This document shows, piece by piece, positions 1 to 41,031 of a stretch of DNA of 41,031 nt (positions are counted from its first letter, which is position 1; each line of letters starts with the position of its first letter). Under the pieces are notes generated by a model. The model was given only the letters and a program-made list of their open reading frames with translations. It was not told the DNA's origin and ran no database searches. The DNA is from Bacteroidota bacterium (GTDB lineage Bacteria; Bacteroidota; Bacteroidia; UKL13-3). The stretch is from the NCBI GenBank assembly GCA_947492885.1, contig CANLPK010000016.1, positions 1 through 41,031 on the forward strand, written 5' to 3'. Both the position numbers and the translations under genes were made by a program.

Positions 1-494
1 TTAATACTTAAACCAAACTTCCCTCCTGCAAAGGCATTGCCACCCCCAACTTCTAAATTCAATCCCACTTTTTTATTGATATAATATCGGCCTCCAACTT
101 GGGCTCCCCACCCAAGCCCAGAGGTATTGCTTCCTGGGTAGAAGTTATTCGACTTCCAAATGAAAAAACCAGCATTCACTCCTGCATAAAAATCCCAAGT
201 AGGAGGGATTAACAATACCGTATTGAAATGGTAGTTGGCATTTCCTGAGATACCGATAATGGTGTGATTGTAAATAACACTTTTGTATTTTTCACTATAA
301 GATCTGAATGAACCTTCGGCGCCTAAAGTAATGTCTTTATGAACACTATAATCCAAACCGAGATAAATTGGCAACCCCCATGAGGAAAGTCCAACCCCTG
401 CATTAATCTGCGATTTGCCTTTAGCCAAAGGGCTTTGAGCATTAGAAAATAGCATTGTTAGTGCAAATAAAATTGAGAAAAAAATACGTTTCAT
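1..494 (-). CDS. Outer-membrane beta-barrel protein, 3' end cut by the window edge
   Basis: The gene starts with ATG at 494 and reads left to the window edge without a stop. It encodes at least 164 residues. Residues 1-19 form a signal peptide ending near SNAQS. The rest alternates short strands rich in Gly, aromatic and polar residues (for example GGRYYINKKVGLNLEVGGG), which is the look of a small porin-fold or OmpW/OmpX-like barrel. The last visible residues (KFGLSI) suggest only a few residues are missing, because such barrels usually end on an aromatic residue. The specific function is unknown. It is divergent from rfbA and so probably not part of the polysaccharide operon. A weak -7-like element (TATTTTG on the minus strand, 533-539) lies about 40 bp upstream. 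Confidence 0.7.
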   Translation of the reverse strand, partial: MKRIFFSILFALTMLFSNAQSPLAKGKSQINAGVGLSSWGLPIYLGLDYSVHKDITLGAEGSFRSYSEKYKSVIYNHTIIGISGNANYHFNTVLLIPPTWDFYAGVNAGFFIWKSNNFYPGSNTSGLGWGAQVGGRYYINKKVGLNLEVGGGNAFAGGKFGLSI

Positions 495-915
495 TTTTTT
501 GATAATTAGTTAGTTTTGAATAAAAGGTCAAGCAAAATACAGGTGGATACAAAATCCCAAAAAGGGTTTAACCATTGCGACCTTGCTTTGCAAACCGTAT
601 GCCGTTTTTGGGAAATATTGAAATTAAAAAGAATAAAGCCATATTAAACGCACAATTCAATTATATATGCTGCTAATGTTCACCATTCGGAACTTTGGTT
701 TAGCATATAGGATACAAGTAGGTTATATTATCATAACTTTCTTTTATAAATCTTTAAACGCACCCCGCTTCAATTTATTTCAAATTATCGATGCTCGTTT
801 TAAAATTAAGTAGTTTGCTTAATTAGGGAGTCAATGATCAAAAAAGGAATACCCCTTTATTTTCTTATTTGCATACTATTGCATCAATTATATTTGCACT
901 TTAAACCCAAAGGAT
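495..915. other. Divergent intergenic region between the barrel gene and rfbA
   Basis: This 421-bp AT-rich stretch holds no convincing ORF. The recognisable signals are the rfbA promoter at its right end and a weak -7-like element for the left gene near 533-539. There is also a perfect 7-bp inverted repeat AATTAAG/CTTAATT (804-810 and 818-824, loop of 7) just upstream of the rfbA promoter. A wider 8-bp inverted repeat TATATGCT/AGCATATA lies at 664-671 and 702-709. The inverted repeats could be operators, but in sequence this rich in A and T they may be chance. Confidence 0.5.
868..896 (+). promoter_or_regulatory. Bacteroidota-type promoter of rfbA
   Basis: TTTG at 868-871 and TATATTTG at 889-896 are separated by 17 bp. 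This matches the -33 TTTG and -7 TAnnTTTG elements of the primary sigma factor in this phylum. Transcription would start around 903, giving a leader of about a dozen bases before the ATG at 916, with AAAGGA as a possible weak ribosome site. Confidence 0.6.
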
Positions 916-1776
916 ATGAAAGGAATTATTCTAGCTGGAGGAAGCGGCACTCGCTTGCACCCACTTACCTTAGCCATGAGCAAGCAAATGATGCCAGTTT
1001 ATGATAAGCCCATGATTTATTACCCACTATCAGTGCTTATGATGGCGGGTATACAAGAAATTCTTGTCATTTCCACCCCACATGACTTGCCCCACTTTAA
1101 AAAATTATTGGGAGATGGTAGTACCCTTGGCTGCCGCTTCGAATATGCCGAACAGGCCATACCAAACGGACTAGCCCAAGCATTTGTAATCGGCGAAAAG
1201 TTTATCGGAAACGATTCAGTATGCCTAATTCTAGGGGATAATATTTTCTTTGGTTCCAACCTTCAGGAATTGCTAGATCAAAGTAGCCATCCCGATGGAG
1301 GCGTGGTATTTGCCTACCATGTAAGCGACCCCGAACGTTACGGTGTAGTGGCTTTCGACGAAAATAACAAGGCACTCAGTATTGAAGAAAAACCCATTCA
1401 CCCAAAAAGTAATTATGCCGTTCCGGGCCTTTATTTTTATGATAATGATGTGGTACGCATTGCAAAAGAACTTAAACCAAGTGCTCGTGGTGAATATGAG
1501 ATCACCGATGTAAATAAACATTATCTCGAAGAGGGAAAGTTAAAGGTGGGAATCCTTTCCAGAGGCACAGCATGGCTTGATACAGGCACCTTTGCATCGC
1601 TTATGCAGGCAGGTCAATTTGTTCAAGTAATAGAAGAACGACAGGGGCTAAAAATTGGATGCATTGAAGAGATTGCCTACCGCAAAGGATTCATCTCCAA
1701 AGAGCAACTCATAAAAATAGCCGAACCCCTTACCAAGAGCGGATACGGTAATTATTTGCTGAACGTAATAAAATAA
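916..1776 (+). CDS. rfbA: Glucose-1-phosphate thymidylyltransferase
   Basis: RfbA/RmlA couples dTTP and glucose-1-phosphate to give dTDP-glucose and pyrophosphate, the entry step to dTDP-rhamnose and dTDP-amino sugars in the cytoplasm. The 286-residue length is typical of the family. Visible signatures are the N-terminal nucleotide-binding loop [11 protein letters not shown] (residues 8-18), the [15 protein letters not shown] segment right after it, LGDNIF around residue 106 that carries a metal-binding Asp, EEKP near 157 and WLDTGT near 221. It is the first gene after a clear promoter and sits 51 bp ahead of the SLBB exporter. The other rml genes (rfbB, rfbC, rfbD) are not in the window, so its end product cannot be told here. 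The only other sugar-nucleotide gene that might use its product is the DegT-type aminotransferase near 32 kb. Confidence 0.95.
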
Positions 1777-1796
1777 GAAAAAAACACTAATTTTAG

Positions 1797-1804
1797 TATC
1801 TTCG
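1797..1804 (+). promoter_or_regulatory. Putative -7 element before the SLBB exporter gene
   Basis: TATCTTCG followed by C fits the TAnnTTCG variant of the Bacteroidota -7 box and would start transcription about 15 bases before the ATG at 1828. No good -33 TTG lies at the expected distance, so this may be a weak internal promoter behind rfbA. Confidence 0.4.
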
Positions 1805-1827
1805 CGGGCTTATTATTGTTATTACAT

Positions 1828-4800
1828 ATGCGGAAACTCTTGATTTTTTTATTTTTTGTTTGTACTATTTCAATTCCGGCTTTAGGTCAGGTGGAAACGC
1901 CTTCGAATGAAGATGACGTAAATGCCCAAATTGATAGTGCCCTAAACAAAGCCTCCCAAGATTCCATTCTGAAAGCTGAGCAAAAAGCAAAGATTAAGAA
2001 GCTTAAGAAAAACAATACCATCCAGGCTGAAGACGTTATATCTGATGAAGATACTTCAAATGTTACTGTAAAAGGTAAACCGGAAACAAAGAAACAAGAA
2101 CAAGCACAAGAAGGTGAAGATAGCTTGCAAATATATCGCAAAGCATATATCGATGCCAAAACACCTAAATATCCTCCAGCAGTAATTTACGGTCAGGAGT
2201 TCTTCCGTAATGGTGATTTTAAATTTTATCAGAAGGCCGATGATGCACATGTTCCTGAAAACTATACTATCGGGCCAGGTGATGAATTGGGTATACAGGT
2301 ATATGGATTTAGTGATTTCAAAGGAAGCTACAAGGTTGGTACGGATGGAGCAATCTATGCAAAGGAATTAGGAAAAATTTTCCTCAAAGGACTCACCTTC
2401 GAAGAAGCCAAACGTGTGATCCGTCAGAGATTGGGTGCCACGTATAATACCGAGAACTCAGGCGTTGAAATAACACTTAACTATGCTCGTACAATTTTAG
2501 TTCATATTAGTGGTGAAGTTTTCAAGCCAGGATCTTATGTAATTCCCGCAATCAACTCTGCATTTAATGCACTCGTTGCGGTTGGCGGTCCCACCGATAT
2601 TGGATCGGTTCGTAATATCTATATCAAACGCGATGGTAAAATTATCGATACTGTAGATGCCTATGATATCCTTTTCAATCCAGCGAAATCACGTGAAATA
2701 TTCCTACAAAGCAACGACTACCTCATTGTTCCAGTTGCAACGAAAATAGTTAAAATTGATGGCGCAATTCGTAAACCCAACTTGTTTGAATTGAAAAAAC
2801 AAGAAGGCTTAAATAGCTTGATTACCTATGCAGGCGGACTTAACATGAGTGCCTATACGAAATCGGTCCTGGTTAAGCGACTCTCAGGTGATAAGATTTT
2901 AAATATCACTGTAAATTTTGATAGCTTGAAATTAGCTAATAAGGATTTCATGCTCTATCCAGGTGATGAAGTATTTATTAGAACCTATAATGCTAAACAA
3001 TATAACTTAGTTACAATTAATGGAGCTGTAGAAATTCCTGGAGAATTTGAGTGGAGAGAAAATATGCATATCGCCGACCTGATAAAAAATGCAGGGGGCT
3101 TACTCATCGATGCCTATACCGAAAAAGGATATGTTCTGCGCTATAACCCCAACTTAACAGTTACATATATCCCATTCAGCGTTAGCAATGCATTAAATTC
3201 TGATAAGAGTATCGATAATATGTTGCTCAACAAAAGAGATATTGTTTATATCAGTGGCAAAAACGAATTCTTCGATCCATTCAATATTACTATTGTTGGT
3301 GAAGTACGCAAGCCAGGTACATTTCCTCTCGCATCTAGGTTAAAAGTAAGCGATATCATATTCCTTGCTGGAAATGTAAAGCCCGAAGCATATCTCGATA
3401 AAGCAATTATTATTCGTACCAACGACGACTTAAGTAAAACGACGATTTCAGTAAATCTAAAAACAATACTCAGCGATACTGCAAGCCGTGAAAATATTTT
3501 CTTGAGCAAAAAAGATGTTATTACTGTATTCAATTTTTCATCTTTCCTCGATACATATAATTTCACTATCGAAGGTGCAGTGCGCAAACCTAGTACCTTT
3601 GAATTCGCCGAAAACACCCGAATTTCGGATATCATTCTTTTGGCAGGTGGTTTGAAAATTGATGAATATGTAAAAGAACTTGTTCAAATTACTCGTATCA
3701 ATCGCGAAGATTTCTCACTCTCTTATCTTCGTTTTAACCTCGCTAATATTCTTGAAAATCCGCAAAGTGATGATAATATTGTTCTTCAAAAAGGCGACTT
3801 AGTAAAGGTGTTGAATAAACGTGAATTTATTCAAGAATATAAAATCAGTGTGTATGGAGCGGTTAAGAATCCGGGTCCAATGCCTTTTGGTTACAACCTT
3901 ACATTACGCGACGTTTTATTAATGGCAGGTGGGTTTACTCAAGATGCAGAGAATGGCAGAATTGAAGTTTCTCGTATAATGAGAATTTCAGGAGCATCAG
4001 GAATGCCGGAGCCCATCAAACAAGAACTTGATACCTTCCACATTGAACGAAACTTATTAATTAATGCTACTACAGGTGTTTACACTTTAATGCCTTATGA
4101 TGAAATTTTCATTCGCTCAAAACGTGATTTTGTAAAACAACGTCACGTTTATCTAGGTGGTGAAGTGGCTTACCCTGGTATTTATGCGATTGGAAATAAA
4201 AATACAAGCATTAATGATATTGTGAATCGTGCAGGAGGACTTACTAAATATGCATTGGTAAAAGGCGCAACCTTATCTCGAACATATGATAATCCAGGAA
4301 AAGTATATTTCAATATGAAACGTGCAATCAACCGCCCTTGGTCACATTATAATTATGTTCTGGAAGATGGCGACTCCATCACAGTGCCTAAAATGAGTGA
4401 TCTAATTTATATTGCAGGGGCCTTGAAATTTGAAAATACCTTACGATTCCAAGGCGATACACTCGGAGATGCTACCTTCAGAGTTGATAACCTGAGCGTG
4501 CCTTATGTATACGGTAGAAGGGCTAAATTCTATATAAAAAGTTATACTGGAGGCTTCTCCAAATACTCAAAACGTGGAAAAACAGTGGTGGTTACCGCTG
4601 ATGGAAAAATTCGCCGTACGTATAATTTATTATTGTTCAGAATTTTCCCTAAAGTATCTTTGGGGTCCAAAATATTAGTGAAGCCAAATCAACGTAAGAT
4701 TGACCGAGATAAGGTGAAAGACTTGAAACAGAAACGTAAAATAGAACAACTGAAACCATCGAATCTTAAAGGAAAATTAAATGCAACAGCTGTTGAAGAT

Positions 4801-4875
4801 TATTACAAAACCTTTATGGATCGTATTACACAAGTATTATCTATTGTACTCTTGGCCCGCACCGCTATTAAATAA
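1828..4875 (+). CDS. SLBB-repeat polysaccharide export protein (Wza-like)
   Basis: This is a 1015-residue exported protein of the polysaccharide export family, which forms or gates the outer-membrane exit for capsule or exopolysaccharide. I chose ATG 1828 over the TTG at 1816 because it places the signal peptide (residues 1 to about 20, ending PALGQ) directly at the N-terminus. A Lys/Glu/Asp-rich stretch (about 25-110) follows, then a poly-export domain starting near NYTIGPGDELGIQVYG (about 145-230). After it come seven SLBB-type repeats, each beginning with a pattern like ITIVGEVRKPGTF and ending with LAGG-like turns: they begin near LVHISGEV, VKIDGAI, VTINGAV, ITIVGEV, FTIEGAV, ISVYGAV and VYLGGEV. 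Residues near the C-terminus are basic and then hydrophobic. Unlike enteric Wza it lacks a clear lipobox. It pairs with the Wzz-like gene 14 bp downstream. Confidence 0.88.
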   Translation: MRKLLIFLFFVCTISIPALGQVETPSNEDDVNAQIDSALNKASQDSILKAEQKAKIKKLKKNNTIQAEDVISDEDTSNVTVKGKPETKKQEQAQEGEDSLQIYRKAYIDAKTPKYPPAVIYGQEFFRNGDFKFYQKADDAHVPENYTIGPGDELGIQVYGFSDFKGSYKVGTDGAIYAKELGKIFLKGLTFEEAKRVIRQRLGATYNTENSGVEITLNYARTILVHISGEVFKPGSYVIPAINSAFNALVAVGGPTDIGSVRNIYIKRDGKIIDTVDAYDILFNPAKSREIFLQSNDYLIVPVATKIVKIDGAIRKPNLFELKKQEGLNSLITYAGGLNMSAYTKSVLVKRLSGDKILNITVNFDSLKLANKDFMLYPGDEVFIRTYNAKQYNLVTINGAVEIPGEFEWRENMHIADLIKNAGGLLIDAYTEKGYVLRYNPNLTVTYIPFSVSNALNSDKSIDNMLLNKRDIVYISGKNEFFDPFNITIVGEVRKPGTFPLASRLKVSDIIFLAGNVKPEAYLDKAIIIRTNDDLSKTTISVNLKTILSDTASRENIFLSKKDVITVFNFSSFLDTYNFTIEGAVRKPSTFEFAENTRISDIILLAGGLKIDEYVKELVQITRINREDFSLSYLRFNLANILENPQSDDNIVLQKGDLVKVLNKREFIQEYKISVYGAVKNPGPMPFGYNLTLRDVLLMAGGFTQDAENGRIEVSRIMRISGASGMPEPIKQELDTFHIERNLLINATTGVYTLMPYDEIFIRSKRDFVKQRHVYLGGEVAYPGIYAIGNKNTSINDIVNRAGGLTKYALVKGATLSRTYDNPGKVYFNMKRAINRPWSHYNYVLEDGDSITVPKMSDLIYIAGALKFENTLRFQGDTLGDATFRVDNLSVPYVYGRRAKFYIKSYTGGFSKYSKRGKTVVVTADGKIRRTYNLLLFRIFPKVSLGSKILVKPNQRKIDRDKVKDLKQKRKIEQLKPSNLKGKLNATAVEDYYKTFMDRITQVLSIVLLARTAIK

Positions 4876-4889
4876 ACCGAATTATACCT

Positions 4890-5951
4890 ATGGCAGAAAT
4901 TGCCCCGAACGAAAATAATCTATACGATTACCTGGCTATTGTTAAAGGTGCTTTCTCTCGATTATGGAATAGAAAATGGATTATCTTAGCAATCACTGTG
5001 GTTTTTGCTACTGTTACCTTCTTCTATTTGAAATTGAATAAAAAGCCGGTTCAATATGTTGCGAATTGTACCTTTATGCTGTACGATTCCGACAAGGGTA
5101 TCAATTCGCTCTCAAGTGTTTTAGGCGCAAATACAGCCAGTGGCACAAGCAATAAAGATTTAATTATTTACTTGCTTGGCTCTCGTCGTATTATTGAAGA
5201 TATGCTACTTTCTCCAGCCTACTTCAATGGCAAGGAAGATTTCGTTGTAAATCATTATGCACGAGTACATAAATTCGATGAGTCTTGGAATACTCATCCG
5301 CTGCTAAAGGATTTTCGATTTAAGAAAAAACAAGATTTAGCATATTCCGATTTTCAAGATAGTGTTCTTGGCGGCATCGTTAATAGGATTTCTAGTCAGG
5401 AATCATTCGATATAGATATGAAAAGCTGGAAGATGAGCATGTCATATCGCGACGAAGATGAACACTTCGCTAAACTGATCGTAGAAAAACAAATAGATGC
5501 CCTTTGTGCATTTTATATCTCCCGTAAAAGAGTAAAAGGAGTTGAGACTGTTGATTTCCTTCAACAAAAAAGAGACTCGCTTACAATTGCATTGAGAGGT
5601 ACCGAAATGTCATTCGCTGCTTGGAAAGACTCAAATCAAAGATTGATAAAAGCTTCAGGTAGTGCGGAAGAAGGTAAATTCCGCGGTGATTTAACGATGC
5701 TTAATTCGGCATTATTGGAAAGTACTAGACAATTGGAAATGGCGAAACTCACCTTGCTCGATGAAAGTCCAATCGTTCAAACAATTGATACACCTAAATA
5801 TCCTCTTCCCAAAAATGTAACTTCCAATTGGAAATTAATATGGGTTATTGTGAATATTATTGGGTTTATTTTAATCGCAGCGATCACCGTTGGGCAAAAG
5901 TATATTTCGGATTATTTTAAAAAACAAAAACTATCGCACGCTAAAAGCTGA
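4890..5951 (+). CDS. Wzz-like polysaccharide co-polymerase / chain-length protein
   Basis: This 353-residue inner-membrane protein has the layout of polysaccharide co-polymerases. There is a cytoplasmic N-terminus, a first membrane helix at about residues 29-48 (KWIILAITVVFATVTFFYL), a long periplasmic middle with a helical central part, a Pro-rich segment (PKYPLPKN) and a second membrane helix near 314-335, followed by a basic tail. Members set chain length of surface polysaccharides together with a Wzy polymerase and dock onto the outer-membrane exporter. No tyrosine-kinase (Walker) domain is fused. It lies 14 bp after the SLBB gene and 21 bp before the NeuB-like gene, so all are probably one transcript. 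No Wzy is visible in this window. Confidence 0.8.
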   Translation: MAEIAPNENNLYDYLAIVKGAFSRLWNRKWIILAITVVFATVTFFYLKLNKKPVQYVANCTFMLYDSDKGINSLSSVLGANTASGTSNKDLIIYLLGSRRIIEDMLLSPAYFNGKEDFVVNHYARVHKFDESWNTHPLLKDFRFKKKQDLAYSDFQDSVLGGIVNRISSQESFDIDMKSWKMSMSYRDEDEHFAKLIVEKQIDALCAFYISRKRVKGVETVDFLQQKRDSLTIALRGTEMSFAAWKDSNQRLIKASGSAEEGKFRGDLTMLNSALLESTRQLEMAKLTLLDESPIVQTIDTPKYPLPKNVTSNWKLIWVIVNIIGFILIAAITVGQKYISDYFKKQKLSHAKS

Positions 5952-5972
5952 GCGATATAATACCAGAAAAGA

Positions 5973-6854
5973 ATGTTTAAATTTGATTACAAAGAGCCTA
6001 AAGTGATAGCGGAAATTGGATGCAATCACATGGGAGATTACGCCATCGCAATTGAACTTATCGACCTAGCAAAATCTTGCGGTTGTAAATATGTGAAATT
6101 TCAAAAACGCAATTCAAAGGAATTGCTTACCGATGAACAATATAATGCACCGCACCCCAATCCATGGAATAGCTACGGTTCTACTTATGGCGAACATCGC
6201 GAAAAACTTGAATTCAGCGCCGATCAACATCGCGACCTATTCGCATATTGTGAGAAAGTTGGAATAGAATACTCTACTTCTGTTTGGGATGTTACCTCCG
6301 CTAAAGAAATCATTGCATTACAACCTCATTTTATTAAGGTTCCTTCTGCATGCAATAATAATTTCGAAATGTTACAATTGCTTCGCGATGAATATAAAGG
6401 GCAAGTTCAAATTTCTTTTGGAATGACTACGCAAGCAGAGGAAGATGGTATCGTTTCGTTCTTCGAAGAAACAAATCAAGCAAAATCACGTTTAGTTGTG
6501 TATTCTTGTACAAGTGGATATCCTGTACCTGATCATGAAGTTTGCCTCCTTGAAATCAATCGAATGTATAATAAGTTTGCAGATCGTGTTTTTGAAATCG
6601 GATTTAGTGGGCATCATAATGGAATCGCACTCGATATTGCAGCATTTACACTGGGTGCACGCTGGATTGAACGTCACTTTACTGCCGATCGAACATGGAA
6701 GGGCACTGACCATGCCGCTAGCCTTGAAAAACCAGGTATGGAGAAATTAGTGCGCGATCTGAATGGTACTTTTAAAGCACTAACTTACAAGCACGAAGAG
6801 ATTCTTGAAATAGAAAAAGTGCAACGCGAGAAATTGAAATATCGCAAAAATTAA
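5973..6854 (+). CDS. NeuB/SpsE-family nonulosonate synthase without SAF domain
   Basis: This family condenses phosphoenolpyruvate with a hexosamine-type sugar (or its phosphate) to make nine-carbon acidic sugars such as Neu5Ac, legionaminic acid or KDN. The TIM-barrel motifs are present: AEIGCNHMGD (13-22), VKFQKRNS, IKVPSACNNN, SFGMTTQAEE, CTSGYPVPDHE, GFSGHH and IERHFTADRTWKGTDHAAS. The usual family form GYSDHT is GFSGHH here. The protein is only 293 residues and stops after the barrel. Classical NeuB is about 340-350 residues and ends in an antifreeze-like SAF domain, which is absent. The next gene is a KdsC-like phosphatase 1 bp downstream, which fits a route through a 9-phosphate such as KDN-9-phosphate. 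The exact substrate cannot be read from the sequence. Confidence 0.85.
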   Translation: MFKFDYKEPKVIAEIGCNHMGDYAIAIELIDLAKSCGCKYVKFQKRNSKELLTDEQYNAPHPNPWNSYGSTYGEHREKLEFSADQHRDLFAYCEKVGIEYSTSVWDVTSAKEIIALQPHFIKVPSACNNNFEMLQLLRDEYKGQVQISFGMTTQAEEDGIVSFFEETNQAKSRLVVYSCTSGYPVPDHEVCLLEINRMYNKFADRVFEIGFSGHHNGIALDIAAFTLGARWIERHFTADRTWKGTDHAASLEKPGMEKLVRDLNGTFKALTYKHEEILEIEKVQREKLKYRKN

Positions 6855-6855
6855 A

Positions 6856-7377
6856 ATGACAAGCCAACTCCAAAATATTAAACTTCTTATAATGGACTGT
6901 GATGGTGTACTTACCGATGCAGGTATGTATTATAATGCAGAGGGAGATAACCTAAAGAAATTTTCTACCTACGATGGAATGGGTATAAACCTATTGCGCC
7001 GGATTGGAATTAAATCTGCAATTATCACTGGCGAAAACTCACCTATCGTAGCACGCAGAGCAGAGAAATTAAAAATTGAACACGTATATTTAGGATGTGC
7101 CGATAAGCTAACTGCAGCGAGGGAAATATGCATGAACGAGAAAATTTCAATTCGCGATATTGCATTTATTGGAGATGATATCAACGATCTTGAGCTGCTT
7201 CGTAATGTAGGTTTCGCAGCCTGTCCGCCCAACGCTAGGAAGGAGGTGAAAATGATTGAAAATATTCACTTGCTTGAAACCCCAGGAGGGCAAGGTACGG
7301 TAAGAGAGCTAGCCGACTTAATTTTAAAATCTAAAGGAATTAAAATTGGCAACCTACTTCAATCAAATATTCAATAA
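6856..7377 (+). CDS. KdsC-like HAD phosphatase (nonulosonate- or KDO-phosphate phosphatase)
   Basis: A 173-residue HAD hydrolase of the capless, tetrameric KdsC type. Motif I is MDCDGVLTD with nucleophile Asp14 and Asp16. The Thr/Ser motif lies in IITGEN near residue 57, a conserved Lys is in CADKL (84), and the metal motif GDDIND is at 106-111. KdsC removes phosphate from KDO-8-phosphate, and close relatives act on KDN-9-phosphate or Neu5Ac-9-phosphate. It follows the NeuB-like gene with a single base between them and precedes the SDR by 9 bp, so I infer that it dephosphorylates the NeuB product. A role as the housekeeping KDO-8-phosphate phosphatase remains possible, since no kdsA or kdsB is nearby. 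Confidence 0.85.
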   Translation: MTSQLQNIKLLIMDCDGVLTDAGMYYNAEGDNLKKFSTYDGMGINLLRRIGIKSAIITGENSPIVARRAEKLKIEHVYLGCADKLTAAREICMNEKISIRDIAFIGDDINDLELLRNVGFAACPPNARKEVKMIENIHLLETPGGQGTVRELADLILKSKGIKIGNLLQSNIQ

Positions 7378-7386
7378 TAGCCTACA

Positions 7387-8169
7387 ATGAATACAAATCC
7401 CGCAATAATACTCACTGGAGGCCTCGGACTGATTGGCAAGTCAACAGCACATTTTCTAGCGAGTAAAGGCTACCATATCATCATCGTTGACATTGCCCCT
7501 AACTGCGATTTCATCTCAGATAACATTAGCTATATTCAATTTGATTTAATGCTAATTGAGAACTATGCAGCCTTGATGGAAATGGTGAAACAACACACCG
7601 ACAATCTTAAAGGCGTAATAAATAATGCCGCATTCAATCCGAAAGTAGAAGATAATAGCATCAGTGTTGGGAAATTTGAAGATTTGAATTTACTCGAATG
7701 GCGCAAAGAAGTAAACCTGAATTTAACAGCACCGATCTTTCTTATTCAAGCGCTATTACCGCTATTTAATCATGCCGATGCCACACCATGTAAAATAGTA
7801 AATGTTATTTCAACTTACGGCTTAGTACCCCCCAACCAAGATATTTATAAAGGACTTGGTGCGATTCAAGGAAAGGAAGTATTTAAACCGATTAATTACC
7901 CAGTCACAAAAGCAGGACTTGCCATGGCAACGAAATACTTGGCGGTTTATTTGGGCGACCGAGGATTCAATGTTAATGGCATCGCTCCAGGTGGAATTGC
8001 TAATAATCAACCTCAAGTATTTGTTGATGCCTATGCCGCGCTTACACCCATGAAGAGAATGGCCAAAGTGGAAGAGATGATGGAAACATTTTATTTATTA
8101 TGCAGCAAAGGAAGCGATTATATCAATGGACAAATTATTGCCGTTGATGGGGGATGGACTGCTTGGTAA
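7387..8169 (+). CDS. SDR-family oxidoreductase (PtmA-like)
   Basis: A classical 260-residue short-chain dehydrogenase. It has the cofactor loop TGGLGLIG (10-17), the NNAA motif (79-82), catalytic Ser142 (VISTYG) and YPVTK with Tyr171 and Lys175. A conserved tail GSDYINGQIIAVDGGW is typical of the family. A long segment between Ser and Tyr (QDIYKGLG...FKPIN) resembles SDRs found in nonulosonate loci, for example the PtmA group linked to legionaminic acid in Campylobacter flagellin modification. I infer a role in preparing or modifying the acidic sugar, but the substrate is unknown. The gene is embedded between the HAD phosphatase and the GNAT gene. Confidence 0.8.
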   Translation: MNTNPAIILTGGLGLIGKSTAHFLASKGYHIIIVDIAPNCDFISDNISYIQFDLMLIENYAALMEMVKQHTDNLKGVINNAAFNPKVEDNSISVGKFEDLNLLEWRKEVNLNLTAPIFLIQALLPLFNHADATPCKIVNVISTYGLVPPNQDIYKGLGAIQGKEVFKPINYPVTKAGLAMATKYLAVYLGDRGFNVNGIAPGGIANNQPQVFVDAYAALTPMKRMAKVEEMMETFYLLCSKGSDYINGQIIAVDGGWTAW

Positions 8170-8218
8170 AAGATGCCATCTTTAGATTGATCACAGAAAT
8201 AATATCAATTAAAAATCT

Positions 8219-8758
8219 ATGCTACTTATTCGTAAAGCTACCAGTAATGATGCAGAAGCAATTCTTAGCATATACAAACCATTTATCGAAAATACTGCTA
8301 TCACTTTCGAATATACAGTTCCTGATATCGAAGAATTCCGATTGCGTATCAATCCAATTATAGAACATTATCCGTACCTGGTTTGTGAATTTAATAATCA
8401 AGTAATTGGTTATGCCTATGCACACAAATTTCGTGAACGTGCGGCCTACGATTGGGATATAGAAACTTCTGTTTATGTCGATGAACAATTCCATCAACAA
8501 GGAGTCGCCACAAAACTCTATGAAAAACTTATTGATGAATGCACTTTACAAGGCTTTCATAATGCTTTTGCTGGCATCACCTTGCCAAATATTAAAAGCG
8601 AAAGATTTCACGCAAAATTAGGATTTACAGAAATTGGAGTATTTAAAAATGCGGGATTCAAGCAAGGTGCCTGGCATAGCGTGCTCTTTATGGAACGCAA
8701 TCTTATTCCTTGCGAAGGAACTCCAGAGCCCGTGAAATCCAAACATACAGGGAATTAA
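8219..8758 (+). CDS. GNAT acetyltransferase, phosphinothricin/L-amino-acid N-acetyltransferase-like
   Basis: A 179-residue GNAT protein. The acetyl-CoA binding motif is at QQGVATKLYEKL (about 96-107), preceded by the strand ETSVYVDE. The pattern of LPN-x-KSERFHAKLGF, then FKNAGFKQGAWHSVLFMER, is that of the PAT/MnaT (YncA) group, which acetylates small amino-group substrates such as phosphinothricin or methionine sulfoximine. The gene is 49 bp after the SDR and ends the operon before a hairpin. It could acetylate an amino sugar of the cassette, but its closest motif match is to amino-acid acetyltransferases, so it may simply be a passenger. Confidence 0.8.
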   Translation: MLLIRKATSNDAEAILSIYKPFIENTAITFEYTVPDIEEFRLRINPIIEHYPYLVCEFNNQVIGYAYAHKFRERAAYDWDIETSVYVDEQFHQQGVATKLYEKLIDECTLQGFHNAFAGITLPNIKSERFHAKLGFTEIGVFKNAGFKQGAWHSVLFMERNLIPCEGTPEPVKSKHTGN

Positions 8759-8781
8759 TTTTCAAATATCCTCAAAAACAA

Positions 8782-8808
8782 AAGCCACAACTTTGCAGGT
8801 TGTGGCTT
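8782..8808. terminator. Bidirectional hairpin between the GNAT gene and ftsZ
   Basis: AAGCCACAAC (8782-8791) pairs perfectly with GTTGTGGCTT (8799-8808) around a 7-base loop. A-rich sequence flanks the left side and T-rich sequence the right. It sits in the 70-bp gap between two convergent genes and can stop transcription from both the polysaccharide operon and the dcw operon. Confidence 0.8.
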
Positions 8809-8828
8809 CTTTACAGTTCACATAAAGG

Positions 8829-10400
8829 TTAATCTACTTCCGGATTGAAAAACGAATTATTCGTGTTAAAAAGCGGTTTATCTTTATTCTCCGTATTCAG
8901 TGAAATATTAGAACTAATACGTTCAGATGAATGAATTTCTTCATCCAGTTGCAGATTCAATCGCATAAATGCCGGTGTGTTAATTTGATCTTCCATATCC
9001 TCCACAGGCTTGTTTAAATCGAAATTAAACCCCTTCAATTTCGAAGCACGTTCTTGCGAACGCTTCAACATCTCCATCTCATCTAGAGATAAAGAAGCAA
9101 ACATAACCGACGGTTCTGGATCGCTTACAGGTTTTATTTCACTTGAAATAACCTCCGCATTCGAATTGAGATATGTTACGTTTTTTATATTTTCGTTATT
9201 TTCGGTATTGGGAACATTCCATTTTGAATCGAAATCCTGAAATGCGTAATTTTCATTACTAGACGGTGTATCCTCATTTTTTTCAATGCGAGTCATTACA
9301 ACTTCTTCATTGTTTATAGCAGTTTCTGCAACGGGTGCCGAAACCACTTCATTTATTGGGGGAGCAACTACTACAGGGGAAGCTGGAATCTCTGAAACAA
9401 TATTCTTCTCAGAACTTAAGAGGGGCTTGATGCTATTGTTAACTTCAAAACCAGTAACAATTAAGGTTACACGTAATTGATCTTCCAAACTCTCATCATA
9501 GCAATCGCCAATTTTAATATTCGCATCCTGACCAACAGCATCCTCAATATAAGTCATGATTTGATCAAATTCATCCATCATGAATTCTCTACGACCATAT
9601 GTAATATTAGCCAACACATGTTGAGCTCCATTTACATTCGCATCATTCAATAGGGGAGACTCTAGCGCTGAATTAATAGCCTCAATAGCACGATTCTGTC
9701 CATTGGCTTCTCCAATACCCATCAATGCCGAACCGCTATCGGTCATGGCATTGCGAACATCGGCGAAATCCACATTCATACGTCCAGTGATGGTAATCAA
9801 TTCGGAAATTCCTTTGGCTGCCGTACACAATACATCATCAGCTTTTGCAAAGGCGGCATTCATTGATAAATTTCCAAATAATAATGGAAGTTTATCATTG
9901 TTCACCATAATTACACTATCAGTATTCTTACGTAGCTCGTTAATACCTTCTTCAGCCAAATTGCGTTTTCTACGACCCTCACGCATGAATGGAGTGGTGA
10001 TAATTCCAATGGTGAGAATTCCCAAGTCTTTTGCAATTCTTGCAATTACAGGAGCAGCACCAGTTCCAGTGCCTCCACCCATACCAGCAGTAATAAAAAC
10101 CATCTTGGTATTTTTAGTTAGCAATTGCTCTATCTCTTCACGCGACTCTTCTGCAGCAAGGTTTCCAATATCAGGGTTAGATCCTGCACCCAATCCCTCT
10201 GTTAAAGTTTTACCTAAATAAACTTTGGTTGGAATCGGACTAGAATCCAAAGCCTGTGCATCAGTATTGCAGATGATGAAATCTACATCTTTTATACCCA
10301 TGCGATACATGTGATTTATTGCGTTGCCACCACCACCACCAACTCCTATCACTTTAATGATGTTGTTGCGTTGCTCTTTTGGAATATCAAATTGTATCAT
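8829..10400 (-). CDS. ftsZ: Cell division GTPase FtsZ
   Basis: FtsZ is the tubulin-like GTPase that forms the division ring. The globular core shows GGGGGNAINHM (21-31), the tubulin signature GGGTGTG (108-114), and the T7-loop region DFADVRNAM. At 523 residues it is longer than enteric FtsZ because of a disordered linker (about 320-470). The tail keeps a core peptide PAFMRLNLQLDE (476-487), the site that contacts FtsA-like partners. After it comes a second block ending NTNNSFFNPEVD, a bipartite tail seen in other Bacteroidota. It is the last gene of the dcw operon, 47 bp after ftsA, and is followed by a terminator hairpin. Confidence 0.98.
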   Translation of the reverse strand: MIQFDIPKEQRNNIIKVIGVGGGGGNAINHMYRMGIKDVDFIICNTDAQALDSSPIPTKVYLGKTLTEGLGAGSNPDIGNLAAEESREEIEQLLTKNTKMVFITAGMGGGTGTGAAPVIARIAKDLGILTIGIITTPFMREGRRKRNLAEEGINELRKNTDSVIMVNNDKLPLLFGNLSMNAAFAKADDVLCTAAKGISELITITGRMNVDFADVRNAMTDSGSALMGIGEANGQNRAIEAINSALESPLLNDANVNGAQHVLANITYGRREFMMDEFDQIMTYIEDAVGQDANIKIGDCYDESLEDQLRVTLIVTGFEVNNSIKPLLSSEKNIVSEIPASPVVVAPPINEVVSAPVAETAINNEEVVMTRIEKNEDTPSSNENYAFQDFDSKWNVPNTENNENIKNVTYLNSNAEVISSEIKPVSDPEPSVMFASLSLDEMEMLKRSQERASKLKGFNFDLNKPVEDMEDQINTPAFMRLNLQLDEEIHSSERISSNISLNTENKDKPLFNTNNSFFNPEVD

Positions 10401-10447
10401 GTAATTATATTTTAATTTTAATTTTTTAACTTTTTTTTGCCGAGATT

Positions 10448-11809
10448 TTATTTTTCAAAGTCTTCAAAGTCTTCCCCATCCTTTAAAAAGTTGGATAGAT
10501 AACTTCCAAATCCTTTAAGCAATCCCGATTTGTGTTTTGTGTTTTTTTCTTCCTTCATCACCTTCTCTTCTTTCTCTTCTACACTCACTGGCTCAATTCT
10601 GTTATTGGCTTTGTTGTTAAACATATCTTCCGATTCGTATTCCTCAAACCCTTTAATCACAAGCCCTACACCAGTTGAATAGGTTGGGTTGGCCACATCC
10701 ACAAAGCTTTTTGCCAAATGCTCGTTAGGCAAACCAATACGAGCCGAAAGCCCAGTATGGAATTCAACAAACTGTGCCAAATGCTTAATATTAGCACCCC
10801 CACCAGTAAGTACGATGCCACCAATTAACTTCTTCTCTAATCCTACTGATTTTATTTCATGATATACATGCCCAATAATTTCAATCATGCGGGCCTCAAT
10901 AATGCGGGCCAAATTCTTTGTTGAAATCTCTCTATTACCTCTGCCTCTCAAGCCTTCAATGCTGATATAATCGTTCTCCTTTTCCATGCTCGATAAGCAA
11001 CTTCCAAAATTTGTCTTCAACATCTCGGCTTGTCGCTCCAATATCATACATCCACTTTTAATATCATTAGTAAGTACCTTTCCTGCAATAGGAATGATCG
11101 CTGTATGGCGTATCACATGCTCATGAAAAATAGCCACGTCTGTTGTACCACCTCCAATATCTACCAAACACACACCTCCATCCAATTCGTCATCGCTTAA
11201 GCAAGCTGCAGCCGATGCAATGGGCTCTAGAAATAAAGTCTTCGTAGTTAAATTTCCTTTCGATACACAACGGCGAATATTATTCGCTGCAGTAATTTGC
11301 CCTGTAATGATATGGAAATTTCCTTCCAATCGTGTACCCGACATTCCCACAGGAGTACCAATGGCTAATTCATTATCTACATAATAACTTTGAGGAATCA
11401 CATCAATAATCTCATGACCTGGTTCCAATGGAACACGCTTCATATCCATCACGAGTGCTTTGATATCACTGATATCAATTTCATCGTCAGTATTGTTGCG
11501 TAAACGAATGCAACGACTTTGTGAACTTTTTATGTGCTGACCTGCAATTCCAACAAATACTTCTGCAATCTTAATTTGAACTTCGCTCTTTAAGTTTTTA
11601 CGAATATCATCTTCAGCCTTTTTAACTGCTTCAACAATCGCATCGGTAGTTTGTGCAATATTGGTTACCACCCCACGCTGCACACCATTACTGTCGGCCT
11701 TGCCCATCCCTAATATTTCTACTTTGCCAGTTTCGTTCTTGCGCGCAACGAGTACACAAATCTTTGTTGTGCCAATATCCAATCCAATTACTATTCTCGA
11801 TTGTTCCAT
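10448..11809 (-). CDS. ftsA: Cell division protein FtsA
   Basis: FtsA is an actin-like ATPase that tethers FtsZ to the membrane. The phosphate-1 motif IGLDIGTTKICVLVA (8-22), the phosphate-2 motif LVDIGGGTTDVA in the middle and the adenosine motif IVLTGGGANI near the C-terminus are intact. After an acidic and Lys-rich spacer, the last 30 residues (SGLLKGFGSYLSNFLKDGE) form the amphipathic helix expected to bind the membrane. The length (453) is slightly above that of enteric FtsA because of this spacer. It lies between ftsQ and ftsZ in the conserved order. The 52-bp gap before it has no recognisable promoter. Confidence 0.97.
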   Translation of the reverse strand: MEQSRIVIGLDIGTTKICVLVARKNETGKVEILGMGKADSNGVQRGVVTNIAQTTDAIVEAVKKAEDDIRKNLKSEVQIKIAEVFVGIAGQHIKSSQSRCIRLRNNTDDEIDISDIKALVMDMKRVPLEPGHEIIDVIPQSYYVDNELAIGTPVGMSGTRLEGNFHIITGQITAANNIRRCVSKGNLTTKTLFLEPIASAAACLSDDELDGGVCLVDIGGGTTDVAIFHEHVIRHTAIIPIAGKVLTNDIKSGCMILERQAEMLKTNFGSCLSSMEKENDYISIEGLRGRGNREISTKNLARIIEARMIEIIGHVYHEIKSVGLEKKLIGGIVLTGGGANIKHLAQFVEFHTGLSARIGLPNEHLAKSFVDVANPTYSTGVGLVIKGFEEYESEDMFNNKANNRIEPVSVEEKEEKVMKEEKNTKHKSGLLKGFGSYLSNFLKDGEDFEDFEK

Positions 11810-11861
11810 ACAAGGTTGACTTTTTATACTTTTTTAATTTTTTTTAAAGGTTTCTGTAACA

Positions 11862-12641
11862 TCATTCAATATTTGCCATCTTCTTCTTCGCCACTATCTG
11901 ATTCGCAAAACTTACATCAATGCTACTGTATTTCTCCCATCCGGCCTTTGGTAACGCTTGTTTGTAAAATGCTAAGAGTCGCTCAAACTTCCCTTCAATA
12001 TCATTTGCATCTCCAAAAACAACCTTCATATCTCCCAGTTTTGTGGTTAAAACTATTACACTATCGGATGTTACAAAAATCTGTTCAATCGAGCTAAACC
12101 AAAAGGGAGTCTTATGCACATATTGTGCAATACCGGCGCACGTTTTCAGAATATTCGAATTGATTGTGTCACATTTAGTACACTTCTCAGAAATGTTGCC
12201 ATTGCATACTGCAACTCTAGCAGTGAAATTTTCACTCAATGGCATCTTCATATTTTCTTCATCCACATAGTAACTTTCATTGTCAAGATTAAATACTCGC
12301 ATTACCGCCTTACGTTGCCAAACCTTTATAAACACTGCCCCATCAACAGCTTTATACACCTCTGCTTTTTTTATATGTGGGTTGTTTTCTAATAAGCTTT
12401 CAATTTTGCTTGCATCAATATTCTCTATTCTGTTTCCAATAATTTGTGTCGATTGAATATAGTCTAACACCAAGTCCGAATCTATAAAATGGTTGTTCTC
12501 CGTTCCTTCTATCTGGATATTGATCTTTTCGCAAATCTGATTTTGTCTGTGTGCATTAATCATGAAAATCAATACTCCTACACCTGCTATCAACAGCGTC
12601 CAAACAGCAATCAGGAGTATTTTTTTTGTCTGCAATTTCAT
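11862..12641 (-). CDS. ftsQ: Cell division protein FtsQ
   Basis: A 259-residue bitopic membrane protein. It has a short basic N-terminus, a membrane helix at about residues 8-27 (ILLIAVWTLLIAGVGVLIFM) and a periplasmic POTRA-like region. The latter contains INIQIEGTENNHFIDSDLVL and the segment NNPHIKKAEVYKA, typical of FtsQ. It belongs to the FtsQBL subcomplex that activates septal peptidoglycan synthesis. FtsQ is poorly conserved, so the call rests on topology and on its place between murC-murB and ftsA, 9 bp after the former. Confidence 0.9.
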   Translation of the reverse strand: MKLQTKKILLIAVWTLLIAGVGVLIFMINAHRQNQICEKINIQIEGTENNHFIDSDLVLDYIQSTQIIGNRIENIDASKIESLLENNPHIKKAEVYKAVDGAVFIKVWQRKAVMRVFNLDNESYYVDEENMKMPLSENFTARVAVCNGNISEKCTKCDTINSNILKTCAGIAQYVHKTPFWFSSIEQIFVTSDSVIVLTTKLGDMKVVFGDANDIEGKFERLLAFYKQALPKAGWEKYSSIDVSFANQIVAKKKMANIE

Positions 12642-12650
12642 TTCCTAACC

Positions 12651-14951
12651 TTATTTTAATTGATATGATTTTTCACCTACTTGCATTACCTCAGTATGTA
12701 ATCTTACATTAAACTTTGTTTCTATAGTCTCAATAATAAAACTCACCAATTCCATGAATTCTTGCGCTGTGGCTCCTCCATTGTTTACAATGAAATTGGC
12801 ATGCTTCGGCGATACTTGCACTTGGCCATGTATATATCCTTTTAGCCCAGCATCTTCAATAAGTTTGCCTGCATACTGCGGTAATGGGTTTTTAAATACA
12901 CTTCCTGTATTTGGTTTATCTAGCGGCTGCGCATCCTTCCTTTTTTCAAGCAATGTTTTACGCTTTAAACTAACGGCTTCAATATCTTCAGCTTGTTTTA
13001 ATTCAAAGGTGGTCTCTAAAATAATATCATTAGCAAATTCGGTATGCCGATAACTATGTTGAATCTCATTTTTCAACTTTTCTTGAACCTTACCATGGCG
13101 AATGAATTTAACTTTTTGAATGCAATCGAAAACCTCGGTGCCATAAGCTCCTGCATTCATGCGCGTTGCACCTCCAATGGTAGCAGGCACTCCAGCAGTA
13201 GCCTCCAATCCTTCATATCCCAATTTTAGACTTTCCAATACAAATTTGGGTAATGAGTAGGAAGCACTTACTGTAAATAAATTACCCTCTTGACTGAAAA
13301 TTGTTTCGGCTTCTCCCATCGCAAGTACAATGCCGCGAATGCCTGCATCACTTACCAATAAATTACTTCCGTTACCAAGAATAAATAATGGAATCAAATA
13401 CTTCTCCGCAAATGCTGCCGTAAGTATAATATCATTTTGATTTTTGGGCTTCACCAAAATATCTGCAGGGCCTCCAATTTTTAGCCAGGTATATTTCATC
13501 ATGGGCTCCTGTGTATGCACACTTCCTTCAAGTATATCTCCGAGCTCACTTGCATATTCACTGGCATTGATTCTAAGTAATTCATTTTTTATTGGGAGAA
13601 CAAGTGCATCGATATCTCCTGCTCCAAGACTTACCATCACCTCCGGATTACTCGCTGTAACCAATTTCGCTAGCATCTCTTTTGAACAAATACTTTTTTT
13701 ATTATGAAGCTTATTGAAAATAATTTCAGAAGTAATTCCCTCAATTGGAAGTTCTCTTGCAGGATAAATATCTAATAAAAACACTTCATCTAATAAATTC
13801 AAGCTCTCCGCAAAGCCATCAACAAAGTCGCGAGTACGCGAAAATAAATGTGGTTGAAATGCACCTGTGATTTTTTGATTTGGATAGAGCGCTCTCACCG
13901 AACTAATAAAAGCCCTTAGCTCTTCTGGATGATGGGCATAGTCATCAATGAAAATATGTTTCGGATGTTTTAAAATATATTCAAACCGACGCTTTACTCC
14001 TTGAAACGTCTTGAGCCCATCTCTAATTTCATCCGCCTTCAATCCCACAGCCAGCACAGCACTAATTGCCGCTACTGCATTCTCTACATTATGCGAGCCA
14101 GGTATCCCCGATTCGAGATTAGAAATACGAACGCCAGTTTGACAATTGAAATAATCAAAAATATATACCCCCGATTCAATTCTAATATTCTCTGCAATAA
14201 TATCCGATTCAGTTTCACTAATTGAAAAAGATAGGTGCTTGCCATCATTGAAATTAAGTGGTAAATTTTGCTTGTAAAACAAAATTCCATCCTTGTTTAA
14301 TCTGTTTGCAAAATCTTGAAACCCTTGATGAAACGAGGCTTCCGACCCATAAATATCCAGATGGTCGGGGTCCATACTGTTGATAATACTGTAGGTTGGC
14401 GACAATTTCAAAAACGAACGATCATATTCATCGGCTTCAACAACACATATAGCAGGGGTTTTGTTGTTAAATGGTAACAACAAATTTGTTTGGTAGTTCG
14501 TAGCAATACCTCCTAAAAAGGCTAAGCAATTTTTTCCACTATGATACAATAAATGTGCAACCAAACTCGATGTGGTAGTTTTTCCATGGGTGCCAGCAAC
14601 CGCAATGGTGGTATAGTTTTCGCTTATTAGTCCGAGAATTTCCGCACGTTTTTTTATGGTAAATTGGTGATCCTGCAATACATTCCACTCAGCAAAATCT
14701 TTCGGAATAGCAGGTGTTAGAACTACTAAGGTATCGTTTATGTTTAAATCGTGGTTCGCAATTGTTTGTGCGCCCTCATCAGTATAATGAATTTTTATAC
14801 CTTCTTCACTGAGGCGCTGTGTGAGCGGTGTTGGTGTTTTATCGTAGCCGCACACCGTCATCCCAAGATGATTGAAATATCGAGCCAAGGCCGACATCCC
14901 AATTCCTCCAATACCTAGGAAATAAACTTTTTTATACTGAGCGAACGACAT
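12651..14951 (-). CDS. murC/murB: MurC-MurB fusion: UDP-MurNAc:L-alanine ligase joined to UDP-MurNAc dehydrogenase
   Basis: One uninterrupted 766-residue frame carries two enzymes. Residues 1 to about 455 are MurC: FLGIGGIGMSALA (11-23), the ATP loop AGTHGKTTTSS, EADEYDRSF, and the C-terminal SLGAGDIDAL. After a linker of about 20 residues, residues from about 480 to 766 are MurB: an FAD-binding part (WLKIGGPADILV, LGNGSNLLV, GVPATIGGATRMNAGAYG) and a C-terminal domain with Arg635 in SYRHTEF, catalytic Ser684 in NTGSVFKNP and Glu754 in HTEVMQVG. The MurB part is about 290 residues and looks like the short type II class. MurB makes UDP-MurNAc, which is the substrate of MurC, so the fusion joins successive steps in reverse domain order. 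The start overlaps the murG stop by one base (TAATG). Confidence 0.95.
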   Translation of the reverse strand: MSFAQYKKVYFLGIGGIGMSALARYFNHLGMTVCGYDKTPTPLTQRLSEEGIKIHYTDEGAQTIANHDLNINDTLVVLTPAIPKDFAEWNVLQDHQFTIKKRAEILGLISENYTTIAVAGTHGKTTTSSLVAHLLYHSGKNCLAFLGGIATNYQTNLLLPFNNKTPAICVVEADEYDRSFLKLSPTYSIINSMDPDHLDIYGSEASFHQGFQDFANRLNKDGILFYKQNLPLNFNDGKHLSFSISETESDIIAENIRIESGVYIFDYFNCQTGVRISNLESGIPGSHNVENAVAAISAVLAVGLKADEIRDGLKTFQGVKRRFEYILKHPKHIFIDDYAHHPEELRAFISSVRALYPNQKITGAFQPHLFSRTRDFVDGFAESLNLLDEVFLLDIYPARELPIEGITSEIIFNKLHNKKSICSKEMLAKLVTASNPEVMVSLGAGDIDALVLPIKNELLRINASEYASELGDILEGSVHTQEPMMKYTWLKIGGPADILVKPKNQNDIILTAAFAEKYLIPLFILGNGSNLLVSDAGIRGIVLAMGEAETIFSQEGNLFTVSASYSLPKFVLESLKLGYEGLEATAGVPATIGGATRMNAGAYGTEVFDCIQKVKFIRHGKVQEKLKNEIQHSYRHTEFANDIILETTFELKQAEDIEAVSLKRKTLLEKRKDAQPLDKPNTGSVFKNPLPQYAGKLIEDAGLKGYIHGQVQVSPKHANFIVNNGGATAQEFMELVSFIIETIETKFNVRLHTEVMQVGEKSYQLK

Positions 14952-16036
14952 TATTTTTTCGGTACTAATTTTAAAATTTCATCAACAATTTTTTCCGTTG
15001 CATCCATACGGGCCATTTCCGAAATGTTTTTCTTTAATTCATTTCTATGTTTCTCATCTTTCATCAATACCAATACCTCATTAATTAATTGTTGTGGTGC
15101 ATCAGCGTCTGTAACCATTACAGCAGCTTTGCGATTTACTAGTGCCATTGCATTCTTCGTTTGATGGTCCTCAGCAACATTTGGTGAAGGCACTAAAATG
15201 CATGCTTTATTCGCGCAACTCATCTCGCTTATACTTAAAGCACCTGCTCTCGAAATCACCATGTCGGCTACTGCATAGGCCATATCCATTTCTTTTATGA
15301 AATCAACTACCTTAATAAACTCACTATTCAACTGCTTGTAATTTTCGTAATAGTATGCTCCTGTTTGCCAAAGCACATTAATCTTGGCTTCTTGTAATTT
15401 TTGAATTCCCTCTGCGATACTTTTATTAATTGTACCTGAGCCTAAACTCCCACCTAAAATTAGTAGGGTCTTCTTCTCATCATCAAGCTTGAACAGCTTT
15501 ATTGCATTGTTTTTTTTACTATAAATATTGATGATGTCTTTTCTAATTGGATTGCCAGTCTGCACAATTTTATGTGATGGGAAAAACTGATCCATTCCAT
15601 CATATGAAACACAAATCGTATTTACTTTTTTAGCTAGTAATTTATTAGTTAATCCAGCATACGAATTTTGTTCTTGTATTACCGTTTTGATTCCCATCGA
15701 AGCGGCTTCGTTCACAATGGAGCCACTTGCAAATCCACCAGTACCTATAACCACATCCGGCTGAAATGATTTGATGATTTTACGAGCTTTAAACTTGCTT
15801 GCAAGCACTTTGAATGGAAACAACAAATTGCCAAATGTTAGTTTTCTCTGAAGCCCACTAATCCACAATCCTTCTATCTTATAACCATTGGCAGGTACTT
15901 TTTCCATTTCCATCTTGTCCTGTGCCCCTACAAATAAAATCTCACATGATGGATCTCTACGCTTTAATTCATTGGCTATTGCAATGGCAGGATAAATATG
16001 TCCTCCAGTGCCGCCTCCTGATAAAATGTATTTCAT
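14951..16036 (-). CDS. murG: UDP-GlcNAc:undecaprenyl-PP-MurNAc-pentapeptide GlcNAc transferase
   Basis: MurG is a membrane-associated GT28 glycosyltransferase that turns lipid I into lipid II on the cytoplasmic face. The N-terminal donor/acceptor loop SGGGTGGHIYPAIAIA (6-21), VIGTGGFASGSIV near residue 95, LILGGSLGSGTINKS near 190 and the UDP-binding SRAGALSISEM near 263 are all present. At 361 residues it has normal length. It is 18 bp after ftsW and shares a base with the next gene, so the two are likely translationally coupled. Confidence 0.97.
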   Translation of the reverse strand: MKYILSGGGTGGHIYPAIAIANELKRRDPSCEILFVGAQDKMEMEKVPANGYKIEGLWISGLQRKLTFGNLLFPFKVLASKFKARKIIKSFQPDVVIGTGGFASGSIVNEAASMGIKTVIQEQNSYAGLTNKLLAKKVNTICVSYDGMDQFFPSHKIVQTGNPIRKDIINIYSKKNNAIKLFKLDDEKKTLLILGGSLGSGTINKSIAEGIQKLQEAKINVLWQTGAYYYENYKQLNSEFIKVVDFIKEMDMAYAVADMVISRAGALSISEMSCANKACILVPSPNVAEDHQTKNAMALVNRKAAVMVTDADAPQQLINEVLVLMKDEKHRNELKKNISEMARMDATEKIVDEILKLVPKK

Positions 16037-16054
16037 TGTTGTATGTTTTTTTTG

Positions 16055-17272
16055 TTACGATTGAATGGTGCTATTTTTTTGTTCTGCTTCCGCCTCAACT
16101 CTAGCTTGCTCTTCTTCATTCTCATCTATATGTCTGCTTACACTTAGTATGCAGCCAAAAGCAAAACAAGTAAACCACAAGCTCGTCCCACCCATACTTA
16201 CTAGTGGCAAGGGTAATCCAGTAACAGGAAATATATTTACTGCAACAGCCATATTGATAAATGCTTGTATAACTAAACTAAAACTTAGCCCAATGGCGAG
16301 CAATGCCCCAAAGGCTCTTGGACTTTTGATTGCAATTCTAATCGTTCGATAAAGTAATAGAAGATACAATGAAATAACAGCCAAAGCCCCAAACAATCCA
16401 TATTCTTCAATGATGGTTGCATACACGAAATCGGCATACGGATTGGGAAGGAAATTTCTTTGCGTACTCTTCCCTGGCCCTTTGCCAAAAATACCTCCGG
16501 TAGCTATCGCAATTTTTGCTTGCTCATTTTGATAGGAAGCAGTTTTATCATCACCTCCGTAATTCTCTATCCTCGATTGCCACGTGGCAACACGCCCAAG
16601 TTTTTTCACTACAGAACTTGGCAAACTCTTTACCACAAATATTGCCGCTGTTAATAGGATAATCCCCGATATCATTAGCAATAAAATGTATTTAACATTA
16701 ATACGACCAATAAACATAATTATTATCGAGGTCATAAAAAGCACTGCTGCCGTCGAAAGATTCGCAGGAAAAATCAACATGCAAATTACAATCACCGAAA
16801 CTAAAATGGGAACAAATGCTTTCTTGAATTCTTTAATCTCATCTTGCTTTTTAGAAAGTTGCCTGGCTAAAAACATGATTAATGAAATCTTTGCCAAATC
16901 GGAAGTTTGAAATGAAGTATTGATGATGGGAAGGGTAATCCATCGCTTGGCATCATTCACATCACTTCCAAATATCAAAGTATAGAGTAGCAAAGGAATC
17001 GATGCTAACCATAAAATCTGCGCCACTCTCGAATAATATCGATAATCAACCAAGTGGCAAAAATATATGATCAGAAAACCTACGAAAACAAAGAGTAATT
17101 GCTTATAGAGATAATACTGGGTATTGCCTGCTTTTTTTGTATAAACAAGTGTACCTGTGGCACTATATATTACAGCCATACTAAACAACGACAATACCAC
17201 CACAATCATCCAAATAGCGAAATCGCCTTTGGTGAGCTGTGTGAAGCGCTTGATGGTAGAATTGATATTCAT
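16055..17272 (-). CDS. ftsW: SEDS peptidoglycan glycosyltransferase FtsW
   Basis: A polytopic 405-residue SEDS protein that polymerises lipid II at the septum together with FtsI. There are about ten hydrophobic helices. Family signatures are AKRWITLP, FQTSDLAKISLIMFLA, the polar loop GGIFGKGPGKS, the segment NPYADFVYATIIEEYG that holds the putative catalytic Asp, and PVTGLPLPLVSMGGTSLW. I call FtsW rather than RodA from its position between murD and murG. The C-terminal tail is Glu-rich and cytoplasmic. Confidence 0.93.
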   Translation of the reverse strand: MNINSTIKRFTQLTKGDFAIWMIVVVLSLFSMAVIYSATGTLVYTKKAGNTQYYLYKQLLFVFVGFLIIYFCHLVDYRYYSRVAQILWLASIPLLLYTLIFGSDVNDAKRWITLPIINTSFQTSDLAKISLIMFLARQLSKKQDEIKEFKKAFVPILVSVIVICMLIFPANLSTAAVLFMTSIIIMFIGRINVKYILLLMISGIILLTAAIFVVKSLPSSVVKKLGRVATWQSRIENYGGDDKTASYQNEQAKIAIATGGIFGKGPGKSTQRNFLPNPYADFVYATIIEEYGLFGALAVISLYLLLLYRTIRIAIKSPRAFGALLAIGLSFSLVIQAFINMAVAVNIFPVTGLPLPLVSMGGTSLWFTCFAFGCILSVSRHIDENEEEQARVEAEAEQKNSTIQS

Positions 17273-17294
17273 TACTTAGCTAGGATAAATCGAA

Positions 17295-18638
17295 TTATAA
17301 ATCTCTTACCGCTTTTTTAAATTGACGGCCACGGTCTTCATAATTTTCGAACAAATCGAAACTTGCACAGGCTGGCGACAATAATACTTTATCTCCTTTG
17401 GCCGCAAAGCGATATGCTACATTCACTGCTTCTTTTGCTGAAGTAGTATTGATAATCATATCTACATCATTCATAAATGCTTCATGAATCTTGCGATTGT
17501 CCTTACCAAGGCAAACAATGAATTTCACCTTCTCTTTTACCAATGGTTTTAATAATGCATAATCATTACCTTTATCTTGACCACCTGCAATCCATATTAA
17601 TGGGGCATCGCTGCATTCTAAAGCATACCAAGCACTATTAACATTCGTTGCTTTAGAGTCATTGATGAATTCAATTCCTCCTACTTTGGCAACAAATTCT
17701 AAGCGATGCTCCGCATTTTCGAAATCTTGCAAACTCTCTCTAATGGTTTCTTTACGCAAGTTGTAAATTTGTCCTACAATAGCCGCAGCCATTGAATTGT
17801 AAGTGTTGTGTTGCCCTACTAAAGCAAGTTCGTTGATGTACATATTGAATTCCTGATTATTGTATTTTATATTTAATTGTTCGTTTTCTTTATAAGCTCC
17901 CTCACTCAGTATTTCTTTTATACTAAATGGCAATCGTTTTGCATTTGTTTTTACCAATTGTATATTCTCCATGGTAAGAGGATCATCGGCACAATAGATG
18001 AAGAAATCATCAGCTGTTTGATTTTGTGTTACTCGAAACTTTGAAGCGATATAATTCTCGATTTTATACTCATATCTATCCAGATGGTCGGGAGTGATAT
18101 TGCATAGTATCGCAACCTCAGCCTTGAAATCGAACATCCCATCTAATTGAAAGCTGCTTAATTCAAGAACATAGTACTCGAAGTCCTCCTGAGCTACCTG
18201 TCGCGCGAAACTCTTACCTACATTGCCGCCTAAGCCAACTTTAAGTCCCGCCTTTTTAAGGAGATGATAGGTTAATAACGTAGTTGTGGTTTTACCATTG
18301 GTTCCCGTGATGCAAATCTTTTTGGCATTGGTATATCTTCCTGCAAATTCAATTTCACTTATTACTGGAATATTTCTACTATGTAATTCCTGTATCAATA
18401 GCGCATTATCGGGTATTCCAGGGCTTTTAATCACTTCATCAGCATTCAATATTTTAGACTCCGTATGTTGCCCTTCTTCATAATCTATTTGATGCTCGAG
18501 TAACTCCGATTTGTATTTTTCTTTTATCGTTCCCTGATCACTTAAAAACACATCAAACCCTTTATGTTTCGCAAGCACAGCAGCGCCAGTGCCGCTTTCT
18601 CCGGCTCCAAGTATGACGATGCGTTTCGAGGTATTCAT
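17295..18638 (-). CDS. murD: UDP-MurNAc-L-alanine:D-glutamate ligase
   Basis: MurD adds D-glutamate to UDP-MurNAc-L-Ala in the cytoplasm using ATP. The 447-residue protein begins with a Rossmann loop VILGAGESGTGAAVLA, followed by ITGTNGKTTTTLLTYHLL for ATP near residue 112, the segment LCNITPDHLDRY and FINDSKATN with the conserved Asn-Asp-Ser-Lys. The C-terminal domain contains WIAGGQDKGNDY and LLSPACASFDLF. The gene lies 20 bp after mraY and 22 bp before ftsW in the normal order. Confidence 0.97.
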   Translation of the reverse strand: MNTSKRIVILGAGESGTGAAVLAKHKGFDVFLSDQGTIKEKYKSELLEHQIDYEEGQHTESKILNADEVIKSPGIPDNALLIQELHSRNIPVISEIEFAGRYTNAKKICITGTNGKTTTTLLTYHLLKKAGLKVGLGGNVGKSFARQVAQEDFEYYVLELSSFQLDGMFDFKAEVAILCNITPDHLDRYEYKIENYIASKFRVTQNQTADDFFIYCADDPLTMENIQLVKTNAKRLPFSIKEILSEGAYKENEQLNIKYNNQEFNMYINELALVGQHNTYNSMAAAIVGQIYNLRKETIRESLQDFENAEHRLEFVAKVGGIEFINDSKATNVNSAWYALECSDAPLIWIAGGQDKGNDYALLKPLVKEKVKFIVCLGKDNRKIHEAFMNDVDMIINTTSAKEAVNVAYRFAAKGDKVLLSPACASFDLFENYEDRGRQFKKAVRDL

Positions 18639-18658
18639 GGGTTAATTGCGACTTATTT

Positions 18659-19927
18659 TTAACGTAGTTTTAGAGTGATAAAACAAATGATGGCAAGCAT
18701 AATTCCTATAATCCAAAAGCGAGTCACAATCTTGCTTTCATGATATCCACTCTTTTGATAGTGATGATGTAATGGCGACATCTTAAACAATCGGTTGGCC
18801 TTAGCATAATCTAATCCATACTTGCGTTTTCGATACTTAAATACGCCAACCTGCATCATGACCGATAAATTCTCTACTAGGAAAATGCCACACAGGATGG
18901 GAATCAAAAGCTCCTTGCGAACCATGATTGCAAATGCAGCGATAATTCCTCCCAATGGAAGACTGCCAGTATCACCCATAAATATTTGTGCTGGAAATGA
19001 ATTGTACCACAAGAAACCTACTGTTGCACCAACAAAAGCGCCAGCAAAAATTAATAGCTCCCCAATATGAGGGATATACATAATATTAAGATACTCACTG
19101 AATACTTTGTTACCTGAGACATAGGCAAAGATTCCTAGCACTGCTCCAATGATTGCGGAGGTTCCTGTTGCAAGCCCGTCAATACCATCGGTAATATTCG
19201 CGCCGTTCGATACGGCCGTGATTATAAAGATTACAATAGGAATAAAAATGATCCAAGCCAATGAATTACAATCGTTGCAAAACCAAGAAATCAATTTCTC
19301 ATAATTGAATTCATGCGACTTTACAAATGGAATAGTAGTTTTAATCGAATGCTGTGTTCTAACGTAGTAGGTATTTCCATTGATTACTTCTCGTTTCAAA
19401 GAAGTGGTGTCAACATTTAATGTTACAGCTTCCTTAGGTGAGATAAATTGACCAGTTACAACGTTTTTGTTATAGTATAAAGTAGCTCCTACAATGATTC
19501 CAAGTATCACTTGTCCTAATACCTTGAACTTACCTGCAAGTCCTTTCTTATCATTCTTAAATACCTTAATATAATCATCTAAGAAACCAATTAAACCCAA
19601 CCAGATGGTGCAAATGAGCATTAGGATTACGTAAACATTCGTGAATTTGGCAAATAGTAATGTCGGAATTATAATTGCTGAAAGAATAATTAAGCCGCCC
19701 ATCGTAGGTGTTCCAACTTTTTCTTTCTCCCCAGCTAATCCTAAATCACGAATCGTCTCTTTTACTTGAAGCCGTTGAAGTTTGGCAATCAAGTTTTTAC
19801 CAAAAACAACAGTAATAAGTAATGATAAAATTACTGCCATCGATGTACGGAATGAAATGTATTGGAATACACCTACTCCTGGTAAACCGTAGTGCTCTTT
19901 TAAGTAATCAAATAGAAAATAAAACAT
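18659..19927 (-). CDS. mraY: Phospho-MurNAc-pentapeptide transferase MraY
   Basis: MraY is an integral membrane enzyme that moves phospho-MurNAc-pentapeptide from UDP to undecaprenyl phosphate, giving lipid I. Key motifs are [11 protein letters not shown] near residue 72, the Asp-rich [18 protein letters not shown] near 114, [14 protein letters not shown] in the middle, [12 protein letters not shown] and the His-rich [18 protein letters not shown] near the C-terminus. At 422 residues it is longer than the roughly 360 of enteric MraY because of an insert around residues 165-215, as in other Bacteroidota. The 51-bp gap to murE is the longest in the middle of the operon but shows no clear promoter. 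Confidence 0.96.
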
Positions 19928-19978
19928 ATCGTGACGTTTAATTGATTTGTATTCTCGCTTCTTTTTTCTTTTTAATAT

Positions 19979-21442
19979 TTATTTCTCCATCAACTCAAAA
20001 CATATCCTCACCTCCTCCTTATCATCAAAATGGTGTTTTATGCCTGAAATTTCCTGGTAGGTTTCATGCCCTTTGCCTGCAATCAAAATGATATCACCAG
20101 TTTTGGCATTTGCTACGGCTGTCTTTATTGCTGCTCTTCTATCAGTTATGCGTAAAACCTTTTTATAATATTCACTTGGAATGCCAGCTTCCATCTCATC
20201 TAAAATTAGTTCCGGATTTTCTGTTCTAGGATTATCACTGGTAAGCACTACTCGATCGCTTAGTTCACAAGCAACTTTCGCCATCACAGGACGTTTAGAC
20301 TTGTCTCTATCGCCGCCGCAACCAACAATGGAAATCAAGGTTTCATTTCTGGTCCTTATTTTATTGATTGTTGTCAATACATTCTTTAATGCATCAGGGG
20401 TATGCGCATAATCAACAATAGCAATGATTTTAGAGGTAGATTGAAAATAATCAAAGCGCCCATTCACCGATTTTAGGGCAGAGATCGCTGCAAGCAATTC
20501 AGTTTTCTCCTTGCCCAATAAGAAGGCAGTGGCATATACCAAAGCAATATTGTACGCGTTGAATTCACCAGTAAGCTGTATCCAAAATTCTTTCCCATCT
20601 ATTTGAAGCAACATGCCATTAAAATCCTGTTCCACAATTCTTACTCGGAAATCAGCCATATTATTCATGCTATATGTATAACATGATGCTTCTGTATTTT
20701 GTAGCATTACCATGCCATTGCGATCGTCCTTATTTACGATAGCAAAAGCCGATTCATCCAAATCATCGAAGAACTTCTTCTTTGCATCTCTATATGCTGC
20801 AAAGGTTTTATGATAGTCAAGGTGATCGTGAGTAAGATTCGTAAACAATGCACCAGCAAAATGTAATCCGGCAATTCGATTTTGATGAATAGCATGACTA
20901 CTGCATTCCATGAAAACAAATTCGCAATCGGCAGCAACCATTTCAGCTAGTAAGGCATTCAATGCAACCGCATCAGGCGTGGTATGCGTAGCCGGTATCG
21001 TTTTGTTTAGTATCTTATTTTCTACGGTAGATATCAATCCAACACGATGCCCAAAACCACTAAATAATTGATACAATAAAGTGGCAACAGTTGTCTTGCC
21101 ATTCGTGCCTGTTACACCAACTAGTTTTAGTTTCGATGAAGGGTCTCCATAATAAAGCGTGGCTATTCTGCCCATACTTTCTGATGCATCTTCAACTTGA
21201 ATGTAAGTAATGCCGTCATGAATTATCGATGGCAGCGTTTCACATACAATAGCCCTCGCACCTTTTGCTATAACCTCTTCAATGTATGAATGGCCGTCCG
21301 AATGACTACCTCTTATCGCAACATATAATGCGCTCTCCGCAATCTTCCTCGAATCAATACACACCACTGTTATATCACAAGCAGTATCGCCTATAATTTT
21401 CACAATGGTACTCGTTTGAATAAGTGTATCTAATTTAATCAT
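19979..21442 (-). CDS. murE: UDP-MurNAc-tripeptide synthetase MurE, meso-DAP type
   Basis: MurE adds the third stem-peptide residue. The 487-residue protein has GVTGTNGKTTVATLLY (109-124) for ATP, TNLTHDHLDYH (201-211), the segment VDYAHTPDALKN near 343-354 and GCGGDRDKSKRPVM near 374-387. The substrate-selecting motif DNPR is present at 403-406. Known enzymes with DNPR use meso-diaminopimelate rather than L-lysine, so the peptidoglycan should be of the A1gamma meso-DAP type. The gene starts 3 bp after ftsI ends, suggesting coupled translation. Confidence 0.97.
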   Translation of the reverse strand: MIKLDTLIQTSTIVKIIGDTACDITVVCIDSRKIAESALYVAIRGSHSDGHSYIEEVIAKGARAIVCETLPSIIHDGITYIQVEDASESMGRIATLYYGDPSSKLKLVGVTGTNGKTTVATLLYQLFSGFGHRVGLISTVENKILNKTIPATHTTPDAVALNALLAEMVAADCEFVFMECSSHAIHQNRIAGLHFAGALFTNLTHDHLDYHKTFAAYRDAKKKFFDDLDESAFAIVNKDDRNGMVMLQNTEASCYTYSMNNMADFRVRIVEQDFNGMLLQIDGKEFWIQLTGEFNAYNIALVYATAFLLGKEKTELLAAISALKSVNGRFDYFQSTSKIIAIVDYAHTPDALKNVLTTINKIRTRNETLISIVGCGGDRDKSKRPVMAKVACELSDRVVLTSDNPRTENPELILDEMEAGIPSEYYKKVLRITDRRAAIKTAVANAKTGDIILIAGKGHETYQEISGIKHHFDDKEEVRICFELMEK

Positions 21443-21445
21443 TAC

Positions 21446-23551
21446 TTATTGAAGATTTAATTCGATGGATTGATTTTTATAAATTGGTGCACCTGGAGGC
21501 TCGCTCTGTGTTGCAACTTTTCCATTTCCATTTATTTTTACTGCGACTCCTAAATTCTCTAGTATATACAAAGCGTCCTTTGCACTCATCCCAATAACAT
21601 TTGGAATTTTGGTTTCGTATACCTTAATTTCATTTACACTATATGCCGAATCAAATTTGCTGATGCGCACGAAATCACTTCCATCATCAGCGTCTTGATA
21701 GAAATAGTTGAATCCTAACGTGGTGCTTATCGATTTGAAATCTTGTATGCTTCCCGATTTAACTAGGGGAAGCTTCGCAGCGTATGGGGTAGTATCAACC
21801 ACCGCTTTCTGCATGTCTGTATCAAGTGAATACACCTTATCAGCGATTTCCTTGAATACAGGTCCAGCTACTAATGCCCCATAATAAACGCCACCTGTAG
21901 GATTATTAATAATAACCATGCATGTGTACTTAGGATGGTCGGCTGGAAAGAAACCTACAAATGATGATTGATATACTTTTTTTGCATATCCTAAATTTCG
22001 GTCGGCAACCTGTGCTGTACCCGTTTTCCCTGCCACAGAGTAATTTGGATTCTTTAGGGTCTTGGCAGTACCATGCTCTACCACCCCAATTAACATTGGG
22101 ATTAGTTGTTTCAAAGTTTCATCGCTGCAAATCTTTTCATTGAGTATCACAGTGCTAATCTTCTCAACCGATTCATTAGTGCTTCTTATCTCTTTCACGA
22201 AGATGGGTTTTACCATTATACCATTATTAGCAATGGCATTATATAAGGTAATCATCTGCATTGGCGAAACATTCACCTCGTAACCTATACTTAACCATGG
22301 GAGTGAAGTGCTATACCAAATTTTTTTATCAGCAGGTGTTTTTACAAGTGGGGTTGCTTCTCCATTTATCTGCAGCCCAAGCTTTTTATTTAATCCTAGT
22401 TTTATGAGATGATCTGTAAATTGAGAAGGGTTTTTAGCATAGGCCTTTGTAATAAACTTCGAAATGGCCACATTACTCGATTTCTCAAATGCACGTTGTA
22501 ACGTAAGTACACCATATCCTCCAACTTCCGAATCCTTCATCACTCGATCACTGTATTTTTTTTCTCCGCCTTCAGTGCTGGTACTATCATTCACTGTGGC
22601 TAATCCATCTTCCAATAAACTCATTACCGATACAAGCTTGAATGTTGATCCAGGTTCCGTATTATCACCAATGGCATAGTTAAAATCTTCTACGAAATCT
22701 CCTTCACCTCTTCTGCGTAAATTGGCAATGGCTTTTATCTCTCCAGTAGCAACTTCCATCAATATAGCACACCCATGATCCGCTTTGAATTTTTCTAGTG
22801 AAGTCATTAAAGCATGTTCCGCCACATCTTGCAAATTCACATCAAGTGTAGTTACAATGTCCTTTCCATTTTCTGGCTCTACCTCATTCTCATCATTCAA
22901 TGGCATCCACATTCCTCCCGAAATTTTTCTCACCAATCGTGTACCATTGATGCCTTTAAGGGTTTCATCAAATGATCCTTCAATACCTACTTTTGTTTCG
23001 CCATTATTGGTATATCCAATAGTTCTGAGTGCAAGGTGCTTGAATGGCATCATCCGCATATTCTCTTGCTCTACCATAAAACCTCCTTTGTATTTGCCTT
23101 GACAAAAAATAGGAAAGCGCTTCAGTTGCTTCACATAGTTATAATCAATCTTGTTCTTAAAAAGAAAATATCGCTCATTGCGCTTTCTTGCATTTACCAA
23201 AATCGATTTATATTCTTCAGCACTTTTGTCTCTAAACAATGCACTGATTTTCGAACTCAAACTATTGATACTGTCGTTAAATATCTTATCAGTGATTCCT
23301 TCCGCGCGCATATCCAATCGGATATCATAAATAGGAATCGAAGTGGCCAATAAATTTCCATTGCAATCCAAAATATTCCCACGTGTGGCTTCAATGCTCT
23401 TGTTTATCACCAAGCTGTCCGACTTGCTTCTCCAATTTGCCCCTTCAATGACTTGTATCTTAAATGCATAAAACATAATCATAAACGCAAAGAGGCACAG
23501 CAAACCAAAGGTGAGCCATACACGCCAAAATATATCTTGCTTTACGTTCAT
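21446..23551 (-). CDS. ftsI: Septal transpeptidase FtsI (PBP3) with C-terminal PASTA domain
   Basis: A 701-residue class B penicillin-binding protein. It has a membrane anchor at about residues 11-30, a dimerisation/pedestal domain and a transpeptidase domain with the three catalytic motifs: S302-T-F-K305, S358-S-N360 and K509-T-G511. The last about 55 residues (PNVIGMSAKDALYILENLGV onward) form one PASTA domain, as in SpoVD-like PBPs and FtsI proteins of other Bacteroidota. It crosslinks septal peptidoglycan with FtsW. It lies 7 bp after ftsL and 3 bp before murE. Confidence 0.95.
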   Translation of the reverse strand: MNVKQDIFWRVWLTFGLLCLFAFMIMFYAFKIQVIEGANWRSKSDSLVINKSIEATRGNILDCNGNLLATSIPIYDIRLDMRAEGITDKIFNDSINSLSSKISALFRDKSAEEYKSILVNARKRNERYFLFKNKIDYNYVKQLKRFPIFCQGKYKGGFMVEQENMRMMPFKHLALRTIGYTNNGETKVGIEGSFDETLKGINGTRLVRKISGGMWMPLNDENEVEPENGKDIVTTLDVNLQDVAEHALMTSLEKFKADHGCAILMEVATGEIKAIANLRRRGEGDFVEDFNYAIGDNTEPGSTFKLVSVMSLLEDGLATVNDSTSTEGGEKKYSDRVMKDSEVGGYGVLTLQRAFEKSSNVAISKFITKAYAKNPSQFTDHLIKLGLNKKLGLQINGEATPLVKTPADKKIWYSTSLPWLSIGYEVNVSPMQMITLYNAIANNGIMVKPIFVKEIRSTNESVEKISTVILNEKICSDETLKQLIPMLIGVVEHGTAKTLKNPNYSVAGKTGTAQVADRNLGYAKKVYQSSFVGFFPADHPKYTCMVIINNPTGGVYYGALVAGPVFKEIADKVYSLDTDMQKAVVDTTPYAAKLPLVKSGSIQDFKSISTTLGFNYFYQDADDGSDFVRISKFDSAYSVNEIKVYETKIPNVIGMSAKDALYILENLGVAVKINGNGKVATQSEPPGAPIYKNQSIELNLQ

Positions 23552-23558
23552 TTAAATT

Positions 23559-23954
23559 TTACTCCTTGGGTTTCTCTTCTATTTTTAATTTAACTGCGGG
23601 CTCTCTTAGCTCCTTTAATCCGTTTACTTCCATCTTCTTTGCGATGTCTGTTTGCATACTCTCTTGCATTAGTTCTGCCTTGGTGCTTAAGTATTCACTT
23701 CTCAATTCTTTAATTTCACGGTTTAATTTTTCTGTATTTCTAACTGTCTTTTCAGCGTATTGCTGCAAACTGATATAGAACACTACCAACACAAAAACAA
23801 ACAAGGTGAAGGGTAGCCATTTCGTTGCATCTTCTCTCTTAAAGAAAAAAGACACTTCTTTTATCTGCTTCTTCGGCTTCTCCTTTTGAGCAGAGGCAAT
23901 GGGTTCAACCACAGGCTGATCCTTCTCCTCCTCTTTTATTTTTACTTCATTCAT
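23559..23954 (-). CDS. ftsL: FtsL-like divisome protein
   Basis: A 131-residue bitopic protein with a charged cytoplasmic N-terminus (about 50 residues, Lys/Glu-rich), one membrane helix near 50-65 (LPFTLFVFVLVVFYISL) and a periplasmic heptad-like coiled coil (residues 70-115). FtsL proteins bind FtsB and FtsQ and activate FtsW/FtsI. Sequence is barely conserved in this family, so the call depends on the topology and on the position between rsmH and ftsI. The start overlaps the rsmH stop as ATGA (23951-23954). Confidence 0.85.
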   Translation of the reverse strand: MNEVKIKEEEKDQPVVEPIASAQKEKPKKQIKEVSFFFKREDATKWLPFTLFVFVLVVFYISLQQYAEKTVRNTEKLNREIKELRSEYLSTKAELMQESMQTDIAKKMEVNGLKELREPAVKLKIEEKPKE

Positions 23955-24853
23955 AATTTCTCTCCAATACGTAATTTGGCACTGCGGCTTCTACTGTTAC
24001 TTTGCTGCTCATCTGCATTAGCTTCAATGGGCTTCTTATTTACTGGTCGCATCAAAGTTGTTCTATTACCATAAAAATCTTTTTCGTCATCTCCACTAAA
24101 ATTACCCTTTTGAATAAAATTCTTCACTAACCTGTCTTCCAGGCTATGATAGCTCATCACTACCAATCTGCCGCCAGGTGCCAACGCCTCGTTCGTTTGC
24201 GCTAGAAACTTTTGGAGCACATGCAATTCTCTGTTTACCTCAATTCGAAGTGCCTGAAATACCTGAGCCATATACTGATTCTCTTTCCACTTCGGAACAC
24301 AGGTCTTTATAAGGTCTTTTAATTGAAAAATGGTATTTACCGAATCTTCTGAACGATTTGAAACAATTGTTCGAGCCAAATTGTAGGCATTGTTTATCTC
24401 CCCATAAAACCTGAAAATTCGGGTTAAGGCGTCCTCAGTATAAGTATTAATAATTCTCTTGGCAGTGAGCGATTGGCTAGAATCCATACGCATATCCAAC
24501 TCTGCATCGAAACGAAAACTAAACCCGCGTTCTGGTGTGTCGAACTGATGAGATGAAACTCCTAAATCAGCCAAAATCCCATTCACTGGAAGTAAATTGA
24601 GATAACGGAGATGGTTGTTCATGTATTCGAAATTCTGATTGATGAAAATTAAACGGTCGTCTTCAATTAGATTCTTAATAGCATCCTCATCCTGATCAAA
24701 AGCGATGAGTTTGCCCTTCGGACCTAGGCGCTTCAAAATTTCTTTGCTATGTCCACCACCACCGTAGGTTACATCAACATAAATACCGTCGGCCTTTATG
24801 TCAAGTGCGTCCATGCACTCTTGCAGCATTACAGGGTTGTGGTATTCCGTCAT
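23951..24853 (-). CDS. rsmH: 16S rRNA (cytosine1402-N4)-methyltransferase
   Basis: RsmH (MraW) methylates C1402 of 16S rRNA in the decoding centre using S-adenosylmethionine. The 300-residue protein opens with YHNPVMLQECMDAL, then the SAM loop VDVTYGGGGHSKEIL (27-41), FDQDEDA (53-59), GILADLGVSSHQFD near 94-107, the GFSFR segment and the C-terminal MSYHSLEDRLVKNF. It is the second gene of the dcw operon, 60 bp after mraZ. That gap contains a short tandem repeat GAATTGTAG/GAATTGTAA on the minus strand of unknown meaning. Confidence 0.97.
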   Translation of the reverse strand: MTEYHNPVMLQECMDALDIKADGIYVDVTYGGGGHSKEILKRLGPKGKLIAFDQDEDAIKNLIEDDRLIFINQNFEYMNNHLRYLNLLPVNGILADLGVSSHQFDTPERGFSFRFDAELDMRMDSSQSLTAKRIINTYTEDALTRIFRFYGEINNAYNLARTIVSNRSEDSVNTIFQLKDLIKTCVPKWKENQYMAQVFQALRIEVNRELHVLQKFLAQTNEALAPGGRLVVMSYHSLEDRLVKNFIQKGNFSGDDEKDFYGNRTTLMRPVNKKPIEANADEQQSNSRSRSAKLRIGEKL

Positions 24854-24913
24854 TGTTCGGTGTTTAAGTCTTACTGGTTTGTATTCTTACAATTCCTACA
24901 ATTCACTCCAAGG

Positions 24914-25366
24914 TTAAAGCACTATCCCTTTCATTACACGCTCAGCTAGCTCACTATATTGCTCTGGATTCTTATTCATCTCTGCTTCATAGCTTGTCTT
25001 ATCCCAAAGTTCAATCTTCGATGAATTCGTCACAAACACAACATCACTTTTTAGTCCGCCATATTCCTGCAAGTTTTTTGGAATGAGTATTCTCCCGTTA
25101 GCATCCGAAGTCAAAACATTTGCTCCGCGATTGAATAATCTCAAGAAATCACGATTTTCTTTGATGAAGGTATTGAGCTTGTTTAATTCTGAAGTGATTC
25201 GATTCCATTCATCTTTGGTATAGAGTACCAAACATTTTTCAAAACCACAATTCACTACCAACTGCTCCTTGCTATCATCGGGCAATTGTGCCACCAACGC
25301 CTTCGGAAGCATAATGCGTCCTTTGGCATCCATTGTACAATTATATTCTCCGATAAAATGAACCAT
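24914..25366 (-). CDS. mraZ: Transcriptional regulator MraZ
   Basis: MraZ is a ring-shaped DNA-binding protein of the AbrB/SpoVT superfamily that controls the dcw operon. The 150-residue protein has the two family DXXXR motifs: D13-A-K-G-R17 followed by IMLPK, and D88-A-N-G-R92 followed by ILIPK. It is the first gene of the cluster, with a clear operator and promoter immediately upstream, so autoregulation is likely. In E. coli MraZ represses its own operon, while in some other bacteria it activates. The sequence does not tell which applies here. Confidence 0.96.
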   Translation of the reverse strand: MVHFIGEYNCTMDAKGRIMLPKALVAQLPDDSKEQLVVNCGFEKCLVLYTKDEWNRITSELNKLNTFIKENRDFLRLFNRGANVLTSDANGRILIPKNLQEYGGLKSDVVFVTNSSKIELWDKTSYEAEMNKNPEQYSELAERVMKGIVL

Positions 25367-25393
25367 TTGTAGTAGTATTCAGTAATTAAAAAT

Positions 25394-25401
25394 CAAATGT
25401 A
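25394..25401 (-). promoter_or_regulatory. -7 element of the mraZ/dcw promoter
   Basis: On the minus strand 25401-25394 reads TACATTTG, a perfect TAnnTTTG box. A TTG at 25419-25417 lies 15 bp upstream, slightly close for a -33 element, and falls inside the MraZ box array. Transcription would start around 25388, leaving a leader of about 20 bases. Confidence 0.6.
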
Positions 25402-25412
25402 GGGTATTTTTT

Positions 25413-25437
25413 ACCACAATTTACCACTTCCTCCCAC
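25413..25437 (-). promoter_or_regulatory. MraZ operator: three GTGG(G/T) boxes at 10-bp period
   Basis: Reading the minus strand, GTGGG (25437-25433), GTGGT (25427-25423) and GTGGT (25417-25413) are direct repeats with starts exactly 10 bp apart, each followed by an A. Known MraZ sites consist of three or four TGGGN-type repeats with 5-bp spacers upstream of mraZ, so position, period and core agree. The array overlaps the presumed -33 region of the -7 box at 25394-25401, as expected for a repressor site. Confidence 0.75.
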
Positions 25438-25696
25438 AATTGTTGATAAAAGGCACTTATGCACAGGTTTTTGTGGACAGCAAAGAAGGGGGTGAGTAGC
25501 CTACTGAAATGGCCTATTTAACCAATAGATAGCAGGGGAAATTGATAAGTCCTCTTTAGAAAAGTGAATACACGCAAAAAATAGTATGAATAGAATGGCA
25601 AAGGATAGGTGCTTAAATCCCATGAAATATAGCCCTTTGAAGGGTATTAGTCAAAAAATGACAAGGTTCGAAGCTTAATTTTCAAGGCAACTCAAA

Positions 25697-28600
25697 TTAA
25701 TCAGCCAAGGCAATTTCCTCAGTAATTTCATCTGGCCCCTCTTCAATTACTTTCACAATAGTTTCTTGAGCGAAACTCATAAGTGGCATATCATTCACGC
25801 GGTACTTTTCCAATCCGAGATTTTCGAATTCTTCAAGTACTGCCGATGTGACATTAATCCGGTATTTTTTCGAGAGTAATTCTACCATTATATTATCTTG
25901 TGGATGACTCATGATAAGCTTGAAATTACTCGCTCCAGGATTGGCCTTCAAGATATTCTCTATGCCATCAATTAATGGTGGGCTAACTTGCAATGCCGAT
26001 ACTTGAAGTAGAAATTGCTTCATCATTTTATCTCGAATATCTCCCAAATGTTCCACCGAAGAAATCTTAAATTCTTTCTCAGTTTCCGAGCCCCATCTTG
26101 CTCCAATTCTTCCTTTGATTAGCAAGAAATTATTTGGTTTGAAGCGATTCGCAAAACTGTCGAAATCTTTATTGAACAATGCAATCTCTAATACATTGTC
26201 GTAATCCTCTATGATGGCTTTCATCCAAGGTTTATTGGTGGTTTTAGTCATCCGATCCTCAGTAGCGGTAACTATTCCAGCAATGATGAACTCTCCATCT
26301 CGCTTGGCTTCCATCGAGCTTTTTACAGCCGTGATATTGCCTTTGGTGAAATGCTTAATTTCAAATTTAAAATCATCCAATGGATGACCACTGATATACA
26401 TGCCCACCACTTCTCGCTCTTTCTTCAACTCATCCAATCGAAGCCATGGATCACATTTAGGAAGTACTGGTTCTGCCAAGGATGGAGCGTCACTCGCCCC
26501 TCCAAATAAACTCGCTTGATTGCTATTGGCACTCTCTTGCTTATTGGCCCCATAACGCAATGCCTTCTCTATAGTATTGGGTTCGCGTTCAGAGTTTTCT
26601 GGATAGAAATATTGGCGGCGATGCGTATTCGGTATACTGTCGAAAGCACCCGACATAACTAAGGGTTCTAATACCCTCTTATTAATACTCTTTAGATTTA
26701 CTCTAGAAGTCAAATCAAAAATGCTTGTATAAATTCCATTACTTTTCCGCTCATCAATAATGGCATGGGAAGGCGTTTCACCCACACTTTTCACACCCCC
26801 AAGTCCAAATCGAATCTGACCATTTTTATTCACAGTAAACAATAAATTCGATTCATTAATATCAGGTCCAAGTACTTGTATGTTCATTCGTTTACACTCT
26901 TCCATAAAGAAGGCAACTTTTTCAATATGGTCTTTATTATGGGTGAGAACGGCACTCATATATTCACTTGGGTAATGCGCCTTCAAATATGCAGTTTGAA
27001 ATGCCACCACACTGTATGCTGTAGAGTGCGACTTGTTAAAGGCATAACTTGCGAAGGCTTCCCAATCGGTCCATATTTTCTCTAAGGCTTTTGATGGATG
27101 CCCCTTGGCCGTTGCTTGAGTTATGAATTGCCCTTTCATCTTATCCAAGGTTTTGAGGTCTTTTTTCCCCATCGCCTTTCGTAAAAAATCAGCTTCACCT
27201 TTAGTGAAATCGGCCAACTTTCGACTCAATAACATCACTTGCTCCTGGTATACCGTGATACCATAGGTTTCTTTCAAGTGCTCTTCCATATCAGGCAAGT
27301 CGTAGGATACTTTTTCAATACCATGCTTCCTGCTAATATAATTTGGAATATACTGCATTGGACCTGGTCGGTACAAGGCATTCATCGCAATCAAATCCTC
27401 AAATCTATCAGGCTTTAATACGCGTAGATGCTTTTGCATTCCTGCACTTTCAAATTGAAAAGTACCGATTGTATCTCCACGCTGGTATAGTTGTAAGGTC
27501 TTTAAATCATCTAATGGAATATTATCTAAAACAATGTTTACCCCATGATTATTTTCAATAAGTAGCAAAGCAGTTTTTAAAATGGATAAGGTTCTTAACC
27601 CTAAAAAGTCCATTTTAATTACACCAGCTTCCTCAATTACATTGCCACCATATTGGGTGATATACAATTGCGAATCTTTCGCAGTGGCAATGGGTATCAG
27701 GTCAGTTAAGTCGCTAGGCGCAATAATAATTCCAGCGGCATGCACACCTGTTCCTCTTACACTACCCTCCAATACTAATGCCTGCCTCAATACATTGGCT
27801 TCTATCGATGAATCCGCTTTCAATATTTCACGTAATTTTTTTACGTTTTCCATATCCTCGGCAGCCAACTCTTTCAACTCATCAAGTGGTTTCTTCATGA
27901 TGGCATTTAAATTGGTTCCTGGTTTATCTGGTACCAACTTCGCCAAGGCATTACTATCTCCAATTGGTAATTCCATTACACGAGCCACGTCCTTAATACT
28001 CATCTTGGCTGCCATGCTACCATAGGTAACAATCTGTGCTACTTGATTCTTACCATACTTCTCTACTACATAATCAATAACCCGCTGACGGCCTTCATCA
28101 TCAAAATCAGTATCAATATCGGGCAACGACTTACGATCGGGATTCAAAAAACGCTCAAAGAGTAAATCATATTTTAAAGGGTCGATATTTGTTATCCCAA
28201 CACAATATGCCACCGCACTACCCGCAGCCGATCCACGACCAGGCCCAACAAAAACTCCAATATCTTTACCGTGATTAATGAAATCTTGTACAATGAGGAA
28301 ATACCCCGCAAAGCCCATCGTCTCAATGGTTTGTAACTCAAAATTCAATCGGTCTTCAACCTCTTGCGTAATTTCCTTATACCTCTTTTTCGCCCCCTCG
28401 AATGTAAGATGCCGTAAAAATTGGTCCTGCGTTAAAAATTCTTTAGGGATAATAAAGTTTGGCAATGCCACTTGCCTCTTTAAATCGAGGTCTTGAATTT
28501 TATCTACAATAAGATTAGTATTATCAATAGCTGCAGGCAAGTCATGAAATAATACCGACATCTCTTCTGTTTTCTTGAAGAAGAATTGATCGTTATAAAA

Positions 28601-29353
28601 TGCAAAACGACGGTCTTTAACAATAACATCATCATCACTAAATTCTTTTATAGTAGGAGTAGAGAGTTTCTCACCTGTATTGATGCAAAGTAAGATATCG
28701 TGGGCTACATTGTCTTCACGTTCTACATAATGCGAATCGTTACTTGCTATATAGGGGCGTTTATACTTCTCTGCAAATCGCAATAATACCTCGTTTACTT
28801 TGTGTTGTTCTGGAATATCATGTCGCTGCAACTCGATATAATAATCATCTCCAAACAAATCAAGCCACCATTCAAACTCTTTCTCTGCCGCAGCTTCATC
28901 TTTTTTTAAGATATACTGTGGTACCATCGCTCCTAAACAACATGTTGTTGCAATTAAATCAGAACTATAGCGTTGTATAAGTTTCTTATCAATTCGTGGA
29001 TACTTTCCATATTGACCTTCAGTGTAACCTAGCGAACATAATTTTATTAAGTTTTTATACCCCTGTTCGTTCTTCGCTAATAACAATTGATGATATCTTT
29101 TATCCTTATCATCCTTGCTGAATTGCTTTCGGGTCATGTCCTCTACCACATAGAACTCGCATCCAATAATGGGTTTAATGCCTTGCTTATGAGCCTCTGC
29201 AACAAATTGAAAAACCCCAAACATATTACCATGATCCGTAATTGCACATGCAGGCATCTGATCAGCCTTCGCTTTGGCAAGCATCTTCTTAATATCTGCA
29301 GCACCATCAAGTAAGCTGAATTGAGTATGACAATGTAAATGAGAAAACAACAT
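25697..29353 (-). CDS. dnaE: DNA polymerase III alpha subunit DnaE
   Basis: This is the replicative C-family DNA polymerase, 1218 residues. The N-terminal PHP domain shows HLHCHTQFSLLDG (5-17), ITDHGNMFG (38-46) and later SNDSHYV. The palm holds GPGRGSAAGS (370-379) and catalytic PDIDTDF (411-417, Asp412 and Asp414). The third acidic residue lies further on. Fingers, a helix-hairpin-helix region and an OB-fold (FIIAGIVTATEDRMTKTTNKPW near 1007-1028) follow. The length is close to the E. coli enzyme, so it is DnaE1-like and not the shorter DnaE2. Downstream on the same strand lies the mraZ promoter, separated by 330 bp, so the two are independent units. Confidence 0.97.
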   Translation of the reverse strand: MLFSHLHCHTQFSLLDGAADIKKMLAKAKADQMPACAITDHGNMFGVFQFVAEAHKQGIKPIIGCEFYVVEDMTRKQFSKDDKDKRYHQLLLAKNEQGYKNLIKLCSLGYTEGQYGKYPRIDKKLIQRYSSDLIATTCCLGAMVPQYILKKDEAAAEKEFEWWLDLFGDDYYIELQRHDIPEQHKVNEVLLRFAEKYKRPYIASNDSHYVEREDNVAHDILLCINTGEKLSTPTIKEFSDDDVIVKDRRFAFYNDQFFFKKTEEMSVLFHDLPAAIDNTNLIVDKIQDLDLKRQVALPNFIIPKEFLTQDQFLRHLTFEGAKKRYKEITQEVEDRLNFELQTIETMGFAGYFLIVQDFINHGKDIGVFVGPGRGSAAGSAVAYCVGITNIDPLKYDLLFERFLNPDRKSLPDIDTDFDDEGRQRVIDYVVEKYGKNQVAQIVTYGSMAAKMSIKDVARVMELPIGDSNALAKLVPDKPGTNLNAIMKKPLDELKELAAEDMENVKKLREILKADSSIEANVLRQALVLEGSVRGTGVHAAGIIIAPSDLTDLIPIATAKDSQLYITQYGGNVIEEAGVIKMDFLGLRTLSILKTALLLIENNHGVNIVLDNIPLDDLKTLQLYQRGDTIGTFQFESAGMQKHLRVLKPDRFEDLIAMNALYRPGPMQYIPNYISRKHGIEKVSYDLPDMEEHLKETYGITVYQEQVMLLSRKLADFTKGEADFLRKAMGKKDLKTLDKMKGQFITQATAKGHPSKALEKIWTDWEAFASYAFNKSHSTAYSVVAFQTAYLKAHYPSEYMSAVLTHNKDHIEKVAFFMEECKRMNIQVLGPDINESNLLFTVNKNGQIRFGLGGVKSVGETPSHAIIDERKSNGIYTSIFDLTSRVNLKSINKRVLEPLVMSGAFDSIPNTHRRQYFYPENSEREPNTIEKALRYGANKQESANSNQASLFGGASDAPSLAEPVLPKCDPWLRLDELKKEREVVGMYISGHPLDDFKFEIKHFTKGNITAVKSSMEAKRDGEFIIAGIVTATEDRMTKTTNKPWMKAIIEDYDNVLEIALFNKDFDSFANRFKPNNFLLIKGRIGARWGSETEKEFKISSVEHLGDIRDKMMKQFLLQVSALQVSPPLIDGIENILKANPGASNFKLIMSHPQDNIMVELLSKKYRINVTSAVLEEFENLGLEKYRVNDMPLMSFAQETIVKVIEEGPDEITEEIALAD

Positions 29354-29407
29354 AAGTGGGGTAAATTTACGAAGGATTAAATGGGGCTCGTTTTTTTGTT
29401 GAAAATT

Positions 29408-29444
29408 GATACTATTTGTTTACAAATCAGTCAAATTTAGTATC
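29408..29444. repeat. Imperfect inverted repeat upstream of dnaE
   Basis: GATACTATTTG (29408-29418) faces CAAATTTAGTATC (29432-29444). The arms match except for two extra bases in the right arm, and the gap is 13 bp. The right arm includes the presumed dnaE -7 element. This could be an operator or part of an RNA structure in the leader. Confidence 0.5.
29432..29439 (-). promoter_or_regulatory. Putative -7 element of dnaE
   Basis: The minus strand reads TAAATTTG at 29439-29432, a perfect TAnnTTTG match. Transcription would start near 29425, giving a leader of about 70 bases. No -33 TTG is seen at 17-21 bp. Confidence 0.45.
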
Positions 29445-29718
29445 GACCCAACATTAAAGGGTGTCGCATATAAAGAACAAGTATGGTTGCCCCCTGATTT
29501 TAGATTTTAGGAATCCCAAAAATCGAATTCCATATCACTTATTGGTCTTCTAAATTCGAACATTAAATAATTTAAATCAATAGGTTAGGGATGAGCTCAC
29601 TAAAAATTGAGGATTTAGTATTGTATGTTTTTTAATGCGATAATGCCCCCAAAAAAATAAAAAATAGTTTTTTTTTATTTAATAACTACCTCTTAGCTTG
29701 CAGATGAGAACAAGATAT

Positions 29719-29739
29719 AAGGGCATACCTGCTGCCCTT
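29719..29739. repeat. Short hairpin upstream of the small membrane-protein gene
   Basis: AAGGGCA (29719-29725) pairs with TGCCCTT (29733-29739) around a 7-base loop. It has no T-run after it and overlaps the possible -33 TTTG. It may be an operator or a structured RNA element; I cannot decide. Confidence 0.4.
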
Positions 29740-29767
29740 TGCGGAACGTAAAACTATTTTAATTTTT
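29738..29767 (+). promoter_or_regulatory. Possible promoter of the small membrane-protein gene
   Basis: TTTG (29738-29741) is followed after 18 bp by TAATTTTT (29760-29767), which differs from TAnnTTTG only at the last base. Spacing is right and the start would fall a few bases before ATG 29781. Confidence 0.35.
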
Positions 29768-29780
29768 AAAGATTCCAACT

Positions 29781-29960
29781 ATGAAGCAATTCTTTACTAA
29801 CCCCAATTCTTTATTTTTAAAAACACTTAAACGAATTAATCATTATCGAAGTAATCTTATCGCAATGATGCTTCTACTCTTATTACTCTATTTGAGTTAT
29901 CAAAAGAAACATGATCATGTTCCGGATAAAAGCCTTACCAACGTTGACTGGTTGTTATAA
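29781..29960 (+). CDS. Small predicted membrane protein, 59 residues
   Basis: ATG 29781 opens a 59-codon frame ending TAA at 29958-29960. The product has a basic N-terminal third (KTLKRINHYRSN), one hydrophobic helix at about residues 25-38 (NLIAMMLLLLLLYLSY minus the last residues) and a polar tail ending VDWLL. The positive-inside rule puts the N-terminus in the cytoplasm. It is followed 16 bp later by a strong terminator, and a plausible promoter lies before it, which supports a real gene. I do not recognise the family. It is flanked by dnaE (divergent) and alanine dehydrogenase (convergent) and shows no functional link to either. Confidence 0.5.
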   Translation: MKQFFTNPNSLFLKTLKRINHYRSNLIAMMLLLLLLYLSYQKKHDHVPDKSLTNVDWLL

Positions 29961-29976
29961 TAAAATCATATACCAT

Positions 29977-30010
29977 AAAAAAAGAGGAGAAATAGTTCTC
30001 CTCTTTTTTT
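29977..30010. terminator. Strong bidirectional terminator
   Basis: GAGGAGAA (29984-29991) pairs with TTCTCCTC (29996-30003) around a 4-base loop ATAG. Seven As precede and seven Ts follow, extending the perfect complementarity to 15 bp. It serves both the small rightward gene and the leftward alanine dehydrogenase gene. Confidence 0.9.
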
Positions 30011-30031
30011 ATTAGAAATTTTGATGAAATA

Positions 30032-31147
30032 TTATTTCAAGAAATCATCAGCATTGCTTAATGGCATATTAAACGCATCTGAAACTCCTTTGTAAACAAT
30101 TTTATCGCCAATTGTATTTAACCCTTTTTTCAATTCTTCATTCTCCGAGCAGGCTTTTTTCCATCCTTTATTAGCTAACTGAATTGCATACGGTAATGTT
30201 GCATTTGTTAGTGCCAAGGTAGAAGTATAAGGTACTGCACCAGGCATGTTAGCTACGCAATAATGGATAATACCATCAATTTCATAAGTTGGATTCTCAT
30301 GTGTAGTTGGCTTGCAAGTTTCAATACATCCTCCTTGATCTACTGCAACGTCAACTAATACAGTTCCGGCTTTCATTAATTTTAGCATATCACGTGTAAT
30401 CAAGTGAGGTGCTTTTGCTCCTGGAATTAATACGCCTCCAACAACTAAATCAGCATCCTTTATTTCCGCAACAATATTGTAATGATTACTCATCACAGTT
30501 TGTACGTTCTTTGGCATGATATCATCCAATTCACGTAGGCGTTTCAATGAAATATCCATTATCACAACCTCAGCACCCATTCCTGACGCAATCTTCGCGG
30601 CTTGTGTTCCTACAATTCCACCTCCTAAAATAACCACCTTAGCAGGTTTTACCCCCGGTACGCCTCCTAATAAAATACCTCTTCCACCCATTGGTTTCTC
30701 TAAGTATTTCGCTCCTTCTTGTATACTCATTCTTCCTGCAACTTCACTCATTGGGATAAGTAAAGGTAAGCTTCTGTCGGTTTTTTCTACCGTTTCATAA
30801 GCAATACAAATTCCTTTTCGAGTTAACATCGCATCCAATAATGGCTTGTAAGATGCATAATGGAAATATGTAAATACTAGTTGATTTTCCTTAATCAAAG
30901 GATACTCTTTTTCTATCGGCTCCTTTACTTTAACAATCATTTCAGCAATAGCATACACTTCTTCAATAGTAGGAAGTATTGTTGCTCCTGCTTTAGTATA
31001 ATCTTCGTCCTCAAAACCGCTGCCAACTCCCGCGCTAGTTTGAACATAAACAGTATGTCCGTTCTTTTTAAATTCAGCAACTCCGGCAGGGGTAATTGCC
31101 ACACGGTTTTCGTTATTTTTAATTTCTTTTGGTAAGCCAATAATCAT
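30032..31147 (-). CDS. ald: Alanine dehydrogenase
   Basis: Ald interconverts L-alanine and pyruvate plus ammonium with NAD+ in the cytoplasm. The 371-residue protein shows the N-terminal signature GLPKEIKNNENRVAITPAGV (Arg15 for substrate), a KVKEP segment near 73-77, catalytic His96 in FTYFHYA, the NAD loop VVILGGGIVGTQAA near 170-183 and the C-terminal NMPGAVPYTSTLALTNATLP. All are intact and the length matches the family. It has its own promoter at 31175-31182 and terminator at 29977-30010, so it is probably a single-gene unit. It could feed alanine to cell-wall synthesis or serve catabolism; the context does not say. Confidence 0.96.
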   Translation of the reverse strand: MIIGLPKEIKNNENRVAITPAGVAEFKKNGHTVYVQTSAGVGSGFEDEDYTKAGATILPTIEEVYAIAEMIVKVKEPIEKEYPLIKENQLVFTYFHYASYKPLLDAMLTRKGICIAYETVEKTDRSLPLLIPMSEVAGRMSIQEGAKYLEKPMGGRGILLGGVPGVKPAKVVILGGGIVGTQAAKIASGMGAEVVIMDISLKRLRELDDIMPKNVQTVMSNHYNIVAEIKDADLVVGGVLIPGAKAPHLITRDMLKLMKAGTVLVDVAVDQGGCIETCKPTTHENPTYEIDGIIHYCVANMPGAVPYTSTLALTNATLPYAIQLANKGWKKACSENEELKKGLNTIGDKIVYKGVSDAFNMPLSNADDFLK

Positions 31148-31174
31148 GACGTAGGGTATTTAAAATTTAGGGCG

Positions 31175-31182
31175 CAAAAGTA
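31175..31182 (-). promoter_or_regulatory. -7 element of ald
   Basis: The minus strand reads TACTTTTG at 31182-31175, followed by CGCCC, a perfect TAnnTTTG match 28 bp before the ATG. No obvious -33 TTG is seen in the end of the upstream gene. Confidence 0.5.
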
Positions 31183-31190
31183 AGAAAATC

Positions 31191-32294
31191 TTATGAGAAG
31201 AATTTTTTTATTGTATCACATACAAAATCAACCTCAGCTTCCTTTAATCCAGGATATAATGGTAAACTCAAACAGGTTTTGGCAATAATTTCCGCAAGAG
31301 GGAAATCGCCAGCTTTAAAGTTTAATGATTGATAGGCTTTCTGCAAGTGCGGAGGTACAGGATAATGAATTAAAGTGCCAATTTCATGGGTGCGTAAATA
31401 CTCCTGTAAATTATCCCTCCTCGCCGTTCTAATCATATAAACATGATAAACATGGGTAGCATATTGGGCTACTGTAGGCAATATCAAATCGCCAACCCCT
31501 CTTAATTGCTCCTGATATCGTTTTGCCAATGCAACTCGCTCCATATTCCAGCGATTCACCATAGGAAGCTTTATACTTAAAAATGCTGCCTGTATTTCGT
31601 CCAAGCGGCTATTCACTCCTTGAACCTCATTGAAATACTTCCGCTCAGATCCATAATTTCTTAAAACACCTACTTGATGCATCAATGCTTCGTCATTACT
31701 TGTCAAAGCACCTCCATCACCTAATGCGCCTATGTTTTTTCCGGGATAGAAGCTCGTGGCATTGATTTTTCCAAAGCTACCCGTTACCTCTTGCTTATAC
31801 ATTGCACCCTGCGATTGGGCATTATCTTCTATAACCGCCAAATTAAAGCGGTTGGCAATATTCATGATCGCCTCCATTTCACAACATTGGCCATATAAAT
31901 GAACCGGTATAATAGCCTTGGTACGAGTATTGATTTTCGCTTCTATCAAATCAGGATTGATATTATAAGTCCCAATCCTGGGCTCAACAGGGATGGGTTG
32001 TGCGCCCACATAACTCACTGCAAGCCAAGTAGCGATATAAGTATTGCTTGGAACAATAACCTCATCTCCAGGGCCGATATTCAATGATTTTAATGCAAGG
32101 ATTATCGCATCCAATCCATTGGCAACACCTTTACAGTACCTAACCTTACTGAATTCGGCATATTCTTTTTCAAATTGCTCAACCTTGGATCCTAAAATAT
32201 ACCAACTGCTATTAATAACTGAAGCAGCCGCATTTAGTAACTCGTTCTTTAAGGGCAAATTTTGATGGTTAAGGTCTAGATATGGAACCTTCAT
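31191..32294 (-). CDS. DegT/DnrJ/EryC1-family sugar aminotransferase (FdtB-like)
   Basis: A 367-residue PLP-dependent aminotransferase acting on nucleotide-linked keto sugars. The start MKVPYLDLNHQN is typical. VANGLDAIILAL (57-68) binds the phosphate of PLP, IEDNAQSQGA (155-164) carries Asp157, and Lys186 in SFYPGKNIGALGDGGAL is the Schiff-base lysine. RNYGS and GVNSRLDEIQAA follow. The pattern resembles FdtB/QdtB, which place an amino group on dTDP-3-keto-6-deoxyhexoses, though WecE-like activity is possible. It stands apart from other sugar genes. The nearest partner in this window for a dTDP sugar is rfbA 30 kb away. It is 33 bp after the histidine kinase gene on the same strand and could be co-transcribed with it. 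Confidence 0.9.
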   Translation of the reverse strand: MKVPYLDLNHQNLPLKNELLNAAASVINSSWYILGSKVEQFEKEYAEFSKVRYCKGVANGLDAIILALKSLNIGPGDEVIVPSNTYIATWLAVSYVGAQPIPVEPRIGTYNINPDLIEAKINTRTKAIIPVHLYGQCCEMEAIMNIANRFNLAVIEDNAQSQGAMYKQEVTGSFGKINATSFYPGKNIGALGDGGALTSNDEALMHQVGVLRNYGSERKYFNEVQGVNSRLDEIQAAFLSIKLPMVNRWNMERVALAKRYQEQLRGVGDLILPTVAQYATHVYHVYMIRTARRDNLQEYLRTHEIGTLIHYPVPPHLQKAYQSLNFKAGDFPLAEIIAKTCLSLPLYPGLKEAEVDFVCDTIKKFFS

Positions 32295-32309
32295 ACGTGT
32301 AATAAAATA

Positions 32310-32324
32310 ACGCTATCTAAGCGT
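32310..32324 (-). terminator. Weak hairpin after the histidine kinase gene
   Basis: On the minus strand ACGCT, a 5-base loop and AGCGT are followed by TATTTTATT, just after the kinase stop codon. The 5-bp stem is short, and no promoter for the next gene fits in the remaining space, so read-through is likely. Confidence 0.3.
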
Positions 32325-32327
32325 GGT

Positions 32328-33875
32328 TTAGGAACGTTTCAATTGAAGTTCGAGTTGAGGAATTGCCTTATTAAGCGCCGTTTGAATACGATAAAAGGCA
32401 TCTGTTATCTTTTCCAGGTCTCTCGAATTCTTACATTGATATTGAATTTCTAACACCGCTTCCGATGCCAGATGCATTCCCATTAAAGAATAAGATGGTT
32501 TTAGCTTATGAATTATCTTATAAAGTTCTTCTAAATTCTTTTCATCCAATTTTACCTTGCCAATCTGCATTTCCATTGGGGTTTCCTTCAAGAAAACCTC
32601 AATTACTTCACTCACAAATTCTAAATTACCTCTCGATAATTCATGCAAGTAGGACAAATCAATGCTGTCGTTTTTAAACTCTTTGAAATTCTGTGCCGCC
32701 TCCGATTTTGAATAAATATTTGTTTTAGAAGGTACCAATGCTGCAATCTTCTTCATCAACTCATCAGTATTCATTGGCTTCGATATATAATCGTTCATGC
32801 CGGTAGCCAAACATTTCTCGGACTCCCCTCTAAAAGCATGGGCAGTATAGGCAATGATTGGGATTTTATTCAATGGTGCCGACATGGCTTGCCTGATAAA
32901 CTGAGTGGTAGCATACCCATCCATCACCGGCATCTGAAGGTCCATTAATATTAAATCATAACTTGATTGATTCAGCATCTCAACAGCAATTTTTCCATTA
33001 TCAGCTACATCAACATTAATTCCATGTAATTGTAAAATCTTCTGTGTTACAATTTGATTGAGTCGATTATCTTCAACCAATAATAATTGCAAATGATTGA
33101 AAAATATTTCTTCTACCTTATTAGGCTTTAAAGGCGCCTTGCTTAAATCTTTTTTGAGTTGTAATTGTATTGTGAATGTACTTCCTTTTCCCTCTGTACT
33201 CTGAGCACTTATTGACCCATTCATCAATTCGGCAAGCTGCTGGGAAATCTGCAACCCCAAAGCAGGTACCATCAACGACTCGGTATAATCATTGGTTTGT
33301 GGGCGATGCTTCTCAAATATTTTTGCAAGTGCCTCTTTCGACATCCCAATTCCAGTATCTTGAATTTTAATTTCAATAGTAACCGATTGGAGTTTATCCT
33401 CTAATAGATTTATTCGAATTTCAATATTCCCACTATAAGTGAATTTTACTGCGTTATTTACAATATTGTTAATCAGAATTTGACATATACCCTTATCCCC
33501 TCTAATTTTGAGCGGAATCTCCTTGTCAATAAAATAATTAACCTTTAACCCTTTCTCCGCTATGGTTGGCTTATGCAGTTGGATGATTTTGGAAATAATA
33601 TCCTCAATAGAAAAGATATCTTCCTTCAATTTCATAGTATTGTTTTCCAGTTGCATGAATTCAAGCAAACTGCTAACAAGTTCTGATAAAGTATTAATGG
33701 CGGAGTTAATATGCGAAACATACTCGCGCTGTTGTTCGTCCAACCCAGAAGATTGAAGAATTTCCGATAATCCGCTAATTGAATAAAGCGGAGTTCGAAT
33801 TTGATGACTCAGATTAATTAAGAATTTTTCTTTGTCGGATAATACAATATTGGTTATTTTCTTATTTCTACCCAT
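32328..33875 (-). CDS. Soluble hybrid histidine kinase (HisKA-HATPase-REC-HPt)
   Basis: A 515-residue multidomain signalling protein. HisKA begins almost at once, with the phospho-accepting His24 in LSHQIRTPL. The HATPase_c domain has the N box NNIVNNAVKFTYSG (135-148), the G1 box DTGIGM (173-178) and the G2-like ALGLQISQQLAELM (205-218). A receiver domain (about 262-380) has LLLVEDN (264-270), phospho-acceptor Asp312 in LMDLQMPVMDG and KP at 366-367. A C-terminal HPt module carries His456 in IIHKLKPSYSLMGM. There is no membrane segment, PAS or GAF domain, so sensing must come from a partner protein or the short N-terminus. No separate output regulator is nearby. Confidence 0.93.
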   Translation of the reverse strand: MGRNKKITNIVLSDKEKFLINLSHQIRTPLYSISGLSEILQSSGLDEQQREYVSHINSAINTLSELVSSLLEFMQLENNTMKLKEDIFSIEDIISKIIQLHKPTIAEKGLKVNYFIDKEIPLKIRGDKGICQILINNIVNNAVKFTYSGNIEIRINLLEDKLQSVTIEIKIQDTGIGMSKEALAKIFEKHRPQTNDYTESLMVPALGLQISQQLAELMNGSISAQSTEGKGSTFTIQLQLKKDLSKAPLKPNKVEEIFFNHLQLLLVEDNRLNQIVTQKILQLHGINVDVADNGKIAVEMLNQSSYDLILMDLQMPVMDGYATTQFIRQAMSAPLNKIPIIAYTAHAFRGESEKCLATGMNDYISKPMNTDELMKKIAALVPSKTNIYSKSEAAQNFKEFKNDSIDLSYLHELSRGNLEFVSEVIEVFLKETPMEMQIGKVKLDEKNLEELYKIIHKLKPSYSLMGMHLASEAVLEIQYQCKNSRDLEKITDAFYRIQTALNKAIPQLELQLKRS

Positions 33876-33898
33876 AAAAGAAATTAATGTAAGTGCGC

Positions 33899-33906
33899 CA
33901 AATATA
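33899..33906 (-). promoter_or_regulatory. -7 element of the histidine kinase gene
   Basis: The minus strand reads TATATTTG at 33906-33899, followed by GCGC. It is a perfect match and lies 24 bp before the ATG, placing the start of transcription near 33892. Confidence 0.55.
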
Positions 33907-34062
33907 TCACATTTATTGATATTTTGGTTGATGGTAAAAGTATGAAAAATAAATTGCTGCGAATTGAAAAGAAATTAACGCATCGTTTATACCTAAAATG
34001 AGGTCCAAATTAAAATCTATTTAACTAGTCGAATACCTAGATTGTAATTGGTAGCACTTCTC

Positions 34063-34087
34063 CTTTTCAACTCGCGATGGTGAAAAG
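34063..34087. terminator. Possible hairpin at the end of the FKBP operon
   Basis: CTTTTCA (34063-34069) pairs with TGAAAAG (34081-34087) around an 11-base loop, 18 bp past the last FKBP stop codon. The leftward transcript has no T-run after it, so termination here is uncertain. Confidence 0.3.
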
Positions 34088-34104
34088 TTATAGTGTCTGA
34101 TGTT

Positions 34105-34935
34105 CTATTTTACCAGCACCAATTCACAATCGAAGGTTAGTGTGGAACCAGCAGGTATTAACCCGCCTCCAACTTCTTGGTCGCCATAGGCAAGGCTCGC
34201 TGGAATGATAAAACGATATTTAGCGCCTTGACGCATTAACAAAATACCCTCATCCCAACCTTTTATTACCATTCCAACACCTACCTTAAATTCAATGGGC
34301 TCCTCGCGAAGCACAGAAGAGTCAAATATTTTCCCATCATTAAGATAACCTGTATAGTGAACTTTTACATCTGCTCCTGAATAGGCTTGAATACCGGTCC
34401 CTTCCTTCACTATATAATATTTCAGACCCGATGCGGTGGTCTGTTCCGGTTGGTTTTGCCAATGGTATTCAGTGGTGAAAACAGGCTCCTTAATTTTTAC
34501 TAGCGTTACTTCAAAGTACAAGGTTGAATTTGCAGGAATTCCACCAATTGCCCTTTCTCCATACCCAAGTGAAGGTGGTATGATTAGCATTGCCGAATCG
34601 CCCACTCCCAACAAGGCAATTCCTTCATCCCAGCCTTTAATTACTTTACCCATCCCTAGTTGAAACTCAAAAGGTTCGCCACGTTTGAAACTATTGTCAA
34701 ATTCAGTTCCATCGGCAAGCTTGCCACGATAATGAACAGAAACTTTATCTCCATTCTTTGGTTTTTCACTTCCTCCAGTGTGTTTTAAAATTACATATCT
34801 TAATCCGCTCGGAGTTACAAGGGTATCTGGTCCGTTCATAACAGGTTTTTGGGGTTCTTTAATAGTTAGTTTTTTGTGGGTATTACACGACACCAAGGCA
34901 ACCAAAAGCAAAACAGAATAAAGTATATTACGCAT
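34105..34935 (-). CDS. FKBP-type prolyl isomerase with two canonical domains, lipoprotein
   Basis: A 276-residue envelope protein with a lipoprotein signal: the lipobox is LVSC with Cys at about residue 17. Two complete FKBP domains follow (about 45-150 and 165-275). Both have the core pattern: VHYRGKLADGTEFDNS then KVIKGWDEGIALL in the first, VHYTGYLNDGKIFDSS then MVIKGWDEGILLM in the second. Each ends with a PPSLGYG- or PASLAYG-like turn and a terminal strand. The conserved Trp of the active-site GWDEG is present in both, so both should isomerise Xaa-Pro bonds. It is the last gene of a four-gene FKBP operon, 5 bp after its neighbour. It is the only member with two intact domains. Confidence 0.9.
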   Translation of the reverse strand: MRNILYSVLLLVALVSCNTHKKLTIKEPQKPVMNGPDTLVTPSGLRYVILKHTGGSEKPKNGDKVSVHYRGKLADGTEFDNSFKRGEPFEFQLGMGKVIKGWDEGIALLGVGDSAMLIIPPSLGYGERAIGGIPANSTLYFEVTLVKIKEPVFTTEYHWQNQPEQTTASGLKYYIVKEGTGIQAYSGADVKVHYTGYLNDGKIFDSSVLREEPIEFKVGVGMVIKGWDEGILLMRQGAKYRFIIPASLAYGDQEVGGGLIPAGSTLTFDCELVLVK

Positions 34936-34940
34936 GGCGT

Positions 34941-35792
34941 TTATAAAATGTTTAAGAGTTCAATTTCAAATATTAATGGAGTCATTGGTGGAATCGAAGA
35001 GCCTCCTTTCTCACCATAGGCGAGTTGATACGGAATAATTACCATGAGTCGGTCGCGAATAGACATCAATTGCAGTGCCTCGTCCCAACCTTTAATTACA
35101 CTGCCTGTGCCCACAATAAATGAGTAAGGTTGATTCCTAGGAATGCTACTATCAAATTCACGGCCATCTAGAAAATAACCAGTATAATGAACCATAACTG
35201 TATCACCAACTTTTACCCTTCTTGCAGGGCCTTTTAATGCAAATTGATAATACAATCCACTCGGAGTTTCCTGCATCTGTAAATTATTCTCCGAAATGTA
35301 TTTCTTGATATCGGCCGCTTGAATCTCAGGGGCACGTTTGGCATCTTCCGCAATTCTTCGCTCATACTCAGCCTTCGTTACAATTGATACAAGCTTCAGA
35401 GTAATCCGAAATTTGCTTCCTTTGGTAATAAAGGATGGTAGTGAACTCCCCAACGATTTCTCGAAAAGGGAATCAGCAACCACTGAAACCTCAGCACTGT
35501 CGCCTTCACTCATCATTGTAAACATCTCATAACAGCATCCCTTATAGGTGGGCTTGGGCACAAATATCTGAAATGCTTCGCCCTGAAAATAACTACTCAT
35601 TACGATGGAATCCTTATCTGTTTTACCAACCAATTCCATGAAAACTAAATCCCCAATATTCGCGGTTTGCTTATTGATGCTTTGGCGCCAATAGAAATAT
35701 TTAACGCCATTCGGGCCTGTTAAATATTGAGCTTCAGCAGCAAAGGATATTAAAGAAAGAATTAAGAGTAAGAATATTTTCGAACGGATCAT
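34941..35792 (-). CDS. FKBP-type prolyl isomerase with degenerate N-terminal domain
   Basis: A 283-residue exported protein with a signal peptide (residues 1-21, ending AAEAQ) and no lipobox, so it is probably periplasmic. Residues about 45-150 resemble an FKBP fold but have lost the active-site motif: the GWDEG position reads KGCCYEMF. A charged helical linker (EYERRIAEDAKRAPEIQAA) leads to a canonical FKBP domain at about 175-283 with VHYTGYFLDGREFDSS, VIKGWDEALQLM and the IPYQLAYGEKG turn. The pair of vicinal Cys in the first domain is unusual. It is the third gene of the operon, with gaps of 4 and 5 bp to its neighbours. Confidence 0.88.
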   Translation of the reverse strand: MIRSKIFLLLILSLISFAAEAQYLTGPNGVKYFYWRQSINKQTANIGDLVFMELVGKTDKDSIVMSSYFQGEAFQIFVPKPTYKGCCYEMFTMMSEGDSAEVSVVADSLFEKSLGSSLPSFITKGSKFRITLKLVSIVTKAEYERRIAEDAKRAPEIQAADIKKYISENNLQMQETPSGLYYQFALKGPARRVKVGDTVMVHYTGYFLDGREFDSSIPRNQPYSFIVGTGSVIKGWDEALQLMSIRDRLMVIIPYQLAYGEKGGSSIPPMTPLIFEIELLNIL

Positions 35793-35796
35793 AATA

Positions 35797-36684
35797 TTAC
35801 TGTTTCGTTACTTTTACAAATTCAACATCGAAAAGTAACGGAGTGAATGGGCCAATATCATTTCCAGCACCTTGTTCTCCGTAAGCCAATGATGAAGGTA
35901 TTACAATCGTTGCTTGTTCTCCTTCTTTTAAAATACTGAATATCTCATCCCACCCAGCAATTACCATATGAGCACCTAAGTTAAACTCAAAAGGCTGACC
36001 TGATTCTTTATTAGAATCAAATACTTTTCCATCTAGTAGGCGGCCAGTATAAATCGCCGAAACACGGTCTCCATTAATAGCCTTAGCTCCTCCATCGGCC
36101 ACTTTTGTGATAAGATAAAACATGCCAGATGCGGTTTTTATAAATGGTTTACCAGTGTCTTTAATATACTTTTCAATGATACCTAATTCATTTTTTTGTC
36201 TTTCTAGCATCTCTGTCTCCGCCTTGGCTTTGCGCGAGGCCATTTCTGCCTTCGAAATCACGCTGTCAATTTTCACAAAGAAATACATAGGGTCGCCCTT
36301 TTTTGCAAATGTTGGAGGTGGAGCGCCTACATAAGTATTGAAGAATGAATCGGCATTGATAATTAATACAGCACTATCCCCTTTGGTTAATAGGGTTAAC
36401 CCATCCTCGAAATTGCCTTTCTTGAAATTGTCTTGGATCACCAAATTCATATAGGGTGCATTCGGGTTGCGGTCGCTATTGTATAAAGTAGAATCACTGA
36501 TTCTACCTTTCAATTTAAAATAAACCATATCTCCAGCGGCAATTCGAACGCCCTTGTTTGCCTTAAAAAACTTATACTCGAGTCCTGCAGGCGTTTTCTG
36601 AGTTTTGATTTTTGCTCCCTGGGCATTATTGCTCAGAAAACTTAGGAGTAGGGAGGTAACGATGATTAACTTTACTAACTTCAT
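35797..36684 (-). CDS. FKBP-type prolyl isomerase with degenerate N-terminal domain
   Basis: A 295-residue exported protein with a signal peptide (residues 1 to about 23, ending NNAQG). The N-terminal half keeps FKBP-like spacing (AAGDMVYFKLKGRI, then LTLLTKGDSAVLII) but its active-site segment is KGNFEDGL without Trp. A long helical linker (about residues 145-180, rich in Lys and Glu) joins it to a canonical domain at about 195-293 with AIYTGRLLDGKVFDS, MVIAGWDEIFSIL and IPSSLAYGEQG. It is the second gene of the operon, one base after the first, with which it shares the same layout over its whole length. The two are clearly tandem duplicates. Confidence 0.9.
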   Translation of the reverse strand: MKLVKLIIVTSLLLSFLSNNAQGAKIKTQKTPAGLEYKFFKANKGVRIAAGDMVYFKLKGRISDSTLYNSDRNPNAPYMNLVIQDNFKKGNFEDGLTLLTKGDSAVLIINADSFFNTYVGAPPPTFAKKGDPMYFFVKIDSVISKAEMASRKAKAETEMLERQKNELGIIEKYIKDTGKPFIKTASGMFYLITKVADGGAKAINGDRVSAIYTGRLLDGKVFDSNKESGQPFEFNLGAHMVIAGWDEIFSILKEGEQATIVIPSSLAYGEQGAGNDIGPFTPLLFDVEFVKVTKQ

Positions 36685-36685
36685 A

Positions 36686-37555
36686 TTATTTTTTTGCTTT
36701 GGTTATTTTTAAAAGTTCAACATCAAAAGTTAATGGAGTAAATGGACCAATATCTTCGCCTGCTCCTTGTGCTCCATATGCCAATGCCGAAGGTATTACT
36801 ACAGTAGCTTTCTCTCCTTCATGTAATAATGCAAATATTTCATCCCATCCTGCTATTACTTGATGCGTGCCTAATTGAAACTCAAATGGCTTTCCTGATT
36901 TTGAATTACTATCAAATTCTTTCCCATCGAATAATTTTCCAGTATAATTAGCTGAAATTAAATCTCCTTCAGCTCCCATCGCACCTTTGGTGGCTTGGGT
37001 TATAATATAATATACTCCCGATGCAGTCTTGGTGTATTTTACGCCCGATTTTGTAACATAATCTTCAATTGATAGTGCCTCATTCTTTTGTTTCTCAACC
37101 ATCTCCAACTCTTGAATGGTTTTTCTTTCTGCCTGTACTTTCTTAGAAATGAAACTATCTATCTTTATATTAAAACTAATACGCTCTCCTTTTTTAATGA
37201 ACGGAGGAGCTGGCGATCCAATATACACTTGGTAAAAAGAATCAGCACTAATCATAAATAATGCACTGTCTCCAGTGGTCAATAATGTCAATCCTTCTTC
37301 AAAATTTCCTTTTGCGAAATTTTCACGAACTGCCAAATTCATATATGGCATATGGGTATTTTTGTAGGTGTTAAACAATACAGAGTCGCTTACTTTTCCA
37401 ATTATTTTGAAGAAAACAAGGTCGCCAGCAGCAATCTTATCGCCTGTATTAGAAGTGTAAATTTTGTATTCTAAACCTCCAGGTGTTTTCTGCATTCTTT
37501 TACAAGATACAATCAGTAGACTTAAGGTTGCAAGGGTTAATAAAAACTTGGTCAT
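36686..37555 (-). CDS. FKBP-type prolyl isomerase lipoprotein with degenerate N-terminal domain
   Basis: This 289-residue protein is the first gene of the operon. The lipobox LLIVSC puts the modified Cys at residue 18, so it should be anchored to a membrane, probably the outer one. The N-terminal FKBP-like half has AAGDLVFFKIIGKV and LTLLTTGDSALFMI but KGNFEEGL in place of the GWDEG motif. A charged helical linker follows, then a canonical domain (about 185-285) with ANYTGKLFDGKEFDSNS, QVIAGWDEIFALL and IPSALAYGAQG. It differs from the next gene mainly in the anchoring signal. A -7 element lies 38 bp upstream of its ATG. Confidence 0.9.
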   Translation of the reverse strand: MTKFLLTLATLSLLIVSCKRMQKTPGGLEYKIYTSNTGDKIAAGDLVFFKIIGKVSDSVLFNTYKNTHMPYMNLAVRENFAKGNFEEGLTLLTTGDSALFMISADSFYQVYIGSPAPPFIKKGERISFNIKIDSFISKKVQAERKTIQELEMVEKQKNEALSIEDYVTKSGVKYTKTASGVYYIITQATKGAMGAEGDLISANYTGKLFDGKEFDSNSKSGKPFEFQLGTHQVIAGWDEIFALLHEGEKATVVIPSALAYGAQGAGEDIGPFTPLTFDVELLKITKAKK

Positions 37556-37592
37556 AATAGGTGTTAATAAAATTAATTGAAATATAGGGGCG

Positions 37593-37600
37593 CGAAATTA
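37593..37600 (-). promoter_or_regulatory. -7 element of the FKBP operon
   Basis: The minus strand reads TAATTTCG at 37600-37593, followed by CGCCCC, a TAnnTTCG variant. It lies in the 49-bp gap between the upstream phosphotransferase gene and the first FKBP gene, with a leader of roughly 30 bases. A second, poorer candidate is TATATTTC just downstream. Confidence 0.45.
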
Positions 37601-37604
37601 ACGA

Positions 37605-39479
37605 TTAAAATCTTAAAAACTCGCTGAAAAGTACCTGTTGTAAGGCCTCTCCTTTTTTTCGTAATTTTTTAATTTCTACGGAATCACTTGCGCTGCTTAA
37701 GAAAAATCTGTTTTTATCGGTATCAAAAGATACCCAATCCTTGCCATTAGTAAATCCACCTCCCAATTGCACTGGATAAAAAGCCCATTCGGGGGTGGCA
37801 CTGTTCAACATATTCCTACTCCATGGAAAGGCAGAGCTGCTTATATCACACTGCCGAAGTAGCGTAGCCGCGATATCTGCTTGCATCACCGCACGATGCA
37901 CTCCCATTCCTCTATATTTCTTCTTAATCACATCTCCAAAAAATAAGCAAGGGATCTGATGGAATTCAGAAGACTGCATCATCTGAAATATTGGAGAAGA
38001 ATGAGAATGATCGGCAACCAAAACAAAAAGGGTATTCTTATACCAAGGCATGGTGCGTGCGGTTTTGAAAAACTCACGCAGGGAAGCATCACTATAATGA
38101 ACGCTACTAGCGTATTCCCCTTCCTCCTTTAGTTGATCAAACGCATGAGGTACCGGAATATCATATGGCATATGAGAACTTAAAGTGAATAAACAATAAA
38201 TAAACGGAGATGCCGCTAAATTCATTCCTTGTGCATATTGTTGCATCATAACCCCATCATGTATTCCTAGCCTACCTCTTGGTAAGGAGTTATCGAAATC
38301 TTTCTCTTCTTTAACAATATCAAAATTCTGACTATATAAATAACTTTTAATATTTCCATAACTTAGTTGACCTCCAAAGTAGAAACCCGAGTGATAACCT
38401 TTTTCTTGAAAGGGTTTATTTATACATCCAATGTGCTTTGCCTTTGAAGCTTGATGGGTGAAAAACATTCGGTAAGTATGTGGATAGCCACTCAAAATTG
38501 CCGCCATCCCTTGATCAGATGCAATGGATGACGAAATCATTTGGTCGAACAATACCCCCTCCTTGCTCAAAGAATCAAAAACAGGAGTGATGCCAGCTAG
38601 CCCACCACAACTATTAACTACATTAGCACTCCAACTTTCTAGAATTATAAAACAAATATTAGGACGAGTATTCGATAGTATCTCAACCGTGGAATCATAA
38701 GGCACACGATACAAATCCTTCACTATTTTTTGCGCCTCCTCATCCTTCATTACTAGGTAAGGATTTCGATCCAAATTATGAATATTCTCAGAAAAATTCG
38801 AAACCAAATTCCAAGCTGGATTAATAGCGGCATCATTCAAAACGGGGTTCGAACTATAGTAGCAAACACTCTGACTTATCGGTATTGGATACCACCCACC
38901 ACGAATACCTGTAAATGCCAACGAGGCGTTCACTCCCAGTACCATGATGCCTAATATTACTCGGAATGCAGCCTGATTTATTTCAGTATAAAGTTCAATA
39001 AGCCTTATATAACGCCAATAAAACCAAGTGAAAATTCCACCTAAAATAAGGGTAGCGGCAAAAAATGAAATCATTAAGAATGCAGATATCGTTTTTAAAA
39101 CCTCTGTAAAATGCAAAAAATGCGATAAAGCCTGATAATTTAATTTAGTACCCCACTCCCCATAAATTCCATCTTCCCCAATGGCAATAAACCCATAACA
39201 AAATATCATGAATATGCTATATATATTAATGGCACGCAGATACTTTTCATTCTGAAAAAGGTAGCCTAACCCCAAAAATATAATTGGTAAAACCAAAATA
39301 TAAGAAGCCGATGAGGCATCTAAATACAAGGCCTGATAAAAATTTTTTAAAATGGCGAAAAAAGAATCGTTTTGGAATTTTTCATAATATATTACGATAA
39401 AGATAATCCGGTAAATGGTGAAGATGACCATCCAGAATAAAAAGTATCGCAAAATAAACCACCACTTTTTTAGAATCAT
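37605..39479 (-). CDS. LtaS/MdoB-like membrane phosphotransferase (sulfatase fold)
   Basis: A 624-residue alkaline-phosphatase-superfamily protein. The first about 190 residues contain five hydrophobic helices, followed by a periplasmic catalytic domain (about 270-560). The metal ligand Glu281 lies in FIILESWS, the nucleophile region is SSSIASDQGMAAILSGYP with Ser321 at the expected place, and Asp490-His491 in LVADHSH complete the site. LtaS uses Thr at the nucleophile position, and many Bacteroidota homologues appear to use Thr or Ser. Relatives transfer phosphoglycerol or phosphoethanolamine from phospholipids to glycans or lipids, but substrates of the Bacteroidota members are not known to me. 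Start ATG 39479 lies only 6 bp after a -7-like element, so the mRNA may be almost leaderless. Confidence 0.85.
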   Translation of the reverse strand: MILKKWWFILRYFLFWMVIFTIYRIIFIVIYYEKFQNDSFFAILKNFYQALYLDASSASYILVLPIIFLGLGYLFQNEKYLRAINIYSIFMIFCYGFIAIGEDGIYGEWGTKLNYQALSHFLHFTEVLKTISAFLMISFFAATLILGGIFTWFYWRYIRLIELYTEINQAAFRVILGIMVLGVNASLAFTGIRGGWYPIPISQSVCYYSSNPVLNDAAINPAWNLVSNFSENIHNLDRNPYLVMKDEEAQKIVKDLYRVPYDSTVEILSNTRPNICFIILESWSANVVNSCGGLAGITPVFDSLSKEGVLFDQMISSSIASDQGMAAILSGYPHTYRMFFTHQASKAKHIGCINKPFQEKGYHSGFYFGGQLSYGNIKSYLYSQNFDIVKEEKDFDNSLPRGRLGIHDGVMMQQYAQGMNLAASPFIYCLFTLSSHMPYDIPVPHAFDQLKEEGEYASSVHYSDASLREFFKTARTMPWYKNTLFVLVADHSHSSPIFQMMQSSEFHQIPCLFFGDVIKKKYRGMGVHRAVMQADIAATLLRQCDISSSAFPWSRNMLNSATPEWAFYPVQLGGGFTNGKDWVSFDTDKNRFFLSSASDSVEIKKLRKKGEALQQVLFSEFLRF

Positions 39480-39484
39480 GATTG

Positions 39485-39492
39485 CGAAAATA
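39485..39492 (-). promoter_or_regulatory. -7-like element abutting the LtaS-like gene
   Basis: The minus strand reads TATTTTCG followed by C at 39492-39485, a TAnnTTCG variant. It ends 5 bp before ATG 39479-39477, so transcription from it would begin at or just before the start codon. Confidence 0.4.
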
Positions 39493-39591
39493 CAAAAAAC
39501 ATGGAACCTTTGTAATAAAAGCTACCAAAGGATTTGAGGGGCGTTATTGCAGATCACTTTACGACCTATAAGCAACCAAATTGGGATAAAA

Positions 39592-39622
39592 TTGGGTAGA
39601 GCAAAAAAAAATTCTATTTTTG
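39592..39622 (+). promoter_or_regulatory. Promoter of tRNA-Cys
   Basis: TTG (39592-39594) and TATTTTTG (39615-39622) are 20 bp apart, matching -33 and -7 elements. The predicted start is a few bases before the tRNA. The -33 lies in a direct repeat AAATTGGGAT/AAATTGGGTA (39579-39600). Confidence 0.6.
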
Positions 39623-39633
39623 CACTAGATTAT

Positions 39634-39704
39634 GGTCCTGTGGCCGAGTGGTTAGGCAGAGCTCTGCAAAAGCTCGTACAGCGGTTCGACCCCGCTCGGG
39701 ACCT
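39634..39704 (+). tRNA. tRNA-Cys (anticodon GCA)
   Basis: The 71-base gene folds as a full cloverleaf. The acceptor GGTCCTG pairs with CGGGACC (one G-T pair), followed by discriminator T, the identity base for cysteine tRNA. The D arm is GCC...GGC, the anticodon stem GAGCT/AGCTC holds the loop CTGCAAA with anticodon GCA, and the T arm AGCGG/CCGCT holds TTCGACC. The CCA end is not encoded. It is a single-gene unit with its own promoter and terminator. Confidence 0.97.
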
Positions 39705-39708
39705 CATT

Positions 39709-39750
39709 TTAAGAAGGAGAATAAAGGGTAACTTTTATTCTCCTTCTTAA
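39709..39750. terminator. Perfect 17-bp terminator hairpin after tRNA-Cys
   Basis: TTAAGAAGGAGAATAAA (39709-39725) is perfectly complementary to 39734-39750 with an 8-base loop. The right arm and following TTTAT are T-rich. It starts 4 bp after the tRNA and insulates it from the protease gene downstream. Confidence 0.9.
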
Positions 39751-39834
39751 TTTATAAATGTCTCACTGAAATTCAGCTTCTCACCTCATTCGCGTGATTT
39801 CTTTGTAATTGCTCATTAACACACATTATCTCCT

Positions 39835-39842
39835 TATATTCG
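39835..39842 (+). promoter_or_regulatory. Putative -7 element of the S41 protease gene
   Basis: TATATTCG is a TAnnTTCG variant about 90 bp upstream of ATG 39932. A TTG at 39809-39811 lies 23 bp upstream, at the loose end of the spacing range. Confidence 0.4.
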
Positions 39843-39861
39843 TAAAAAAGCTGATTATTGT

Positions 39862-39887
39862 AAACGATTATTCCAAATTAATCGTTT
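39862..39887. repeat. 9-bp inverted repeat in the protease gene leader
   Basis: AAACGATTA (39862-39870) and TAATCGTTT (39879-39887) are perfect inverted copies around 8 bases, located between the presumed -7 element and the start codon. No T-run follows, so an operator or leader structure is likelier than a terminator. Confidence 0.5.
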
Positions 39888-39931
39888 GACTTATTCATAG
39901 TAACTAAATTGAAAATATCTTGTCATTAAGT

Positions 39932-41031
39932 ATGAAAATTAAAATATCATTAGTAGTTGTAATCATTGCAGCATTGTCCTTTTTTGCATTCCGCAAAACC
40001 AACGATAAACAAGCTTCAATCCTTAAGTCATTAGTTCAAACTCTTCAAAAAGAACATTTCAGCGATTTGAAATTCGATGATAGCTTCTCTAAGAAGGTTT
40101 TTAAAATGTACCTCGAACGTATCGACTTAAACAAGAAATTCTTCCTAAAAAGCGATATCGATGAGTTGAAAAAATATGAAACCAGTCTTGACGACCAGCT
40201 ACTAAATAGTACATCCGAGTTTTATATGGCAGCCTCCGAGCGGTTCAAAAGCCGCATCGATGAGTCGGAAAAATACATGATGGAAGCATTTGAAAAACCT
40301 TTTGATTTTAGCACCAATGAATCAGTTCAAATGGATTCTAAAAAAATTGAATGGGCCAAGGAGCAACAAGAATTGAAACAACAATGGTACTTGTCATTGA
40401 AATATCAAACATTAGCCCGTTATAGCGACATGCTTGATGAAAAGGCTAACGCAATAGAAAAAAAGGATACTAGCTATAAAGTACGTTCAGATGCTGAATT
40501 GGAAGCCGATGCACGTGAAAAAACAAAAAAAGCAAATAGCGATTATTTCAAGCGCCTCCGTAAACTCGATGAAGACGAAAGGTTTAGTATCTATTTGAAC
40601 TGTATTACCAGCGTGTGCGACCCACATAGCGATTATTTTACCCCTCCCAAAAAACAAGAATTTAACGATCAGATGAGTGGAAGTTTTGAAGGAATTGGTG
40701 CCCAATTACAAGAGAAAGATGGTTTTGTAAAAGTCACCCTAATCATCACAGGTAGTGCCTCGTGGCGCCAAGGTCAACTTAAGGTTGATGATGTCATCAC
40801 GAAAGTTGCTCAAGGTGCTGCCGAGCCTGTAAGTGTTCAAGATATGCCACTTAATGATGTTGTTAAAATGATCCGTGGTAAGAAAGGTACAGAAGTTCGT
40901 CTTACCGTGAAGAAACCCGATGGAAGCACCGTTGTCATTGCCATCGTTCGTGATATTGTAGTTACAGAAGAAACCTTCGCAAAATCAATGCTCATCAAAG
41001 AAAACAATCATACCATTGGTTATATATATCT
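39932..41031 (+). CDS. Tail-specific (carboxy-terminal processing) protease, 5' part
   Basis: ATG 39932 opens a frame that runs off the right edge after 366 codons. The first about 20 residues form a hydrophobic signal or anchor (SLVVVIIAALSFFAF). A helical N-terminal region follows (residues 25-230, with DLKFDDSFSKKVFKMYLERID), then SVCDPHSDYFTPPKKQEF and SFEGIGAQL, which introduce the PDZ domain (about 255-330, with LKVDDVITKV and MIRGKKGTEVRLTV). This is the order of the Prc/Tsp group of S41 proteases, which trim periplasmic proteins and lipoprotein regulators of murein hydrolases. The Ser/Lys catalytic part lies beyond the window. Confidence 0.9.
   Translation, partial: MKIKISLVVVIIAALSFFAFRKTNDKQASILKSLVQTLQKEHFSDLKFDDSFSKKVFKMYLERIDLNKKFFLKSDIDELKKYETSLDDQLLNSTSEFYMAASERFKSRIDESEKYMMEAFEKPFDFSTNESVQMDSKKIEWAKEQQELKQQWYLSLKYQTLARYSDMLDEKANAIEKKDTSYKVRSDAELEADAREKTKKANSDYFKRLRKLDEDERFSIYLNCITSVCDPHSDYFTPPKKQEFNDQMSGSFEGIGAQLQEKDGFVKVTLIITGSASWRQGQLKVDDVITKVAQGAAEPVSVQDMPLNDVVKMIRGKKGTEVRLTVKKPDGSTVVIAIVRDIVVTEETFAKSMLIKENNHTIGYIY

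Follow-up and report, generated by a model that had tools for sequence, protein, structure and literature searches.

The closest described system is the MurC–MurB fusion of Verrucomicrobium spinosum, a protein of 770 residues with MurC first, which complements both murB and murC mutants of Escherichia coli and has MurC activity in vitro, whereas MurB activity could not be demonstrated in such assays (PMC4803751). The gene is essential in V. spinosum (PMC12283558). Fusions of this kind have been reported only from Verrucomicrobia, including other Verrucomicrobiales and Methylacidiphilales, and the authors of that 2016 study raised channelling and equimolarity as ideas on what the fusion might offer (PMC4803751). 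Our literature search found no report of a MurC–MurB fusion from Bacteroidota. In Chlamydia, MurC is also the N-terminal partner in a fusion to a peptidoglycan enzyme, but there the partner is Ddl (NF011171). With regard to the dcw cluster, a published study states that the FBC superphylum lost murB from it (PMC8871954).

The window considered here, by which we mean the whole stretch of 41,031 nucleotides that was analysed, comes from a member of the Bacteroidia and carries a murC::murB fusion gene within a dcw cluster. The initial annotation of this DNA named only MurC–Ddl as an established precedent; as a kind, however, the fusion is not new, given that MurC–MurB proteins with the same domain order have been published from Verrucomicrobia (PMC4803751, PMC12283558). 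The protein resembles that of V. spinosum in being encoded by a single frame, with MurC at the N-terminus, a complete MurB at the C-terminus and a length of about 770 residues (766 versus 770) and, like most Verrucomicrobial fusions, its gene has murG on one side and the ftsQ end of the dcw cluster on the other. Compared with the Verrucomicrobial fusions as published, it differs in belonging to another phylum, in having a native Bacteroidia MurC as its first half, and in the absence of ddlB between the fusion and ftsQ. Since the published fusion has been found only in Verrucomicrobia, its presence in Bacteroidia extends the known range.

Architecture of the fusion gene

The fusion gene occupies positions 12651–14951 on the minus strand, with an ATG start and its stop codon at 12651–12653, and it is shared by every one of the five genus members analysed. 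Within the 766-residue product, Pfam places the Mur_ligase, Mur_ligase_M and Mur_ligase_C domains in residues 8–416, FAD_binding_4 in residues 497–617 and MurB_C in residues 663–756. Against the NCBIfam models, the protein scores 347.3 bits with TIGR01082 (murC; cut-off 335.1; residues 8–447), 306 bits with NF010480 (MurB; cut-off 259; residues 473–761) and 208 with TIGR00179 (cut-off 144.5). The proposal that one uninterrupted frame of 766 codons holds a complete MurC and a complete MurB is therefore borne out, as both halves exceed their equivalog cut-offs; by comparison, the model for the MurC–Ddl fusion, NF011171, gives only 211 against a cut-off of 1015.

The MurC part comprises approximately residues 1–461 (13569–14951, minus strand) and the MurB part residues 463–766 (12654–13565, minus strand); as the gene is read from the minus strand, its 3′ portion encodes MurB. 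The initial annotation had correctly placed MurB at this end of the gene, but its extent, given there as 12651 to about 13532, is corrected here to about 12654–13565. The ATP-binding loop of MurC, GTHGKTTT, is intact at residues 120–127 (14571–14594), and the residues expected in the MurB active site are found exactly where they had been predicted: Arg635 in the motif SYRHTEF (13047–13049), the putative proton donor Ser684 in NTGSVFKNP (12900–12902) and Glu754 in LHTEV (12690–12692), all on the minus strand and all, like the ATP loop, invariant in the genus.

The assignment of the MurB half to type II likewise stands: it passes NF010480 yet falls below the cut-off of the type I model NF000755 (114 versus 277), and it lacks the ∼30 additional residues that type I enzymes have in the MurB_C region; this region spans 282 nt in the fusion as opposed to mostly 366–378 nt in type I relatives. 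The putative proton donor at residue 684 is serine rather than cysteine, which is the mark of type IIa (as defined in PMC3689657). We also considered whether a separate MurB could be produced from an internal start; there is an in-frame GTG at codon 478, but valine 478 is not conserved across the genus, and this candidate was set aside.

The junction and the predicted structure

An AlphaFold2 model calculated from a 40-row alignment has a mean pLDDT of 91.9 and a pTM of 0.80. It predicts that an uninterrupted helix, comprising residues 445–473 (13533–13619, minus strand), joins the last helix of MurC to the first helix of MurB, with pLDDT values of 87–96 in the blocks spanning residues 441–480. 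The joint coincides almost exactly with the C-terminus of stand-alone MurCs and with the N-terminus of stand-alone type II MurBs. There is no extra linker here in the genus, nor in the fusion from family f86 described below, whereas that of family f99 has ∼10 more residues. The closest solved folds to the modelled MurB part are the MurB structures 4pyt, 3tx1 and 1hsk (TM-scores of 0.90–0.93); the value for the type I MurB of Pseudomonas aeruginosa is 0.74. For MurC crystal structures, the best scores are ∼0.85–0.89, by target.

Genomic context and absence of the type I enzyme

From the sequence, the gene order is murE-mraY-murD-ftsW-murG-murC::murB-ftsQ-ftsA-ftsZ. The upstream neighbour, murG (14951–16036, minus strand), overlaps the fusion gene by one base, and the order is the same in the genus. 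The downstream neighbour (11862–12641, minus strand) is taken to be ftsQ: its product has no Pfam match above the cut-off and is recognised only by its position and its similarity (≤44% identity) to the proteins encoded at the ftsQ position elsewhere in the family. In ten relatives from the family, this ftsQ-position gene lies directly behind murC. Next to ftsZ, on the plus strand of the window (4890–8758), there is a block that by eye resembles surface-polysaccharide genes, encoding a chain-length-type protein, a NeuB-type synthase, a HAD-type phosphatase, an SDR-type protein and an acetyltransferase; it lies beside the dcw cluster in genomes G001, G002 and G003 and is mostly absent there in genome G004.

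The fusion is present as one frame of 775–804 residues, stop to stop, in five of five genomes of the genus, always in the same dcw cluster and with the order murG-murCB-ftsQ-ftsA-ftsZ retained; identities between our protein and its counterparts in the other four members are 97, 71, 69 and 69%. According to the genomes analysed here, the loss of murB from the dcw cluster is not general in the GTDB phylum.

In the source genome (89% complete), the single MurB_C match is the fusion, and the same is true of each of the other four genomes (99–100% complete). A second, stand-alone murB, which the initial annotation had suggested looking for, was found in none of these five. The order comprises 64 genomes, all from one family, and 62 of these have a MurB match: the five members of the genus are fused, and the rest have a stand-alone MurB with the long MurB_C region. 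The MurB of one sampled relative from the family is of the E. coli type, scoring 462 bits with NF000755 against the cut-off of 277. The native type I murB is therefore gone from the genus, where a type II MurB fused to the native MurC has taken over.

Distribution in Bacteroidia and beyond

Across a sample of 395 genomes drawn from the class Bacteroidia, fused MurBs were found only in the genus itself, in a single genome of family f86 (G487) and in four genomes of family f99 (G509, G565, G539 and G590). The fused open frames in this sample encode 764–833 residues, apart from one of 665 that is truncated at the edge of a contig. In three genomes from one genus of family f89, a type II murB stands alone, unlinked to murC, and all other matches in the 395 genomes score below 75 bits with the model used, which is the type I range. 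The sister family within the order of f99, f17, has no fusion. The f86 and f99 fusions share with ours the domain order, the type II MurB and the dcw location, and complete copies have 763–807 residues; they differ in belonging to other families and orders and in having MurC halves that do not form a clade with that of the genus, the f99 fusions additionally having the longer linker. In G590, the fused MurC–MurB (L104:7154–9577) is very diverged: both halves are below some equivalog cut-offs, and they form long branches in the MurC and MurB trees.

Elsewhere in the phylum, in classes other than Bacteroidia, the type II murBs that we fetched mostly lie directly behind murC but are unfused. Such pairs, which are also seen in Fusobacterium, have the same genes in the same order, albeit as two separate frames; a match to a Fusobacterium ‘plasmid’ that spanned both halves proved to be two adjacent genes of this sort. 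A search for relatives of MurB among viral contigs found none. A long MurB frame in G196 was dismissed as a chance frame, the stretch being full of overlapping open frames. We noted, in addition, that in the three f89 loci (L098, L099 and L100) the same kind of gene lies directly behind the type II murB, and in the one that was scanned it encodes a Sua5/YrdC-type threonylcarbamoyl-AMP synthase. Furthermore, two MurBs from family f46 (L175:1294–2898 in G276 and L177:25–1380 in G393) have a C-terminal extension without a Pfam match, which in G276 comprises ∼235 residues; the C-terminal ends are similar in the two proteins.

Origin of the two halves

The two halves of the fusion have different affinities in trees that were built without the Verrucomicrobial fusions and in which the order of G487 is one genome. 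In the MurC tree, the MurC halves of the genus lie within their own family (support 95/98), whereas the f86 MurC groups with that of family f10 (92/93); a MurC clade of the genus with f86 is weakly rejected (p = 0.034) and one that also includes f99 is rejected (p = 0.0013). Nor is there a trace of a mosaic or partial import of the f86 murC, as windowed identities gave no MurC segment for which f86 is a nearer match than the best member of the family. Correspondingly, the RpoB tree puts the genus inside the family (100/100) and f86 outside; as an aside, the rpoB of G565 (L168), from family f99, contains a single in-frame TGA that interrupts it. The MurB tree unites the genus with f86 in a clade (100/97) inside type II, which stands apart from type I (100/100). 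Placement of the genus MurB with type I is rejected (p = 0.0096), although uniting every fused MurB in one clade is not (p = 0.40), and the nearest sampled MurB outside the genus is only ∼47% identical. The MurC half is therefore the native MurC of the family, and the MurB half, a type II enzyme, is foreign to it.

Several explanations for this pattern may be weighed. The genomes of the genus are draft assemblies, and a public record with 97% protein identity, uncultured Bacteroidetes KTt_bin-2886, is a metagenome bin; nevertheless, we regard the chance that the fusion is an artefact of assembly, binning or frameshift as negligible. Five genomes at 69–97% identity share the identical architecture and gene order, which rules out the frameshift or mis-join between the halves that the initial annotation had raised as a concern, and in the closest pair within the genus both halves are under purifying selection (dN/dS is 0.05 in MurC and 0.09 in MurB). 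Import of the fused gene in its entirety, perhaps from Verrucomicrobiota or another fusion-bearing lineage of Bacteroidia, also appears highly improbable. The same architecture exists in Verrucomicrobia (PMC4803751), and the MurB halves of the genus and f86 do form a well-supported clade, but such an import is at odds with the position of the MurC half in its own family, with the lack of mosaicism and with the rejection of both MurC clades that include f86. In particular, the apparent Bacteroidia origin of the MurC half speaks against descent of the whole gene from a Verrucomicrobial fusion. Rather, a native MurC, a foreign type II MurB and the disappearance of the type I murB together argue that the fusion was assembled inside Bacteroidia.

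Alternatively, the fusion, or an adjacent type II murB, could be ancestral in Bacteroidia, with a few lineages having kept it and most having switched to type I. Consistent with this, murC adjoins the type II murB in most of those sampled genomes from other classes that possess one, the RpoB tree accords with the branching of the MurBs, in which the genus joins f86 and is separate from f99 and f89, and the fused MurBs may be constrained to one clade without rejection. Yet all other genera of the family that have a match carry type I, such that retention would demand several losses within the family and many more across the class, and the linker of the f99 fusion is the longer by ∼10 residues; we thus consider this scenario unlikely. 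The suggestion in the initial annotation that an adjacent murB was ‘acquired or retained’ and then fused holds insofar as a murB would have been added beside the native murC and joined to it; of the two options, acquisition fits better, because the genus is nested in a family in which the remaining members have a stand-alone type I MurB. An origin of its own is most likely for the fusion of this genus.

Proposed function and significance

Taken together, we think it very probable that the gene encodes a bifunctional MurC–MurB enzyme, which was formed inside Bacteroidia from the native murC and a type II murB, with loss of the type I murB. We infer both catalytic activities, as well as the order of events and the benefit of fusion. 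The C-terminal type IIa MurB half would convert UDP-GlcNAc-enolpyruvate to UDP-MurNAc, using FAD and NADPH, and the N-terminal MurC half would then ligate L-alanine onto UDP-MurNAc, using ATP. Presumably, a type II murB came to occupy the site immediately behind this lineage's own murC and ahead of ftsQ in the dcw operon, where the end of the murC frame was joined directly to the start of the murB frame; subsequently, the former type I murB, a stand-alone gene, would have been lost, leaving the MurB half as the only detected MurB of the genus. The advantage could be a single expression unit with a fixed 1:1 ratio of the two activities and, perhaps, a local hand-over of UDP-MurNAc. Both channelling and equimolarity, also put forward in the initial annotation, are plausible for this fusion. 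More tentatively, and with rather less conviction, it is conceivable that such fusions have at least three independent origins in Bacteroidia and a separate one in Verrucomicrobiota, invariably placing MurC first and, in this genus, linking the halves by a rigid helix, since physical coupling of the two enzymes was selected, be it for the hand-over of UDP-MurNAc or for a fixed stoichiometry.

Overall, the finding lifts the published restriction of the MurC–MurB fusion to Verrucomicrobia, and it reveals the swap of an essential enzyme, in which a type II MurB, joined to the native MurC, took the place of a type I MurB. Moreover, as the genomes with the fusion adjoin relatives with separate enzymes, the effect of fusing successive enzymes of peptidoglycan synthesis is directly comparable within this group.
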